From Alistipes sp. (lineage in GTDB: Bacteria; Bacteroidota; Bacteroidia; Bacteroidales; Rikenellaceae): DNA of 58,850 nt. The position numbers and the translations under genes were made by a program. The notes below the pieces were generated by a model, which had not been told where the DNA came from, made no database searches, and saw only the letters and a list, made by a program, of their open reading frames with translations. The stretch is from contig JAFZFP010000012.1 of NCBI GenBank assembly GCA_017555905.1, forward strand, positions 93,698-152,547, in the 5' to 3' direction. Positions 1 through 58,850 of the stretch are shown piece by piece; the stretch's first letter is position 1, and every line of letters begins with the position of its first letter.

Positions 1-1
1 G

Positions 2-109
2 ATACGCCCAGGCGAAACACCTTCGATGGGTGGTGGCCTAAAGAGGGAGAATAGCGCACTCAGCACGGGCAAGGCCCTGAGTGTGAGCAATAACGCTACA
101 AAACAATAA
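2..109 (+). CDS. C-terminal fragment of a gene entering the window (possibly lptC)
   Basis: One frame is open from the window edge to a TAA at 107-109, about 35 codons, using the GGC/GAG/AAG/AGC codons favoured by the neighbouring genes. The visible tail is polar (ends ATKQ) and carries no motif, so the product cannot be recognised from the sequence. In many Bacteroidetes the gene upstream of a CNNM/HlyC-type protein plus PpiD pair is lptC, the periplasmic LPS-export factor; that is the only reason for suggesting it. The next gene starts 48 bases downstream in the same direction, so an operon is plausible. Confidence 0.35.
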   Translation: MRPGETPSMGGGLKRENSALSTGKALSVSNNATKQ

Positions 110-156
110 CCCATAACACTAAGAGATACAGATAGTCATATCTGCTTAAGAGACCT

Positions 157-1404
157 ATGCAAGAGGTAACCATTACAACGATAGTTACTATAGCCATAAT
201 GCTTCTGCTTTCGGCCTTCTTCTCGGGAATGGAGATTGCGTTTTTGGGACGCAACCGTCTGCGTGAGGAGATCGACCGCAAGCAGAATCCTCTTTTTAAC
301 CATATAGCCGAGCGCTTCTCGCATAACGCCAGCAACTACATAACCACTATCTTGGTGGGTAACAACATAGCCTTGGTACTCTACTCTATGTCTATGTCGG
401 AGATGCTCTTGGGCAGTTTCGGAATAGAGAACACCTTGGCACAAACAATAATATCGACCGTGGTGATAATCTTCATTGGCGAGTACATCCCCAAGTCGAT
501 AGTGCGTCACAACCCCAACTTCTACTACGCGACGCTTGCTCCAGTAATCTACCTTTTCTATATTATATTGTACCCCATCTCGCGCCTGACTACCCTACTC
601 TCGTATGGTATGCTACGCCTGACGGGCAATAAGGTGACCCAGCGCGCAGAGCCTACGGAGTTCAACCGCGACGACTTAGCCTCGCTGGTGGAGGCGGAGA
701 ACGTGGCCCTCGATAGCGAGGACGAGGAGGATATTCGTCTGTTCCAGAACGCTTTGGATTTCGCCGACCTCAGAGTGAGGGATTGTATGGTACAACGTGT
801 CGATGTCGAGGCCGTAGACCTTGAGACAACGACCATCGAGGAACTGACACAGCGCTTCGTGGAGACCAAATACTCTCGTATCTTCGTATGGCACGACACC
901 ATCGACAACATCATCGGCTATGTCAATTCGAAGAGTCTCTTCGAGAAACCTACCGACCTCTCGGACATCATCATAAAGACCATCTACGTAGCCGAGACTA
1001 TGCCTCTGCAGACTATGCTTGAGACCTTCACCAAGCGCAAGGCAAGTATCGCCGTGGTGATTGACGAGTATGGCGGAACGGCGGGTATCATCTCTTTGGA
1101 GGATGTCTTGGAGCAGATTTTCGGAGAGATCGAGGATGAGCACGACGTGCAGGAGCTCATCGAGAAGCGCATAGACAACAACACCTGGTTGCTATCCTCT
1201 CGTCTCGAGGTGGAGTACCTCAACGAGGAGTACCACCTAAACATCCCCGAGAGCGAGGAGTACGACACCTTGGCGGGATATATCATAGACGAGTATGGTG
1301 GCATTCCACAGCAAGGCGAGCAGTTCGAGAACGATAGTTTCAAGATAAAGATTCTACGTCGTGAGGGCTCACGCCTCGACCTTGTGGAGATAACCTGCAA
1401 ATAG
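157..1404 (+). CDS. CNNM/CorC (hemolysin-family) membrane transporter with CBS pair
   Basis: 415 residues with the CNNM/CorC layout: an N-terminal DUF21 membrane region (about residues 5-190, beginning with a strong hydrophobic segment followed by FFSGMEIAFL), a tandem CBS pair (about 205-335, including the IDEYGGTAGIISLEDVLEQIFGEI-type second repeat), and a C-terminal CorC_HlyC domain (about 340-412). Family members act at the inner membrane and are linked to Mg2+/Co2+ efflux or homeostasis; the old name hemolysin is historical. GldE of gliding bacteria has the same architecture, but no gliding genes are nearby. It is followed by a PpiD-like gene, a common Bacteroidetes pairing. The start ATG is the first in frame after the preceding stop. 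Family assignment is firm; the transported ion is inferred. Confidence 0.9.
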   Translation: MQEVTITTIVTIAIMLLLSAFFSGMEIAFLGRNRLREEIDRKQNPLFNHIAERFSHNASNYITTILVGNNIALVLYSMSMSEMLLGSFGIENTLAQTIISTVVIIFIGEYIPKSIVRHNPNFYYATLAPVIYLFYIILYPISRLTTLLSYGMLRLTGNKVTQRAEPTEFNRDDLASLVEAENVALDSEDEEDIRLFQNALDFADLRVRDCMVQRVDVEAVDLETTTIEELTQRFVETKYSRIFVWHDTIDNIIGYVNSKSLFEKPTDLSDIIIKTIYVAETMPLQTMLETFTKRKASIAVVIDEYGGTAGIISLEDVLEQIFGEIEDEHDVQELIEKRIDNNTWLLSSRLEVEYLNEEYHLNIPESEEYDTLAGYIIDEYGGIPQQGEQFENDSFKIKILRREGSRLDLVEITCK

Positions 1405-1477
1405 CAACCCACCCACAAAGGGGGCGTGAGGAGGCTATAAAACAGCCCATATATCATTTTTACTATATAATATGGTG

Positions 1478-1504
1478 TTGTTTAATAAAAATTTACTATC
1501 TTTG
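1478..1504 (+). promoter_or_regulatory. Bacteroidetes-type promoter before the PpiD-like gene
   Basis: TATCTTTG at 1497-1504 matches the -7 consensus TAnnTTTG. A TTG at 1478-1480 lies 16 bases upstream, a little closer than the usual 19-21. It sits 40 bases before the ATG, so the foldase gene probably has its own promoter. Confidence 0.6.
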
Positions 1505-1543
1505 GAGGCTTATTTGAAAATAACGACAAAACAATAAAACAGT

Positions 1544-3496
1544 ATGGCATCATTAAACACACTAAGAACCAAGTACGGCATTGTCCTTTCAGTGGTAATT
1601 GCCCTCGTACTTGTAGCATTCATCCTCGGTGACCAGCTCTCAATGAGCAACCGTCAGAGCGAGATGCCCGAGGATCAGGCCGTTATGACTATCAACGGCG
1701 AGGAGGTTTTGGCATCAGAGTATGCTAAGTATCAGGAGTTGTATCGCGACACCAACCTCGAGGAGGATGGTAAGGCAGACTACGCCTACACCTCAGCAAT
1801 TTTCCACAACATCACTGGCCCTGCATTGGCAGAGGTTGGTCTCGGCGTATCTGAGGCCGACATCAAGGCTTACGCTTCAGTATTTAGCAAGCAGCGTGCC
1901 GAGATGTACAAGATGTATGGCTGGCCAGCAGACCAGATTGTGGGCATCGTGCAGAACGAGTGGGTTTCAAACCTTCAGACCCTCGACCTTGTACTTGGCT
2001 ACCAGAAGTTCTCTAAGGTTTACAGCGCAGGTAACTACGTAAACCGTCTTGAGGTTGAGCAGACTATGCGCAACAACAACTTCACCTTCGACGGCCACTT
2101 CCTTATGGTACCTTACAAGGCTATGCCAGAGGTAGAGATTACTGCTGAGGAGATCGACGCATACTACGAGGCTAACAAGGCTGAGAACAAGAACTTTGGC
2201 GCTCGCACCTTGCGTTACGTAGCCTTCGAGATCGCTCCTACGGCTGAGGACTTGGCGGCTGTTGAGGCTCAGGTAATGGAGGTAGACAACCTCGTTAAGG
2301 AGGCTAAGGGCGACAGCAAGGCTATCAAGCAGGCTGTACGTGCTATCGGTGGCAAGGCCGACACATACAAGACCTACGCTTCACTCGACGGCAAGGTTCA
2401 GGAGGCTATCAAGGCTGGTAAGAACTATGGCCCAGTATTCGAGAACGACGCTTGGGTTGCTACATACCTCATCAACGACGTAACTGCTCCAGCATCTTAC
2501 GACTTCGAGGTTGCCGTAGCAGAGAACATCATCGAGGCTAACGCCCTCGTAGAGAGCCTTAAGGCTGTGGGTGGCGACTTCTCTAAGTTGGAGACTGCCG
2601 TAGATTTCACTACCGACACTCGCACAATGGTAGCAATGAACGAGAGCGACGCAAGCAACTTCATCGGTGCAAAGGTTGGTGACATCTTCACCTACACTTA
2701 CAACCACAAGCCTGCCGTAGTAAAGATTACAGGCCTTGGCGAGAAGGAGCGTTTCGTACTCTCTGCTGATGTGAACAAGGTTGTTAAGGCGAGCCAGCTC
2801 ACCAACAACACCATCGTTGAGAACGTAGAGACATTCTTGGAGAAGGTAGGTAACGACGTTGAGACCTTCAACGCTACTGCTGAGGAGGCTCAGTACCAGA
2901 TTCTCGCTACAACTGCTAACCGTAACGACTATACCCCAATGTCAGGTCGCGCACGTGGCGTACGCAACATCCCTAACTCACGTAACATCGCTGTTTGGGC
3001 TTACGACGCTGAGGTAGGTGCTGCTAAGAGTTTCCACGGCGAGAACGTAATCTACGTAGTTATGGTTGCAGATATCGACCAGAACAAGTACGAGATGAAG
3101 AACGACCGCGTTATCGAGAACACTCTCAAGCGCGACAAGCAGTATGAGGCTATCGCTTCACAGTTGGCTTTGGGTGCTGAGATCGAGGGCGCTGAGAGCG
3201 GCGAGTTCGCTGGCATCAAGTCTGGTGACAACGTCGTAGCAGGCAAGTACGAGCCAGCCTTGGTGGGTGCTATCGCATCATCACAGGCTACAGGCGTTGA
3301 GACTAAGGTTAAGGGTAACACCGCAGCATACGTATTCGTTGTGGATGCTATCAATGGTGAGATCGACCCTGCAGCAGTTGCTGAGGAGCGTACCCCAGAG
3401 ATGACTCAGCGTGAGTCTGCTATGGGCCGTGTAGCAGTAGATGCTTTGAACTCTAAGGTGGAAGTTGAGGACCTCCGTGGCGAGGGTACTATCTAA
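1544..3496 (+). CDS. PpiD/SurA-N-type membrane-anchored periplasmic foldase
   Basis: 650 residues. Residues about 12-30 form one hydrophobic N-terminal anchor (YGIVLSVVIALVLVAFILG) with no cleavage site, followed by a SurA-N-like helical region (INGEEVLASEYAKYQELY). This is the PpiD layout: a chaperone held at the outer face of the inner membrane that helps outer-membrane proteins fold. The parvulin-type isomerase domain expected in the middle is not obvious by eye, so the protein may be a chaperone rather than an active isomerase. Codon use is strongly biased (GAG, AAG, GCT, GGT, TAC) compared with its upstream neighbour, as in trxB and rplS here, which suggests high expression. It has its own promoter and a strong terminator, so it is likely transcribed alone. 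Confidence 0.85.
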   Translation: MASLNTLRTKYGIVLSVVIALVLVAFILGDQLSMSNRQSEMPEDQAVMTINGEEVLASEYAKYQELYRDTNLEEDGKADYAYTSAIFHNITGPALAEVGLGVSEADIKAYASVFSKQRAEMYKMYGWPADQIVGIVQNEWVSNLQTLDLVLGYQKFSKVYSAGNYVNRLEVEQTMRNNNFTFDGHFLMVPYKAMPEVEITAEEIDAYYEANKAENKNFGARTLRYVAFEIAPTAEDLAAVEAQVMEVDNLVKEAKGDSKAIKQAVRAIGGKADTYKTYASLDGKVQEAIKAGKNYGPVFENDAWVATYLINDVTAPASYDFEVAVAENIIEANALVESLKAVGGDFSKLETAVDFTTDTRTMVAMNESDASNFIGAKVGDIFTYTYNHKPAVVKITGLGEKERFVLSADVNKVVKASQLTNNTIVENVETFLEKVGNDVETFNATAEEAQYQILATTANRNDYTPMSGRARGVRNIPNSRNIAVWAYDAEVGAAKSFHGENVIYVVMVADIDQNKYEMKNDRVIENTLKRDKQYEAIASQLALGAEIEGAESGEFAGIKSGDNVVAGKYEPALVGAIASSQATGVETKVKGNTAAYVFVVDAINGEIDPAAVAEERTPEMTQRESAMGRVAVDALNSKVEVEDLRGEGTI

Positions 3497-3526
3497 TCCT
3501 TAAACATAGATAACCTATCGGGTATA

Positions 3527-3562
3527 GGGGCTGTCCAGAATTATTGGGATGGCCCCTTTATT
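3527..3562 (+). terminator. Rho-independent terminator after the PpiD-like gene
   Basis: GGGGCTGTCC (3527-3536) pairs over ten positions, two of them G-U, with GGATGGCCCC (3547-3556), followed by TTTATT. Confidence 0.85.
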
Positions 3563-3617
3563 GTTAGGTGGAGAGACACAACACTATTATAGGGATAACA
3601 AAAGATATAACTAAGGT

Positions 3618-4622
3618 ATGATTAAGCGCATTATAGGCATCGGCAACGCCTTGACCGATATGTTAGTAACCCTGTCGGATGATGGGGTGCTGGGCGAGTT
3701 CCAGCTCGAAAAGGGCTCTATGAGCCTTGTGGATAGCCCCTTGCAGATGGCTATCTCTAAGGCTGTGGCTGGCTCACCCTACTCCCTCTCGTTGGGAGGC
3801 TCGGCAGGAAACACCGTACGTGCGATGGCACGCCTCGGCACCGAGGTAGGCTTCATCGGCAAGGTGGGCGAGGATACTACGGGCGAGTTCTACATCGAGG
3901 CCCTGAGAAACTTAGGTGTCGAGCCATTTATCCTCACCTCGGAGTACCGCTCGGGCAAGTGTCTCTCGCTGATATCTCCTGATGGTGAGCGCACGTTGGT
4001 AACCCACCTCGGCGCAGCAGCCCACCTGCATACGGAGGATATAGACCCTGCCATCTTTGAGGGCTACGACTGCCTCTATGTCGAGGGGTATCTTGTTCAG
4101 GACCACTCACTTATCCGTACAACCATAGAGCGTGCTAAGAGTGCAGGACTCAAGGTGGCTATCGACCTCGCCTCGTTCAATGTGGTGAGGGAGAACCGCG
4201 ACTTCTTGACCGACATCGTAGCACGATATGTCGATATACTCTTTGCTAACGAGGAGGAGGCAACTACGTTTAGTGGCAAAGAGAGTGCCGAGGCATCCTT
4301 GGACTACATAGCCTCGATGTGTGAGTTGGCGGTGGTGAAGATAGGTATGAAGGGGGCGCTTATCCGACGTGGCGAGGAGCGTGTCCACGTGGGCATTATG
4401 AGTGCTGCGAAGCGTGTCGATACCACTGGAGCGGGCGACTTCTACGCTGCGGGATTCCTCTCGGCCTTGGCCGAGGGTATGACACTCCGCCAGTGTGGCA
4501 CTATCGGTGCTATCACGGCAGGCAAGGTTATCGAGGTCGTAGGCACCACCTTCGGCGAAGAGGCTTGGGACGAAATCTTTGCCCTTAGGGAGCGTGTGCG
4601 TAGCGAGCAGTACCTCTTCTAA
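3618..4622 (+). CDS. PfkB-family sugar/adenosine kinase
   Basis: 334 residues, usual for the ribokinase/PfkB family. The substrate-binding signature GGSAGN is at residues 60-65, and the second PfkB signature DTTGAGDFYAAGF at about 268-280 carries the catalytic base Asp274 in the GAGD anion hole. The protein resembles the adenosine-kinase-like subgroup common in Bacteroidetes (RIIGIGNALTDMLV start), but the substrate cannot be fixed from sequence. The gene stands alone, between two terminators: one ends the upstream foldase gene, and one behind it is shared with the convergent lipoprotein gene. No promoter box matching TAnnTTTG is obvious in the 55 bases upstream. Confidence 0.9.
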   Translation: MIKRIIGIGNALTDMLVTLSDDGVLGEFQLEKGSMSLVDSPLQMAISKAVAGSPYSLSLGGSAGNTVRAMARLGTEVGFIGKVGEDTTGEFYIEALRNLGVEPFILTSEYRSGKCLSLISPDGERTLVTHLGAAAHLHTEDIDPAIFEGYDCLYVEGYLVQDHSLIRTTIERAKSAGLKVAIDLASFNVVRENRDFLTDIVARYVDILFANEEEATTFSGKESAEASLDYIASMCELAVVKIGMKGALIRRGEERVHVGIMSAAKRVDTTGAGDFYAAGFLSALAEGMTLRQCGTIGAITAGKVIEVVGTTFGEEAWDEIFALRERVRSEQYLF

Positions 4623-4647
4623 CTAAAGGCTACACATATATATAAAG

Positions 4648-4682
4648 TAAAGGCGTGCCTCTCTGGACACGCCTTACTTATT
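4648..4682. terminator. Bidirectional terminator between convergent genes
   Basis: AAGGCGTG (4650-4657) pairs with CACGCCTT (4668-4675), with A/T-rich flanks on both sides. It can serve both the PfkB kinase gene (+) and the lipoprotein gene (-). Confidence 0.75.
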
Positions 4683-4715
4683 TAGGTACGAGACCTATTT
4701 GTTATGTGCGACAAA

Positions 4716-5150
4716 TTACAAAGACTTGCCTACTGAAGCACCCTTCTTTACCTTTGAAGCATCAACCTTAGACTCTACCTTTGGAGCCTCTGCTGACTCC
4801 TTAGCATTGTTTGACTCCAAAGAGATAGACTCAGCCTTCTTAACCTCCTTAACCTCGGTAGCGCCCTGGAACTCCTTAGTCTCTACTGTCTTCTGTGCCT
4901 CGAGAGTAGTAGTTGCCACTGGAGTAGTACCCTTGAACTCTGGAGCCTTGTCAGCAGTTACAACATCCTTCTCAGGTACTGCTACAGCCTCAACAGTTGG
5001 CTCAGCCTCTGGAGCAACCTCCTCTACTGCCTCTACAGCCTCTACTGCTACCTCAGCCTCAGTTGTCTGCTCATCGTTAGTGTTTGCCTGGTTACCGCCA
5101 CATGCTACAGAGAATGCGAGCATTGCAGCGAAAAAGAAAAACTTCTTCAT
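4716..5150 (-). CDS. Small acidic Ala/Glu/Val-rich lipoprotein
   Basis: 144 residues. A lysine-led hydrophobic signal peptide (MKKFFFFAAMLAFSVACGG) ends in a lipobox with the acylated Cys at residue 18, so the mature protein is membrane-anchored. The rest is low complexity: an EAVEAVEEVAPEAEPTVEAV-like acidic stretch (about residues 28-60), then a K/E/S/V-rich tail. No enzyme domain is visible; an extended or coiled spacer is likely. A good TAnnTTTG box lies upstream and the gene ends at a bidirectional terminator, so it is monocistronic. A 171-codon frame on the other strand is only the complement of this biased sequence. I recognise no named family. Confidence 0.8.
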   Translation of the reverse strand: MKKFFFFAAMLAFSVACGGNQANTNDEQTTEAEVAVEAVEAVEEVAPEAEPTVEAVAVPEKDVVTADKAPEFKGTTPVATTTLEAQKTVETKEFQGATEVKEVKKAESISLESNNAKESAEAPKVESKVDASKVKKGASVGKSL

Positions 5151-5203
5151 ACTTTTGTCTGTTTTAATTATTGGTTTAAGTTTCTGCGTTTTAAAATCTT
5201 ACA

Positions 5204-5211
5204 CAAAGATA
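5204..5211 (-). promoter_or_regulatory. -7 box for the acidic lipoprotein gene
   Basis: On the minus strand this reads TATCTTTG, matching TAnnTTTG, 53 bases before the start codon. No clear -33 element is seen. Confidence 0.55.
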
Positions 5212-5260
5212 TAATTTTTTTTCGGTTCTTAGGAAATCCACCCAATATTTTTTTCTTCGG

Positions 5261-7078
5261 CTACCTCCTACGTGGCTTGGGGGAGGGCTTAGCAGGGTGA
5301 CTCGCCCTCTGTCTTAGGGAGGGCTTAGCCTTGCTCTGCGGTGCCGAACGATGAGTGCGGCTCTTGTCAGTGGGGAGCTCACCTCCGAAGAAGTAACTCT
5401 TCTGCTTGCGCTTATCCTCTTGGCTACGAGCAACATAGACCTGCTCTCCAGTATAAGGATTGATACCCGTATAGAACATCACCGACGAGAGGGTCATAGG
5501 CGTAGGGGTAAGGTCCTGCACCTGCTCAAGGGTGAAGTGGAGGTTGCCCAAGACCTTATCGGCCAAGGCACTCATATCGCGCTCCGTACAGCCTGGGTGA
5601 GACGAGATAAAGTAGGGGATGAGTTGGTAGTTTAGGCCCTCCCTACGGCAAATCTGCTTAAAGCGGCTGTTCATCTTCTCGAAGAGCGCAAACGAGGGCT
5701 TGCGCATAAGGCGCAAAACGCCATCCTCAGTATGCTCTGGAGCCACCTTGAGGCGACCCGAGGTATGGTACTTGACCACGGTATCGAAGTAGTTCGACTC
5801 GTCGAAGAGGTCGTAGCGGATGCCACTGCCGATAAATGCCCTCTTCACACCCTTGGTCTCTCGAATCTTGCGGTAGAGTTCCAAGAGGCGTGTGTGGTCG
5901 TTATTCATATTGGGGCATAGCTTGGGATGGAGGCACGAGGGGCGCTTACACCTCTTGCAGAGCGACTCATCCCTGCCTCGCATACCATACATATTAGCCG
6001 AAGGTGCGCCCACATCCGATATATAGCCCTTGAAGTCGGGCATAGCAACAAGTCTCTTAACCTCCTCAAGGATAGAGCGTTCCGAGCGCGAGTTGATGAA
6101 TTTACCTTGGTGGGCCGAGATGGTGCAGAAGGAGCAACCACCGAAGCAACCACGGTGGATATTTATCGAGTGCTTGATCATCTCCCAAGCAGGAATATCG
6201 CCCTTGCCACGGTAGCGAGGGTGTGGGGCTCGCTCGTATGGCAGGTCGAAGGAGTGGTCGAGTTCCTCGGTGGTGAGGGTCTCGTGGGGCGGTGTGATGA
6301 CAACATACCTGTCGCCCACACGCTCCAAGAGCGTGGTGTTGCACTCCATCATATTGCTAAGTGTCTCTATCTCAGTGAAGTTCTTGCCGAACTTAGCCCT
6401 GTCCGCAAGGCACTCTTCGTAGGAGTGTAGGCGTATGGTGCTGGTGTTATAGAGGCGCTCGACGTAGCTCTCGTCGGCGAGGAATCCCACCTGGCGCAAA
6501 CCCCTCAACAACTTCATATTGAAGCCATTACGCAAGGCCTTTGCCACCTCCCTAATAGGCTTATCGCCCATACCGTAGATGAGCAGGTCGGCACCCGACG
6601 TAGCAAGGATAGAGCGCTGGAGCGAGTCAGTCCAGTAGTCGTAGTGGGTCAGGCGGCGGAGCGAGGCCTCGATACCTCCCACAACCACGGGGGTATGGGG
6701 GTACAACTCCTTGAGTATCTTGGTGTAGGTATCCACCGTGCGGTCGGGGCGGAAACCAGCCTTGCCACCTGGGGTATAGGCATCGTTAGACCTAAGGCGC
6801 AGGTTGGCCGTATAGTGGTTCACCATAGAGTCCATTGCTCCAGCGGTGACGGCGAAGAAGAGGCGTGGCTTGCCGAACTTCTTGAAGTCGCGCAGGTCGT
6901 CTCGCCAGTTGGGCTGTGGCACGATAGCGACACGGTAGCCCTCAGCCTCGAGGATGCGTCCGATGACGGCAGGACCAAAGGCTGGGTGGTCGATATAGGC
7001 ATCGCCCGAGAAGATTATGACATCGAGTTCGTACCAACCTCGTGCGTCGGCCTCCTTGGTGGTTGTAGGTAGAAACAT
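5261..7078 (-). CDS. YgiQ family radical SAM protein
   Basis: 605 residues. The radical SAM cluster motif CxxxCxxC is at Cys311, Cys315 and Cys318 (GCFGGCSFC), in the typical YgiQ position after a long N-terminal domain beginning with the family's LDVIIFSGDAYIDHPAFG block. Later blocks (SGIRYDLF, HLKVAPEHTEDGVLRLM-like, YFISSHPGC) also fit UPF0313/YgiQ. The C-terminus is a basic P/K/R-rich tail after residue about 570. The reaction of the family is not established; it is predicted to bind a 4Fe-4S cluster and cleave S-adenosylmethionine in the cytoplasm. It is the last gene of a minus-strand run that begins at tgt, 42 bases after the pseudouridine synthase gene. Confidence 0.92.
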   Translation of the reverse strand: MFLPTTTKEADARGWYELDVIIFSGDAYIDHPAFGPAVIGRILEAEGYRVAIVPQPNWRDDLRDFKKFGKPRLFFAVTAGAMDSMVNHYTANLRLRSNDAYTPGGKAGFRPDRTVDTYTKILKELYPHTPVVVGGIEASLRRLTHYDYWTDSLQRSILATSGADLLIYGMGDKPIREVAKALRNGFNMKLLRGLRQVGFLADESYVERLYNTSTIRLHSYEECLADRAKFGKNFTEIETLSNMMECNTTLLERVGDRYVVITPPHETLTTEELDHSFDLPYERAPHPRYRGKGDIPAWEMIKHSINIHRGCFGGCSFCTISAHQGKFINSRSERSILEEVKRLVAMPDFKGYISDVGAPSANMYGMRGRDESLCKRCKRPSCLHPKLCPNMNNDHTRLLELYRKIRETKGVKRAFIGSGIRYDLFDESNYFDTVVKYHTSGRLKVAPEHTEDGVLRLMRKPSFALFEKMNSRFKQICRREGLNYQLIPYFISSHPGCTERDMSALADKVLGNLHFTLEQVQDLTPTPMTLSSVMFYTGINPYTGEQVYVARSQEDKRKQKSYFFGGELPTDKSRTHRSAPQSKAKPSLRQRASHPAKPSPKPRRR

Positions 7079-7120
7079 AGCGACTCTGTTTTATCGTTTA
7101 ACTCTGTGGCGCACAGCCAA

Positions 7121-8230
7121 TTATATCTCTTCGAGGTCTAAGCCCACAGCATCGGTATAGGTATCCCACTTCTGCAGTACGGTCCTCAGATCCTCGGGCA
7201 ACTCCGACTCGAACTGCACATACTCACCTGTGGTGGGGTGTACGAAGCCCAAGGCGCGAGCGTGGAGGGCTTGGCGAGGGAGTAGCTTGAAGCAGTTTTC
7301 GATGAACTGCTTATACTTCATAAAGGTAGTACCCTTGAGGATGCGGTTGCCACCATAGCGCTCGTCGTTGAAGAGGGGGTGGCCCTGCCACGACATATGG
7401 ACACGTATCTGGTGGGTACGGCCCGTCTCCAAACGGCACTCGACGAGGGTGACATAGCCGTAGCGACGCAACACCTTGAAGTGGGTGACTGCGTGTTTAC
7501 CCTCCTCGCCATTCTCGAAGACGTACATCTGCAACCTATCCTTGGGGCTTCGGCCTATATGTCCGATGATAGTGCCCTCATCCTCAGCGAGATTACCCCA
7601 TACCAAGGCCACATAACGGCGGTAGATGGTGTGGTCGAAAAACTGCTTTGCCAAGTGGGTGTGGGCGCGCTCGTTCTTGGCTACGACCAACAGACCCGAA
7701 GTATCCTTGTCGATGCGGTGGACAAGGCCGGCACGAGCATTACCCTCTGAGAACATCTCCAAGTCGCGGAGGTGGTACGAGAGGGCGTGGACCAGAGTGC
7801 CACTATGGTTACCCACGCCAGGGTGAACGACCATACCTGCCTCCTTATTTACCACGATGATATCATCATCCTCGTAGACGATATTGAGGGGTATATTCTC
7901 GGGTACAATCTCCTCCTTATGACGCGGATAGGGCATCACGATAGAGATTTGGTCGAGAGGTTTTATCTTGTAACTCGACTTCTGGGGCTTGCCATTGACC
8001 AATATGTTACCCCCATCGGCGGCCATCTGTATACGGTTGCGCGAGGTGTTTTCGAGGCGTATGGTGAGGTACTTATCGAGGCGCATCATACTCTGCCCCT
8101 TATCCACGGTGACGGCGAAATGCTCGTACATCTCGTCACCCTCACCCTCGCCATCGCCACCCTCAAGGTCGATGTCGATATCGACCATAGGCTCGGCCTC
8201 GAGGCACTGCTTCATCTGTTCTTCTGCCAT
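7121..8230 (-). CDS. rluD: RluA/RluD-family 23S rRNA pseudouridine synthase
   Basis: 369 residues. After a 40-residue acidic extension (DIDIDLEGGDGEGEGDE) comes an S4 RNA-binding domain (about 47-100, RLDKYLTIRLENTSRNRIQ), then the RluA catalytic domain with the signature HRIDKDTSGLLVVAK, whose Asp is the nucleophile. Family members isomerise uridines in large-subunit rRNA (RluD: helix 69); the RluD assignment rather than RluC follows from the S4 plus catalytic layout and from the usual Bacteroidetes neighbourhood beside a PASTA protein. It lies 53 bases after the MqnE-PASTA gene. The acidic N-terminal extension is longer than in E. coli RluD. Confidence 0.9.
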   Translation of the reverse strand: MAEEQMKQCLEAEPMVDIDIDLEGGDGEGEGDEMYEHFAVTVDKGQSMMRLDKYLTIRLENTSRNRIQMAADGGNILVNGKPQKSSYKIKPLDQISIVMPYPRHKEEIVPENIPLNIVYEDDDIIVVNKEAGMVVHPGVGNHSGTLVHALSYHLRDLEMFSEGNARAGLVHRIDKDTSGLLVVAKNERAHTHLAKQFFDHTIYRRYVALVWGNLAEDEGTIIGHIGRSPKDRLQMYVFENGEEGKHAVTHFKVLRRYGYVTLVECRLETGRTHQIRVHMSWQGHPLFNDERYGGNRILKGTTFMKYKQFIENCFKLLPRQALHARALGFVHPTTGEYVQFESELPEDLRTVLQKWDTYTDAVGLDLEEI

Positions 8231-8283
8231 CTATACTCTTTCTAACTGCTTAATTTCTATTGTATTACACTCACAACACTACC

Positions 8284-10446
8284 CTATTCTTCGCCCTCTT
8301 GTGCTTTGAGAGCCTCCTGCTCCTTACGGCGCTTGGTTTCGAGGGCCTTGAGTTGCTTGGTAGCCTCGACGCTGAGGCTATCTACGAGCTGCTCGTCGCA
8401 ACTGAGGTAGAGTGTGACCTCCGTACCTCTGCCGAGGCGTGAGCCAAGGCTCTGCGACTGCTTATATACACGTGCCTGGCGGCGCGAGATGATATCATCG
8501 ACACTCTGGTCGTAGACTACCTTACCCACGTTGAGACCATTATCCCATAGAGCGCTCTTGGCCTGCTGGAGTGAGAGGCCCACGAGGCGTGGCACGGTGA
8601 CGTAGAACTCATCCTTGCGGTAACTAACCCTGAGCGTAACTCCCGTACCGACGGCTGCAGTGCGCTTTGTCGTAGGGAGAATCTCGCGACCACCCACATA
8701 CTGGCGCAAGACATAGTCCGTAGAGGTCATATCGGGCTCGTAGACCAACTCGTTGATGGTGAGGCCTGCGCGCTCCACCTGGTTGAGGGCCTGACGCAGG
8801 GTCTGCTTAGCCACAAAGGGGATATCGACCATACGGCGGCTATAGGCGTTGATGGTAAGGTATATCTTACGCCCTGGCTTCACCGTAACCTCTCGCACGG
8901 TAGAGGTGCGGGGCAACTGGTCCACCACCGTACCTCCAGGGAGGTCCACATCGAAGATGGAGTCCCTGACGATGATGTTAAGGCTCTCATCATCTGCCAC
9001 TTGGCGAGCCTCGTCGATATTCATACCCACGAAGTTAGGCACCTCGATAGTCCTGCCGTGGCGCGTACCCTGCTTCAAGAAGCCGAGCAACAGCAACAGA
9101 GCCACGATGCCAAGGATGACCATAATGATAAGGTGCGAGATGATGGGGTAACGCTGGTAGAAGCCCACGATGCCCTGCTTGGTCGAGGTACTACTCTTAG
9201 GCTTAGGCGTTGGTTTGGGCGTGGTCTTGGGGCGTGGTGTAGGTGTTGGCTTGGATGTTGGTTTTGGGCCACGCGATATCTCTTTATTATCCATAATTTC
9301 CTCTGTTTCAGTAGTTTCTATCACACTCTCTTCGTCGCTACCCTCCTCCTGTTTTAGGGCATCGTCGTCGTAGCGCTCCACAGGGTTGTAGTGCGAGTCG
9401 CGCTCCACGGGGGTAAAGCCTGCCGAGCGCACCATAGCCTCGAGTTCTGCGACACTCATCGTAGGGCGCTCAACACCTCCCGCCATAGAGTATATCTTGG
9501 TGGTATCGCCTATCGTGCCGTCGATGTCGTCAGCACCAAAGGCCAAGGCCATCTCCGTAGTAGCCTTGCCGTAAGAGACCCAGTAGGCCTTGATATGGGG
9601 TATGTTGTCGAGGAAGAGGCGGCTGAGGGCTATCATCCTCAAGTCCTCCTCCACCGAGCACTCGCCAGCCTCACTGAGGCGGTTACCGCGGCTGTGGTAC
9701 TTCAGCGGGATGAAGGCATCGAAGCCTGGGGACTCATCCTGCAACTTGCGCAGGCGGTCGAGGTGGTCGATACGTTGCTCGATGGTCTCGATATGGCCAT
9801 AGAGCATTGTCGAGTTGGTGGCAATGCCCATATTGTGTGCGGCACGGTGGACAGCGAGCCACTCCTCGGCGCTACACTTTTCGGGACATATCCTCTTTCG
9901 GAGCGAGGCATCAAATATCTCGGCACCTCCACCAGGGATGCACTCCATACCTGCCTCCTGCAGACGGCGCAGACCCTCCACCACGGAGACTCCCTCCTGG
10001 CGTATCATATAGAATATCTCCACCGCCGTATATGCCTTGACAGTGACGTGGGGCAGAGCGCTCTTCACCCTGCGTATCATAGCGCAGTAGGTGTCGAGGT
10101 CGTGCTTGGGGTGGACACCTCCCACAATATGTACCTCGGTGATATCTGCTGTGCGCAATGCCTTGGCGCGCTCCTCAATCTCGTCGAGATTCATATACCA
10201 GGCATCGGCATCGCCCTCCCTACGGCGGAAGGAGCAGAACTCGCAGTTGAAGAGACATATATTCGTCGGTTCGAGGTGTACGTTGCGGTTGTAGTAGACC
10301 TCCTCGCCACTCACCTGACGTTTGCGCTCCGTAGCCAACTCACCCAACAGCCAGAGGGGTGCTTCGTGCCACAGCATAAGGGCGCCCTCGGTGGTGAGAC
10401 GCTCGCCACGGCGTAGGCTCTCGGTAATATCGTGTATCGTAACCAT
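8284..10446 (-). CDS. mqnE: Aminofutalosine synthase (MqnE) fused in frame to a membrane PASTA protein
   Basis: 720 codons without a stop. Residues 1 to about 365 are a complete MqnE-type radical SAM enzyme: cluster cysteines 64, 68 and 71 (NICLFNCEFC), then EVHIVGGVHP and VKAYTAVEIF, as expected for the enzyme that makes aminodeoxyfutalosine for menaquinone. An acidic linker (about 366-384) leads to Met385 (ATG at 9294). From there the sequence is a typical Bacteroidetes PASTA protein: a basic Pro/Thr/Lys region, one membrane span (about 438-460) and three PASTA repeats (about 468-695), then a charged coiled tail. The two parts would need different topologies only in their tails: enzyme in the cytoplasm, PASTA outside. 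The bases before the internal ATG contain GAGGAAATT, so separate translation of the PASTA part is possible. It lies 3 bases after the permease gene. Confidence 0.85.
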   Translation of the reverse strand: MVTIHDITESLRRGERLTTEGALMLWHEAPLWLLGELATERKRQVSGEEVYYNRNVHLEPTNICLFNCEFCSFRRREGDADAWYMNLDEIEERAKALRTADITEVHIVGGVHPKHDLDTYCAMIRRVKSALPHVTVKAYTAVEIFYMIRQEGVSVVEGLRRLQEAGMECIPGGGAEIFDASLRKRICPEKCSAEEWLAVHRAAHNMGIATNSTMLYGHIETIEQRIDHLDRLRKLQDESPGFDAFIPLKYHSRGNRLSEAGECSVEEDLRMIALSRLFLDNIPHIKAYWVSYGKATTEMALAFGADDIDGTIGDTTKIYSMAGGVERPTMSVAELEAMVRSAGFTPVERDSHYNPVERYDDDALKQEEGSDEESVIETTETEEIMDNKEISRGPKPTSKPTPTPRPKTTPKPTPKPKSSTSTKQGIVGFYQRYPIISHLIIMVILGIVALLLLLGFLKQGTRHGRTIEVPNFVGMNIDEARQVADDESLNIIVRDSIFDVDLPGGTVVDQLPRTSTVREVTVKPGRKIYLTINAYSRRMVDIPFVAKQTLRQALNQVERAGLTINELVYEPDMTSTDYVLRQYVGGREILPTTKRTAAVGTGVTLRVSYRKDEFYVTVPRLVGLSLQQAKSALWDNGLNVGKVVYDQSVDDIISRRQARVYKQSQSLGSRLGRGTEVTLYLSCDEQLVDSLSVEATKQLKALETKRRKEQEALKAQEGEE

Positions 10447-10449
10447 CTG

Positions 10450-11556
10450 TTATTTAGGGGCTTTAAAGTAAACGTAAAGGGCTATAAAGGTGAAGATGAA
10501 GTTGGGCAACCACACTCCCATCCAAGGGGCCATACCTCCGCCGAGGGCGACTTGCTCGAAGACGCGGCCCAGCATAATATATCCGAAGCAGAGGGCGATA
10601 CCCACGCCGAGGTGCATACCCATACCACCACGCACCTTGCGCGAAGCCAACGACACGCCGATAAGCGTGAGGATGAAGGTGGAGAAGGGGTACGAAAAGC
10701 GCGTATGGCGCTCCACCTCAATAAGGAAGAGGTCGTCGCTACCCTTGCGCTGCTGCTGGGCGTAGAAGTCGTTCAACTCGGCATAGTCGAGGGTCTTGAC
10801 AAGGCCCTTGGTATCGACCAACTCCCTCACGTCGAGGTTTACCAAGGTGTCGAGGTTGCGGAACTGCTCATAGCCCAACGAGCCATCCTCGGTGCGCGAG
10901 TAGATGACGTATCGGGGAGCGGTCCAACGGCCCGACTCCTTGTCGAAGGTGGCACTCGCAGCGTTGAGCACCTCCACCATCTGCGAGCCCTCGTAGCGCT
11001 CCATAGCGAAGAAGGGGACACGCTCCAAGTGGGGCGAGAAGCCACGCACATAGACAAAGACCCCTGGCTCGGTCTGTCGGTATATGTTCTGGTTGTACTC
11101 CAAGACCTGCTTACCCTTGAAGTACTGCGCCTGAAAGGCTACGCTATCCTTCTGTCCGTCGGGGATGACCCAGAGGCTCAGCGAGAGGCTCGCCACAGCG
11201 ATAAAGAAGGCACCCATCATATAGGGCCAGAGCAGTCGTCTGAAACTCACTCCTCCCGAGAGGATGGCGACAATCTCGGTCTGCATAGCCAACTTCGAGG
11301 TGAAGAAGATTACCGAGATGAAGGTGAACAGCGCACTGAACTGGTTGATGAAGAAGGGGATGAAGTTGAGGTAGTAGTCGAAGATTATGGCACGCCAAGG
11401 GGCGTGTAACTCCGTGAAGTCATCGACACGCTCAACATAGTCGAAAACGACCAAAATCACGGTCATCATCATCAGACCGAAGATGTAGGTTAGGAGGAAC
11501 TTCTTGAGGATGTAGCGGTCAAGAGTCCTAAATCCTGGTATCGAGGGTAACTGCAT
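10450..11556 (-). CDS. LptF/LptG family LPS export permease
   Basis: 368 residues of the YjgP/YjgQ family: LDRYILKKFLLTYIFG with the first membrane span (about 12-35), further spans near 55-80 and 100-122, a periplasmic beta-jellyroll region in the middle (about 130-270), and three spans at the C-terminus. LptF and LptG pair with LptB in the inner membrane and pull lipopolysaccharide out of the bilayer towards LptC. It follows tgt by 46 bases, a conserved neighbour pair in Bacteroidetes, where this copy is usually called LptG; the sequence alone does not separate F from G. The next gene begins 3 bases after its stop. Confidence 0.92.
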   Translation of the reverse strand: MQLPSIPGFRTLDRYILKKFLLTYIFGLMMMTVILVVFDYVERVDDFTELHAPWRAIIFDYYLNFIPFFINQFSALFTFISVIFFTSKLAMQTEIVAILSGGVSFRRLLWPYMMGAFFIAVASLSLSLWVIPDGQKDSVAFQAQYFKGKQVLEYNQNIYRQTEPGVFVYVRGFSPHLERVPFFAMERYEGSQMVEVLNAASATFDKESGRWTAPRYVIYSRTEDGSLGYEQFRNLDTLVNLDVRELVDTKGLVKTLDYAELNDFYAQQQRKGSDDLFLIEVERHTRFSYPFSTFILTLIGVSLASRKVRGGMGMHLGVGIALCFGYIMLGRVFEQVALGGGMAPWMGVWLPNFIFTFIALYVYFKAPK

Positions 11557-11602
11557 TGTACTGGTTTAACTCATTAGTAATCAATTCACTATGCGCACTA
11601 CC

Positions 11603-12733
11603 TTAGAGCCTCTGCGACAACTTCACAACCATCATCTCCTTCCACGCCTTGAAGTCGCCAGCGATGATATGTTTGCGCGCCTCGCCCACGAGCCACAGGT
11701 AGAAGGCTGTGTTGTGCAGTGAGGCTATCTGTGCCGCGAGCATCTCCTTGGCCACGACCAAGTGGTGGAGGTAGGCCTTGGTGTAGGTGGTATCCACGAA
11801 GGCTATGCCATTAGGGTCGATGGGCGAGAAGTCCCTCTCCCACTTCTTGTTGCGTATGTTGATAACTCCCTCAGAGGTAAAGAGTTGGCCATTGCGACCA
11901 TTGCGCGTAGGCATCACGCAGTCGAACATATCGACACCCCTATCTATCGCCTCAAGGATATTCACGGGCGTACCAACACCCATCAGGTAGCGAGGCTTAT
12001 CCTCGGGCAACACGGCATTGCAGACCTCAATCATAGCGTACATCACCTCCGTAGGCTCTCCCACGGCCAAGCCACCAATGGCATAGCCATCGGCATTGTA
12101 CTGCAACACGTTACGTGCCGCAGCCTCCCTGAGGTCGGGGTAGCCAGCGCCCTGCACAATGGGGAAGAGGGCCTGGTAGTGACCCCACTTAGGCTGGGTC
12201 GAGTGGTAGCGGTTGAAGCAGCGCTCCAGCCAGCGCTCGGTGAGTGCCAACGACTTCTTGGCGTAGTCGTAGGGGGCATCGCCTGGAGGACACTCGTCGA
12301 AGGCCATCATAATATCTGCACCTATGGTGCGCTCGGTGTCGATGACACTCTCGGGGGTGAAGAGGTGGCGTGAGCCGTCGATATGGGACTGGAAGTGGCA
12401 CCCCTCCTCCTTGAGTTTTCGGCACGCGGCCAACGAAAAGACCTGGAAGCCACCACTATCCGTAAGCATAGGCTTGTTCCACGACGAGAAGCGGTGGACA
12501 CCCCCAGCCGCCTCGATGATATCCATACCTGGGCGGAGGTATAGGTGGTAGGTGTTGGCTAAGATTATCTGTGCTTTAGCCTCGTGTTCTACGTCGCGGT
12601 GGAAGATACCCTTCATCGCCGCTGCCGTGCCCACGGGCATAAAAATAGGGGTCTCAATAGGGCCGTGGTCGGTCTCCAAGAGGCCCGCGCGCGCCTTACT
12701 CTGGGGCGCAGTATGTTGCAAAGTGTATTTCAT
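11603..12733 (-). CDS. tgt: Queuine tRNA-ribosyltransferase
   Basis: 376 residues, normal for bacterial TGT. Recognisable blocks are ETPIFMPVGTAAAMKG, NTYHLYLRPG, LTDSGGFQVFSL (with the substrate-binding Asp), GGLAVGEP, the nucleophile region GVDMFDCVMPTRNGR, and the Arg-rich segment that follows. The enzyme swaps guanine 34 for a queuosine precursor in tRNAs with GUN anticodons. The usual zinc-site cysteines are not evident: the C-terminal region reads VNIRNKKWERDFSPIDPNG, where many homologues have a CxCxxC motif; this variant is seen in part of the family as far as I recall. First gene of the minus-strand run towards YgiQ; a -7 box lies 18 bases upstream. Confidence 0.93.
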   Translation of the reverse strand: MKYTLQHTAPQSKARAGLLETDHGPIETPIFMPVGTAAAMKGIFHRDVEHEAKAQIILANTYHLYLRPGMDIIEAAGGVHRFSSWNKPMLTDSGGFQVFSLAACRKLKEEGCHFQSHIDGSRHLFTPESVIDTERTIGADIMMAFDECPPGDAPYDYAKKSLALTERWLERCFNRYHSTQPKWGHYQALFPIVQGAGYPDLREAAARNVLQYNADGYAIGGLAVGEPTEVMYAMIEVCNAVLPEDKPRYLMGVGTPVNILEAIDRGVDMFDCVMPTRNGRNGQLFTSEGVINIRNKKWERDFSPIDPNGIAFVDTTYTKAYLHHLVVAKEMLAAQIASLHNTAFYLWLVGEARKHIIAGDFKAWKEMMVVKLSQRL

Positions 12734-12750
12734 AGTATCGGTTTAACGTA

Positions 12751-12758
12751 CAAAGGTA
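12751..12758 (-). promoter_or_regulatory. -7 box for tgt and its operon
   Basis: Reads TACCTTTG on the minus strand, matching TAnnTTTG, 18 bases before the tgt start. No convincing -33 element. Confidence 0.55.
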
Positions 12759-12812
12759 GTAAAAATATTTCATATTTTTCGCTCCTTGGCAGAAATAGTC
12801 TCTAAATTCCCC

Positions 12813-12877
12813 TTGTCACAACCCTTGTCACACCTGTCACATACCCCACCCCCTGTGACAATGTGACAAAGTGACAA
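12813..12877. repeat. Left arm of a 54-bp inverted repeat of TGTCACA/TGTGACA units
   Basis: Core 12825-12877, matched by the reverse complement of 14277-14330 with one mismatch and one single-base gap. Internally it holds TGTCACA units (12814-12820, 12826-12832, 12835-12841), a CCCCACCCCC centre (12843-12852) and reversed units TGTGACA (12854-12860, 12862-12868) and GTGACA (12871-12876). The arm is thus itself a rough dyad with units spaced about one helical turn apart. It ends 10 bases from the stop codon of the ATPase gene. Confidence 0.95.
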
Positions 12878-12887
12878 AGCAATAACA

Positions 12888-14081
12888 TCAGAACGGAGGC
12901 TCGGGGAAGAGGTCGAGAGAGGTACCATACACTGGCTGGGGTGTAGGCTCAGATATAGGTTCAGGTGTAGGTTCAGGCATTGCCTCTGGCATAGATTGTG
13001 GTAGTTGGACAGTAGGTAGACAGACTAAGTTATCCTTAGCGATGAGTACCCCCTTGTCGATAAGGCGGTGGATGCGCATCTGTGCGGTAGAGTGGTTAAG
13101 ACCCCTCTGGCTAACCAACTTCTTGACCAGCACAGCACGCTCGACGACACCACCAAAGGCGTTGGTGAGTATCTCCACCACCTCGTCGCCTACCGAAGTA
13201 CCCGGCGTAGGGAGGTCGCACAACTCTGGGATACCCGTCTCAGAGATGGTAAAAGCGAAGCGTTCGAAGGGCTCATTACGGCAGTACTGAGGCTCCACTA
13301 TCGAACACCCCTCGGCACGGTGTACGTACAACACCGACTCGGCCTTACGCTGGAGCGAGGAGCCGAGATGTCCTCGGGCCTTGTCGCTACCAGGATTGGT
13401 ATGCAACACACAGATAATGTGTGCATTAATCTTGGTACTCAGAGCCATCAGCGCACCTACCAACGCATCGCTCTCCTCGAGGTCGTTAGTATTGCGTTGC
13501 AGGTCGGCAATACCATCTATTACTATTAAATCAAATGGTAATGGATAGTGGTAGATGGTATCGACCATTATCTTGTAGCGCTGGGCAGGCTCTAACTCCC
13601 TGAGCATAAGGGTCGTTAGTCGGGGCTCAGCCACTGCTCCTCCGAGTTTAGCGCCGGTCATCTCGCTGATACGCTCAACCACCTTGCGCACGTGGCGTTC
13701 ACCCTGCTCGGTATCTACCCATAGTACGTTGATATTCATATCTTTATCAACATTCTTGAAGTTGTTGATAAGGCGCGAGGGTATCGCCATTGCCGAGGCT
13801 ACGAGGGCCGAGGTGAGGAAGGTCTTCTTGCTCTTAGCCTCGCCCACGATGGCCGAGATGTTACCGCGCGAACAGACGCAACTACCATCAATAGATATTA
13901 GTGGGTGTTGCTCTGGTAACTCCTTCGTCATATCGACAATGTAGGGGGCAAGATGCTCCTCCATAAGGTCGTATTCGAAGTCTTTGATGGCACGCTCAAG
14001 AGCCTTGCCAGTTAAATCATTGTACGCCTCAGGTAGGGCTACAATCTTACCGTTAGGGTCGGTTACTGTCATCTTCTGCAT
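12888..14081 (-). CDS. RepA-like AAA/RecA-fold ATPase with C-terminal winged helix
   Basis: 397 residues. A RecA-type ATPase core (about 55-285) shows a Walker A variant GEAKSKKT (residues 80-87, Lys where the second Gly is usual), NVLWVDTEQ, Walker B FDLIVIDG (Asp189), and the block VLHTNPGSDKARGHLGSSLQRKAESV (225-250) typical of the RepA/AAA_25 group that includes plasmid and mobile-element helicases. Residues about 296-356 look like a winged helix-turn-helix (STAQMRIHRLIDKGVL), and the tail is Pro/Glu-rich (360-397). It is unrelated to the operons on either side, has its own promoter and leader, and is bracketed by a 54-bp inverted repeat. Codon use resembles the host. It may be a replication or mobilisation protein, or a domesticated regulator; the function is open. 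Confidence 0.85.
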   Translation of the reverse strand: MQKMTVTDPNGKIVALPEAYNDLTGKALERAIKDFEYDLMEEHLAPYIVDMTKELPEQHPLISIDGSCVCSRGNISAIVGEAKSKKTFLTSALVASAMAIPSRLINNFKNVDKDMNINVLWVDTEQGERHVRKVVERISEMTGAKLGGAVAEPRLTTLMLRELEPAQRYKIMVDTIYHYPLPFDLIVIDGIADLQRNTNDLEESDALVGALMALSTKINAHIICVLHTNPGSDKARGHLGSSLQRKAESVLYVHRAEGCSIVEPQYCRNEPFERFAFTISETGIPELCDLPTPGTSVGDEVVEILTNAFGGVVERAVLVKKLVSQRGLNHSTAQMRIHRLIDKGVLIAKDNLVCLPTVQLPQSMPEAMPEPTPEPISEPTPQPVYGTSLDLFPEPPF

Positions 14082-14110
14082 AGTCGTAAAATATTAAATG
14101 ATTATCTGAG

Positions 14111-14126
14111 TATGTCTATAGACATA
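14111..14126. promoter_or_regulatory. Perfect 16-bp palindrome in the ATPase gene leader
   Basis: TATGTCTATAGACATA reads the same on both strands. It lies 30 bases before the ATPase start, inside the predicted 5' leader, where it could be an operator or an RNA hairpin. Confidence 0.6.
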
Positions 14127-14129
14127 AGG

Positions 14130-14173
14130 CGTATAGCGTGTGCAGGTCGCACGAACGAGAGGTCGGCTATACG
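14130..14173 (-). promoter_or_regulatory. Predicted structured leader RNA of the ATPase gene
   Basis: CGTATAGC (14130-14137) and GCTATACG (14166-14173) are exact reverse complements and can close a stem; a smaller GTGC/GCAC hairpin can form inside. This is between the predicted start of transcription and the gene. Confidence 0.45.
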
Positions 14174-14189
14174 GCTTGATTCGACGGTG

Positions 14190-14220
14190 CAAATATACAA
14201 CAGAAAAACGGGCTTGTCAA
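14190..14220 (-). promoter_or_regulatory. Promoter of the RepA-like ATPase gene
   Basis: Minus strand: TTG at 14220-14218, 20-base spacer, then TATATTTG at 14197-14190. This is a good Bacteroidetes promoter and gives a leader of about 100 bases. Confidence 0.65.
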
Positions 14221-14276
14221 GTATTTTAACAATTATTTTTACTCTTGGGTTAAATTTTTTACTGCGCCTAATCACG

Positions 14277-14330
14277 TTGTCACTTTGTCACATTGTCACA
14301 GGGGGTGGGGTGTGTGACACGGTGTGACAA
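14277..14330. repeat. Right arm of the 54-bp inverted repeat
   Basis: Reverse complement of 12825-12877 apart from one mismatch and one extra base. It lies upstream of the ATPase promoter and about 100 bases before the divergent glycosyltransferase gene. The 347-base gap 14082-14428 therefore holds, in order: palindrome, structured leader, ATPase promoter, this repeat, a small GCAAGGCATTGC-type repeat (14341-14352) and the promoter of the next gene. Confidence 0.95.
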
Positions 14331-14395
14331 ACAAGTGAGGGCAAGGCATTGCAACGCCCTGCACAAAAAAACTATGAAATCTCAAAAAAATTTAT

Positions 14396-14403
14396 TACCT
14401 TTG
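14396..14403 (+). promoter_or_regulatory. -7 box for the glycosyltransferase operon
   Basis: TACCTTTG matches TAnnTTTG, 25 bases before the GTG start. No clear -33 element. Confidence 0.5.
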
Positions 14404-14428
14404 TCAAGATATATATAACATAACGACA

Positions 14429-15595
14429 GTGACACACTTTTTTAGCAACATATTAGACCATTATGCGTGGCAGGGATTGGCCCTCAGTGGCGTGGTTATC
14501 ATCCTCTTCTTCACGCAGTTATACTACTACGCAATAGCCTACTACCGCATCTACAGTTTCCGTCTCCTGCGCCAGCGCAAGCGCAAGCGTGCCAACCCCG
14601 CAGTCTCGGTGATTGTGGTCGTCAGGGGCGAGAACGAGCAATTCCTCTCGAAAGAGCTCCCCACACTGCTCCACCAGACATACTCCTCATTCGAGGTGGT
14701 AGTGGTATATGTGGGTAGCGACATCGAGTACTACGACCAGTTGCAGAGCCTCCGCAACCACTTCTCCTATATGCGCCTTACGAAGGTGGGTGGCCACAAC
14801 CACTTCTTCATAACCACCAAGCAGGCACTCAACATAGGCATCAAGTCGGCACAGTACGACCACCTACTCTTCACCACTCCAGGCACTATGCCCCGCACGG
14901 AGCGCTGGGTGGAGTATATGGCTAAGGGCTTTGAGCGTGGCTCTATCGTCGTGGGTAGCGCCGTACCCGACTTCCAGCGCAAGGGCCTTAGGCAGTACCT
15001 TATGATGATGACCGAGTTCCACAATATGCGCAACGCCATGTCGCGCGCCGTGGTGGATGAACTCTACTACGCCCCACAGAGCAACTACGGCTTCACCAAG
15101 GAGTTGTACTACTCGACCCGAGGATATAACCACCTCGGCATCGACATCGGCGACAACGACCTCTACATCCAAGACCTCGTGCGCCTAAACCCCAAGAATA
15201 TCGCTGTGGTACTCTCACCCCACTCCGTCGTAGAGGAGCGACGCTCGGATGTGTGGAGCGAGTGGATGGAGCATACGCGCTACTACGGCTCGACATACAA
15301 CGACTACCCCCTCGCAGTGCGCACCTTCATACGCCGTGAACGCAACAGCCGACTCCTCTTCCTCGGGGCTACGTTGGTGGCACTGGTGGTCCTCCCCCTC
15401 GAACTCAAGATTGGGGCCTTGGCGCTCCTCTTGTTGCGCTACCTCGCAGTGGTATGGAGTAGCCACCGCACAGCCCGCAAACTCGGCTTTAAGGATGTAG
15501 CCCTCAAATACTGGATCTACGACCTCGCAGGGCCCGTGATAGAGAAGATAATAAGGAGCAAGGAGAGTAAAAACACACCACGTATATGGACATAG
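14429..15595 (+). CDS. Membrane-associated family 2 glycosyltransferase
   Basis: 388 residues read from a GTG start, the only plausible start before the first conserved block and just behind the promoter box. An N-terminal membrane span (about 14-36) precedes a GT2 GT-A domain: PAVSVIVVVRGENEQFLSKELPTLLHQTY (about 58-87), then LTKVGGHNHFFITTKQALNIGIKSAQYDHLLF in place of the usual DxD segment, and two or more spans near the C-terminus (about 308-345). It is probably a polysaccharide or lipid-linked sugar transferase at the inner membrane; donor and acceptor are unknown. The usual DxD metal motif is replaced by TTPGTMP, which is odd. The stop overlaps the start of the sigma-factor gene by 10 bases, so the two are translationally coupled. 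Confidence 0.85.
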   Translation: MTHFFSNILDHYAWQGLALSGVVIILFFTQLYYYAIAYYRIYSFRLLRQRKRKRANPAVSVIVVVRGENEQFLSKELPTLLHQTYSSFEVVVVYVGSDIEYYDQLQSLRNHFSYMRLTKVGGHNHFFITTKQALNIGIKSAQYDHLLFTTPGTMPRTERWVEYMAKGFERGSIVVGSAVPDFQRKGLRQYLMMMTEFHNMRNAMSRAVVDELYYAPQSNYGFTKELYYSTRGYNHLGIDIGDNDLYIQDLVRLNPKNIAVVLSPHSVVEERRSDVWSEWMEHTRYYGSTYNDYPLAVRTFIRRERNSRLLFLGATLVALVVLPLELKIGALALLLLRYLAVVWSSHRTARKLGFKDVALKYWIYDLAGPVIEKIIRSKESKNTPRIWT

Positions 15596-16143
15596 ACGAC
15601 TATATCGTAGCCACGGATGCCTCCCTCGTAAACCTCGCCTCTCGGGGCGACCAGCAGGCCTTCGAGTACCTCTTCACCCGCTACCGCGATGCCCTGAGAC
15701 GCCTCTTCGAGCAACACCTCGGCGACAAGGATATGGCCAGCGACCTGCTGCAAGAGACATTCCTCAAGGTCTACCTCCACTTAGGCAACTACTCCGAAAA
15801 CTACACCTTCGGCCAGTGGATATATACCATCGCCCGAAATACACTGGTGGACCACCTGCGTAAGCGCACCGACGACGTCTCGATAGACAACCACTTCCAC
15901 GCACCCTTCGCCACAACGCCAACTCCCGAGGAGTCGGTGATAATAAACCAGAGCCGAGTACACTTCTACGACGCCCTGGAGGAGATGCCCGAGGAGTACC
16001 GCAAGGTGATAGAGATGCGCTTTTTGGAGGAGTACTCCTACGAGGAGATAGCCGAGAAGTTGGGCAAACCGCTCAACACCGTAAAGACACAGATACGTCG
16101 CGCCCGTGCGATGGTCTGCAAACTGATAACAGAAAAGGAGTAA
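15586..16143 (+). CDS. ECF-family RNA polymerase sigma factor
   Basis: 185 residues: sigma region 2 (about 20-90; FEYLFTRYRDALRRLFEQHLGDKDMASDLLQETFLKVY and FGQWIYTIARNTLVDHLRKR) and region 4 (about 120-180; LEEMPEEYRKVIEMRFLEEYSYEEIAEKLGKPLNTVKTQIRRAR). It would direct RNA polymerase to a specific promoter set. It overlaps the glycosyltransferase gene and is followed by rsmG after 51 bases. No anti-sigma factor is encoded beside it, unlike the FecI/FecR pairs common in this phylum, so its control is unknown. The start is the ATG within the upstream gene's last codons. Confidence 0.95.
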   Translation: MDIDDYIVATDASLVNLASRGDQQAFEYLFTRYRDALRRLFEQHLGDKDMASDLLQETFLKVYLHLGNYSENYTFGQWIYTIARNTLVDHLRKRTDDVSIDNHFHAPFATTPTPEESVIINQSRVHFYDALEEMPEEYRKVIEMRFLEEYSYEEIAEKLGKPLNTVKTQIRRARAMVCKLITEKE

Positions 16144-16194
16144 CACCCTAACCCATAGGGCATTACATAACACATACCGACATAAACAACGACT

Positions 16195-16824
16195 ATGGAC
16201 CACACAATAATAGAGCGCTACTTCCCAGGGATAAGCCCTAAGCAGAGCGTACAATTCGAGCGTCTTGGAATGCTCTACCAGGAGTGGAACGCACGCATAA
16301 ATGTCATCTCACGCAAGGATATGGAGCACCTCTACACTCGCCATATCCTCCACTCGTTGGCCATCGCCAAGGTGTGCCAGTTCGAGGCTGGGGCTAAGGT
16401 CATAGATATCGGCTGTGGCGGAGGCTTCCCCTCAGTACCCCTTGCCATCCTCTTCCCCGAAACCGACTTCCTTGGTGTGGACTCCATCGCCAAGAAGATA
16501 CGTGTGGTCGAGGGCATAAAGGAGGGGCTCGAACTAACCAACCTGCGCACGCTGAACTGCCGTGCCGAGCAGGTCACAGAGAAATTCGACTACGTCGTCT
16601 CTCGCGCCGTGACGGAGATGGCACGATTTATGCCGTGGGCGTGGCCTTTGCTACGTAAGGGCAAGCGAGGCTCGCTCGACAACGGCATCCTCTACCTCAA
16701 GGGCGGAGACCTCGCCGAGGAGTTGGCCCAGACCCGTCGCCACTGGACCCTCTTCGACATCAGACCTATGATCGATGAGGAGTTCTTCGAGACCAAGAAG
16801 GTAGTGTACACACCATATAAATAA
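16195..16824 (+). CDS. rsmG: 16S rRNA (guanine-527-N7)-methyltransferase
   Basis: 209 residues, the normal size for RsmG/GidB. The SAM-binding motif I is VIDIGCGGGFPSVPLAI (about 65-81), preceded by the RsmG-typical WNARINVISRKD and followed by VDSIAKKIRVVEGI and VSRAVTEMARFMPW. It methylates G527 of 16S rRNA in the 530 loop. It sits in a plus-strand run with an ECF sigma factor upstream and the DUF4954 gene 17 bases downstream. Confidence 0.95.
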   Translation: MDHTIIERYFPGISPKQSVQFERLGMLYQEWNARINVISRKDMEHLYTRHILHSLAIAKVCQFEAGAKVIDIGCGGGFPSVPLAILFPETDFLGVDSIAKKIRVVEGIKEGLELTNLRTLNCRAEQVTEKFDYVVSRAVTEMARFMPWAWPLLRKGKRGSLDNGILYLKGGDLAEELAQTRRHWTLFDIRPMIDEEFFETKKVVYTPYK

Positions 16825-16841
16825 CTGACACACAACGCATT

Positions 16842-18563
16842 ATGTCACACTATAGAGTCACCACACCCCAAGAACGCGAAGCCTTAGAGCGTCGCGGTTG
16901 CTATGCCGAGGATTGGGACACCGTATTGGTTGCCCCCGACTTCAGGGTGGAGCAGTTGCGCGGTGTGCGCTTCGAGGGAAGTGTGACCATAGGCTCGAAT
17001 AGCCGTATCGCCGACTCCACGATATCGAACTACGTCATTGGCGCTAACTGCCTCATCGACGACGTGTTACGTATGGAGTGCCGCCACGCCACCTCCTTTG
17101 GTGAGGGAACGAGCGTCGCCGCCGTGAACGAGAACGGAGGGCGCAGTGCCATCATCTACCGCACGATGACCTCGCAGGTGGCCTACCTGATGACTATGAT
17201 GCGCAACCGCGAGGCTATGACCTCGGCCCTACTGGCCTTGGCCACCCAGCGTAGCGAGTCCCACCGCTCGACAATGGGCTATGTGGGCGACAACTCCACC
17301 ATCGTCGGTGCGCGCTTCATCCGCGAGGTACGCATCGAGGAGTGCGCAACTATCGAGGGCGCTTCACACCTCGAAAACGGCACTGTGGGCTACGCCTCAA
17401 CCGTCGGTATCGACGTCAGAGCCAAGGAGTTCATCATCGACAACTACGCCCGTGTGGAGGGAGCGTCGAGCGTCGAGCGCAGTTTCATCGGCGAGAACAG
17501 CATCGTCGAGAACGGCTTCACGGCCATAGATACGCTGATGTTTGCCAACTGCCACTTCGCCAATGGCGAGGCCGCCTCGGTCTTTGCAGGCCCCTTCACC
17601 GTGTCGCACCACAAGTCGTCGCTCCTCATCGCAGGCATCTTCTCATTCTTCAACGCCGGCAGTGGCACAAACCAGTCGAACCACCTCTTCAAGAGTGGCG
17701 CTGTCCACCAGTCGGTACACCAGCGAGGCACCAAGTTCGGAAGTAGTGCCTACGTTATGTCCCCCGCCATCGAGGGCCCCTACACCGTGGTCTTAGGTCG
17801 CCACACACGACACCACGACACCCAGGATATGCCCTACTCATACCTCATCGAGGAGGCGGGCCAGTCGTTGCTGATGCCAGCCCTCTCGCTCAAGAGTTAC
17901 GGCACGGTGCGCGATATCGCCAAGTGGAAGAGCCGTGACCGCCGAAGCCTCAAGCGCGACAATATATGCTTCGAGGAGTTCAACCCCTTCATCACGGGAA
18001 AGATGCTCCGAGGTCTCGACATCCTCACTCGATTAGAGGAGGAGGACCCCGAGGCTAAGCAATATACCTACAACCGCACAATCATACGTGCCACGGTGAT
18101 ACCACGTGCTAAGCGCCTCTACAACAGCGCCATAGCCGCCTCGATAGGTGCTATGCTCGAAGGTGGCGACTACACCTTCCAAAGCCCCTACAAGGGCGAG
18201 TGGATAGACCTCGCAGGCCAGTACCTTCCGCTCGATGCCGTGGAGGAGATTATGACGCTCATCGCCCAGAACGAACTCTCGTTGGAGGGCATCACCGAGC
18301 GCCTCAACGCCCTGATGGCCAACTACTACGATATGTCAGCCTCATACGCCTACACTCTCCTAAGCCAACTCACGGGGAGCGAGCCAACCAAGGAGGAGGT
18401 CGAGGAGATAATACGCTCGGGCCACAACATACAAGAGCGTATGCGCGAGACCACGGATGCCGACCGCCAGCGCGACACGGGAGGCGATATGATGGTGGGC
18501 TACGGCTACGACTTCAGAGAGGAGGAGGAGCATAGTGCCGACTTCAGAAACACACGCAACTAA
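16842..18563 (+). CDS. DUF4954 family left-handed beta-helix protein
   Basis: 573 residues. The region about 35-300 has the hexapeptide-like pattern of a left-handed beta-helix (GSVTIGSNSRIADSTISNYVIGANCLIDD; EGASHLENGTVGYASTVGIDV; GENSIVENGFTAIDTLMF), which is found in sugar-nucleotide and acyl transferases. It matches the Bacteroidetes family DUF4954 as I recall it (conserved block NHLFKSGAVHQSVHQRGTKFGSSAYVMSPA). The rest (about 380-573) is helical and charged. The biochemical role is not established; a nucleotidyl- or acyltransferase-related function is only a guess from the fold. It lies 51 bases before trxB. Confidence 0.85.
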   Translation: MSHYRVTTPQEREALERRGCYAEDWDTVLVAPDFRVEQLRGVRFEGSVTIGSNSRIADSTISNYVIGANCLIDDVLRMECRHATSFGEGTSVAAVNENGGRSAIIYRTMTSQVAYLMTMMRNREAMTSALLALATQRSESHRSTMGYVGDNSTIVGARFIREVRIEECATIEGASHLENGTVGYASTVGIDVRAKEFIIDNYARVEGASSVERSFIGENSIVENGFTAIDTLMFANCHFANGEAASVFAGPFTVSHHKSSLLIAGIFSFFNAGSGTNQSNHLFKSGAVHQSVHQRGTKFGSSAYVMSPAIEGPYTVVLGRHTRHHDTQDMPYSYLIEEAGQSLLMPALSLKSYGTVRDIAKWKSRDRRSLKRDNICFEEFNPFITGKMLRGLDILTRLEEEDPEAKQYTYNRTIIRATVIPRAKRLYNSAIAASIGAMLEGGDYTFQSPYKGEWIDLAGQYLPLDAVEEIMTLIAQNELSLEGITERLNALMANYYDMSASYAYTLLSQLTGSEPTKEEVEEIIRSGHNIQERMRETTDADRQRDTGGDMMVGYGYDFREEEEHSADFRNTRN

Positions 18564-18614
18564 CGACAGTAACTATAACATATACAACAACTTATAACAC
18601 TAAAACTTACTACT

Positions 18615-19538
18615 ATGGAGAAAGTAAAAGTATTGATTATCGGTAGTGGCCCTGCAGGCTTCACCGCAGCTATCTACACCTCACGTGCTAACCTCTCACC
18701 AGTACTCTACGAGGGTATCGAGCCAGGTGGTCAGCTCACCACAACCACCGAGATTGAGAACTTCCCAGGCTACCCACAGGGTATCACAGGTACTGCTATG
18801 ATGGAGGACTTGCGCAAGCAGGCTTTGCGCTTCGGTGCCGACGTTCGTCGCGGTATCATCACCGACATCGACCTCTCACAGCGCCCATTCAAGGCTACCG
18901 TAGACCACGAGCATCAGATTGAGGCTGAGGCAGTTATCGTATGTACAGGTGCTTCAGCAAAGTACCTCGGCTTGGAGTCTGAGGCTAAGTATCGTGGTAT
19001 GGGTGTCAGCGCTTGCGCTACTTGCGACGGCTTCTTCTACCGCAAGCAGGATGTAGCGGTAGTAGGTGGTGGTGACACCGCTTGTGAGGAGGCTACCTAC
19101 CTCGCATCTATCTGCAAGAAGGTATATCTCATCGTGCGTAAGAACTACCTCCGCGCCTCTAAGGCTATGCAGGAGCGTGTGTTCAACACCCCAAACATCG
19201 AGGTACTCTTCGAGCATAACACCGCTGAGGTCTTGGGCGATGAGGATGGCGTAACAGGCGTACGCGTGGTTAGCACCTCAGGCCAGGAGCGTGTCCTCGA
19301 CATTATGGGCTTCTTCCTCGCTATCGGTCACCACCCTAACGTAGAGGTACTCAAGGGCCAGCTCGAACTCGACGAGCAGGGCTACATCAAGGTTGTTCCA
19401 GGCACATCTAAGACCTCTGTAGAGGGTGTCTTCGCTGCTGGCGACGTCAAGGACCCACACTACCGTCAGGCTATCACCGCTGCAGGCTCAGGCTGTATCG
19501 CGGCTCTCGACTGCGAGCGCTGGTTGCTCGCTCAGTAG
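18615..19538 (+). CDS. trxB: Thioredoxin-disulfide reductase
   Basis: 307 residues, normal for bacterial TrxB. The FAD-binding GSGPAG is at 10-15, the redox-active CATC at Cys134-Cys137, the NADPH-binding GGGDTACEEA block near 155-164, and the FAD C-terminal motif GVFAAGDVKDPHYRQAITAAGSG near 270-292. It reduces thioredoxin with NADPH in the cytoplasm. Codon use is strongly biased (GCT, GGT, GAG, AAG), unlike its neighbours, so expression is probably high. Its stop is 4 bases before the rnz start. Confidence 0.97.
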   Translation: MEKVKVLIIGSGPAGFTAAIYTSRANLSPVLYEGIEPGGQLTTTTEIENFPGYPQGITGTAMMEDLRKQALRFGADVRRGIITDIDLSQRPFKATVDHEHQIEAEAVIVCTGASAKYLGLESEAKYRGMGVSACATCDGFFYRKQDVAVVGGGDTACEEATYLASICKKVYLIVRKNYLRASKAMQERVFNTPNIEVLFEHNTAEVLGDEDGVTGVRVVSTSGQERVLDIMGFFLAIGHHPNVEVLKGQLELDEQGYIKVVPGTSKTSVEGVFAAGDVKDPHYRQAITAAGSGCIAALDCERWLLAQ

Positions 19539-19542
19539 GCCA

Positions 19543-20457
19543 ATGTCGTTCACAGTAACGATACTCGGCAACTCCTCGGCAAAGCCCACCCCCAAGGCTC
19601 ACCCCTCGGCACAGGTGGTAAACTTCCACGAACAACACTACCTCGTGGATGCTGGCGAAGGAGTGCAACAACAGCTCATAAGGCGTGGCATAAATCCGCT
19701 ACGCCTTAGGGCCGTTTTTATCTCACACCTCCACGGTGACCACTGCTTCGGACTCTTCCCCCTCATCGCCACCCTTGGCCTTGAAGGTAAACGCACACCG
19801 TTAGACATCTATGCTCCTGCCCCTATGGGCGAAATCCTCGACTACCACCGTCGCTACTTCTGGGACGACCTCCCCTTCGAGGTCAAGTGGCACGAGGTGC
19901 GCACCACGGAGCATCGCATAATCTTCGAAAACAAGACCCTTGAGGTGTGGTCAATCCCCCTCAGACATAGGGTCCCCACGGCAGGCTTCCTCTTTCGAGA
20001 GAAGATGCCCGCACTGAACGTCGATAAGTTCAAAATCGTGAAATACAACCTCTCCATCGCCCAAATCGTGGCAACCAAGCGCGGAGAGGATATAACCCTT
20101 GATGATGGCACGGTGCTACCCAACAGCGAGGTAGCCTACCTACCCCACCAGCCCCGCTCTTACGCCTACCTCTCGGATACCAACTACTCGGCAAGGGCCG
20201 CAGAGCGTGTGCAGGGTGTCGATCTCCTCTACCACGAGACCACCTACTCCGACAAGGAGAGCCAGTGGGCCAAGGGCCGAGGCCACAGCACTACCCTCGA
20301 GGCCGCACGAGTGGCACAACTGGCAGGGGCTAAGCGCCTCATCATAGGCCACTTCTCCTCGCGCTACAAGGACCCTCAACCCTTAGTCGAGGAGTGCAGA
20401 ACAATTTTCGGAAACACAGACCTCGCCACCGAAGGCGAGACATTCACCATAGAGTAG
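19543..20457 (+). CDS. rnz: Ribonuclease Z
   Basis: 304 residues from the ATG at 19543. An in-frame extension reaches back into trxB but lacks any homology-like features, and the family begins with exactly this MSFTVTILGNSSAKPT strand. The metallo-beta-lactamase zinc motif HLHGDH is at 62-67, with SDTNYSARA and later HFSSRY blocks supplying the remaining ligands. The enzyme trims tRNA 3' ends in the cytoplasm. It sits between trxB and a methyltransferase gene, each within 5 bases, so the three are probably cotranscribed. Confidence 0.95.
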   Translation: MSFTVTILGNSSAKPTPKAHPSAQVVNFHEQHYLVDAGEGVQQQLIRRGINPLRLRAVFISHLHGDHCFGLFPLIATLGLEGKRTPLDIYAPAPMGEILDYHRRYFWDDLPFEVKWHEVRTTEHRIIFENKTLEVWSIPLRHRVPTAGFLFREKMPALNVDKFKIVKYNLSIAQIVATKRGEDITLDDGTVLPNSEVAYLPHQPRSYAYLSDTNYSARAAERVQGVDLLYHETTYSDKESQWAKGRGHSTTLEAARVAQLAGAKRLIIGHFSSRYKDPQPLVEECRTIFGNTDLATEGETFTIE

Positions 20458-20459
20458 CA

Positions 20460-21197
20460 ATGACCAAGGCAGAGATACAACATATACGCTCGCTTCAGGA
20501 TAAGCGCAACCGCGATGAGGAGGGCCTCTTCGTGGCCGAAGGTGCAAAACTCGTCGAGGAGATAGCCTCCTCAGCCCTCACCATACGTCGCATCTACACC
20601 ACACGCACAGACCTCAAGGGTGCTAACGTGGAGGTCGTGGACACAAAGACTATGGAGCGTCTTTCTGGCCTTAAGAGCGCCTCTGACACCCTCGCCGTGG
20701 TGGAGCAACCACGCTACCGTCTCAACCTTAACACGCTGACTAAGAGTCTTGTACTGGCTCTTGACGGGGTGCAGAACCCTGGCAACCTCGGCACTATAAT
20801 ACGCCTTGCCGACTGGTTTGGCGTGGAGGACATCCTCTGCTCGAAGGAGTGTGCCGACTGCTTCAACCCCAAGGTCATCCAGGCCACTATGGGTGCTATT
20901 CTCCGCGTCCGCATCCACTATGTGGAGAACCTACCCCAACTGCTCAGCCAGGCCAACAAGGAGGGTATGCCAATCTATGGCACGCTCCTCGATGGCGATA
21001 ATATATATGGTACGACGCTCACGCCCACGGGCATAATCGTTATGGGCAACGAGGGCCGAGGCCTCAGCCAGGAGTGCCGCAAGGTGGTCACCCACCGCCT
21101 GCTCATCCCCGCCTACCCCGCCAACCGCCCAACGTCAGAGTCGCTCAACGTGGCAATGGCCACAGGCATCACCCTCTCGGAGTTTAGACGACGATAG
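20460..21197 (+). CDS. SpoU/TrmH-family RNA 2'-O-methyltransferase
   Basis: 245 residues from the ATG at 20460, 2 bases after the rnz stop; upstream in-frame codons lie inside rnz. A substrate-binding N-terminal domain (about 1-95; IRSLQDKRNRDEEGLFVAEGAKLVEE) precedes the SPOUT knot domain with motifs LALDGVQNPGNLGTIIRLADWFG, IIVMGNEGRGLS and IPAYPANRPTSESLNVAMATGITL. Members methylate ribose 2'-OH groups in rRNA or tRNA using SAM; the exact site is not predictable. Last gene of the operon that starts at the glycosyltransferase. Confidence 0.93.
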   Translation: MTKAEIQHIRSLQDKRNRDEEGLFVAEGAKLVEEIASSALTIRRIYTTRTDLKGANVEVVDTKTMERLSGLKSASDTLAVVEQPRYRLNLNTLTKSLVLALDGVQNPGNLGTIIRLADWFGVEDILCSKECADCFNPKVIQATMGAILRVRIHYVENLPQLLSQANKEGMPIYGTLLDGDNIYGTTLTPTGIIVMGNEGRGLSQECRKVVTHRLLIPAYPANRPTSESLNVAMATGITLSEFRRR

Positions 21198-21232
21198 TAG
21201 GAGCAAGACTTTGCCTTGCAACCCAAAAAAGC

Positions 21233-21260
21233 AAACCCCACGGAGTCTTCCGCGGGGTTT
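21233..21260. terminator. Bidirectional terminator between the methyltransferase gene and infC
   Basis: AACCCC-A-CGGA pairs with TCCG-C-GGGGTT around a four-base loop, with A-rich sequence to the left and T-rich to the right. It serves both convergent operons. Confidence 0.8.
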
Positions 21261-21294
21261 CACTTTTACAGATGGTCACGAGGACCGCTAAAGC

Positions 21295-21918
21295 CTACTT
21301 CTTCGACTTTGGTGCCAAGATCATATTCATCTTCTTACCATCGAGCTTTGGCATCATCTCTACACGAGCGATCTCCTCGAGGTCGTTTGCGAAGCGCAAC
21401 AACAGAATCTCGCCCTGCTCCTTGAAGACGATAGAGCGGCCACGGAAGAATACATAGGCCTTAACCTTTGCACCCTCCTTGATGAAGTTCTCGGCGTGCT
21501 TGAGCTTGAAGTTGTAGTCGTGGTCGTCGGTCTGTGGACCAAAACGAATCTCCTTAGTCACAACCTTCACCTGCTTAGCCTTGATCTCCTTAGCCTTCTT
21601 CTTCTGCTGGTAGAGGAACTTCTGGTAGTCGGCAATACGGCATACAGGAGGCTCCGCCTTAGGCGAAATCTCGATGAGGTCGAGCTCCATCTCGTCGGCC
21701 AAACGCAACGCCTCCTTCAAAGGGAGTACGAGGTTAGGCTCTACGTTATCACCCACGACACGTACCTGTGGTGCGGTGATCTCGTCGTTGATACGATTGG
21801 GGTTCTCCTGCTGTGGGCGACGACCACGCTGGTCGCGCTGCTGCTGGCTGTTCTGCTGGTTATTATTCCCCTGCGCCTGTGGGCGTGGGCGGAATGGTGT
21901 TTGTCCTGCCAAATTAAT
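21295..21918 (-). CDS. infC: Translation initiation factor IF-3 with non-ATG start
   Basis: About 205-207 residues. The IF-3 N-domain starts at [20 protein letters not shown] (about residue 38) and is followed by the linker [44 protein letters not shown] and the C-domain. Before that is a Gln/Asn/Arg-rich extension (about residues 10-37). Between the in-frame stop at 21927-21925 and the extension there is no ATG, CTG or GTG; the only candidates are ATT at 21918-21916 and TTG at 21912-21910. IF-3 genes are known to use AUU starts for autoregulation, so ATT is given here, but TTG is equally possible. It follows thrS by 45 bases, the classical order, but rpmI and rplT do not follow. Confidence 0.93.
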
Positions 21919-21963
21919 TAGTTGTTAGTTAGACTTATAGTTATTCTTTTGTTATTCAGCACG

Positions 21964-23904
21964 TTATGCGTTAGCCTCAATCTCGGCACTTACCAACGAA
22001 CGCATAAAGTCGATGAACTCGGCAATGGTCATCTGACCCTTGTCGCCCTCGCCCTGAGCGCGAACTGATACCTTGTTCTCCTCGGCCTCCTTCTCACCTA
22101 CGATCAAGAGGTAAGGGATGCGCTTAAGCTCGTTGTCACGAATCTTACGGCCAATCTTCTCGTTGCGGTCATCCACCTGAGCGCGTACATCGGCGATGTT
22201 GAGCTGGCGTGCCACCTCATTAGCATAGTCGTTGTACTTCTCCGAGATAGGCAATACCACAACCTGGTCTGGAGTGAGCCACAATGGGAACTTACCGCCA
22301 GTATGCTCCAACAACACCGCTACGAAGCGCTCCATAGAGCCGAAAGGTGCGCGGTGAATCATAATTGGGCGGTGCAACTTATCATCCGAGCCCTTGTAGG
22401 TAAGGTCGAAACGCTCTGGAAGGTTGTAGTCCACCTGGATAGTACCCAACTGCCAGCTACGGCCGATAGCATCCTTAACCATAAAGTCGAGCTTAGGACC
22501 ATAGAAGGCTGCCTCGCCATACTCTACGATGGTGTCGAGACCCTTATTCTTCGCTGCCTCGATGATAGCGCTCTCTGCCTTCTCCCAATTCTCATCCGAG
22601 CCGATATACTTCTCGGTGTTGTTAGGGTCGCGCAACGATACCTGTGCAGTGAACTTGTCGAACTTCAAGGTGCGGAAGATGTACAATACGATATCGATAA
22701 CCTTCTCGAACTCCTCCAAGAGCTGGTCTGGGCGCACGAAGAGGTGAGCATCATCCTGAGTGAACGAGCGTACACGTGTCAAACCGTGCAACTCTCCCGA
22801 CTGCTCGTAGCGGTAAACGGTACCGAACTCAGCCAAACGCACTGGAAGATCCTTATACGAACGTGGCTTAGAGCGGTAGATCTCGCAGTGGTGAGGGCAG
22901 TTCATAGGCTTGAGCAAGTACTCCTCACCCTCGAAAGGTGTGTGGATAGGCTGGAACGAGTCCTTACCATATTTAGCGTAGTGGCCCGAAGTGACATAGA
23001 GGTCCTTGTTACCGATATGTGGGGTGATAACCTGCTGGTACCCACCCTCCTTCTGAATCTTACGCAAGAAGCGCTCAAGGCGGTCGCGCAACTCGGCACC
23101 CTTAGGCAACCAGAGTGGAAGACCCTGACCTACGCGCTGTGAGAAGGTGAACAACTCCAACTCCTTACCGAGCTTACGGTGGTCACGCTTCTTAGCCTCC
23201 TCCAACAATGCGAGGTACTCGTCGAGCATCGACTTCTTAGGGAACGAGATACCATAGATACGGGTGAGCATCTTGTTCTTCTCGTTACCACGCCAGTAGG
23301 CACCCGCTACGCTGGTGAGCTTGATAGCCTTGATATAGCCTGTATTTGGGATATGTGGACCACGACATAGGTCGGTGAATGCACCGTTGGTATAGAACGA
23401 GATTGTTCCATCCTCAAGGTCGGTGATAAGCTCCACCTTGTACTGATCGCCCTTCTCGGTGAAGGTCTTCAAGGCGTCAGCCTTAGAGACCTCGGTACGC
23501 ACCAAAGCCTCCTTGTTGCGTGACAACTCCACCATCTTCTGCTCGATGGTTGCGAGGTCTGCCTCGGTGATTGCCACGGGCGAGTCTACGTCGTAGTAGA
23601 AACCGTTGTCGATAGCGGGACCGATACCGAACTTGATGCCTGGGTAGAGAGCCTCCAACGCCTCAGCCAAGAGGTGTGAAGAGGTGTGCCAAAAGGCGTG
23701 CTTACCCTCTGCGTCGTCCCACTTAAAGAATTTGATTGTGCAGTCACAATCGATTGCGCGCATCATATCTACTGTTGCGCCATTTACCTCCGCTGCAAGT
23801 GAGTCAGCAGCGAGACGAGGGCTGATGCTCTCTGCCACTTGGAAGGCAGTTGTCCCTTTGGCGAACTCTCTTACTGAGCCATCGGGAAAGGTTACTTTAA
23901 CCAT
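21964..23904 (-). CDS. thrS: Threonyl-tRNA synthetase
   Basis: 646 residues with the complete ThrRS order: TGS domain (about 1-62; [21 protein letters not shown]), editing domain with the HxxxH-type block ([13 protein letters not shown]), class II catalytic core (motif 2 [27 protein letters not shown]; zinc ligands in [11 protein letters not shown] and later His), and anticodon-binding domain (about 540-640; [21 protein letters not shown]). It charges tRNA-Thr in the cytoplasm. The ATG at 23904 gives the expected TGS start. It is followed directly by infC. A 98-base gap separates it from the small membrane protein gene upstream; no clear promoter is visible there. Confidence 0.98.
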
Positions 23905-24002
23905 AGTTGTTTGTAGTTTTAAAAATTATCTGTTTCGAGTGCCTTCGTAGCTCCACAATAACGAGACGGATTACTACTCAGTTGCACTCCTTGTCTTTTG
24001 TT

Positions 24003-24203
24003 TTACTCCTGCTCCTCGGCAGCCTCCTCGCCCTTCTCCTTGGCCAACTGCGCGATGCGCACCACCGACCTTATGGCGATAAGGGCCACTACGACCATCA
24101 GAATCCAATCAACGACCTCTACGGGCATCCACATCTTAAGGATGTACGACACGGCAAGTCCAAGGACTACGGCCGAAAGGATTACACTTAACCACTTCTT
24201 CAT
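24003..24203 (-). CDS. Small two-span membrane protein
   Basis: 66 residues: two hydrophobic segments (about 5-25, VILSAVVLGLAVSYILKMW, and 29-48, VVDWILMVVVALIAIRSVV) followed by a charged tail ending GEEAAEEQE. It begins 29 bases after pdxA on the same strand and uses host-like codons, which supports a real gene. I recognise no named family; many Bacteroidetes carry such unassigned small membrane proteins. Confidence 0.7.
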   Translation of the reverse strand: MKKWLSVILSAVVLGLAVSYILKMWMPVEVVDWILMVVVALIAIRSVVRIAQLAKEKGEEAAEEQE

Positions 24204-24232
24204 AACTATTTCGTTGTTAGCGTATTACGCCG

Positions 24233-25327
24233 TTAGTCGTTATTCTCCTCAAACTGTGGGAGGTCCTTCACGGAGATATCCCTACCCTTCTCGCGCTCGA
24301 AATGCTCCAAGGGGTGTGCCGACCAGCGCTTCCACGCCCTACGGCGACGCACGATATCCAAGGCCTCATAAATGGCGTTGCGCATAGACTGCTCATCGGC
24401 CTTGCCCTGACCCGCAATGTCGTAGGCTACGCCGTGGTCGGGAGAGGTGCGTACTGCCGAGAGGCACGCCGTATAGTTCACACCGTCGGGAGTGAGGGTC
24501 TTGAATGGCGCAAGGCCCTGGTCGTGGTACATAGCCAAGATGGCGTCGTACTTCTTGAACTGGCCCGAAGCAAAGAAGCCATCCGCAGCGAATGGGCCAA
24601 AGGCCATAATATCCTGCTCGAAGGCCTTGACAATGGCGGGCTTGATGATATCGCTCTCCTCACTGCCAAGCAAGCCTCCATCCCCAGCGTGAGGGTTGAG
24701 AGCCAAGACCGCGATATGGGGCTTCACGATGCCGAAATCCTGCACCATAGAGCTATTAATCTGCTGGAGTCGCTCGACGATAAGCTCCTCATTGAGAGCC
24801 TCCGACACCGACGACACGGGGACGTGGATAGTAGCCAAGCCCACACGCATAATCTCTGAGGTCATAATCATCAGGGGCGTACCGCCAAGTTCGTGCGCGA
24901 GGAACTCGGTATGGCCCGTGAACGAAAAGTCGTCGCTCTGAATCATCTCCTTGTCGATAGGCGCAGTCACCAAGGCATCTATGGCTCCTGAGTTGAGGTC
25001 TTTGATTGCTCGGCGCAGGGCCTGTGCCGCTGCCTCACCTCCCATCTTCGAGGGCTTACCTGGGGTCACCGACAAATCCTTAGGACCACACTCCACCAAA
25101 TAGATTCGGCCAGCATCCACACGTCTAACATCCTCAGTATTAAGGAACTTAACCCTATCATACTCCTTCAAGGTGCGCTCGTAGAACGAGGCTGCAACGC
25201 TTGAGCCATAGACTATGGGAGTACATAGTTCGGTGATGCGGTTATCGGAGAGTATCTTGAGTATCAACTCCCAGCCCACACCGTTAGTGTCGCCCTGAGT
25301 GATACCTATCTTTAGTCTATTGTTCAT
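24233..25327 (-). CDS. pdxA: 4-hydroxythreonine-4-phosphate dehydrogenase
   Basis: 364 residues from the ATG at 25327. An upstream in-frame ATG (25360) would lie upstream of the likely transcription start, and the family begins at the chosen site (NNRLKIGITQGDTNGVGWELILK). Conserved metal-site and substrate blocks are present: VTAPIDKEMIQSDDFSFTGHTEFLA, LNPHAGDGGLLGSEE, MYHDQGLAPFK and the histidine-containing TSPDHGVAYDIAGQGKA. It oxidises 4-phosphohydroxy-L-threonine in vitamin B6 (pyridoxal phosphate) synthesis. A small C-terminal charged extension follows the family core. Confidence 0.95.
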   Translation of the reverse strand: MNNRLKIGITQGDTNGVGWELILKILSDNRITELCTPIVYGSSVAASFYERTLKEYDRVKFLNTEDVRRVDAGRIYLVECGPKDLSVTPGKPSKMGGEAAAQALRRAIKDLNSGAIDALVTAPIDKEMIQSDDFSFTGHTEFLAHELGGTPLMIMTSEIMRVGLATIHVPVSSVSEALNEELIVERLQQINSSMVQDFGIVKPHIAVLALNPHAGDGGLLGSEESDIIKPAIVKAFEQDIMAFGPFAADGFFASGQFKKYDAILAMYHDQGLAPFKTLTPDGVNYTACLSAVRTSPDHGVAYDIAGQGKADEQSMRNAIYEALDIVRRRRAWKRWSAHPLEHFEREKGRDISVKDLPQFEENND

Positions 25328-25348
25328 AAGTTCGTATGTTTCAATCTG

Positions 25349-25356
25349 CAAATATA
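25349..25356 (-). promoter_or_regulatory. -7 box for pdxA
   Basis: Reads TATATTTG on the minus strand, 21 bases before the chosen pdxA ATG. It supports that start over the ATG 33 bases further upstream. Confidence 0.5.
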
Positions 25357-25446
25357 ACAAAAAGCGTGGAAAAAAGAAATATTTTCGAGGATATTTTAGA
25401 TTACTTTGCGGTGCAAAGTCTGCTATGCAGTCGGATTTGGCAGACT

Positions 25447-25571
25447 CATAGCGATAGGGCGTTTAAGAAGTTTAGGGAATTTAAGGAAAGCACTCCGAAA
25501 GCGAGTTGCGCAAGTCTCTCCCTAAATTCCTTAAATTCCTTAACTGCGTAGCAGGCAAGGCAATGCCTTGC
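25447..25571. repeat. Intergenic inverted repeat, copy 1
   Basis: The gap 25361-25573 holds the pdxA promoter and this element. GGAATTTAAGGAA (25476-25488) and TTCCTTAAATTCC (25527-25539) are exact reverse complements. The element starts with GCGATAGGG (25451-25459) and ends in a short palindrome GCAAGGCA-A-TGCCTTGC (25555-25571). The same modules recur at 30383-30493. Confidence 0.7.
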
Positions 25572-25573
25572 TC

Positions 25574-27361
25574 CTATAGCCCTCTGCGCTTCACCATCCA
25601 CGCCAGAGCCGAGTAGAGCCCATCGACAACGGGGCGCAACGAGCGAGGCAAGGCATTGAGTAGTTTGAGACGACGCAGAGCCCTTCGCGAGTGGGTGGTA
25701 TAGCCAAAGGCCTCGATGGCACGACGTGCATCCTGAGTACCTCCTCGCACACTCTGCGTGATGGCCTTGCCAATACCTATACGTGCCACGTATTCATTCA
25801 CAACACTCTCTTGCTCAGGGCTATACAACTCCGCTATGGAGTGTTCACTCTGCTCGCTACGGTAGATTGCAGCCGAGCGATTCGAAGCCTCCTTGGAGTA
25901 GCGCACAAGGCGCATAGGCGAGAAGACGAAGCGTGAGCCTCGCTGTCGGAGACGCACCCACAGCCACTGGTCCTCACCGATACGCATACCCTCAGGGAAA
26001 CCGCCACACGCCAGCACAGCACTACGCCTTAGGGTTGCTGTGGATGGTATCACGGGGTAGCGGTGGGCAAGAGCCTCTTCAGCAGGGTCTATATACCCCT
26101 CCTGGACAGGCACGAGGGCAGGGACACGCTCCTTGCCACTACATATATCGAAGGCCGTGGAATAGACATCCCCATCGGGGTAGTACTCCATCAGTCGGCA
26201 GATCTCACCAATATATCCCGACAGCCACTCATCGTCGGCATCCAAGAGGGCTATGAACTCACCCTGAGCCTCACTAATACCCCTATTTCGGGCGTTGCTA
26301 ACACCCCCATTAGGCTGTGTTATAAGGCGTATTCCCGCTTCGGGATATTCAGCCATAACACGCTCTACCTCAGCACGTGAGCCATCCGTAGAACCATCGT
26401 CCACGACGATAATTTCGCGGGGTGCAATGCTCTGATTAACCACCGAGAGCAGGGCTCGAGCAACCTCTCGCTCCTTGTTGTAGAGGGGTATCACTACCGA
26501 TATACTCTTCGACTCCTCGGTCACCAGACGCTCCCCAAACTGCAAAATCTCTGGGGCGTGGTTGAGCCTCAACGGCTCAGGCAACCACTTCTGGATATCA
26601 CCATAGTGGCTGCGCAGATACTCCTCCAACGATGATGGCGCAGGGACTTCCAACTCGCCAAAACGGCGCATCTCAAGGTTGTGGATAGCCTCGACACGTA
26701 TCATATCCTTGGGCATACGGACTATGTTGTAGTAGGCCCCATCTGTGCCATTATAGCGCGTGAGTTCTCGATGTAATCTATTGTATATATGTTCCTTAGA
26801 CATAACCATAGAGACCAACCTAATAGCCAAAGTCGAGAGCATACTCTTCGGAAAGACCACGCCGTTGTTGGGCCTGCCAAACCACCTCCAGAGCCAAACG
26901 CTCTTGGCCATAAAGCAATTGACCCAGAAACCCACCTTGAGCCTCTGCTCCCTGCGACGACCCTCGTCGTCGGGGATGATGTCGTAGGGGAAGAGGTCGA
27001 TATAGATACCCTCCTCTATGGGCAGGCCCACCCACTCGCTCTCGACGAAACGGGTGTTGCGCTTGCGTATCTTGATGTAGTAGAAGGGGGTATCTGGCTC
27101 TGTGGTGAACTCCTGAAGCATATATTCCTTACCCAAGAGCGCAGGGGCCTCCCTAAGGAAACGCTCGTAGTTTGGGCGCGTCATACCGATATCGATGTCG
27201 TCGTCCCAAGGAACTATGTCGTCGAAGAAGTGTGCGCCAATAGCCGTGCCACCCTGAATAAACCAGGGGATTTGTGCAATGTCGCAGACACGCTTGACCT
27301 CACCGAGGATGTCGTGCAACTCGGCGTGGAGATGTCTCAGTATGTCGCTATTGTATTTCAT
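25574..27361 (-). CDS. LicD-type transferase fused to a family 2 glycosyltransferase
   Basis: 595 residues, two domains. Residues about 12-265 match LicD/FKTN nucleotidyltransferase-fold proteins: GGTAIGAHFFDDIVPWDDDIDIG at 37-59 with the metal-binding Asp cluster, and YIKIRKRNTRF and IYIDLFPYDIIP further on. Residues about 287-500 are a GT2 GT-A domain: SVVIPLYNKEREVARALLSVVNQS, DDG at 321-323, NARNRG at 357-361 and DADD at 374-377. LicD proteins transfer phosphocholine or related phospho-groups to surface glycans; GT2 enzymes add sugars. A single protein may thus add and decorate a sugar. The ATG overlaps the stop of the upstream LuxE-like gene (ATGA), so translation is coupled. Substrates are unknown. 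Confidence 0.88.
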   Translation of the reverse strand: MKYNSDILRHLHAELHDILGEVKRVCDIAQIPWFIQGGTAIGAHFFDDIVPWDDDIDIGMTRPNYERFLREAPALLGKEYMLQEFTTEPDTPFYYIKIRKRNTRFVESEWVGLPIEEGIYIDLFPYDIIPDDEGRRREQRLKVGFWVNCFMAKSVWLWRWFGRPNNGVVFPKSMLSTLAIRLVSMVMSKEHIYNRLHRELTRYNGTDGAYYNIVRMPKDMIRVEAIHNLEMRRFGELEVPAPSSLEEYLRSHYGDIQKWLPEPLRLNHAPEILQFGERLVTEESKSISVVIPLYNKEREVARALLSVVNQSIAPREIIVVDDGSTDGSRAEVERVMAEYPEAGIRLITQPNGGVSNARNRGISEAQGEFIALLDADDEWLSGYIGEICRLMEYYPDGDVYSTAFDICSGKERVPALVPVQEGYIDPAEEALAHRYPVIPSTATLRRSAVLACGGFPEGMRIGEDQWLWVRLRQRGSRFVFSPMRLVRYSKEASNRSAAIYRSEQSEHSIAELYSPEQESVVNEYVARIGIGKAITQSVRGGTQDARRAIEAFGYTTHSRRALRRLKLLNALPRSLRPVVDGLYSALAWMVKRRGL

Positions 27362-28332
27362 AATAGGTTATGTATCAAAAGGTTGCAACCTCTAATATCG
27401 CTACCCGTAATACGGCCTACCACCCTGAACGAGCCATCCTCGTAGACCTCACCAAGGTCCTGAGTCTGGATGAAGGCACACGACGAGAGGTTGGCCAAGT
27501 CGATAATGTCGATACCGCCACGACGGAGCGTACGGCTGTGATCGAATGGGTCGTTCACATCGCGCACCAAGACCCTCATCCACGGTGGCGACTTGAAGAG
27601 GCCCTCACCCTCGGAATAGGCCTGCGAGGTAAGTTCGGCCATACCATACTCCGAGGCTATGCGCTCCACCCCGAAGCCCTCTGTGAGGATGGCGTGGAGT
27701 TCCGCCTTAGATATCTCCGCTCTACGCCCCTTCATACCGCCAGTCTCCATAACCACCGTATCTCGGAATTTTGGGGCATACTGCTCGGCAAGATCCCACA
27801 GTGCATAACTAACGCCCAACAAAATCTTGGGCTTAGAATCTGCCTCCATATCGGCTATAAGTTGCTTATAATCGTGAAGATAGAAGCCTCCAGAGCCAGC
27901 CTCGGCAATAAGTCTATCGACCATATAGACCAACGACGAACCCTCTCGCTCCAAGTAGTTGGGCAACAGACCATAGATGCTCCACTTGCTCGGCTCGCCA
28001 TAGAAGAGCCTGAAGGCCTCGGTAAAGGCCCTGCGGTAGGTAGCCAGCGAAGCCATAAAGTGGCGCGAGGCAACGGTAGAACCCGTATTGCTTGAGGTAA
28101 AAACCACCTCTGGCTCAGAATCCCCGCAATAGACCTCCTCGGCTTTGAAGAGTTCGATAGGCATAAAGGGGATATCCTCCACTCGGCTAATAGCCTCAAT
28201 ATCAACACCCAACAATTCCAAGTAGCGTCGATAGGGCTGACACCTCTCGGCCTGATACCTGAAGAGCAACAGCGCACAACGCTCAAACTCCTCGGCACTA
28301 CGTATCGCAACAATATCTTCGATGGTAAGCAT
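27358..28332 (-). CDS. LuxE/PaaK-like acyl-protein synthetase or adenylate-forming enzyme
   Basis: 324 residues. The family signature region is FTSSNTGSTVASRHFMASLATYRRAF (about 78-103, phosphate-binding loop) with LPNYLEREGSSLVYMVDRLI, ETGGMKGRR (about 197-205), SEYGMAEL (about 225-232) and the C-terminal DLGEVYEDGSFRVVGR (about 296-311). It fits the LuxE acyl-protein synthetase group, which activates carboxylic acids as adenylates. In surface-glycan loci such proteins are thought to activate acyl groups; that role here is inferred from its coupling to the LicD-GT2 gene. A well-spaced promoter lies upstream. Confidence 0.85.
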   Translation of the reverse strand: MLTIEDIVAIRSAEEFERCALLLFRYQAERCQPYRRYLELLGVDIEAISRVEDIPFMPIELFKAEEVYCGDSEPEVVFTSSNTGSTVASRHFMASLATYRRAFTEAFRLFYGEPSKWSIYGLLPNYLEREGSSLVYMVDRLIAEAGSGGFYLHDYKQLIADMEADSKPKILLGVSYALWDLAEQYAPKFRDTVVMETGGMKGRRAEISKAELHAILTEGFGVERIASEYGMAELTSQAYSEGEGLFKSPPWMRVLVRDVNDPFDHSRTLRRGGIDIIDLANLSSCAFIQTQDLGEVYEDGSFRVVGRITGSDIRGCNLLIHNLL

Positions 28333-28357
28333 AACGGTTGAACTTATCTACAAAAGA

Positions 28358-28388
28358 CAAAATTAAACATTTTATCTTAGATGCGCAA
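28358..28388 (-). promoter_or_regulatory. Promoter of the LuxE-like/LicD-GT2 operon
   Basis: Minus strand: TTG at 28388-28386, 20-base spacer, TAATTTTG at 28365-28358. Good Bacteroidetes match. Confidence 0.6.
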
Positions 28389-28428
28389 CACCCTCACGCA
28401 TAGTTATTATAAAATAGGTGTAAAACGA

Positions 28429-28458
28429 TTGATACTCCGAAAAAAAAGCATATCTTTG
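28429..28458 (+). promoter_or_regulatory. Promoter of the BACON lipoprotein gene
   Basis: TTG at 28429-28431, 19-base spacer, TATCTTTG at 28451-28458. It shows that the gene starts at the ATG at 28498 rather than at upstream in-frame codons. Confidence 0.7.
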
Positions 28459-28497
28459 CCCCGATTTGAGATAAATACTACACAAAACCTATTCACT

Positions 28498-29652
28498 ATG
28501 ACACGACTCAAGGCTCTCGCTGGCATCGCCCTCCTCCTATGCGCACTAACATTGTGGAGTTGCGAAGAGAATGACCCCTCAACACAATACGACCCTAATG
28601 CCATACCCGAGGTGACGCTCGACACCAACGAACTAAACATCGATGGTGGCGGTGGCTCGATACCCATCTTCTATGGTGTAACCAACCCACGCCCAAATAC
28701 CAAGCCCGAGGCTAAGAGCAACGTGGAGTGGATAACCATTGGCGAGGTGGGCAACGGGAAAATCACACTAAACATAGCCCCCAGCGACGTAAACGAGGAG
28801 CGCTACGGCATTGTTACTGTGACCTATAGCGGTATGGCCAAGCCGTTGAAGGTCTACATAACCCAGGACCGCCAGATTCTCAACCTCTTCACATTCGAGG
28901 TCTCTAACGTCACCTACAAGAGTTGCACGGTAAAGTACACCCCTAAGGATGAGACGATTACCTATATGGCTAACATCATCGACAAGGAGTACTTCAACCA
29001 GTCGGGCATCAGCACCGAGGAGGGTTTCATCGCTGCCGAGATGGAGAACTACAGCAAGGTGGCCGAGCAGTATGGTATGAGCCTCGAGGAACTTATGTCG
29101 CGCCTCACTACACCTCTCATATATAAGGGCGAGGCTATCCGCGAGTTCAACTCTATGCAACACGGCGCAACCTACGTGGTATATAGTTACGGCATCACCT
29201 TCAACCAGAACGACTACGAGGTGACTACACCCGTTCACTACACCATCGTAGAGTTGCCTATGCCTACCTTCACCCCAGCAACCTTCGACATCACCGCCAA
29301 TACGACCAGCGGTATGACGAGCATCTTGGTATCTCCCGAGGAGTGGAGTGGCTACTACACCATCCAAATCATCCCCGAGTCCTCAATCTACTACACCCCC
29401 AAGGGTACCAACCTCTCGGACCATATCGTACGTGCCATGGCTAACGACTTCTACAACCGCGCCCGCAAGATGATATCGCAGGGCCTCACCCCCGAGGCGT
29501 ACCTCGAACATACCTGCTACCGCGGTAGTTATCAGTTGAATACCCCCCTTGAGGACAACATCAAGTATATGATTGCGGTATTTGGTGTGAAGTCCGAGGA
29601 TGGTGCAACCCCCGTGATATGCACTATGCCTTCGGTGGCATATATCGACTAA
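28498..29652 (+). CDS. BACON-domain surface or periplasmic lipoprotein
   Basis: 384 residues from the ATG at 28498, the first after the promoter. The signal peptide (MTRLKALAGIALLLCALTLWSC) ends in a lipobox with Cys22. Residues about 35-120 fit a BACON domain: VTLDTNELNIDGGGGSIPIFY, then SNVEWITIGEV, then RYGIVTVTYSGMAKPLKVYITQ. The remaining 260 residues contain two or more beta-rich segments (fibronectin-like ISANTTSGMTSILVSP-type strands) with no catalytic motif I can name. BACON domains in Bacteroidetes usually sit in surface glycan or protein-binding lipoproteins. The gene stands alone between divergent and downstream promoters. Ligand unknown. Confidence 0.85.
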   Translation: MTRLKALAGIALLLCALTLWSCEENDPSTQYDPNAIPEVTLDTNELNIDGGGGSIPIFYGVTNPRPNTKPEAKSNVEWITIGEVGNGKITLNIAPSDVNEERYGIVTVTYSGMAKPLKVYITQDRQILNLFTFEVSNVTYKSCTVKYTPKDETITYMANIIDKEYFNQSGISTEEGFIAAEMENYSKVAEQYGMSLEELMSRLTTPLIYKGEAIREFNSMQHGATYVVYSYGITFNQNDYEVTTPVHYTIVELPMPTFTPATFDITANTTSGMTSILVSPEEWSGYYTIQIIPESSIYYTPKGTNLSDHIVRAMANDFYNRARKMISQGLTPEAYLEHTCYRGSYQLNTPLEDNIKYMIAVFGVKSEDGATPVICTMPSVAYID

Positions 29653-29729
29653 CGACACCGCCAAGACCCACTGCAAAGCCCCTTTAAGGTGGGGCAACGT
29701 GGGTTGTCACGATAATTTTTGGCTAACAG

Positions 29730-29761
29730 TTTGCAAAATAGATTTTTATTCCCTATCTTTG
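29730..29761 (+). promoter_or_regulatory. Promoter of rplS
   Basis: TTTG at 29730-29733, 20-base spacer, TATCTTTG at 29754-29761: a full consensus match. It implies a leader of about 120 bases before the rplS ATG. Confidence 0.8.
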
Positions 29762-29890
29762 CGCCCCGTATCAACCTCTTATAATGGGTAGAGACACAGA
29801 TTGTAAAGGGATTAGCATCGAAGGTGGTGCTATGGTAGTGTCGCTACAGCGATAATGTTGAACGCTAAACATTTAAATTTTGTTGCAACA

Positions 29891-30265
29891 ATGAACAAGG
29901 ATCAGTTGATCAGACTCGTAAACGAGCAGATGTGGACAAAGGGTGAGAACGACGTACCTCAGTTTGGTGCTGGTGATACTATCACCGTTACTTACCGTAT
30001 CGTAGAGGGTAACAAGGAGCGTTTGCAGAGCTTCCGTGGTGTAGTTATCCAGATTAAGGGTACAGGCCGTACTAAGATGTTTACTATCCGTAAGGTATCT
30101 AACGGCGTAGGTGTAGAGCGTATCTTCCCACTCTACTCACCACACATCGACAAGATCGAGGTTAACAAGTATGGTGTTGTACGTCGTGCGCGTATCTACT
30201 ACTTGCGTGACCTTACTGGTAAGAAGGCTCGTATTAAGGAGCGCCGTATGAAGAAGACTGAGTAA
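29891..30265 (+). CDS. rplS: 50S ribosomal protein L19
   Basis: 124 residues from the ATG at 29891, where L19 homologues start (MNKDQLIRLVNEQM); an in-frame ATG 36 bases earlier would add non-conserved residues. Family blocks FGAGDTITVTYRIVEGNKERLQSFRGVVIQ, RKVSNGVGVERIFPLYSPHIDKIEV and the basic C-terminus RRARIYYLRDLTGKKARIKERR are present. L19 lies at the interface of the two ribosomal subunits. Codon use is strongly biased, as expected for a ribosomal protein. It has its own promoter and terminator and is monocistronic here, away from rpsP-rimM-trmD. Confidence 0.98.
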   Translation: MNKDQLIRLVNEQMWTKGENDVPQFGAGDTITVTYRIVEGNKERLQSFRGVVIQIKGTGRTKMFTIRKVSNGVGVERIFPLYSPHIDKIEVNKYGVVRRARIYYLRDLTGKKARIKERRMKKTE

Positions 30266-30287
30266 TCAGCAACTTTTTCTTAAGTCT

Positions 30288-30324
30288 AAGAGGTTGTCCC
30301 AATGGGGTGGCCTCTTATTTTTTT
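30288..30324 (+). terminator. Terminator of rplS
   Basis: AAGAGGTTGTCCC (30288-30300) pairs over 13 positions, several of them G-U, with GGGGTGGCCTCTT (30304-30316), followed by ATTTTTTT. Confidence 0.85.
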
Positions 30325-30369
30325 GTGACAGGGTGAGGTGCTTTGTCTTGTTTTGCAAAGCCTTCTTCT

Positions 30370-30493
30370 GATGGGCTATAGAGCGATAGGGAGTTTAAGG
30401 AGCGTACTCCGAGAACAACCCGCACAAACCTCTCCCTAAATTCCCTAACCTCCCTAAATTCCCTACACCGTAGGTAGCAAAGCAACGCTTTGC
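30370..30493. repeat. Intergenic repeat, copy 2
   Basis: The 326-base gap 30266-30591 holds the rplS terminator, this element and the tRNA terminator. It repeats the modules of copy 1 in the same order: GCGATAGGG (30383-30391), GTTTAAGG, ACTCCGA, then two CTCCCTAAATTCCC-like units (30432-30463), and a palindrome GCAAAGC-AAC-GCTTTGC (30477-30493). Confidence 0.7.
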
Positions 30494-30560
30494 CCCGTGG
30501 GCCACTCGCCCAGCACCACGCAGGTCGGAACGACCCTCTCGCACCTAACTCACACACAAC

Positions 30561-30587
30561 AAAAAAAGCGATCGAAAATCGACCGCT
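30561..30587 (-). terminator. Terminator of the tRNA-Gln gene
   Basis: On the minus strand AGCG-G-TCGA pairs with TCGA-T-CGCT, followed by a run of seven T, four bases after the tRNA. Confidence 0.85.
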
Positions 30588-30591
30588 TCTG

Positions 30592-30662
30592 TTGGGCTAC
30601 CTGGATTCGAACCAAGAATGACAGGACCAGAATCTGTAGTGTTACCATTACACCATAGCCCA
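30592..30662 (-). tRNA. tRNA-Gln (anticodon CTG)
   Basis: 71 bases. The acceptor stem TGGGCTA/TAGCCCA is perfect, the T arm carries GGTTCGAATCC, and the D arm GGTGTAATGGTAACACT is typical of tRNA-Gln. The anticodon loop TTCTGGT gives CTG, reading CAG. The anticodon stem has one A-C mismatch at its inner pair. CCA is not encoded. Confidence 0.93.
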
Positions 30663-30681
30663 ATATTTGTTTTTGACGATG

Positions 30682-30712
30682 CAAAAGTAGAACTTATTTT
30701 TTGATTTGCAAA
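30682..30712 (-). promoter_or_regulatory. Promoter of the tRNA-Gln gene
   Basis: Minus strand: TTTG at 30712-30709, 19-base spacer, TACTTTTG at 30689-30682, 20 bases before the tRNA. Confidence 0.75.
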
Positions 30713-30733
30713 GAAAATTGCGATTTTTTTTCA

Positions 30734-30741
30734 TATCTTTG
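30734..30741 (+). promoter_or_regulatory. -7 box for the nucleoside permease operon
   Basis: TATCTTTG matches the consensus, 50 bases before the start. The nearest TTG/TTTG elements are not ideally spaced (13 or 25 bases). Confidence 0.55.
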
Positions 30742-30790
30742 TTAAGATTTTTGCATAGCATAACAAAAATAACATATAAACTCGCTGATT

Positions 30791-32134
30791 ATGAAGAATA
30801 TCAAGATTCGACTAATCGTTATGAACTTCCTGCAGTTTGCCGTGTGGGGAGCCTACCTAACCTGTGTAGGTCAGTTTTTGGGCAAGGTGGGTCTCGGCGC
30901 CTACATCTCGTGGTTCTATATCGCACAGGGTGTAGTCTCTATCTTTATGCCCGCAATTATGGGTATCATTGCCGACAAGTATGTGCAACCGCAGCGTCTG
31001 CTCGGCCTGTCGCACCTTATGGCTGGCGCTCTTATGCTTGTCACAGCATACTTCGGCTTCGAGGCTACGGAACTCGCCAAGGCCAATGCCGACAATGCGG
31101 AGTACGTGGCTAATATATGGCCTATCTTTATCCCCTACGTGCTTAGTGTAGCATTCTATATGCCTACCATCGCCCTCTCTAATACCGTGGCTTTTGGCAC
31201 ACTCACACGTGCGGGCTTGGGCTTTGTCAAGGCATTCCCCCCTATCCGCACCTTGGGTACTATAGGCTTCATCGCCTCTATGTGGTTGGTGAATAGTCTC
31301 TCGTTTGGTCTCGACCTCACCGCCCAGCAGACCTATATGCAGTTGGTCATCAGCGGAGCCCTCGGCCTTCTGCTCGGTCTCTACTCCTTCTCGTTGCCCG
31401 AGTGTCCACTCAGCCAGAGCGACGTGAAGAAGAGCCTCGCCCAGCGTCTCGGTCTCGATGCCTTCGTGCTATTCAAGTCGAAGACTATGGCTATGTTCTT
31501 CATCTTCTCGATGCTCCTTGGCGTGTCGTTGCAGATTACCAACGGCTTTGCCACCCCCTACATCGAGAGTTTTGCCTCGGTATCGGATAGTTGGTTTGCT
31601 TCGAACCCTACGATGCTTGTGTCGCTCTCGCAGATCTCTGAGGCCCTCTGCATCCTACTCACCTCATTCTTCCTCCTACGCTTCGGCATTAAGAGGGTTA
31701 TGCTTATCGCTATGTTTGCGTGGGTATTGCGCTTCGGTCTCTTTGGCGTGGGTAGCACCGAGAGTACGTTGGGCATCCTCGCACTCATTATGTCGTGCAT
31801 AGTCTATGGCGTGGCCTTCGACTTCTTCAACGTGTCGGGTGCTATGTTCGTACAGCAGGAGGCCCCCGCAAGTATGCAGGGTAGCGCACAGGGACTCTTT
31901 ATGCTTATGACAAATGGTATCGGTGCTTCGGTAGGTACCTATATCGCTGGTCGTATCGTCGATACCTACTGCGTTTGGGAGGGTGGCCACCTCATCTCTC
32001 GCCCCGAGTTTGCCAATGGTTGGCAGACCACGTGGTTTATCTTCGCAGGCTATGCCCTCGTCGTGGCCCTCACCTTCTGGGTACTCTTCCGCTACAAGCA
32101 CGACCCAAACAAGATGATTAACATTAACCACTAA
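30791..32134 (+). CDS. NupG/XapB-family nucleoside:H+ symporter (MFS)
   Basis: 447 residues with about twelve hydrophobic spans. The start KIRLIVMNFLQFAVWGAYLTCVGQFL and blocks SWFYIAQGVVSIFMPAIMGIIADKY and NTVAFGTLTRAGLGFVKAFPPIRTLGTIGFI are characteristic of the NupG/XapB branch of the major facilitator superfamily. It would import nucleosides across the inner membrane with protons; the preferred nucleoside is unknown. The stop is 6 bases before rarA, so the two are likely cotranscribed, though no functional link is known. Confidence 0.92.
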   Translation: MKNIKIRLIVMNFLQFAVWGAYLTCVGQFLGKVGLGAYISWFYIAQGVVSIFMPAIMGIIADKYVQPQRLLGLSHLMAGALMLVTAYFGFEATELAKANADNAEYVANIWPIFIPYVLSVAFYMPTIALSNTVAFGTLTRAGLGFVKAFPPIRTLGTIGFIASMWLVNSLSFGLDLTAQQTYMQLVISGALGLLLGLYSFSLPECPLSQSDVKKSLAQRLGLDAFVLFKSKTMAMFFIFSMLLGVSLQITNGFATPYIESFASVSDSWFASNPTMLVSLSQISEALCILLTSFFLLRFGIKRVMLIAMFAWVLRFGLFGVGSTESTLGILALIMSCIVYGVAFDFFNVSGAMFVQQEAPASMQGSAQGLFMLMTNGIGASVGTYIAGRIVDTYCVWEGGHLISRPEFANGWQTTWFIFAGYALVVALTFWVLFRYKHDPNKMININH

Positions 32135-32140
32135 AAGCCT

Positions 32141-33421
32141 ATGGCACAGCAACCTCTTGCCGAGCGACTACGCCCCGAAAGCCTTGAGGAGTATATCGGA
32201 CAGAGCCATCTCGTGGGTGAGAATGGCGTCTTCCGCAGGTTTATAGCCTCGGGAAGCGTACCCTCATTCATCCTGTGGGGTCCCCCAGGGGTGGGAAAGA
32301 CCACCTTGGCAAAGATTGTGGCCAAGGCCCTCGACAGACCCTTCTACACCCTCTCGGCCGTGACTTCGGGAGTCAAGGATGTGCGTGAGGTGATAGAGAA
32401 GGCCAAGAGCCAGCACCTCTTCAATGCCCGCCCCGCCTTCCTCTTCATCGACGAGATCCACCGCTTCAATAAGTCGCAACAGGACTCTCTCCTTGGCGCT
32501 GTGGAGCAGGGCATCGTCACACTCATAGGTGCTACAACCGAGAACCCCTCCTTCGAGGTTATCTCGCCACTCTTGAGCCGTTGCCAGGTCTATGTGCTTA
32601 AGCCTATGACCGACGAGGAGTTGCAACAACTCCTCGACCGCGCCCTCACGACCGACTCGGAACTCAAGCGTCGCACCATCGAGGTCAAGCAGACCGAGGC
32701 ACTCTTCCGCTTCTCGGGAGGTGATGCCCGTAAGTTGCTCAACATCTTAGATATCATCGTGGGAGCCTCGTCGGGCGACATCATCATTGATGATGAGCGC
32801 GTTACCGAGTCGCTACAGCAGAATATAGCCCTCTACGACAAGTCGGGCGAACAGCACTACGACGTCATCTCGGCATTCATCAAGTCGGTACGTGGCAGCG
32901 ACCCCAATGCCGCCATCTACTACTTAGCACGTATGCTCGCAGGAGGTGAAGAGCCACGCTTCATTGCACGCCGTCTGGTCATCCTCGCCTCGGAGGATGT
33001 GGGCCTTGCCAATCCCAATGCCCTACTCTTGGCCAATGCCTGCTTCGATACGGTGCATAAGATAGGTATGCCCGAGGCACGTATCACACTGGCAGAGACC
33101 ACTATATATCTGGCCACAAGTCCCAAGAGCAACTCCGCCTACGCCGCAATAAACAAGGCCTTGGCAATGGTCGAGAACGACACCACCAACCGCCCCGTGC
33201 CCCTACACCTGAGGAATGCCCCAACAAAACTTATGGGCGACTTAGGCTATGGCGCAGAATACAAGTATGCCCACGACTACTCGGGCAACTTCATCGAGCA
33301 GGAGTTTATGCCCGACAGCCTGCGTGGCACACGCCTCTATACCCCCAACCTCGGCAATGCCCAGGAGCAAAAGATTGCCGAGCGCATACACGCCCTCTGG
33401 GGTGATAAGTACGACAAATAG
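32141..33421 (+). CDS. rarA: Replication-associated recombination protein A (MgsA-type AAA ATPase)
   Basis: 426 residues, typical for RarA. Walker [10 protein letters not shown] is at 47-55, Walker [12 protein letters not shown] near 104-114, and the sensor block [26 protein letters not shown] follows. The C-terminal region has the family's tetramerisation and MgsA blocks ([64 protein letters not shown]). RarA works at stalled replication forks together with SSB. It is the second gene after the nucleoside permease. Confidence 0.96.
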
Positions 33422-33463
33422 GGTGAGGCCGAGTGCTGGTAGTCGGATTGGCGTGTCATAATC

Positions 33464-33490
33464 TGTGACAATTTGTCACTTTGTGACACC
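33464..33490. promoter_or_regulatory. TGTGACA/TGTCACA motif cluster upstream of groES
   Basis: GTGACAA (33465-33471) and TTGTCAC (33473-33479) form a dyad with one central base, followed by TTTGTGACA (33480-33488). These are the same units that make up the inverted repeat around the RepA-like ATPase gene. A possible -33 TTTG (33480-33483) lies inside it, with TGGCTTTG (33506-33513) as a near-consensus -7 box. Confidence 0.5.
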
Positions 33491-33580
33491 AACCACTACA
33501 CATTGTGGCTTTGGCACGAGTGTTGCCGTAGAGAGCAACCAGCAACGAAAGTAACAAATTAACAAAAAACGATAGAAACT

Positions 33581-33853
33581 ATGGCAGTAAGACCACTTTC
33601 AGACCGTGTATTGGTAAAGCCCAATCCGGCAGAGGAGAAGACCGCTGGCGGTCTCTTCATCCCCGACACAGCAAAGGAGAAACCACTTATGGGTAAGGTT
33701 ATCGCAGCAGGCCCTGGCACCTCAGAGATTAAGATGGAGGTGAAGGTAGGCGATACGGTTATGTATGGCAAGTATGCTGGTGCGGAACTCAACTACGAGG
33801 GTGAGGACTACCTCGTGATGAAGCAGTCGGACATTATCGCTGTGATCGAGTAA
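33581..33853 (+). CDS. groES: GroES co-chaperonin
   Basis: 90 residues, normal for GroES. Recognisable are the N-terminal RPLSDRVLVKPNPAEEKTAGGLFIPDTAKEKP with the mobile loop (about 16-32) that contacts GroEL, then GKVIAAGPG and the conserved C-terminal VKVGDTVMYGKYAGAELNYEGEDYLVMKQSDIIAVI. The seven-fold ring caps GroEL. It is 29 bases upstream of groEL. No CIRCE element is seen, but a TGTGACA dyad lies upstream. Confidence 0.98.
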   Translation: MAVRPLSDRVLVKPNPAEEKTAGGLFIPDTAKEKPLMGKVIAAGPGTSEIKMEVKVGDTVMYGKYAGAELNYEGEDYLVMKQSDIIAVIE

Positions 33854-33867
33854 TTTCTAACAACTAA

Positions 33868-35517
<1,650 letters not shown>

Positions 35518-35542
35518 TCCAACCGACTAACATACAAACAAC

Positions 35543-35575
35543 AGGGGCATATCCATTTGGATACGCCCCTTTTTG
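35543..35575. terminator. Bidirectional terminator after groEL
   Basis: AGGGGC-A-TATCC (35543-35554) pairs with GGATA-C-GCCCCT (35559-35570), followed by TTTTTG. The convergent hypothetical gene ends at 35576. Confidence 0.85.
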
Positions 35576-35977
35576 TTACTCTGCAACTCTAATCACTATA
35601 TTGTCGCCCGACCACTGATTCACCTCGAACGTGTGAGCATAAACCCTACTATCGTCGTGCAGAACCTCTACCCTGAACTCGAAATCCTTAGTCTCGGAGA
35701 CTATCTCGGTACGAGGAAGTGTGTGAGGTATAATATATATATATAAGGTAAGGGCATCGGCATCTACCCCCTCAGTAGAGCGTAACTCCACCCTACTACG
35801 GCCTTCGTCGTAGTCCTCGGGCTTCGCCAAGAGGTTATCCCCCACGGCCGCTACATCGCTACGATACTTTATCAACTCGCTCTGCTCACCCCCAGAAAGT
35901 ACCGACCCCATAACGACCAAATTATAGCGCCAGAACTCCTCGAAATCGCAACTTATTTTCACCAAATAGCCCTTCAT
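35576..35977 (-). CDS. Hypothetical cytoplasmic protein
   Basis: 133 residues without signal peptide or membrane span. The sequence alternates short beta-like and acidic segments (VKISCDFEEFWRYNLVVMGSVLSGGEQSELIKY; FEFRVEVLHDDSRVYAHTFEVNQW) and contains one Cys. I recognise no family. Its reality is supported by its own -7 box, host-like codons and a fit between the groEL terminator and the divergent DUF177 promoter. It is monocistronic. Confidence 0.65.
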   Translation of the reverse strand: MKGYLVKISCDFEEFWRYNLVVMGSVLSGGEQSELIKYRSDVAAVGDNLLAKPEDYDEGRSRVELRSTEGVDADALTLYIYIIPHTLPRTEIVSETKDFEFRVEVLHDDSRVYAHTFEVNQWSGDNIVIRVAE

Positions 35978-36018
35978 AACTAACCTCGGAAAAAACTTTT
36001 ACTCAAAAAATATCACTA

Positions 36019-36026
36019 CAAAGATA
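36019..36026 (-). promoter_or_regulatory. -7 box for the hypothetical gene convergent with groEL
   Basis: Reads TATCTTTG on the minus strand, 42 bases before the start codon; no clear -33 element. Confidence 0.5.
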
Positions 36027-36033
36027 GTAATAA

Positions 36034-36065
36034 TTTGCACATTTTAGTTTTTTATCTTAAATTTG
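36034..36065 (+). promoter_or_regulatory. Promoter of the DUF177-rpmF operon
   Basis: TTTG at 36034-36037, 20-base spacer, TAAATTTG at 36058-36065. Transcription would begin near 36072, so the ATG at 36084, not the TTG at 36063, is the likely start of the first gene. Confidence 0.7.
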
Positions 36066-36083
36066 CAGACTATTTGTGCTGAA

Positions 36084-36647
36084 ATGGAGCAAATTGGATT
36101 GTACAAAATAGCCTATAAAGGGCTTAAACCAGACTGCTACAACTTTGATTTTAAGGTAGATAGCGCACTTTTTGAGGCGTTCGAAACCGAAGAAATCAAG
36201 GGTGGCGACTGTTGCGTTAATGTAGCGCTAAAGCGCAGTGAGACAATGTTGGAACTCTCAATCTCGATAAAAGGCGAGGTAATTTGTGAGTGCGACAGAT
36301 GTTTGGAGGACTGCCCAATAGCAATCGACTACGAGGGTGACCTCGTGGTGAAGTTCTCGGACGAGACCGACTACTACGACGGCGAGGTAATGTGGATATC
36401 TCCTGCGGAGGACCACCTCGACCTCACACAGTACATCTACGAGAGCATCGTTCTCTCGCTCCCCTACAGCAGAGTACACGCCGACGGCGAGTGCAACCCC
36501 GATATGTTGGCCTCATTCACCGAGATTACCGAGGAGGAACTCGCAGCACTTGAGGCAAAGGCTGAGGAGAGCGATGTAACTGGTCTCGACGAGGCAAACA
36601 AGAGCATCCTCGAAGCTCTCAAGCACCAATTAGAGAGCGAATCGTAG
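36084..36647 (+). CDS. DUF177 (YceD) family protein
   Basis: 187 residues from the ATG at 36084, chosen because the promoter overlaps the upstream alternative start. The DUF177 signature is seen in ICECDRCLEDCPIAIDYEGDLVVKF (a CxxC pair near residues 73-76) followed by the acidic DLTQYIYESIVLSLP block. The C-terminus is helical and acidic. YceD proteins are tied to accumulation of 23S rRNA and lie beside rpmF in most bacteria, as here. The role in Bacteroidetes is inferred by family and position. Confidence 0.9.
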   Translation: MEQIGLYKIAYKGLKPDCYNFDFKVDSALFEAFETEEIKGGDCCVNVALKRSETMLELSISIKGEVICECDRCLEDCPIAIDYEGDLVVKFSDETDYYDGEVMWISPAEDHLDLTQYIYESIVLSLPYSRVHADGECNPDMLASFTEITEEELAALEAKAEESDVTGLDEANKSILEALKHQLESES

Positions 36648-36763
36648 GATTGACCGAGGGTCGAAGGCGCTAAAAAAAGAATAGACGTTTGCAAAGCAGT
36701 GGTCCGTCAGGCTGCTGAACAGACAGAAAAGATAATACTAAAACTTAAAAATTATATTGTAAG

Positions 36764-36949
36764 ATGGCACATCCTAAACACAAAGTCTCATCAACACGTC
36801 GAGACAAGAGAAGAACTCACTACAAGGCTGTAGTTCCAACTGTAGTAACCTGCTCAAACTGCGGTTCAGCAGTACTCTACCACCGCGTATGCCCAGAGTG
36901 TGGCTTCTACCGCGGTAAGCTCGCAATCGAGAAGAAGGCAGCTGAGTAG
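36764..36949 (+). CDS. rpmF: 50S ribosomal protein L32
   Basis: 61 residues: MAHPKHKVSSTRRDKRRTHYK start, then a zinc-ribbon with two Cys pairs, CSNCG (about 31-35) and CPECG (about 47-51), so this is the zinc-binding C+ form. It belongs to the large subunit. It follows the DUF177 gene and precedes plsX with a hairpin between, which may reduce readthrough. Codons are of the highly expressed type. Confidence 0.98.
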   Translation: MAHPKHKVSSTRRDKRRTHYKAVVPTVVTCSNCGSAVLYHRVCPECGFYRGKLAIEKKAAE

Positions 36950-36963
36950 TCTTCACAAACACT

Positions 36964-36997
36964 AAAGGGAGCAACCGCAAAACGGTTCGCTCCCTTT
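36964..36997 (+). terminator. Hairpin between rpmF and plsX
   Basis: AAAGGGAGC and ACCG arms pair with CGGT and GCTCCCTTT around CAAAA, followed by GTCTTTA. It is probably an attenuating or complete terminator after rpmF. Confidence 0.75.
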
Positions 36998-37064
36998 GTC
37001 TTTACTTATGGCACAACAACGGCCATAACCTCCCCACCTCCACAATAACGAAAACTTAGAAACT

Positions 37065-38108
37065 ATGATTAAGATAGGTATCGACGCTATGGGTGGCGAC
37101 TTCGCTCCAGAAGTGGCTATCGAGGGTGCCATAATGGCTCTCAACCACATAGACAACCAGAGCAGAATAGTTCTCTTCGGCGACAAAGAGCGCATCGTAG
37201 AACTACTCAACAAACACAACTGCCCCGTAGATAAGTTCGACATCGTGGCTACATCTCAGGTTATCGAGATGGGTGACCACCCAGCAAAGGCCTTCATCTC
37301 TAAGAGCGACTCAAGCATCACCGTAGGCTTCAAGCACCTCGCAGAGGGCAAGATCGACGGTTTCGCAAGTGCTGGCTCAACAGGTGCTATGATGGTGGGC
37401 TCAATGCAGGTAATCAAGCCTATTGAGGGTGTAATTCGCCCCGTACTCGCAACACTAATCCCTACAGTGTCTGCCGAGCGTGGCATCCAGCGCGCCGTGC
37501 TTATGGATGTGGGACTCAACGTAGACGCTAAGCCCGAAGTATTGGCACAGTATGGTCTGCTCGGTAGCATCTACGCACAGTCTGCCCTCAATATGGAGAA
37601 CCCTCGCGTAGCACTCCTCAACATCGGCGAGGAGGAGGGCAAGGGTAATGCCCAGGCAAAGGCTACTTACGACCTTATGAAGGCTGACAACAGATATAAC
37701 TTCGTGGGCAACGTAGAGGCTTCATATATCTTCACAGGCAAAATCGGCGACGTAGTAGTGGCTGACGCCTTCGTGGGTAACAGCCTCCTCAAGATGGCCG
37801 AGGCACTCTACCGCATCAACTTCAAACTCGGTGGTGGCAAGCCTCGTATCAAGAATTTCCTGCGCCCAATCCTCGGTCGCATAGTTCCTAAACTATACTT
37901 CCAGAACGACTTCTGGGACGCTATGAACGCAGAGAGCGTAGGTGGTCTCCAGGTGATGGGTATCAACTCTCCAGTAATGATTGGCCACGGCTCATCATCA
38001 GCACGTGCAATATGCAGTATGATTCTATCTATGGAGCGCGACATCAAGAGTAACTTCCCTGCAAAGTTGCGCGAGGCACTCAAGAAGAGCAACGACCAGG
38101 AGGCTTAA
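37065..38108 (+). CDS. plsX: Phosphate acyltransferase PlsX
   Basis: 347 residues, normal for PlsX. It begins with IKIGIDAMGGDFAPEVAIEGA and contains SDSSITVGFKHLAEGKIDGFASAGSTGAMM, ALLNIGEEEGKGN and FVGNSLLKMAEAL, all family blocks. It converts acyl-ACP to acyl-phosphate, the donor for PlsY in phospholipid synthesis. In many bacteria fabH follows; here the next gene is on the other strand after a strong terminator, so fabH is elsewhere. No TAnnTTTG promoter is obvious upstream. Confidence 0.96.
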   Translation: MIKIGIDAMGGDFAPEVAIEGAIMALNHIDNQSRIVLFGDKERIVELLNKHNCPVDKFDIVATSQVIEMGDHPAKAFISKSDSSITVGFKHLAEGKIDGFASAGSTGAMMVGSMQVIKPIEGVIRPVLATLIPTVSAERGIQRAVLMDVGLNVDAKPEVLAQYGLLGSIYAQSALNMENPRVALLNIGEEEGKGNAQAKATYDLMKADNRYNFVGNVEASYIFTGKIGDVVVADAFVGNSLLKMAEALYRINFKLGGGKPRIKNFLRPILGRIVPKLYFQNDFWDAMNAESVGGLQVMGINSPVMIGHGSSSARAICSMILSMERDIKSNFPAKLREALKKSNDQEA

Positions 38109-38131
38109 GGGCAACAGAATAGTCAAACAAA

Positions 38132-38168
38132 ATAGGCGTATCCCGCAAAGGATACGCCTATCTCTTTT
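38132..38168 (+). terminator. Terminator of plsX
   Basis: ATAGGCGTATCC (38132-38143) pairs perfectly with GGATACGCCTAT (38150-38161), followed by CTCTTTT. Confidence 0.9.
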
Positions 38169-38198
38169 ATTCGCGCTCGCCCAACATATAATAAATGA

Positions 38199-38224
38199 GG
38201 GCGCATCCGAAAGGAATACGCCCA
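38199..38224 (-). terminator. Probable terminator of the alpha-glucan operon
   Basis: GGGCG-C-AT-CC pairs imperfectly with GGAAT-A-CGCCC around GAAA; on the minus strand it is followed by a weak T-rich tract. It may work with the plsX terminator. Confidence 0.45.
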
Positions 38225-38289
38225 CATCTTAAATCGGTGAATCACCTAATAAGCGGTAAAACAGAGGCTAACAAGCCTTGTTAGACGAC

Positions 38290-39468
38290 TTACAACTTGT
38301 TCAACTCGATCTCGAAGTCTGCCAAGACATTCATATAGTTGATAAACGCCTCGTAAGCAGAGTCATAAGGGTTGAAGTAAGAGTGTACATCACCATCAGA
38401 GAACCACTTAGTAGCCATATAGTAGAAGTGGTCAGAGTTCTGCATAAAGTGCCATACATACTCGAAATCCTTATTCTTAACCTTCTTAACACGTGGTGCC
38501 AACGAGTACAACTTCTGGAAAGCCTCGTTCTGCAAGTCGTTACCCAACCAAGCAGTAACATCGCGCTCCTCATCTGCCCACGACATAGCGTAAGGACAGT
38601 GGAGAACAGCCACAGGCTGCAACTTCTTAGATGCCTCGCTTGCAGTAGCGAACTCGACCTCGCCAGTAGCCAAGAGGGCCTCAGGCAACGCCTTCATAAA
38701 GTCGAAGATACCGGTCGAAGATTTCTGGTGCTCACCGAAGGTCTCGTAATCCATAAAGAGGTTCACAACATCGCCATTCTCTGCGGCTACCCACTGAGCG
38801 AACTTGTCAGCAGTCAAAGGCCACTGGTCCCAACCCTCGTTAGAGAAGCGGAAAGCGATATCGTCAGATAGTTTGTAGTTGCGCAACAAGAGACGAAGTT
38901 TATTGTCGTTAGCATCGGTATATACGAAGTTTGGAGACTTCCAACCGAGGATGTGGCGTGCGCCCTCAGCGAGCATAGTCTTGAAGCCCATACCCTCAAC
39001 CGCCTTAGCGATATCGTCAGAGTAGATCAACTCGGTATTGCGGAAAGCGGTAGGCTTAACACCGAACTCCTCCTTGAGCATCTGGCTGTGCAACTTAACC
39101 TCCTGCTTGAACTCATCCACAGAGTAGAGCGACGACAACGAGTGAGAGTAGGTCTCACCAAGGAACTCCACACAACCAGTCTCGGCGAGGCGCTTGAACG
39201 ACTCCAACACCTCTGGAGCATAGGCCTTGAACTGCTCGACAGCAGAGCCTGTGATAGAGAACGAGCAACGCAAAGCACCGTCGTACTTCTTGATGAGGTT
39301 CAACAACAACGCATTCATAGGCAAGTAGCACTCACGAGCCACCTTCTGCATAATAGAACGGTTGGTGAAGTCATCGAGATAGTTGTGGTCGTTGCCCATA
39401 TTGAAGAAACGATAGGTCTTCAAACGCCAAGGCTGATGAACCTGGAAATAGAAACAAACTGTCTTCAT
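38290..39468 (-). CDS. Glycoside hydrolase family 57 alpha-glucan enzyme
   Basis: 392 residues. GH57 features are the start CFYFQVHQPWRL (HQP at 11-13), FLGETYSHSLSSLYSVDEFKQEVKLH (about 99-124, carrying the predicted nucleophile region), TAFRNTELIYSDDIAKAVEGMGFKTMLAEGARHILGW, and FMDYETFGEHQKSS. Family members act on alpha-1,4-glucans as amylases or transferases in the cytoplasm. It is the last of three minus-strand genes with a GT4 synthase and a debranching enzyme, a set conserved in Bacteroidetes, which points to glycogen or maltodextrin turnover. Confidence 0.93.
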   Translation of the reverse strand: MKTVCFYFQVHQPWRLKTYRFFNMGNDHNYLDDFTNRSIMQKVARECYLPMNALLLNLIKKYDGALRCSFSITGSAVEQFKAYAPEVLESFKRLAETGCVEFLGETYSHSLSSLYSVDEFKQEVKLHSQMLKEEFGVKPTAFRNTELIYSDDIAKAVEGMGFKTMLAEGARHILGWKSPNFVYTDANDNKLRLLLRNYKLSDDIAFRFSNEGWDQWPLTADKFAQWVAAENGDVVNLFMDYETFGEHQKSSTGIFDFMKALPEALLATGEVEFATASEASKKLQPVAVLHCPYAMSWADEERDVTAWLGNDLQNEAFQKLYSLAPRVKKVKNKDFEYVWHFMQNSDHFYYMATKWFSDGDVHSYFNPYDSAYEAFINYMNVLADFEIELNKL

Positions 39469-39481
39469 ATATTTATCTTAT

Positions 39482-40801
39482 TTATTTGTTACACTTATCT
39501 ATAGCCTGCTGATAGACATCCTTAATCTTGGCAGAGGCATTAACCCACTTGAGGCCATTAACCTCCTCCATACCCTTCTCCGAGAACATCTTGGCAAGGG
39601 CTGGGTAGGTGATAAGACCGTAGATAGCATCAGCCATAGCATCAACATCCCAGTAGTTCACCTTAACAGCATAGTCCAACACCTCGGCTACACCACTCTG
39701 GTGAGAGATGATGGTAGGCACGTTGGAACGCATAGCCTCCAAAGGCGAGATACCGAATGGCTCAGATACCGATGGCATAATATATACATCCGAGAGTTGG
39801 AACATCTTCTGAACGTCATCGCCCTTGAGGAAGCCCGTGAAGTGGAAACGATCCGAGATACCAAGTTGCGCAACACGACGGATACAGTGGTTCATCATAT
39901 CGCCTGAGCCAGCCATAACGAAACGCACGTTAGGCACTCGCTTAAGCACCTTCGCTGCAGCCTCGATGAAGTAGTCGGGGCCCTTCTGGAAGGTGATACG
40001 ACCAAGGAAGGTGACAATCTTATCCTTCACACCGCGCTGAGGAACAGGGTTGTCGTTCTCGGCGAACTGCACAGCGTTATGCACCGCAACAACCTTCTCT
40101 GGCTCAATATTATACTTCTCGATAACGATATTACGTGTGAGGTTAGACACCGCGATAACCATATCGGCAGCAGCCATACCCGCGCGCTCAATCTCGTAGA
40201 CACGTGTGTCGATATTGTCGCTTGACGAGCGGTCGAACGACGTAGCGTGCATATGCACTACAAGAGGCTTGCCAGAGACCTGCTTAGCAGCGATACCTGC
40301 GAAGTAGGTGAGCCAGTCGTGGGCGTGGATAACGTCGAACTGACCCTCGAGTTGGCGAGCAACCTCCGCTGCAACAACAGCATAGCGTGCTACCTCCTCC
40401 ATAATGTTTGCACCATACTTACCCGAGAAGGTGTAACGCTGGGTCCAACTATCACCCTTGCGCTCCCAGAACTTCTTACCCGTGCGCTCGTAGCCCTCGC
40501 GGTAGGTAGCCCACTCCTCAGGAGAGATATAAGGCACCATATTCGAGTCGATATGGATGAAGGAGATCTTACGCATAATATCATCTGCGCCCTCAATACT
40601 TGAGTCACAGTAGCGTGCCTCGATATCGCTGGCATTGACAACCTTAACAAAACTCTGGTCCTCGTCACCCGAAGCCTTAGGCATCACGAAGATAACCTCG
40701 ACATCGTTGCGAGCCAAGCCCTGGGTCATACCATAGCACGCCGTACCTAAACCGCCGGCAATATGGGGAGGAAACTCCCAGCCGAACATTAAGACTCTCA
40801 T
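39482..40801 (-). CDS. GT4/GT5-like glycogen synthase-type glycosyltransferase
   Basis: 439 residues in GT-B fold: N-terminal VLMFGWEFPPHIAGGLGTACYGMTQGL (about 3-29) with the donor Gly loop, VIHAHDWLTYFAGIAAKQVSGKPLVVHMHATSFDRSS in the middle, and the C-terminal nucleotide-sugar site KIVTFLGRITFQKGPDYFIEAAAKVL with PSVSEPFGISPLEAMRSNVPTI. It probably elongates an alpha-glucan from ADP- or UDP-glucose. It lies 22 bases after the debranching enzyme gene and 13 bases before the GH57 gene. Bacteroidetes use this gene as their glycogen synthase; the donor is inferred. Confidence 0.92.
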   Translation of the reverse strand: MRVLMFGWEFPPHIAGGLGTACYGMTQGLARNDVEVIFVMPKASGDEDQSFVKVVNASDIEARYCDSSIEGADDIMRKISFIHIDSNMVPYISPEEWATYREGYERTGKKFWERKGDSWTQRYTFSGKYGANIMEEVARYAVVAAEVARQLEGQFDVIHAHDWLTYFAGIAAKQVSGKPLVVHMHATSFDRSSSDNIDTRVYEIERAGMAAADMVIAVSNLTRNIVIEKYNIEPEKVVAVHNAVQFAENDNPVPQRGVKDKIVTFLGRITFQKGPDYFIEAAAKVLKRVPNVRFVMAGSGDMMNHCIRRVAQLGISDRFHFTGFLKGDDVQKMFQLSDVYIMPSVSEPFGISPLEAMRSNVPTIISHQSGVAEVLDYAVKVNYWDVDAMADAIYGLITYPALAKMFSEKGMEEVNGLKWVNASAKIKDVYQQAIDKCNK

Positions 40802-40823
40802 AATATATCTGTTTTTACGTTTT

Positions 40824-42842
40824 TTACTTCTTTACACTCTTACGCACGCACTTGCGCTTAGGTTTCTCCTCCTTAGTCTCCTCCTTCGCACTCTTTGGTT
40901 TGCAAGCCTTAGGCTTCGAGTACTTCTCGATGAGGGAGTTGATGAGGAGCAAGCCCGCTACTGATGTAGCGTGTGACACCGAGCCACGTGGGTTGTGTGG
41001 AGGGTCGCCCTCGAAACGCTCAGAGATAGAGCCTACACACTTAGTCTGCAACTCCGCATCGAAGGCCTCCAACACGTGCTTAGCATCGATCACGAAGCGC
41101 TCACCAGCGATATCGAAGCATCCCTCAACGGTGAGAACAAGTGGCCATACCCAAGCCGAGCCATTGCGTGAGGCGAGATCCTGAGAACGCTGATCCTCGT
41201 TGTAGTTCGACTGGTAGAGTGGGTTACGTGGCGAGAGAGTACGCAAGCCTCGTGGGGTGTAGAGGTGCTCGTTGATGGTCTGCAACACGCGCACATTTTT
41301 GTCCTCCGCCAACAACTTATAGTCGAGACCCACGACAACTGCCATATTTGGGCGGATGAACTTATTCACCTCGTCGTAGTTTACATAGTCGGCAACATAG
41401 CCCTCCTCCTCCAACCAGAACTTCTGGACGAACGAGCTCTTAATACGCTCGGGCAACTCCTTCCAGTCGGCAACAAAGGCCTTGTCACCCTGCTTCTTTG
41501 CCACAGCCAACGTGTACTCCACAGCGTTGTACCACAAAGCCTGAAGTTCTACGGGGTAGCCACGACGTGGGGTTAGAGGTGCGCCATCAACGACAGTGCC
41601 CATCCAGGTCAATGGACGCTCGGCCCAAGCCCAAATCAAGGCGTTGTCATTCATCTTCACCTCGCCATTAAAGCCACGACGGTAAGCCTCCAAGATAGCC
41701 TTCATCACGCCACCATACTTAGCCCACAACTCCTTCTGCGAAAGGTGTGCCTCGAGGTGCTGGAGGGTGTAGAAGAACCAGAGTGGTGCATCGGCAGTAG
41801 GAGGAGTAACACGACCCTCCAACAAGCCCGAAGCCTCCATATCCTTAACTGCTGTGTCGAGGGCTGCGATGCAATCCTCCACACGGCCCTGAGTTAGGGT
41901 AAGGCCGGGCAATGCCATAAAGGTATCCTCCATAAATGAGCCAAACCAAGGGTAGCCCGCAACGACCTCTGTACGGTCACCTGGGCGACGGATGACAAAC
42001 TGGCGTGCCGAATGTTCCAAGCAACTCAAGAAGTCGATCTTGTGGGTACGACGAGCAAGAGCGCCCTCATATACTGCCGAGATAGTCTCGTCGGTAGCCA
42101 TCATATCTGTTGCCGCCGAGAAGATCACGCTCTCTCCCTTCTTAATATTAAATTCGAAATAACCTGGGGTGAGCAAATCCTCGTAGCCATCGTAGCCACG
42201 TGCCAACTCCTTGCGATACTCGAAGTTGTAGTACCAATCGGGAGCAGCGATAAACTCAGCCTCGGTCTTGTTCACCTGCATATTGAGCCAAGGGAAGCCA
42301 TCGTACAAACGGCACTTCACGCCGTAAGGGATTGGGTAGGCTCTGCCATCAGCCTCAACATTTGCCTTCGACAAGGCGTGCTTATCGCGGAAGGCCAACA
42401 ATGGGCGTAGGCGCAGTGTGGTGTCGGAGTGAGCATCGACCAACGTGTAGCGAATCATAAGTTGCGTACGGTTGTGAATCCAAAGCAACTCCTTACGCAA
42501 TACAGCACCACCCACACGATAGGTTATCGTAGGTGTTGGCGTGTACTCGAAGTCAGTGATATACTTATGACCACGTGGCTCATAGGTCCCCTCGAAACGG
42601 TGGAGTGCGAGGTTGAACGCCTGGTCGTGCTGAACGATAGTTTCATCAAGCGACGATAGCAACACATAGGTACGGTCGCTCTGGTCGATGGGTGCAACCA
42701 TCAAACCGTGATACTTACGTGTGTTACAACAAACGATGGTGGTACTCATATAACCGCCACGACGATCCGTAGCAAGCATCTCTCTATCGAGCGAGTACTC
42801 CAAATTTGCCAACTCACGTTTGTCGAATTTAAGTCCTGACAT
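40824..42842 (-). CDS. Glycogen debranching enzyme (amylo-alpha-1,6-glucosidase)
   Basis: 672 residues. The N-terminal GDE_N domain (about 1-250; REMLATDRRGGYMSTTIVCCNTRKYHGLMVAP) is followed by the C-terminal six-hairpin glucosidase (about 290-650; GYPWFGSFMEDTFMALPGLTLTQGR, PLWFFYTLQHLEAH, ALWYNAVEYTLAVA, LRTLSPRNPLYQSNYNEDQRSQD). It removes alpha-1,6 branches from glycogen. The tail is Lys-rich (CKPKSAKEETKEEKPKRKCVRKSVKK-like), unusual and possibly just disordered. First gene of the alpha-glucan operon, with a well-spaced promoter upstream. Confidence 0.94.
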   Translation of the reverse strand: MSGLKFDKRELANLEYSLDREMLATDRRGGYMSTTIVCCNTRKYHGLMVAPIDQSDRTYVLLSSLDETIVQHDQAFNLALHRFEGTYEPRGHKYITDFEYTPTPTITYRVGGAVLRKELLWIHNRTQLMIRYTLVDAHSDTTLRLRPLLAFRDKHALSKANVEADGRAYPIPYGVKCRLYDGFPWLNMQVNKTEAEFIAAPDWYYNFEYRKELARGYDGYEDLLTPGYFEFNIKKGESVIFSAATDMMATDETISAVYEGALARRTHKIDFLSCLEHSARQFVIRRPGDRTEVVAGYPWFGSFMEDTFMALPGLTLTQGRVEDCIAALDTAVKDMEASGLLEGRVTPPTADAPLWFFYTLQHLEAHLSQKELWAKYGGVMKAILEAYRRGFNGEVKMNDNALIWAWAERPLTWMGTVVDGAPLTPRRGYPVELQALWYNAVEYTLAVAKKQGDKAFVADWKELPERIKSSFVQKFWLEEEGYVADYVNYDEVNKFIRPNMAVVVGLDYKLLAEDKNVRVLQTINEHLYTPRGLRTLSPRNPLYQSNYNEDQRSQDLASRNGSAWVWPLVLTVEGCFDIAGERFVIDAKHVLEAFDAELQTKCVGSISERFEGDPPHNPRGSVSHATSVAGLLLINSLIEKYSKPKACKPKSAKEETKEEKPKRKCVRKSVKK

Positions 42843-42970
42843 AGTTTCTATTATTTTGTTTATAGTTTTTTCGCTACTTATACACTACTATACACCACAA
42901 ATGGCTGACTATCAGAACGATAATTCAACCCGTTGTAATACACCACGATAAACGAATATTTTATCAATAG

Positions 42971-43002
42971 TAAAGGTACGGCATTTTTTTGAAAATGCCA
43001 AA
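42971..43002 (-). promoter_or_regulatory. Promoter of the alpha-glucan operon
   Basis: Minus strand: TTTG at 43002-42999, 20-base spacer, TACCTTTA at 42978-42971 (one base off TAnnTTTG). It lies just after the hemW stop and gives a leader of about 120 bases. Confidence 0.5.
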
Positions 43003-43005
43003 TAA

Positions 43006-44118
43006 TTATGCAAAAAATGACTCTATCACGGCATCCGAAAGCATAAATTTCGATGTCGGCAAGGCCAATCTATCCCCTTGGCGAACAACCGTTTTAGCAT
43101 CGAGCCACACCTTCGCAGCTCGCTCTATGCGCTCAGCCTCGGCCCTACCGAAGCGCTGAGCAATATACCCCAAGTCGATACCCTCGGCCCTACGCAACGA
43201 GGTCATAACATACTCGTTCAGATGGTCACGCCTTGTGAGACTCTCCGACTCGAAACGCACATCCCCTTGGCTATACTCCTTGGCCGAAGATATACACCAC
43301 CTACGGTCGTCGCCACTGAACGAATGGGCCCCAGGGCCGATACCAAGATACTCCACCCCAGTCCAGTAAGCCGAGTTATGTTTGGCTCTACGACCCTCAA
43401 GGGCGTAGTTCGAGACCTCGTAATGCTCATACCCTGCCCCCAGCAACATACTCTCCACCAAGGCATAGTCCTGCTCCGACTGCTCCTCTTCGACAGGTTT
43501 ATACTCACCCTTACGCACCATAAGGCCCAACCTTGTTCGCTCCTCCACCGTGAGGTGGTAGGCCGAGATATGCTCCACACCCAAGGCTATGGCCTGCTCC
43601 ACACTCTTGCGGAGCCACTCGTTACCAAAGCCTCCAATACCAAAGATTAGGTCGATGGATATATTGTCGTAGCCAGCCCTGCGAAGTCGCTGAACGGACT
43701 CCACAGCCTCCGTAGCACTATGTCGGCGATTCATAAATTGAAGCACCCTATCGTCGAAGGATTGTATGCCGAGACTTATGCGATTGACCGAGGTTTTACG
43801 CAACTCTTCGACGTAATCGTCTGTAAGGTCGTCGGGATTTGCCTCGATGGTAATCTCCTCAACGGCCGAGCAGTCGAAGAGGTTACGGGCGTGCTGAATC
43901 AGGCGCTCGATCTCTTTTGGTGCAACCAACGAGGGTGTGCCACCACCGAAATATATAGATGTTATTTGCTTCTCGCTAAGGTAGTTGGCACGCTCATCAA
44001 GTTCTCGGTGCATACCCTCCACCACCTTTTGCAACAACCCCAAAGCACCCACCTTATAGAAGTCGCAATAGGTACATATACGCTTGCAGAATGGAATATG
44101 AAAATAGAGTGTTGCCAT
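43006..44118 (-). CDS. hemW: HemW-type radical SAM heme chaperone
   Basis: 370 residues. The radical SAM motif is Cys11-x3-Cys15-x2-Cys18 followed by Asp-Phe (CKRICTYCDF); HemN coproporphyrinogen oxidases have a fourth Cys at the Phe position, so this is HemW, which is thought to handle heme rather than oxidise coproporphyrinogen. Blocks SIYFGGGTPSLVAPKEIERLI and ISLGIQSFDDRVLQFMNRRHSATEA match. It is transcribed alone, divergent from the serine dehydratase gene. Confidence 0.95.
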   Translation of the reverse strand: MATLYFHIPFCKRICTYCDFYKVGALGLLQKVVEGMHRELDERANYLSEKQITSIYFGGGTPSLVAPKEIERLIQHARNLFDCSAVEEITIEANPDDLTDDYVEELRKTSVNRISLGIQSFDDRVLQFMNRRHSATEAVESVQRLRRAGYDNISIDLIFGIGGFGNEWLRKSVEQAIALGVEHISAYHLTVEERTRLGLMVRKGEYKPVEEEQSEQDYALVESMLLGAGYEHYEVSNYALEGRRAKHNSAYWTGVEYLGIGPGAHSFSGDDRRWCISSAKEYSQGDVRFESESLTRRDHLNEYVMTSLRRAEGIDLGYIAQRFGRAEAERIERAAKVWLDAKTVVRQGDRLALPTSKFMLSDAVIESFFA

Positions 44119-44139
44119 AGCATTGCCTTTCGATTAGGA

Positions 44140-44147
44140 CAAAGTTA
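44140..44147 (-). promoter_or_regulatory. -7 box for hemW
   Basis: Reads TAACTTTG on the minus strand, 22 bases before the start codon; no clear -33 element. Confidence 0.45.
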
Positions 44148-44191
44148 CCGAAAAGTTTAGAATAATAAAATAGTCTATCGCAAAATTGTAT

Positions 44192-44199
44192 TATATTTG
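44192..44199 (+). promoter_or_regulatory. -7 box for the serine dehydratase gene
   Basis: TATATTTG matches TAnnTTTG, 31 bases before the ATG. No well-spaced -33 element. Confidence 0.5.
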
Positions 44200-44229
44200 C
44201 AGTAGAAAACCGTTATAAAGAATCTCTCT

Positions 44230-45426
44230 ATGAAGAGCATTAAAGAGTTATATCGCATTGGAACAGGCCCTTCGAGTAGCCATACTATGGCTCCACGACG
44301 TGCGGCCGAGATATTCCAGCACCGCAACCCCGATTGCACATACTTCCGCGTAACCCTCTATGGTAGCCTTGCCGCTACGGGACGAGGCCACTTGACCGAC
44401 CAGGCTATCTTCGACACGCTCAGGCCTCACGGCAACGTCGAACTTATCTGGGAGCCCTCGATATTCAAGCCATTCCACCCCAACGGTATGCGCTTCGAGG
44501 CCATCGAGGATAACAACGTCGTCGATGATTGGACAGTATATAGCGTAGGCGGAGGCGCCTTAGCCGAGGAGGACAGCACCCCCATCGAGACCGCCGACAT
44601 ATACCCCGACAAGAAACTCGTGGATATATTGAAATGGTGTACCGAACACGGTCGCACCTTTTGGGAGTATGTCGAGATGTATGAGGGCAAGGAGATTTGG
44701 ATATTTTTGGCAAAGATATGGCGAGTGATGCGCGAGGCTGTGGAGCGAGGCATCGAGACCGACGGCGTAATCCCTGGCCCACTCAACCTACCCCGTCGCG
44801 CTATGCGCTACAACGTGAGGGCTTCGGGATATAAGCAGAGCCTTCAGTCTCGTGGCCTTATCTTCTCGTACGCCTTGGCCGTGAGCGAGGAGAATGCCTC
44901 GGGTGGCCGTATCGTCACCGCCCCAACGTGTGGCTCTTCGGGAGTACTCCCCGCCGTATTGTACCACCTCTGGAAGACCCGTGAGTTCAGCGAGGCCCGC
45001 ATCTGCCGTGCCCTCGCCACAGCAGGTCTCATCGGAAATATCGTCAAGCACAACGCCTCAATCTCTGGAGCAGAGGTGGGTTGCCAGGGCGAGGTGGGTG
45101 TTGCCTGCGCTATGGCCGCAGCCGCAGCAAACCAACTTTTCGGTGGCACACCCGCACAGATTGAGTATGCCGCAGAGATGGGTCTTGAGCACCACCTCGG
45201 TATGACGTGCGACCCCGTATGTGGTTTGGTGCAAATCCCTTGCATCGAGCGTAATGCCTACGCCGCAGCACGCGCCTTGGATGCCAACCTATACTCGATG
45301 TACACCGATGGTCACCACCGCGTATCGTTCGACCGCGTGGTGGAGGTGATGAAGCAGACGGGCCACGACCTACCATCCATCTATAAGGAGACGGGTGAGG
45401 GTGGTCTCGCCAAGGACTTCTTCTAA
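44230..45426 (+). CDS. sdaA: L-serine ammonia-lyase (iron-sulfur type)
   Basis: 398 residues in a single chain, shorter than the 454 of E. coli SdaA. The beta domain begins IGTGPSSSHTMAPRRAAEIF, and the alpha domain carries APTCGSSGVLPAVLYHL and GLEHHLGMTCDPVCGLVQIPCIERNAYAA, with three Cys positions suited to the 4Fe-4S cluster. It turns L-serine into pyruvate and ammonia in the cytoplasm. The gene stands alone, with a terminator shared with the convergent membrane-protein gene. Confidence 0.95.
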   Translation: MKSIKELYRIGTGPSSSHTMAPRRAAEIFQHRNPDCTYFRVTLYGSLAATGRGHLTDQAIFDTLRPHGNVELIWEPSIFKPFHPNGMRFEAIEDNNVVDDWTVYSVGGGALAEEDSTPIETADIYPDKKLVDILKWCTEHGRTFWEYVEMYEGKEIWIFLAKIWRVMREAVERGIETDGVIPGPLNLPRRAMRYNVRASGYKQSLQSRGLIFSYALAVSEENASGGRIVTAPTCGSSGVLPAVLYHLWKTREFSEARICRALATAGLIGNIVKHNASISGAEVGCQGEVGVACAMAAAAANQLFGGTPAQIEYAAEMGLEHHLGMTCDPVCGLVQIPCIERNAYAAARALDANLYSMYTDGHHRVSFDRVVEVMKQTGHDLPSIYKETGEGGLAKDFF

Positions 45427-45456
45427 CAGAGGCGACAAACGAACACAACACATATA

Positions 45457-45497
45457 AAAGAGGTGGGTGGTCTAACGGCCACCCACGATCTCTTTTA
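45457..45497. terminator. Bidirectional terminator after the serine dehydratase gene
   Basis: TGGGTGG (about 45464-45470) pairs with CCACCCA (45479-45485), extended by AAAGAG/CTCTTT on the outside. It overlaps the last codons of the convergent gene. Confidence 0.75.
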
Positions 45498-45759
45498 GTA
45501 GCGTTCTTACCCACGCGTAACACCGCTCAAAGGTCGAACTCACCTCGTAGATAGTATCTATGCGTCGGCGAATCCTGATAATGGAGGTGCGCAGCCAGAG
45601 CAGGTAGACCACCACAGCGACCACAATCGACACAGAGCCAACAATGATGTAACAGAGGGCTAAGTGGTCTATTACTTCGGCAAGGGCGAGAACCATCGCC
45701 ATAGCGAACATCCCTAAGCCTAAGAGGAGGGTCGCAACGAAGATAAGAGCCGAGAGCAT
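45472..45759 (-). CDS. Small two-span membrane protein
   Basis: 95 residues: hydrophobic spans at about 3-28 (LIFVATLLLGLGMFAMAMVLALAEV) and 34-54 (LCYIIVGSVSIVVAVVVYLLW) followed by an Arg-rich cytoplasmic helix (RTSIIRIRRRIDTIYEVSSTFERCYAWVRTLLKE). It resembles the holin-like DUF1469-type proteins that follow YtxH genes in Bacteroidetes; that family link is tentative. It lies 17 bases after the YtxH gene. Role unknown; an envelope stress function is only inferred from the neighbour. Confidence 0.75.
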   Translation of the reverse strand: MLSALIFVATLLLGLGMFAMAMVLALAEVIDHLALCYIIVGSVSIVVAVVVYLLWLRTSIIRIRRRIDTIYEVSSTFERCYAWVRTLLKEIVGGR

Positions 45760-45776
45760 CGCTACGCTTCAAAATA

Positions 45777-45971
45777 CTATTCGTCGTCGTTACCCCCCTC
45801 ACAACCACAGTCGCAATAGTGGTGACGCATACGCTCCGCAGCACCATCTACGGCCGAGCGAATCTTGCCTCGCAACTCCTTGCCCGTCTGCGGAGTGACA
45901 AGCATAGCGATAGCAGCACCTACAACAGCACCTCCGAGGGCTGTAAGTAGATAGAGTGATGAATGTTTCAT
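45777..45971 (-). CDS. YtxH domain protein with Cys-rich tail
   Basis: 64 residues. The YtxH pattern is one glycine-rich hydrophobic segment (about 8-26; LTALGGAVVGAAIAMLVTP) followed by QTGKELRGKIRSAV. The C-terminus HHYCDCGCEGGNDDE (about 50-64) has three Cys and two His that could bind a metal. YtxH proteins are small membrane proteins linked to general stress in Bacillus; function here is unknown. First of two genes; the second encodes another membrane protein. Confidence 0.8.
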   Translation of the reverse strand: MKHSSLYLLTALGGAVVGAAIAMLVTPQTGKELRGKIRSAVDGAAERMRHHYCDCGCEGGNDDE

Positions 45972-46089
45972 AGTCGCAAAATTTTAAATGTGTTAAACCT
46001 AAGCCTCAACCAATAAGGCTCGGCCCAACGACTATTGCAAACCTCACGCCAAAAAGAGCCTCCCGAAACGAACAAATAGACCCCTCCAC

Positions 46090-46120
46090 TTGCCTCTTTA
46101 CTCCATTTTTTATACTTTTG
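46090..46120 (+). promoter_or_regulatory. Promoter of the SLOG/DUF1273 gene
   Basis: TTG at 46090-46092, 20-base spacer, TACTTTTG at 46113-46120, 20 bases before the ATG. Confidence 0.65.
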
Positions 46121-46139
46121 CCCTGTAAACCTACAAACT

Positions 46140-46613
46140 ATGGTAGTCGCTTTCACGGGTCACCGCACCTATAAACATAGTGCCGAGGAGAAACTTCGCA
46201 CAACCATACTCTCGCTCTACAACCAGGGGGCTCGCACCTTTCGTGTGGGTATGGCCGAGGGCTTCGACTTAGCCGCTGCCGAGGCGATTCTTGAGATTAT
46301 GTCCGAGAGCCGCGACATAACCCTTGAGGCCTACATCCCGTGGCAGGGCTTCAACTCGCACCTCACTGCCGAAAGCGAGGAGCGCTACCAAAGAATCCTA
46401 CAACAATGCGACACCATAACCACCATCAGCGAGGAGTTCCGCCCCTGGGTATTCAGGGAGCGTAACGACAGACTCGTCGAGGGTGCCGACTATGTCGTAG
46501 CGTGGTGGGATGGCTCGTCGAGTGGCACGGGCTACACCGTGCGCAAAGCACAGAAGGAGCGATGCAAAGTGGTAAACCTATACCCCTCGCAACAACTCGC
46601 AATGGAGTTGTAA
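46140..46613 (+). CDS. SLOG-fold DUF1273 (YpsA-like) protein
   Basis: 157 residues. It begins VVAFTGHRTYK, the typical DUF1273 start, and continues with FRVGMAEGFDLAAAEAILEI and ITLEAYIPWQGFNSHLTAESEERYQ; the later NDRLVEGADYVVAWWDGSSSGTGYTVRKAQK block is the nucleotide-binding SLOG signature. YpsA-type proteins bind nucleotide-like ligands and some are linked to cell division or stress in Firmicutes; no function is proven in Bacteroidetes. Alone between promoter and the porin gene. Confidence 0.88.
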   Translation: MVVAFTGHRTYKHSAEEKLRTTILSLYNQGARTFRVGMAEGFDLAAAEAILEIMSESRDITLEAYIPWQGFNSHLTAESEERYQRILQQCDTITTISEEFRPWVFRERNDRLVEGADYVVAWWDGSSSGTGYTVRKAQKERCKVVNLYPSQQLAMEL

Positions 46614-46674
46614 TGGGCGACAACACAGGACGAATTTAGGTATAAATACCACTACCCAAATGATAATTTTATTA

Positions 46675-46682
46675 TATTTTTG
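46675..46682 (+). promoter_or_regulatory. -7 box for the porin-YeiH pair
   Basis: TATTTTTG matches TAnnTTTG, 15 bases before the first ATG of the porin gene. Confidence 0.5.
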
Positions 46683-46696
46683 CGCCATATTTTTAA

Positions 46697-47818
46697 ATGA
46701 AGAAAGAAACAACTATGGGAATTAAACGACTACTATTGGCCATCGTGGCCTTGGCCGTATGCTTCACAGCAGAGGCACAACAGACCGCAGGCGAGAAGAT
46801 TAAGTCATTCGCCAACGAACACTTAACCCTTTCGGGATACCTCCAGGGAGGTGTTCTTTGGGAGGAGAATGCCGACCCTGAGACCACCTTCTACTTGCTC
46901 CGAGCACGTTTGAGCCTCACGGGTAATGCCCTCGAGGAGAAGATCGACTACCGTCTACAGGTGGATATGGCAAACTCGCCAAAGATCTGCGACCTCTACT
47001 TCCGCTACAAGCCATTCAACTGGCTCAACCTACAGTTAGGTCAGTTTAAGTTGCCATTCTCATACGAGAATGAGAACTGCGGTCCTACAACCGTAGAGTT
47101 CATCGACTACTCCTACATCACCACCTTCTTTGCTCGCAACAAGGAGACCTACGACGGTATCGCTGGAGCAACAGGTCGTGACATCGGTTTCCAACTCTAT
47201 GGTGGCTTCATCGAGCGTGAGGGCTACAGCATCATCAACTACAACCTCGGCGTATTCAACGGCTCTGGCATCAACAAGCGCGACCACAACTCGTCGAAGG
47301 ATCTCATCGCTCGCCTTATCATCAAGCCGTTCAAGGGCTTCGGCATCACAGGCTCGTATATGTATGCCGAGACCAACTTCAATGGCGACAAATATATGAA
47401 GAGCCCTCGCTGGGCTGCGGGTCTCCTCTACGACTCGAAGCACTGGGTTGCTCGTGCCGAGTATGCCGACGCTCGTTTTGGCAATGTAGATGCCAACTCG
47501 CTCTACGTCATTGGTGGCTACAAATTCGAGAAGCCTTGGGCTATCTATGCTCGTTACGAGTTTATGAACACATCGACGAACTATGTATCAAACCCAGGCA
47601 ACATCCTTTACGACCCTTCAGTCTCTACGACACTCAAGACTACAGACGAGCGTATTATGGTGGGTGGAGCGTATAAGCCTTTCAAGTTCTTACGCCTACA
47701 GTTCAACCTATCATACCTTATGAATAGTTCATCATTGAGTTTCGCATCGTACTACGACAGCGAATCTAACAACGCCAGCCGCCTCGGTGCAAACCTCTTG
47801 GTGACAGCAATGTTCTAA
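46697..47818 (+). CDS. Outer-membrane porin of the OprO/OprP type
   Basis: 373 residues from the first ATG (46697); an ATG at 46715 (MGIKRLLLAIVALAVCFTAEAQ) could equally start the signal peptide, which ends near AEA-Q. The mature part alternates beta strands and short loops (LQVDMANSPKICDLYFRYKPFNWLNLQLGQFKLPFSYENE; LFGNV-type repeats; ending in LLVTAMF with a C-terminal Phe), as in phosphate-selective porins. It would let small anions through the outer membrane. Just 7 bases separate it from a YeiH-type exporter gene, so the two probably form a transport pair. Confidence 0.9.
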   Translation: MKKETTMGIKRLLLAIVALAVCFTAEAQQTAGEKIKSFANEHLTLSGYLQGGVLWEENADPETTFYLLRARLSLTGNALEEKIDYRLQVDMANSPKICDLYFRYKPFNWLNLQLGQFKLPFSYENENCGPTTVEFIDYSYITTFFARNKETYDGIAGATGRDIGFQLYGGFIEREGYSIINYNLGVFNGSGINKRDHNSSKDLIARLIIKPFKGFGITGSYMYAETNFNGDKYMKSPRWAAGLLYDSKHWVARAEYADARFGNVDANSLYVIGGYKFEKPWAIYARYEFMNTSTNYVSNPGNILYDPSVSTTLKTTDERIMVGGAYKPFKFLRLQFNLSYLMNSSSLSFASYYDSESNNASRLGANLLVTAMF

Positions 47819-47825
47819 ACTCTTG

Positions 47826-49268
47826 ATGCGCAAAAATATGAAACGATTTCTTACTGAAGATTGGGTAGTGACGCTCCTTAGCATTCCACTACTCATATTG
47901 GCGGGTTGCGCCTCTTGGCTTCCGAATGGAGGTCCAAAGATTCCCGAAACACTAATCACGGCTAATGCGTGGATGAACATCGGCATCTTCTTCGTAATAG
48001 CCTTGGTATTGCTCTTCGTGGGCAACAAACTCTTGGGAAGACCTATGCGCGGACTCCTCGTATCGTTCATCGTAATCTTTGCCATAGCCGTTCTGGCTCA
48101 GTGGGTTGCGAAGATTGATGCAGTGAAATATTACGGCTTCGAGGCGGTTTTCTTCTCGGTTCTCTTCGGACTTATCGTGCGTAACGCCTTCCGTGTCCCC
48201 GAGTGGCTCAAGCCAGCCATTCAGGGCGAGTTCTTCATAAAGATTGGTGTGGTATGCCTCGGTGCTACGGTACTCTTTAGCGACGTGATGAAGTCGGGTG
48301 CTGCGGGACTTATACAGGCCCTTATCGTGGTTGCTGTGGTATGGTTCTTCGGCTACTTCATAGCCCGCAAACTCAAGGTAGGCAAGGCCGAAGCGATGAC
48401 CTTGGCAAGCGGGGCTTCAATCTGTGGAGTCTCGGCCTGCATCACCGCCTCGGGCGTGGCAGGAACAGATAAGAGATCCCTCTCCTACATCATCTCGCTA
48501 GTCCTTATCATCGTCGTACCGATGATCTATCTTATGCCGTGGCTGGGCCAGATGGTTGCCCCACTACTCTCTAACGACCCCACCATACAGAGCGAGATTG
48601 TGGGCGCCTGGATAGGTGGTACCATCGACACCACCTCGGGTGTGGGAGCCTCATCGGAGATGGCTGGTGAGGTGGCACAGAAGACCGCTATCGTGGTTAA
48701 GGCCACGCAGAACGTGCTTATCGGCATCGTGGCCTTCTTCATCGCCCTCTACCTCTCGACACACTCGTCGAAGGGTAGCGGACCAGCCCGTCCATCCTTT
48801 AGTATCGTGTGGGAGAAGTTCCCTAAGTTTATCTTAGGCTTCGTCATCGCCTCGGCACTCTTCAGTATTTTGCAGAATGGCGACTTGCTAACCCTCGATG
48901 CCAAGGGCAAGATTGTGGAGACCTCGATGGCTAAGACCCTCTCGACATTCTTCTTCTCGCTTTCGTTCGTATGTATCGGTATGGACACACGCCTTAAGGA
49001 TATCGTCTCACGAGAGAATCGCAACCTCCTCTTCGCCTTCCTTGGCACACAGATCTTCAATATCGTGGTTGCCCTCTTAGTTGCTTGGCTTATGTTCGGC
49101 ATCGTGAAGCCAGCCCTCTGGCCCACAACGCCAAAGACCACCACTACGGAGGCTATCGCCGACGAGCCAAAGAAGAGCGAATTTAGGCTTAGGGTAAAGA
49201 GCGACGACGAGAGAATGATACCCGAAGATGGCGAAATAGAACTCGTACAGATAGAGGTAGTGAAGTAA
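47826..49268 (+). CDS. YeiH/UPF0324 family putative sulfate exporter
   Basis: 480 residues from the ATG at 47826; a TTG just before and an ATG at 47838 are alternatives. About ten hydrophobic spans carry UPF0324 blocks: FEAVFFSVLFGLIVRNAF, KIGVVCLGATVLFSDV, LASGASICGVSACITASG, IGGTIDTTSGVGASSEMAG and FFSLSFVCIGMDTRLKDI. The family is usually about 340 residues, so this protein has extra membrane spans near the N-terminus and an acidic cytoplasmic tail (about 430-480). Some members export sulfate or related anions; here that is inferred. Operon with the porin. Confidence 0.9.
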   Translation: MRKNMKRFLTEDWVVTLLSIPLLILAGCASWLPNGGPKIPETLITANAWMNIGIFFVIALVLLFVGNKLLGRPMRGLLVSFIVIFAIAVLAQWVAKIDAVKYYGFEAVFFSVLFGLIVRNAFRVPEWLKPAIQGEFFIKIGVVCLGATVLFSDVMKSGAAGLIQALIVVAVVWFFGYFIARKLKVGKAEAMTLASGASICGVSACITASGVAGTDKRSLSYIISLVLIIVVPMIYLMPWLGQMVAPLLSNDPTIQSEIVGAWIGGTIDTTSGVGASSEMAGEVAQKTAIVVKATQNVLIGIVAFFIALYLSTHSSKGSGPARPSFSIVWEKFPKFILGFVIASALFSILQNGDLLTLDAKGKIVETSMAKTLSTFFFSLSFVCIGMDTRLKDIVSRENRNLLFAFLGTQIFNIVVALLVAWLMFGIVKPALWPTTPKTTTTEAIADEPKKSEFRLRVKSDDERMIPEDGEIELVQIEVVK

Positions 49269-49293
49269 GCTATCGTTTTGTATTTAAACAATT

Positions 49294-49330
49294 TGGGCGT
49301 GTCCGTCATACTCTGGACACGCCCATTTTC
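49294..49330. terminator. Bidirectional terminator after the YeiH gene
   Basis: GGGCGTGTCC (49294-49303) pairs perfectly with GGACACGCCC (49314-49323), followed by ATTTTCT. The convergent phosphatase gene ends here. Confidence 0.85.
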
Positions 49331-49806
49331 TATGCGTTGTTTCTGATGCTCTCCACCAACGTCTCGCAACCATCCTCCAACAGGTCGAGGACTAACTCAA
49401 AGCCCTCGTGACCCTCGTAGTAGGGGTCGGGGATGTAGGACCAGTCGGGGTGGTGGCGCAAAAACTCCCTGAAGCGAAATATCTTCTGCTGAGCCTCGCG
49501 GTCGGGTGCCAAACGGAAGAGTGCCTCGTAGTTGTTATCATCCATCGCAATAACCATATCGAATCGCTCGAAGTCCTCCTCGCGCACCTGACGTGCGCGA
49601 TGGGTCATCGGAATACCACGTGCCGAGGCCGCCTTGCGCATACGAGGGTCCGACAACTCGCCACTGTGACCGCCATAGGTACCAGCCGAATCGATAACCA
49701 CCCTCTCGGCCAAGCCCTCACGCTCGACCACAACTCTCAACATAGCCTCTGCCGCAGGGGAGCGACAAATATTTCCGAGGCAAACAAATAATATGCGTTG
49801 CTTCAT
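49330..49806 (-). CDS. Low-molecular-weight protein tyrosine phosphatase
   Basis: 158 residues from the ATG at 49806; the frame continues upstream but family members start at KQRILFVCLGNICRSP. The CX5R loop is Cys9 to Arg15 (CLGNICR), and the general acid Asp is in YIPDPYYEG (about residue 127). It removes phosphate from protein tyrosines, and in bacteria often regulates exopolysaccharide kinases. None of those genes is nearby, so its target is unknown. A -7 box precedes it. Confidence 0.95.
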   Translation of the reverse strand: MKQRILFVCLGNICRSPAAEAMLRVVVEREGLAERVVIDSAGTYGGHSGELSDPRMRKAASARGIPMTHRARQVREEDFERFDMVIAMDDNNYEALFRLAPDREAQQKIFRFREFLRHHPDWSYIPDPYYEGHEGFELVLDLLEDGCETLVESIRNNA

Positions 49807-49833
49807 AACTCTCCGTAGTTGGTTTATTTTAGG

Positions 49834-49841
49834 CAAAAGTA
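49834..49841 (-). promoter_or_regulatory. -7 box for the tyrosine phosphatase gene
   Basis: Reads TACTTTTG on the minus strand, 28 bases before the start codon at 49806; the extended frame upstream would then lie in the promoter. Confidence 0.5.
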
Positions 49842-50001
49842 GCGAAAATAAACGACATTTCATAACTCCCTCGCAAAATCTGCCAACTTTTTCATTGAGC
49901 AATTTAGGGCGTTGGTTTAACTATTTAATCTATACGTGGGTAAAATCTGTGGAATCGATGAAAGTTAGTGGAATTTGTGCTGAAATTAACCATATTTTTA
50001 C

Positions 50002-50009
50002 TACTTTTG
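50002..50009 (+). promoter_or_regulatory. -7 box for the thioredoxin-like secreted protein gene
   Basis: TACTTTTG, 40 bases before the start. The TTTG at 49974-49977 is 24 bases upstream, slightly too far. Confidence 0.5.
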
Positions 50010-50048
50010 CACCCATACAATACCACAAGCAACTAAATAAATTGAGAT

Positions 50049-50567
50049 ATGAAACTAAGAACACTCCTTATTTTGGCCTTCGCATTGGTGGGTTTCACAC
50101 TCACAGCAGAGGCTCAGGCACTCCCTCGCAAGGTGCGTAACGTAGAGGTGCAGGACCTCGACGCAAAGAAGGCTCGTCTGCCTTGGTGGGGCGAGAAGAA
50201 CCTACTCATCTTCTATGTTGATCCTGAAGTACCTAAGCAGAATCACGAATTTATCACCTACATCGAGGAGACTGGCCGTGTACAGGGCCCAAACATCGAG
50301 GGCTTCGGCATCGTAAACCTCAAGGATGCCATCTACCCTAACGACGTAGTGCGCAAAATCGCCGACACTCGTACCGCAAAGAATGGTGCGACAATCCTCT
50401 GCGACCCCGACCACTACATCAGCAGTGCGTGGCGCTTGGGCGACTGCAACAATATGTTTGTCATTATGTTGGTGAACAAGGTTGGCGAGTTGGTCTACGT
50501 ACACAAGGGCGAGATGAACGAGGCTGACCAGCAGAAGTTTATCGAGGCTGCAGAGAAGTTGCGCTAA
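50049..50567 (+). CDS. Secreted thioredoxin-fold protein (YtfJ-like)
   Basis: 172 residues. A signal peptide (about 1-23; KLRTLLILAFALVGFTLTAEAQA) leads to a mature domain with LIFYVDPEVPKQNHEFITYIEE, GFGIVNLKDAIYPNDVVRKI and YVHKGEMNEADQQKFIEAAEKL, the strand-helix order of thioredoxin folds as in YtfJ. No CxxC motif is present; only single Cys in ILCDPD and GDCNN. It is therefore likely not a classical oxidoreductase. The protein is exported to the periplasm. The gene is monocistronic with a terminator. Family naming is tentative. Confidence 0.75.
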   Translation: MKLRTLLILAFALVGFTLTAEAQALPRKVRNVEVQDLDAKKARLPWWGEKNLLIFYVDPEVPKQNHEFITYIEETGRVQGPNIEGFGIVNLKDAIYPNDVVRKIADTRTAKNGATILCDPDHYISSAWRLGDCNNMFVIMLVNKVGELVYVHKGEMNEADQQKFIEAAEKLR

Positions 50568-50596
50568 GCGCGCTCTCGGTCTTTATACCATAACGG

Positions 50597-50637
50597 AGAG
50601 GTGTATCCTTCATTTTAGGGTTACACCTCTCTTTTTT
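50597..50637 (+). terminator. Terminator of the thioredoxin-like gene
   Basis: AGAGGTGTA (50597-50605) pairs with TACACCTCT (50622-50630), followed by CTTTTTT. Confidence 0.85.
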
Positions 50638-50712
50638 GCCAGGAAAATCCCATTAATAATCAGCACTTTACACAATCCATTACTCGCTACATAATTGTTT
50701 TACAATTACCTC

Positions 50713-50743
50713 TTGCCCTTTTAACTTTTTTTTGCTATCTTTG
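50713..50743 (+). promoter_or_regulatory. Promoter of nadE
   Basis: TTG at 50713-50715, 20-base spacer, TATCTTTG at 50736-50743. Leader of about 60 bases. Confidence 0.75.
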
Positions 50744-50754
50744 CCCCCGAAAAA

Positions 50755-50798
50755 CTATACCTTTAGGTATAGAGACATTTTTTCGTTTAGCGAAAATG
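50755..50798 (+). promoter_or_regulatory. Two consecutive hairpins in the nadE leader
   Basis: CTATACC (50755-50761) pairs with GGTATAG (50766-50772); directly after, CATTTT-TT-CG (50776-50785) pairs with CGAAAATG (50791-50798). The ATG is 12 bases further on, so RNA folding could affect translation. Confidence 0.5.
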
Positions 50799-50810
50799 TA
50801 GATTTTAACT

Positions 50811-52397
50811 ATGAAGATAGCATTAGCACAGCTCAACTACACCGTTGGTGATATCAAGGCCAACACCGCAAAAATTATCGCAGCCATCGACAGCGCAAAG
50901 GCTTCAGGTGCAGACCTCGTAGCATTTGCCGAGTTCGCAGTATCGGGAACTCCCGCCTATGGACTACTCACAAAGACTACCTTCCTTACCCTCTGCGAAG
51001 AGGCCATAGAGCATATCGCAACTCACTGCCACGGTATCTCAGCAATCGTAGGTACTCCATACCTCACGGCTGAAGGCCCTATCAGTGCCGCTGCATATAT
51101 CGATGCTAATGGAAATATCGAGTTCATCGGCAAGCGCCACGTCACAGCACGCCGCGAGATGGGCTACATCGTCGAGTCATCAATCGGTAGCCAGATTGTT
51201 CACTTCAACGACAAGTCGCTAAAGATTGTCATTGGTGACGACCTCAGCCGTATGGACGACACCGAGGAAGAGGCAGACATTATCATCTCGGTAAATGCTC
51301 GTCGCTACGGCAAGGGCATCCTCTCTCGCCGTTTCGACAAGGTGAGTCGCTTGGCCTTCACCGCTGGCACAACCATCGCCTTGGTAAACCAGGTGGGCGG
51401 TTCGGGTGATATCGTCTACGACGGAACTTCGGGTGTGTTGGATGCTAATGGCCACTTGGTGATGGTGCTTAAGAGTTTCGACGAGGATATCAAAATCTTC
51501 GACACCGAGGCTACGAACGAGACTATCGACGTACCCTTCACAACATACAAAGACCGCACACGCCTCATCTACGAGGCTGCCTGTCTCGGTCTTAGAGACT
51601 ACTTCCATAAGAATGGCTACCACAAGGCTTGCGTAGGCCTTTCGGGAGGTATCGACTCGGCTGTCGTTGCTTGCTTGGCCGTAGGTGCTTTGGGCAAGGA
51701 GAATGTGCGAGTGTTGCTTATGCCATCGCCATACACCCCAAATAGCAGTGTCGAGGAGGCTAAGCAGTTGGCCGAAAACCTCAAGGTGGAGTATAGCGTA
51801 TTGCCTATCATCGAGGCCTACAACGCTATGGTGGGCACCCTCCAGCCAGTCATCGGTGGTACGGAGTTCGACGCTACAGAGGAGAACATCCAGACCCGCA
51901 TCCGTACAACGATGCTTATGGCCCTCCAGAACAAGACAGGCTATATGTTGCTTAACTCGTCGAACAAGAGCGAGAACGCCTTGGGATGGTGTACCCTCTA
52001 TGGCGACACCGCAGGTACATTCAGCCCTACGGGCGACCTCTATAAGGGCGAGATCTACGACTTGGCTCGCTACATCAACGCCACCTTTGGTGACGTGATT
52101 CCTGATGCTATCATCGACAAGGAACCATCGTCGGAGTTGCGTCCCGACCAGAAGGATAGCGACTTCCTCCCCCACTACGAGGTTATTGACGCCATACTCT
52201 TCCGTATGATTGAGAAGAAGCAACACCGCGAGGAGATTATCAACGCGGGCTTCGAATCACAGGTCGTGGAGAAGATTCACAAGATGGTTATGGAGAACGA
52301 GAAGAAGCGCTACCAGTTCCCTCCAGTACTCCGCCTCTCGCCTTGCGCCTTTGGCCACGAGTGGTTGATGCCTTTGGTAAACCACTACTGCGACTAA
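50811..52397 (+). CDS. nadE: Glutamine-dependent NAD+ synthase
   Basis: 528 residues with two domains. Residues 1 to about 250 are a nitrilase-like amidohydrolase that frees ammonia from glutamine (KIALAQLNYTVGDI start; LVAFAEFAVSG with the catalytic Glu; GKRHV), although the usual catalytic Cys segment reads ISVNARRYGKG here instead of a clear NxSPY block with Cys, so glutaminase activity is uncertain. Residues about 265-528 are the synthetase: GLSGGIDSAVV (ATP loop), NSSNKSENALGWCTLYGDTAGTFSP and PSSELRPDQKDSD. It makes NAD+ from deamido-NAD+. It heads the cluster with rnf genes, 50 bases before a YqaE peptide gene. Confidence 0.95.
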   Translation: MKIALAQLNYTVGDIKANTAKIIAAIDSAKASGADLVAFAEFAVSGTPAYGLLTKTTFLTLCEEAIEHIATHCHGISAIVGTPYLTAEGPISAAAYIDANGNIEFIGKRHVTARREMGYIVESSIGSQIVHFNDKSLKIVIGDDLSRMDDTEEEADIIISVNARRYGKGILSRRFDKVSRLAFTAGTTIALVNQVGGSGDIVYDGTSGVLDANGHLVMVLKSFDEDIKIFDTEATNETIDVPFTTYKDRTRLIYEAACLGLRDYFHKNGYHKACVGLSGGIDSAVVACLAVGALGKENVRVLLMPSPYTPNSSVEEAKQLAENLKVEYSVLPIIEAYNAMVGTLQPVIGGTEFDATEENIQTRIRTTMLMALQNKTGYMLLNSSNKSENALGWCTLYGDTAGTFSPTGDLYKGEIYDLARYINATFGDVIPDAIIDKEPSSELRPDQKDSDFLPHYEVIDAILFRMIEKKQHREEIINAGFESQVVEKIHKMVMENEKKRYQFPPVLRLSPCAFGHEWLMPLVNHYCD

Positions 52398-52446
52398 TAG
52401 CCCAAGGAGCAGCATAGCACACTTTTTGGTAACACAGAGCCTGATT

Positions 52447-52608
52447 ATGTCCCTAATTCGAGCAATATTAGCAATTGTATGTCCACCCTTGGCCGTCATC
52501 GACAAAGGGTGTGGCTCGGTGCTTATCGTGTCGGCACTGACCCTCGTGTGTTGGGTTCCAGGTGTCATCGGTGCGTTAGTCATCCTAAATAGTTCGAAAG
52601 AGAGCTAA
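52447..52608 (+). CDS. YqaE/Pmp3 family small membrane protein
   Basis: 53 residues from the ATG at 52447; an upstream TTG would add seven non-family residues. The typical two-span hairpin is AILAIVCPPLAVIDKGCGSVLIVSALTLVCWVPGVIGALVIL, with the conserved PPLAV and WxPG motifs. Family members affect membrane potential and salt tolerance. It lies 49 bases after nadE and 12 before rseC. Codon use and family match show that this very short gene is real. Confidence 0.88.
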   Translation: MSLIRAILAIVCPPLAVIDKGCGSVLIVSALTLVCWVPGVIGALVILNSSKES

Positions 52609-52620
52609 TATCTCAAAAGT

Positions 52621-53034
52621 ATGGGCAGTATCCAACATAGGGGCGTCGTCGAGAACGTCGGCAAGGATCGCGTAGTTGTCGTGGTGGAGCAACAGTCGGC
52701 TTGTGCTGGTTGCCACGCCCAAGGGGTATGTAGCCAGAAGGGCGAGCGTCGCTCAATAGAGGTTGTTACCTCGGATGCCAAGAGTTATAGCGTGGGCGAC
52801 AAGGTTGTCGTAGCGCTGCTAAATAGAGGAATGGCACTCTCCTCGGTAGTGATGGGCTACCTCCTACCCTTAGTAGTGCTCCTGGTCACACTCCTTACAC
52901 TCAAGGCTATAGGCTTGGAGGACGGAGTGGTGGCACTCAGTGCAATAGGTGCCGTAGCACTCTACTACCTATTGCTCTACATTTTGCGAAGAGAGATAGA
53001 AAAAAAGATAGAATTTACAATTTTCAAAGAGTAA
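52621..53034 (+). CDS. rseC: RseC/SoxR-reducing system family protein
   Basis: 137 residues. A Cys-containing N-terminal part (SACAGCHAQGVCSQKGERRSI, about 30-50) is followed by two membrane spans (about 76-98 and 104-123). RseC proteins usually accompany Rnf or Rsx complexes, which pass electrons to redox sensors such as SoxR; here it is the first gene of the rnf operon. The TAA overlaps the ATG of rnfB by one base (TAATG), so translation is coupled. Confidence 0.9.
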   Translation: MGSIQHRGVVENVGKDRVVVVVEQQSACAGCHAQGVCSQKGERRSIEVVTSDAKSYSVGDKVVVALLNRGMALSSVVMGYLLPLVVLLVTLLTLKAIGLEDGVVALSAIGAVALYYLLLYILRREIEKKIEFTIFKE

Positions 53035-53894
53035 TGAACACTTTAGTATTGACAGTCCTTACACTCGGAGTATTGGGTATCCTTCTGGCTGTCATCTTGT
53101 ATTTCGTTGCACAGAGATTCAAGGTCGAGGAGGATCCACGTATTGACGATGTTGAGAAGATGTTGCCTGGAGCGAATTGCGGTGGCTGCGGCTTTGCTGG
53201 TTGCCGTGCTATGTCCGAGGCTTTGGTGTCGCGCGACAACATAGAGTCGCTCTTCTGCCCCGTGGCAGGTGGCGATGCTATGAAGAGCATAGCGAACTTC
53301 TTGGGCAAGGTAGCCCCAGAGAAGACCCCTATGGTTGCTACTATGCGCTGTGGCGGTAGTTGCGACAAGCGCCCCAAGGTAAACCACTACGACGGTGCGT
53401 TGAACTGCGCCGTGGTTAATACCTTCTATGTGGGTGAGACTGCTTGTGCCTTCGGCTGTATCGGCTATGGCGACTGTGTCAATGCCTGCAAGTTCGGTGC
53501 GCTCAAGGTGAATACCGAGACTGGCTTAGTGGAGGTGGATGCCGACAAGTGTACCGCGTGTGGTGCTTGTGTCAAGGCCTGCCCTAAGGGTCTTTTTGAG
53601 TTGCGCAAGAAGTGGCCAAAGAATCGCGCTATCTACGTGGCATGTCGCTCGAAGAATCGTGGTGCTGTGGTTATGAAGGCTTGCAAGAGCGGTTGTATTG
53701 GTTGTGGCAAGTGCCAGAAGGTATGTGCCTTCGATGCTATCACCATCGACAACTTCTTAGCATATATCGACCCTGAGAAGTGCAAACTCTGTCGCAAGTG
53801 TGTAAACGAGTGTCCTACGGGTGCTATCCATATCGAGAATATGGAGCGACTCCCCAAAGAGCCTAAGCCCACAAAGCCTGAGGCAGAAAAATAA
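53034..53894 (+). CDS. rnfB: Rnf electron transport complex subunit B
   Basis: 286 residues. An N-terminal membrane anchor (about 4-25) is followed by the 4Fe-4S (Fes) domain ANCGGCGFAGCRAMSEAL with a later Cys in SLFCPVAGG, then three ferredoxin-like repeats: CTACGACVKACP, CIGCGKCQKVCAF and CKLCRKCVNECP. A Cys-rich middle section (MRCGGSCDKRPK; GALNCAVVNTFY; ACAFGCIGYGDCVNACKFGAL) is typical of the longer RnfB form. It shuttles electrons from ferredoxin to the membrane part. Coupled to rseC; rnfC starts 10 bases later. Confidence 0.97.
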   Translation: MNTLVLTVLTLGVLGILLAVILYFVAQRFKVEEDPRIDDVEKMLPGANCGGCGFAGCRAMSEALVSRDNIESLFCPVAGGDAMKSIANFLGKVAPEKTPMVATMRCGGSCDKRPKVNHYDGALNCAVVNTFYVGETACAFGCIGYGDCVNACKFGALKVNTETGLVEVDADKCTACGACVKACPKGLFELRKKWPKNRAIYVACRSKNRGAVVMKACKSGCIGCGKCQKVCAFDAITIDNFLAYIDPEKCKLCRKCVNECPTGAIHIENMERLPKEPKPTKPEAEK

Positions 53895-53903
53895 GAGCAT
53901 CGT

Positions 53904-55262
53904 ATGAGAATGAGAACATTTCCTATAGGCGGTATCCATCCGTCGGATAATAAAGAGTGGAGCAAGGGTCAGGCTATCGAGGTACTCGACCTTCCTAACG
54001 AGGTCTATGTACCTATGATTCAGCACATCGGCGCTCCTGCAACTCCAGTAGTACAGAAAGGCGACAAGGTCGTAACGGGCCAAATCATCGGCCAGTCAAT
54101 GGGCTTTGTATCGGCAAATATACACTCCCCAATTTCAGGTGTTGTGACCTCCGTAGATGCCTATCCCAATGGTCAGGGCCAGCGCCGTATGATGGTTGTC
54201 ATCAAGCGCGAGGGTGATGAGTGGCTTGAGGAGATCGACCGCACTACAACACTCAAGCGCGAGTGTAGCCTCAGCCCCGAGGAGATTATTGCAAAGATTA
54301 AGAACGCTGGTATCGTAGGTCTCGGTGGTGCGCAGTTCCCTACCCACGTGAAGCTCACCATCCCCGATGGTCAGAAGGCCGAGGTGTTGGTAATCAATGG
54401 TGTAGAGTGTGAGCCATACCTCACTTCGGACTACCGCAATATGGTCGAGCGCGCAGAGATGGCGCTCATTGGCATCGAGATAATTATGCGAGCCTTGCAG
54501 GTTCAGCACGCCGTGATTGGTATCGAGAACAACAAGCCAGATGCTATCGAGCATATCAACGCTATCATCGCCCGCGACAACTATCGTGGCATCGAGGTTA
54601 TGCCACTCAAGATGCGTTACCCACAGGGTGGTGAGAAGCAACTCATCGCTGCTGTGACAGGCCGTCAGGTACCACCTCCACCAGCCCTCCCAATCTCGGT
54701 AGGCGCTGTGGTATGCAACATATCGTCGGCTATCGCTGTCTACGAGGCTGTTCAGAAGAATAAACCACTCATCGAGCGTGTCGTTACCATCACAGGTAAG
54801 GGGATGAAGTCTACCCACAACTTCCTCACACGCTTTGGTACTCCACTCAACGTACTCCTTGAGCGCGCTGGAGGCCTCCCCGAGGGTGATGTTAAGTTGC
54901 TCAATGGTGGCCCTATGATGGGTCGCTCGATTGTTGAGACCTCGGCCCCTATCATCAAGGGTTGCTCGGGTATCACCGTGCTTAGTGGTGCTGAGGCTGC
55001 CCGAGGCAAGGAGATCGCTTGTATCAAGTGTGGACGCTGTGTCGAGGCCTGCCCTATGGGTCTTGAGCCCTACTTGCTCTCGAAAGTTGCACGCCTACAG
55101 AAGTGGGACGTTGCCGAGGAGCATAACACAGTGGATTGCATCGAGTGCGGCTGCTGCTCATACAGCTGTCCTTCGAACCTCCCACTGCTCGACTACATCC
55201 GCATCGGCAAGCAGACCGTAATGACAAACATACGCGCACGCGCGGCCGCAAATAAGAAATAA
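53904..55262 (+). CDS. rnfC: Rnf electron transport complex subunit C
   Basis: 452 residues. It begins MRTFPIGGIHPSDNK (an internal ATG two codons on is an equal start candidate), then the biotin-like barrel SANIHSPISGVVTSVD, the NADH/FMN-binding region GIVGLGGAQFPTHVKL and EVLVINGVECEPYLTSDYRNM, and two 4Fe-4S motifs near the C-terminus: CIKCGRCVEACP and CIECGCCSYSCP. RnfC is the peripheral subunit that oxidises or reduces NAD(H). Part of the rnfBCDGEA operon. Confidence 0.97.
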   Translation: MRMRTFPIGGIHPSDNKEWSKGQAIEVLDLPNEVYVPMIQHIGAPATPVVQKGDKVVTGQIIGQSMGFVSANIHSPISGVVTSVDAYPNGQGQRRMMVVIKREGDEWLEEIDRTTTLKRECSLSPEEIIAKIKNAGIVGLGGAQFPTHVKLTIPDGQKAEVLVINGVECEPYLTSDYRNMVERAEMALIGIEIIMRALQVQHAVIGIENNKPDAIEHINAIIARDNYRGIEVMPLKMRYPQGGEKQLIAAVTGRQVPPPPALPISVGAVVCNISSAIAVYEAVQKNKPLIERVVTITGKGMKSTHNFLTRFGTPLNVLLERAGGLPEGDVKLLNGGPMMGRSIVETSAPIIKGCSGITVLSGAEAARGKEIACIKCGRCVEACPMGLEPYLLSKVARLQKWDVAEEHNTVDCIECGCCSYSCPSNLPLLDYIRIGKQTVMTNIRARAAANKK

Positions 55263-55287
55263 GATAACAAAAGGCTTTATATAATAT

Positions 55288-56238
55288 ATGGCAACCAGAC
55301 TTTTTGCTTCACCCTCGCCACATATACACTCAGCCGATAATACACGACGTATTATGGGTGATGTGGTGTTGGCGCTAATCCCCGCCCTCGCCGTTTCTAC
55401 CTACGTCTTGGGCCTCAGAGTGCTCTTCGTTACTTTTGTGGCGGTGGCAAGTTGCGTACTCTTCGAGTACTTCATCTCTCGTCTCTTCCTTAAGCGTAAG
55501 GCTACCATTGGTGACCTCTCGGCAGTTGTTACGGGCGTATTGCTCGCCTTCAACCTCCCCGTAGGTATTCCTTGGTGGATTGTCGTTATCGGTGCGCTCG
55601 TTGCTATCGGCATCGGCAAGATGACCTTCGGAGGCTTGGGATGCAACCCCTTCAACCCCGCACTTACAGGCCGTATCTTCCTGCTCATAGCATACCCTGT
55701 GGAGATGACCGACTGGACAACGGGAGTACCCGATGCCCTCTCAGGCTCTACGATGCTCCCTGCGGTGAAGTATCACCTCACCTCTTTGGCCGATGTGAAC
55801 TTCGCACACCTCTTCGGTGGTGTTATGAATGGCTCTATGGGTGAGATCTCTGCCGTAGCACTCTTGGTGGGCGGTATCTACTTGCTTGTGCGCAAGGTTA
55901 TCTCTTGGCATATCCCCGTTGCTGTTCTCGGCACTATGGCACTCTTCGCCTTTGCTACAGCCATTGGTCAGGGCGATTTGATGTGGCAGTTGCCACTCTT
56001 CCACCTTATGGCCGGTGGCGCTATGCTTGGTGCAATCTTTATGGCTACCGACTACTCGACATCTCCTATGACACATAAGGGTATGCTCATCTACGGTGTG
56101 GGCATAGGTGTTATTACTATGGTGATTCGTCTTTGGGGTGCCTACCCTGAGGGTATGTCGTTCGCTATATTCATTATGAATGCAGCAACGCCTCTTATCA
56201 ACAAGTATTGTCGTCCTAAACGCTTCGGCACTAAATAG
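55288..56238 (+). CDS. rnfD: Rnf electron transport complex subunit D
   Basis: 316 residues with about eight to ten membrane spans. The start FASPSPHIHSADNTRRIMGDVVLALIPAL and the block LGCNPFNPALTGRIFLL are family signatures. The covalent flavin site is in the ALSGSTMLPAVKYHL segment (about 151-165), where a Thr or Ser carries FMN through phosphodiester linkage. It is the membrane flavin subunit that couples electron flow to ion movement. It is followed by rnfG after 9 bases. Confidence 0.96.
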   Translation: MATRLFASPSPHIHSADNTRRIMGDVVLALIPALAVSTYVLGLRVLFVTFVAVASCVLFEYFISRLFLKRKATIGDLSAVVTGVLLAFNLPVGIPWWIVVIGALVAIGIGKMTFGGLGCNPFNPALTGRIFLLIAYPVEMTDWTTGVPDALSGSTMLPAVKYHLTSLADVNFAHLFGGVMNGSMGEISAVALLVGGIYLLVRKVISWHIPVAVLGTMALFAFATAIGQGDLMWQLPLFHLMAGGAMLGAIFMATDYSTSPMTHKGMLIYGVGIGVITMVIRLWGAYPEGMSFAIFIMNAATPLINKYCRPKRFGTK

Positions 56239-56247
56239 TTATAGCGT

Positions 56248-56955
56248 ATGAAGAGTTCACTAAAAAATATGGTAGTGGTGCTATTCATCATCACCACCGT
56301 CTCAGCACTCCTTGTGGCTTTAGTAAATAATATGACCAAGGAGGCCATCGCTCTGAGCAACCAGCAGACCAAGGATGCCGCAAAATATAAGGTGTTAAGC
56401 ACCACCTCCGAGGAGGCATATATTCTCTGCGACACCACACGCCTCATTGGCGACTTCGCCATCAACGTAAGCACCGTGGCCAAGAAGAGCGACAATGCCA
56501 TTGTGGGCTATGCTGTCGAGACCCCAAGCATCACCAAGAGTGGCTATACCGATCGCATTATCCTTATGGTGGGCTTCTTGGAGGAGGGTGACGACGCCAT
56601 CATCAACCACGTCGAGGTACTCTCACAGAAGGAGACCCCAGGCTTGGGTGCTAATATGACTAAGCCAGGCAACAGCCTCGAGCAGAGCGTCTTTGGCAAG
56701 AGCGCCTCTACACTCAAGTTCAGCGTAACGAAGGAGGGAGGCTCATTCGACGCCCTCACAGGCTCAACCATCTCGTCACGTGCATACGCCAATGCCGTGG
56801 AGAGCGCCTACGCTGGCTACCTCTGGGCAAAGGGCCGCCTTGCAACAGAGAACGAGAACGCAAACGATACCGCTTCGGGAGCATCGCTCACGGAGTATAA
56901 CAATCCAACCGAGTCGGAGCCAGAGGCTCAGAAAGGAGAGGTAGAAAATGAGTAA
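56248..56955 (+). CDS. rnfG: Rnf electron transport complex subunit G
   Basis: 235 residues. One N-terminal membrane span (about 7-27; MVVVLFIITTVSALLVALVNN) anchors a periplasmic FMN-binding domain with FDALTGSTISSRAYANAVESAY near 168-189; the Thr in TGSTISS is the expected covalent flavin site. The tail is acidic and low complexity. The stop overlaps the start of rnfE by 8 bases, which implies coupled translation. Confidence 0.96.
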   Translation: MKSSLKNMVVVLFIITTVSALLVALVNNMTKEAIALSNQQTKDAAKYKVLSTTSEEAYILCDTTRLIGDFAINVSTVAKKSDNAIVGYAVETPSITKSGYTDRIILMVGFLEEGDDAIINHVEVLSQKETPGLGANMTKPGNSLEQSVFGKSASTLKFSVTKEGGSFDALTGSTISSRAYANAVESAYAGYLWAKGRLATENENANDTASGASLTEYNNPTESEPEAQKGEVENE

Positions 56956-57529
56956 GTTGCAGATTATCAGCAAGGGAATCCTCAAGGAAAACCCTACATT
57001 CGTACTTATCTTGGGTATGTGTCCTACGCTCGGTGTTACATCATCGGCAATCAATGGTATGGGTATGGGCGTTGCCACTATGGCAGTTTTGATTATGTCG
57101 AATATCGTTATCTCGCTCATCAAGAATGTCATTCCAGATAAGGTGCGCATCCCAGCATTCATCGTTGTCATCGCATCGTTTGTGACTATGATCGAGATGC
57201 TTATGCAGGCCTACGTGCCATCACTCTACGCATCGTTGGGTGTATTCATCCCACTTATCGTTGTGAACTGCATCATCTTGGGACGTGCCGAGGCCTTCGC
57301 TTCGAAGAATGGTGTCTTGGACTCTGCCCTTGATGGTATCGGCATCGGCTTGGGCTTCACCCTCTCACTCACGGCTATCGGTGCTGTGCGTGAGGTGTTA
57401 GGCGCAGGCTCTATCTTTGGCTTCACCTTCGCCGAGGGTGTTATGCCACTGCTCTTCATCCTTGCACCTGGAGGTTTCCTCGTGTTGGGCTACTTGATGG
57501 TATTGTTTAACCGTGTTGCAAAACGCTAA
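56948..57529 (+). CDS. rnfE: Rnf electron transport complex subunit E
   Basis: 193 residues with about six membrane spans. Family blocks are GILKENPTFVLILGMCPTLGVTSSAINGMGMG (with the conserved Cys of the membrane Fe-S site), VIPDKVRIPAFIVVIASFVTMIEMLMQAY, FIPLIVVNCIILGRAEAFA and GIGLGFTLSLTAIGAVREVLGAG. RnfE pairs with RnfA in opposite topology to form the central electron path. The gene overlaps rnfG and is 15 bases from rnfA. Confidence 0.97.
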   Translation: MSKLQIISKGILKENPTFVLILGMCPTLGVTSSAINGMGMGVATMAVLIMSNIVISLIKNVIPDKVRIPAFIVVIASFVTMIEMLMQAYVPSLYASLGVFIPLIVVNCIILGRAEAFASKNGVLDSALDGIGIGLGFTLSLTAIGAVREVLGAGSIFGFTFAEGVMPLLFILAPGGFLVLGYLMVLFNRVAKR

Positions 57530-57544
57530 TAAAACGTGTATATT

Positions 57545-58204
57545 ATGAATCTACTTATAGCAGATAATATATCGAACGAGGTACTTAATGGCTTTGCCAC
57601 GGGCGAGGTCAGCGTTCAGGCTATCACCCTCTTTGCCGTTATCATCGGAGCAATCTTCGTAAACAATGTAGTACTTTCGCAGTTCTTAGGTATCTGTCCC
57701 TTCCTGGGAGTATCCTCTAAGGTTGAGACCTCTCTGGGTATGGGTATGGCCGTTACCTTCGTTATGGCACTCTCATCTATTGTTACGTGGTGCCTGCAAA
57801 ACTTCGTACTTGTACCTTTCGGCATCGAGTATATGCAGACCATCACCTTCATCCTCGTCATCGCTGCCTTGGTACAGATGGTGGAGATCGTATTGAAGAA
57901 GGTGTCGCCAGCCCTGTATCAGGCTTTGGGTATCTTCCTCCCACTTATCACTACTAACTGTGCTGTGCTTGGTGTTGCAATTATCGCTGTGCAGAAGGAT
58001 TTCGACCTCCTCACTACGGTTATCTACTCCGTTGCTACGGCTGTGGGCTTCGCCTTGGCCTTGGTTCTCTTCGCTGGTATCCGCGAGCGCTTGGAGATCG
58101 AGGATACACCCGAGGCTATGCGTGGAGTACCTATCGCCTTGGTCACCGCAGGATTGCTGGCTATGGCATTTATGGGCTTCGCTAACGTAGTTCCACTACC
58201 CTAA
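57545..58204 (+). CDS. rnfA: Rnf electron transport complex subunit A
   Basis: 219 residues from the ATG at 57545; a GTG three codons earlier is possible. About six membrane spans with IFVNNVVLSQFLGICPFLGVSS (conserved Cys, partner of the RnfE Cys), QTITFILVIAALVQMVEIVLKK, IFLPLITTNCAVLGVA and VGFALALVLFAGIRERLE. An extra N-terminal segment of about 25 residues precedes the usual first span. The last gene of the cluster, followed by a strong terminator. Confidence 0.97.
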   Translation: MNLLIADNISNEVLNGFATGEVSVQAITLFAVIIGAIFVNNVVLSQFLGICPFLGVSSKVETSLGMGMAVTFVMALSSIVTWCLQNFVLVPFGIEYMQTITFILVIAALVQMVEIVLKKVSPALYQALGIFLPLITTNCAVLGVAIIAVQKDFDLLTTVIYSVATAVGFALALVLFAGIRERLEIEDTPEAMRGVPIALVTAGLLAMAFMGFANVVPLP

Positions 58205-58244
58205 GCGACTGATACATAGGATATCACCAACAGATAAAAACGTT

Positions 58245-58273
58245 AGAGGAGGGCATCACCCTCCTCTTTTTAT
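58245..58273 (+). terminator. Terminator of the rnf operon
   Basis: AGAGGAGGG (58245-58253) pairs perfectly with CCCTCCTCT (58259-58267), followed by TTTTATT. Confidence 0.9.
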
Positions 58274-58325
58274 TTGCACACATAGAGCGTAATAGCCTGC
58301 TTGACTACGCAAGGCTCCGCCTCAC

Positions 58326-58412
58326 CCCCTCCTTAAACTCCCTAATCTCCTTATACTTTACAATTACTCTAAATTCCCTAATCACCTCAAACTCCCCCTC
58401 TCTTGCTCCTCT
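58326..58412. repeat. Intergenic CTCCCTAA-type repeat, copy 3 (degenerate)
   Basis: The 567-base gap 58205-58771 has no gene. It holds the rnf terminator, this array of CTCCTTAAACTCCCTAA- and CTAAATTCCCTAA-like units resembling the right half of copies 1 and 2, a GGAGC/GCTCC hairpin (58533-58567), a CCCCTCCTT/AAGGAGGGG hairpin after nine C residues (58585-58607), and two GCCGAA/TTCGGC hairpins, of which the second is the rRNA terminator. Confidence 0.5.
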
Positions 58413-58740
58413 TGATTTTTGCAGAGAGCGTCTCAGATATCGCGCATAGCGAAGCGATGATGATTAGGATAGTAGCAGGGCTACAGCCTAAGCTCCTGAG
58501 CGAGTCTTGTGCGATAGGTGAGGCGCTATATGCAAAAAGAAAAGGAGCAAATCTCGCGATCGGCTCCTACTATGGATTGCCCCCCCCCTCCTTTTCATAA
58601 GGAGGGGGAACGGGGGTGGATTGTAAATATAATTGGCGGCTCTGGCCGACTCTTTAAGCCGAAACCAGGGTTCGGCTAAACTCCCTCCGTAACACCTTCT
58701 CACGCCAATCATCTACTCAACACACCATTCACATAGCAAC

Positions 58741-58771
58741 AAAAAAAAGCCGAACCCTAAGGATTCGGCTT
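58741..58771 (-). terminator. Terminator of the rRNA operon
   Basis: AAGCCGAA-CC and GG-A-TTCGGCTT pair around CTAA; on the minus strand the hairpin is followed by a run of T. It begins directly after the 5S rRNA. Confidence 0.85.
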
Positions 58772-58772
58772 G

Positions 58773-58850
58773 AAGAGGCGGCTACCTACTCTCCCACCTA
58801 AATAGGCAGTACCATCGGCGTAAGTGAGCTTAACTTCTCTGTTCGGAATG
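58773..58850 (-). rRNA. rrf: 5S ribosomal RNA, 3' part
   Basis: On the minus strand the edge of the window enters CATTCCGAACAGAGAAGTTAAG, then TACGCCGATGGTACTGC and GGGAGAGTAGGTAGCCGCC, the conserved 5S loop B to 3' end sequence. The 5' part of the 5S gene and presumably the 23S and 16S genes lie beyond the window. The 3' boundary is accurate within a few bases. Confidence 0.95.

Follow-up and report, generated by a model that had tools for sequence, protein, structure and literature searches.

What is a lone ATPase gene doing between two long inverted repeats in an otherwise ordinary intergenic interval, and can such a unit move without a transposase? The question is raised by a 58,850-nt stretch of the genome of a gut or rumen bacterium, Alistipes sp. 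(a 1.77-Mb draft in 29 contigs, 87% complete), which we refer to as the window. A sequence-only reading had described a RepA-like ATPase gene with its own promoter inside a near-perfect inverted repeat, and had suggested a minimal mobile or replicating element. By comparing the window with related genomes we arrive at a reading that we consider reasonably likely: a minimal selfish unit, consisting of a RepA-type ATPase with a winged helix, placed between two palindromic arrays that its own winged helix would read. The features of the window on which the argument draws are as follows.

11603-12733, minus strand: host flank tgt (queuine tRNA-ribosyltransferase; Pfam), outside the unit, anchor for the empty-site test
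12813-12877, plus strand: left arm, 3' of the gene, an array of TGTCAC / GTGACA around ACCCCACCCCC; inverted repeat proper at 12825-12877
12888-14081, minus strand: 397-aa RepA-like ATPase with C-terminal winged helix, sole gene of the unit
12891-13010, minus strand: Pro-rich, low-confidence tail ending EPPF (predicted structure)
13020-13184, minus strand: winged helix, residues 300-354 (predicted structure)
13212-13913, minus strand: RecA-fold ATPase domain, residues 57-290 (Pfam, predicted structure)
14082-14187, minus strand: 5' untranslated leader, predicted to be folded (z -2.6)
14188-14221, minus strand: promoter-like CTTGACA-N14-TTGTATATTTGCA
14277-14332, plus strand: right arm, 5' of the gene, inverse of the left arm
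14429-15595, plus strand: host flank glycosyltransferase family 2 (Pfam), outside the unit

The near-perfect inverted repeat around a single gene is borne out. Apart from one mismatch and one gap, the arms at 12825-12877 and 14277-14330 are reverse complements of each other; a gapped alignment spans 54 columns at 96.3% identity (E 3e-20), an ungapped search returns 12835-12877 / 14277-14319 (43 nt at 98% complementarity), and the longest exact core is 35 nt, whereas 300 shuffles give no more than 11 nt. Both arms are palindromic arrays with a C-rich centre, in which TGTCAC and GTGACA units (three and three in the left arm, three and two in the right) form a dyad flanking CCCCACCCCC, a centre also given as ACCCCACCCCC. 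The dyads had been recognised correctly, but the spacing of one helical turn ascribed to them needs adjusting: units stand 8 bp apart on the gene side and 9-12 bp apart on the outer side, and so mostly lie slightly under one turn. Likewise, the left repeat stands as 12825-12877, with the array itself starting 12 bp earlier, at 12813. Direct matches between the 60-bp stretches just outside the window copy reach 5 nt, no more than in shuffles, in agreement with the earlier view that no target-site duplication is present. A second, weaker inverted pair (12750-12777 / 14377-14404) directly precedes the two divergent host genes and by eye looks like their promoters.

The proposed promoter of the gene corresponds to the promoter-like sequence at 14188-14221. 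Its consensus, CTTGACA-N-TTGTATATTTGCA, is present in 10 of 61 genomes, on other units and on unrelated operons, and was rejected as a unit-specific search tag because it also precedes other operons. At five further loci in five genomes (L150 at G000:C25:58577, L148, L142, L145 and L154), the same strong promoter consensus is followed by a long leader and then by a gene of no recognised kind, and the upstream coding sequences are similar by eye.

Elsewhere in the window, a solitary degenerate mini-arm (TGTGACA, TTGTCAC, TTGTGACA) lies at 33464-33488, between what we take to be a RarA-like ATPase gene and a groEL region. A single 720-aa open frame at 8284-10446 (minus strand) fuses a radical-SAM/CofH_C enzyme, presumably of the menaquinone-pathway type, to PASTA domains, and is either an unusual fusion or the result of a lost stop codon. 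A 5S rRNA gene occupies 58773-58850 at the contig end, so the assembly probably breaks at an rRNA operon. In an Rfam search of the window, tRNA and 5S rRNA alone reach the gathering score.

Pfam and a predicted structure confirm the assignment of the 397-aa protein as an ATPase of RepA/DnaB type and RecA fold, which carries a winged helix towards its C-terminus and ends in a predicted disordered tail. Pfam AAA_25 matches at 39.3 bits against a curated cut-off of 27, the structure prediction returns a RecA fold of the RSF1010 RepA-like type plus a winged helix, and the best VIA match of the ATPase is RSF1010 RepA, tied with RadA, T7 gp4 and DnaB. Within the ATPase domain, we take GEAKSKKT to be an unusual Walker-A-like stretch. 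Up to E 1, AAA_25 is the only Pfam match of the protein, with no transposase or DNA-cutting domain; its NCBIfam matches all fall under their cut-offs, and a PDB sequence search gave no match. A search of viral contigs returned two loci, with the match limited to the Pro-rich tail. PADLOC gave no match for the window protein or for L045 and a weak match of L043 to mads_8, and a defence-system reading was rejected on these results.

The C-terminal end of the protein offers a possible link to the host. An acidic-x-PF terminus is found in 10 of 25 clade proteins, including that of the window, and is missing from the other 15. In several genomes (G040, G022, G011 and G027) the reading frame runs through repeat-coded stretches into such a tip, and in G035 it falls short of any. 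The tip resembles that of SSB, given as DDDIPF in the available part of the source (PMC5872125), and hints at recruitment of host replication or repair in this part of the family. A search of the 87% complete window genome for a host SSB to compare gave no match, so it is the tip sequence itself that suggests SSB mimicry.

How widespread is the unit? At E 1e-5, a search of 101 relatives finds a homologue in 33 genomes, 28 of which belong to the same genus (61 genomes, own included). These 28 comprise 25 with the full-length type (31 copies), two with a distant type (G013 and G060) and one, G029, with two short gene fragments only (L106 and L107, within residues 38-130), perhaps decaying copies. 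Across the order, three of 393 genomes reach E 1e-60, in a sample drawn evenly and therefore holding few genomes from the genus of the window; the two besides its own match residues 44-288 only. A relative in Alistipes muris is matched over residues 44-371 at 39% and lacks paired repeats. From this and the order-wide search, the armed ATPase type looks confined, within the genomes searched, to the genus of the window. The seven named loci with a relative are in four Alistipes sp. MAGs, a Rikenellaceae MAG, Alistipes muris and a MAG labelled Clostridia.

Within the clade, the build is constant. Paired repeats occur at 27 of 37 loci, namely 27 of 30 clade loci and none of seven distant relatives, in a count where L041 is the G025 contig of L098 under a second name and further duplicate rows are possible. 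At the three clade loci without paired repeats, a contig end lies 143-321 bp from the match. A stricter scan, which required that one 6-mer form palindromic arrays to the left and to the right of the gene, with scanning window and score of our own choice, covered 26 clade loci, of which L125 was not scorable, and was positive at 22 of the remaining 25, through the arm unit in 20 and a neighbouring repeat in two (L099 and L126). The same scan was positive at none of three distant relatives and at one of 167 control genes, an ORF inside a gene-less unit. Of the three zero-scoring loci, L127 and L130 have paired repeats by alignment, where they appear as L016 and L019, and L101 has an arm 5' of the gene. 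The 5' arm precedes promoter-like sequence. The 3' arm lies at the stop codon or within the gene tail, and in the latter case contributes repetitive stretches such as VSDVSD and VTPVTP to the protein.

The repeat itself is anything but constant. Repeat units differ by species, with TGTCACA, CGCTCACA, AGTAACA, CGTAACA, CGTTACA, GATTACA, CCGAACA, TTTAACA, GTGATTC and others, and the two arms of one locus share the same code. The sequence-only reading had held that free divergence of the arms between strains would speak against binding sites; the arms do differ between species, yet both arms of a locus change together. At one locus (L023, in G057) the best alignment of the two arms is a direct one, not an inverted one. 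Outside the arms of several units, among them L115, L099, L126 and L127, lie further local repeats of the AAAGGGT, TAGGGAG and GGGCGCTTCGCTT types, often inverted around the unit, and repeats of these types also fill a gene-less arm pair. By eye, L153 (G011:C73:30711) is another ATPase-like gene with the same promoter, adjoining GGGCGCTTCGCTT-type repeats, and is perhaps a second family of similar build.

The plasmid-like features suggest another origin, in which the ATPase and its iterons are what remains, as a relic or in domesticated form, of the replication module of a larger plasmid or integrative element. Relatives of the ATPase domain are found on 19 plasmid and 17 phage records at 30-38% identity, iterons beside a Rep gene are general plasmid anatomy, 4 of the 31 full-length copies carry one internal stop, and G029 has only fragments. 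However, the other 27 copies have no internal stop, and a dN/dS of 0.18-0.24 in three diverged pairs shows the ATPase gene, at the level of codon comparison, to be under purifying selection (a fourth pair, G057/G005, gives 0.85 on very few changes). The same one-gene build is moreover repeated beside mostly different neighbour genes, and one species pair holds near-identical copies despite a diverged flanking gene (see below). We consider such a relic quite unlikely.

If the unit is instead an ATPase that reads its own arms, repeat code and winged helix should carry traces of each other. Among winged-helix positions, covariation with the repeat is strongest at residues 331 (partial r 0.32, p 0.001), 328 (p 0.008) and 330 (p 0.010), all at the start of the predicted recognition helix (330-342). 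These values come from 22 of 26 units with ATPase distance held constant and repeat cores assigned by eye; left out were G005, which nearly duplicates G057, G022, whose upstream arm falls past the end of the contig, and the pair G004 and G049, whose cores could not be fitted to the GTNAC frame. The p of 0.001 for residue 331 does not quite survive Bonferroni correction over the 59 winged-helix positions; covariation at this residue exceeds that of each of 172 variable ATPase-domain positions. For the winged helix as a whole, covariation with the repeat does not reach significance (r 0.10, p 0.15; partial 0.14, p 0.065). Ser/Thr at 331 and His/Arg at 330 are common to five TGTCACA units, and Asp at 331 to three CCGAACA units.

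Arms and genes of one code also keep company. Among the 61 genus genomes, a TGTCACA arm is detected in four of five with a known TGTCACA-type gene and in 2 of 56 others (Fisher p 1.4e-4), an association that is partly circular, given that TGTCACA-type units bring their own arms; all four genomes, however, carry one or more arms elsewhere, and leaving out the units' own arms does not change the counts. The fifth is G025, whose arm was missed at the search threshold, and the two others are a solo arm in G041 and a weak 30-nt match in G028. Two weak matches also occur in G090, an order member outside the family. Since the codes are species-specific, matched within a locus and covarying with the recognition helix, the window-type protein probably reads its own arms, as judged from these sequence patterns, which favours the earlier suggestion that the winged helix could bind them. 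In five two-copy genomes with assignable cores, the copies always differ, by 2-4 of 7 bases, against a chance baseline at which 216 of 231 pairs differ anyway. The two copies of G025 are more closely related to each other than to any other copy compared, but their codes and their helix residues differ.

Site occupancy bears on movement. The sequence-only reading had proposed comparing the tgt to glycosyltransferase interval in relatives, and held that presence of the gene and repeats there in all of them would end the mobile-element idea. The gene lies within 1.5 kb of tgt at none of 29 relatives' tgt loci; 20 of these have a glycosyltransferase homologue near tgt, in 18 of them at 65-290 bp, whereas in the remaining nine no such homologue lies within 1.5 kb and the interval is thereby undefinable. 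Two intervals are longer: that of G035 (955 bp) contains a gene-less inverted arm pair, the only TGTCAC arrays found at this site in a relative, and that of G034 (L064, 920 bp) contains repeats of other kinds and lacks TGTCAC. The relatives compared are too diverged in their intergenic DNA for the exact ends of the unit to be defined.

Shared sites in other genomes point the same way. At one site in G057 and G005, the units differ by a dS of 0.01 and a flanking gene by 0.40; the high-identity block runs about 100 bp past the arm, so ordinary recombination may have carried the unit. At one site in G040 and G011, the units have a dS of 1.41 and different repeats, with four flanking genes at 0.26-0.63. 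In G051 and G017, the flanks are 88-91% identical (dS 0.34-0.41), and the unit between them (dS 0.62) lies in opposite orientations in the two genomes. Units thus appear to have moved between species. ATPase and host tgt distances correlate over 100 copy pairs (Spearman 0.64), so much of the history of the units may be residence in lineages; they seem mostly to stay within lineages and occasionally to move.

These observations also weigh on the idea that the protein is a host regulator, acting on its own gene and on a small number of scattered operators, with the arms as operator arrays. One arm does precede the promoter, and several solo arms outside units are intergenic by eye. Such a regulator would, however, hardly place its other arm at or inside the 3' end of the gene, and a repressor has no need of a helicase-fold ATPase. 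Its patchy presence (the full-length type in 25 of 61 genus genomes), its absence from the tgt site of 29 relatives and the replacement or inversion of units at shared sites make this explanation very unlikely.

Arms also occur away from the gene. A genome-wide search, as the sequence-only reading had advised, finds four further arms in the window genome, three of them 236-364 bp from a contig end and the fourth 753 bp. Four genomes searched have from 6 to about 11 arms each. The eight arms of G020 are grouped into three inverted clusters: one encloses the gene, and the other two are gene-less and keep the promoter end. What these two interiors have in common is limited to arm ends, promoter and short motifs. 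In G035, one pair flanks an ATPase copy, another is the gene-less pair at tgt, and two arms are solo. The gene-less interior there matches the local repeats around that genome's ATPase units and contains no shortened gene, so a deletion is not required to explain it. In G015, arms flank the gene, one arm is solo, and there is a pair (L088 / L112, G015:C11:202357-204047) that brackets two other genes and no ATPase. We take these genes to be a LuxR-type regulator and a hemerythrin-like gene, and either they were captured or two solo arms happen to lie at this distance. The idea that a structured RNA underlies the gene-less units was considered and rejected: no Rfam family reaches the gathering score at 10 arm- or tgt-bearing loci (three matches fall below it, E 0.25-0.56), and folding of the two G020 interiors gives z of -2.6 and -1.9, and -0.9 for part of one.

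Dispersed arms could also be the ends of a MITE- or REP-like family moved by a transposase encoded elsewhere, with the ATPase as cargo. The arms resemble terminal inverted repeats, gene-less pairs and solo arms exist, a pair in G015 encloses other genes, and G041 has an arm where no gene of the ATPase family was found. On the other hand, every clade locus not cut by a contig end has paired repeats, although these loci were found via the gene and cannot show what else arms carry. Mere cargo would also not be expected to have a recognition helix covarying with the repeat, or genes of TGTCACA type that are accompanied by dispersed TGTCACA arms. This explanation is unlikely in our view.

We therefore return to the ATPase unit with self-read arms. 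The protein would bind both arms and form a RepA-like ring on DNA opened there; host proteins of replication or repair would be recruited, for some members of the family through the SSB-like C-terminal tip; the bracketed stretch, or an arm alone, would be over-copied; and the over-copied DNA would re-enter intergenic DNA through host recombination. Reading of the arms and mobility of the unit, both deduced from sequence comparisons, are well supported, and no transposase, integrase or endonuclease was recognised in the units; arm binding, ring assembly, host recruitment and the copying mechanism are what we infer on top of them. The mobile half of the earlier proposal thus gains from empty sites, exchange and inversion, and the replicating half belongs with the putative mechanism. 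More tentatively, and with some doubt, the units may represent a transposase-free class of mobile DNA in which one RepA-type motor copies itself by local re-replication from its arms and lands by host recombination. In such a class, DNA address and recognition helix would drift together, so that co-resident copies gain different codes, which may be likened to plasmid incompatibility. If this is right, a helicase-type ATPase alone, without nuclease or transposase, can make DNA mobile or self-maintaining, and the family is a natural set of matched protein-DNA recognition pairs whose code has changed many times in one genus. Because a short repeat code would be read by few winged-helix residues, it is testable in vitro.

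Among known systems, REPINs and their RAYTs (REP-associated tyrosine transposases), as far as the available part of the source describes them (PMC3116915), are similar in joining a protein gene with palindromic repeats, in gene-less inverted doublets and in apparent persistence within lineages; G020 and G035 contain such doublets, in few copies. They differ in that the protein of the unit is a RecA-fold ATPase, with no transposase seen by Pfam or in the predicted structure of the window protein, and in that its repeat is an iteron array whose sequence varies by species. MITEs and their parent insertion sequences share the terminal inverted repeats and short gene-less derivatives, whereas the unit has no recognised transposase and its window copy no target-site duplication. 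AAA_25 ATPases on Bacteroidales plasmids and phages have a homologous domain, with no match covering 80% of the query, and none of the seven distant relatives on genome contigs has paired repeats. Iterons beside a Rep gene are usual plasmid anatomy, and the unit, too, has short repeats beside a Rep-like gene. The RSF1010/IncQ system of RepA helicase, RepC and iterons is close in its ATPase fold, RepA being the best VIA match, and in having short repeats next to the gene. The iterons of RSF1010 are read by a winged-helix initiator that is a protein of its own, whereas here a single protein combines helicase-like ATPase and winged helix, one gene without a primase gene stands between two palindromic arms of repeats, and the copies read adjoin chromosomal-type genes. 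Like the sequence-only reading, which knew of no such one-gene unit, a search of the open-access literature met no description of one among the matches listed. To our knowledge, no known kind of element pairs a helicase-type ATPase with mobile flanking iteron palindromes.
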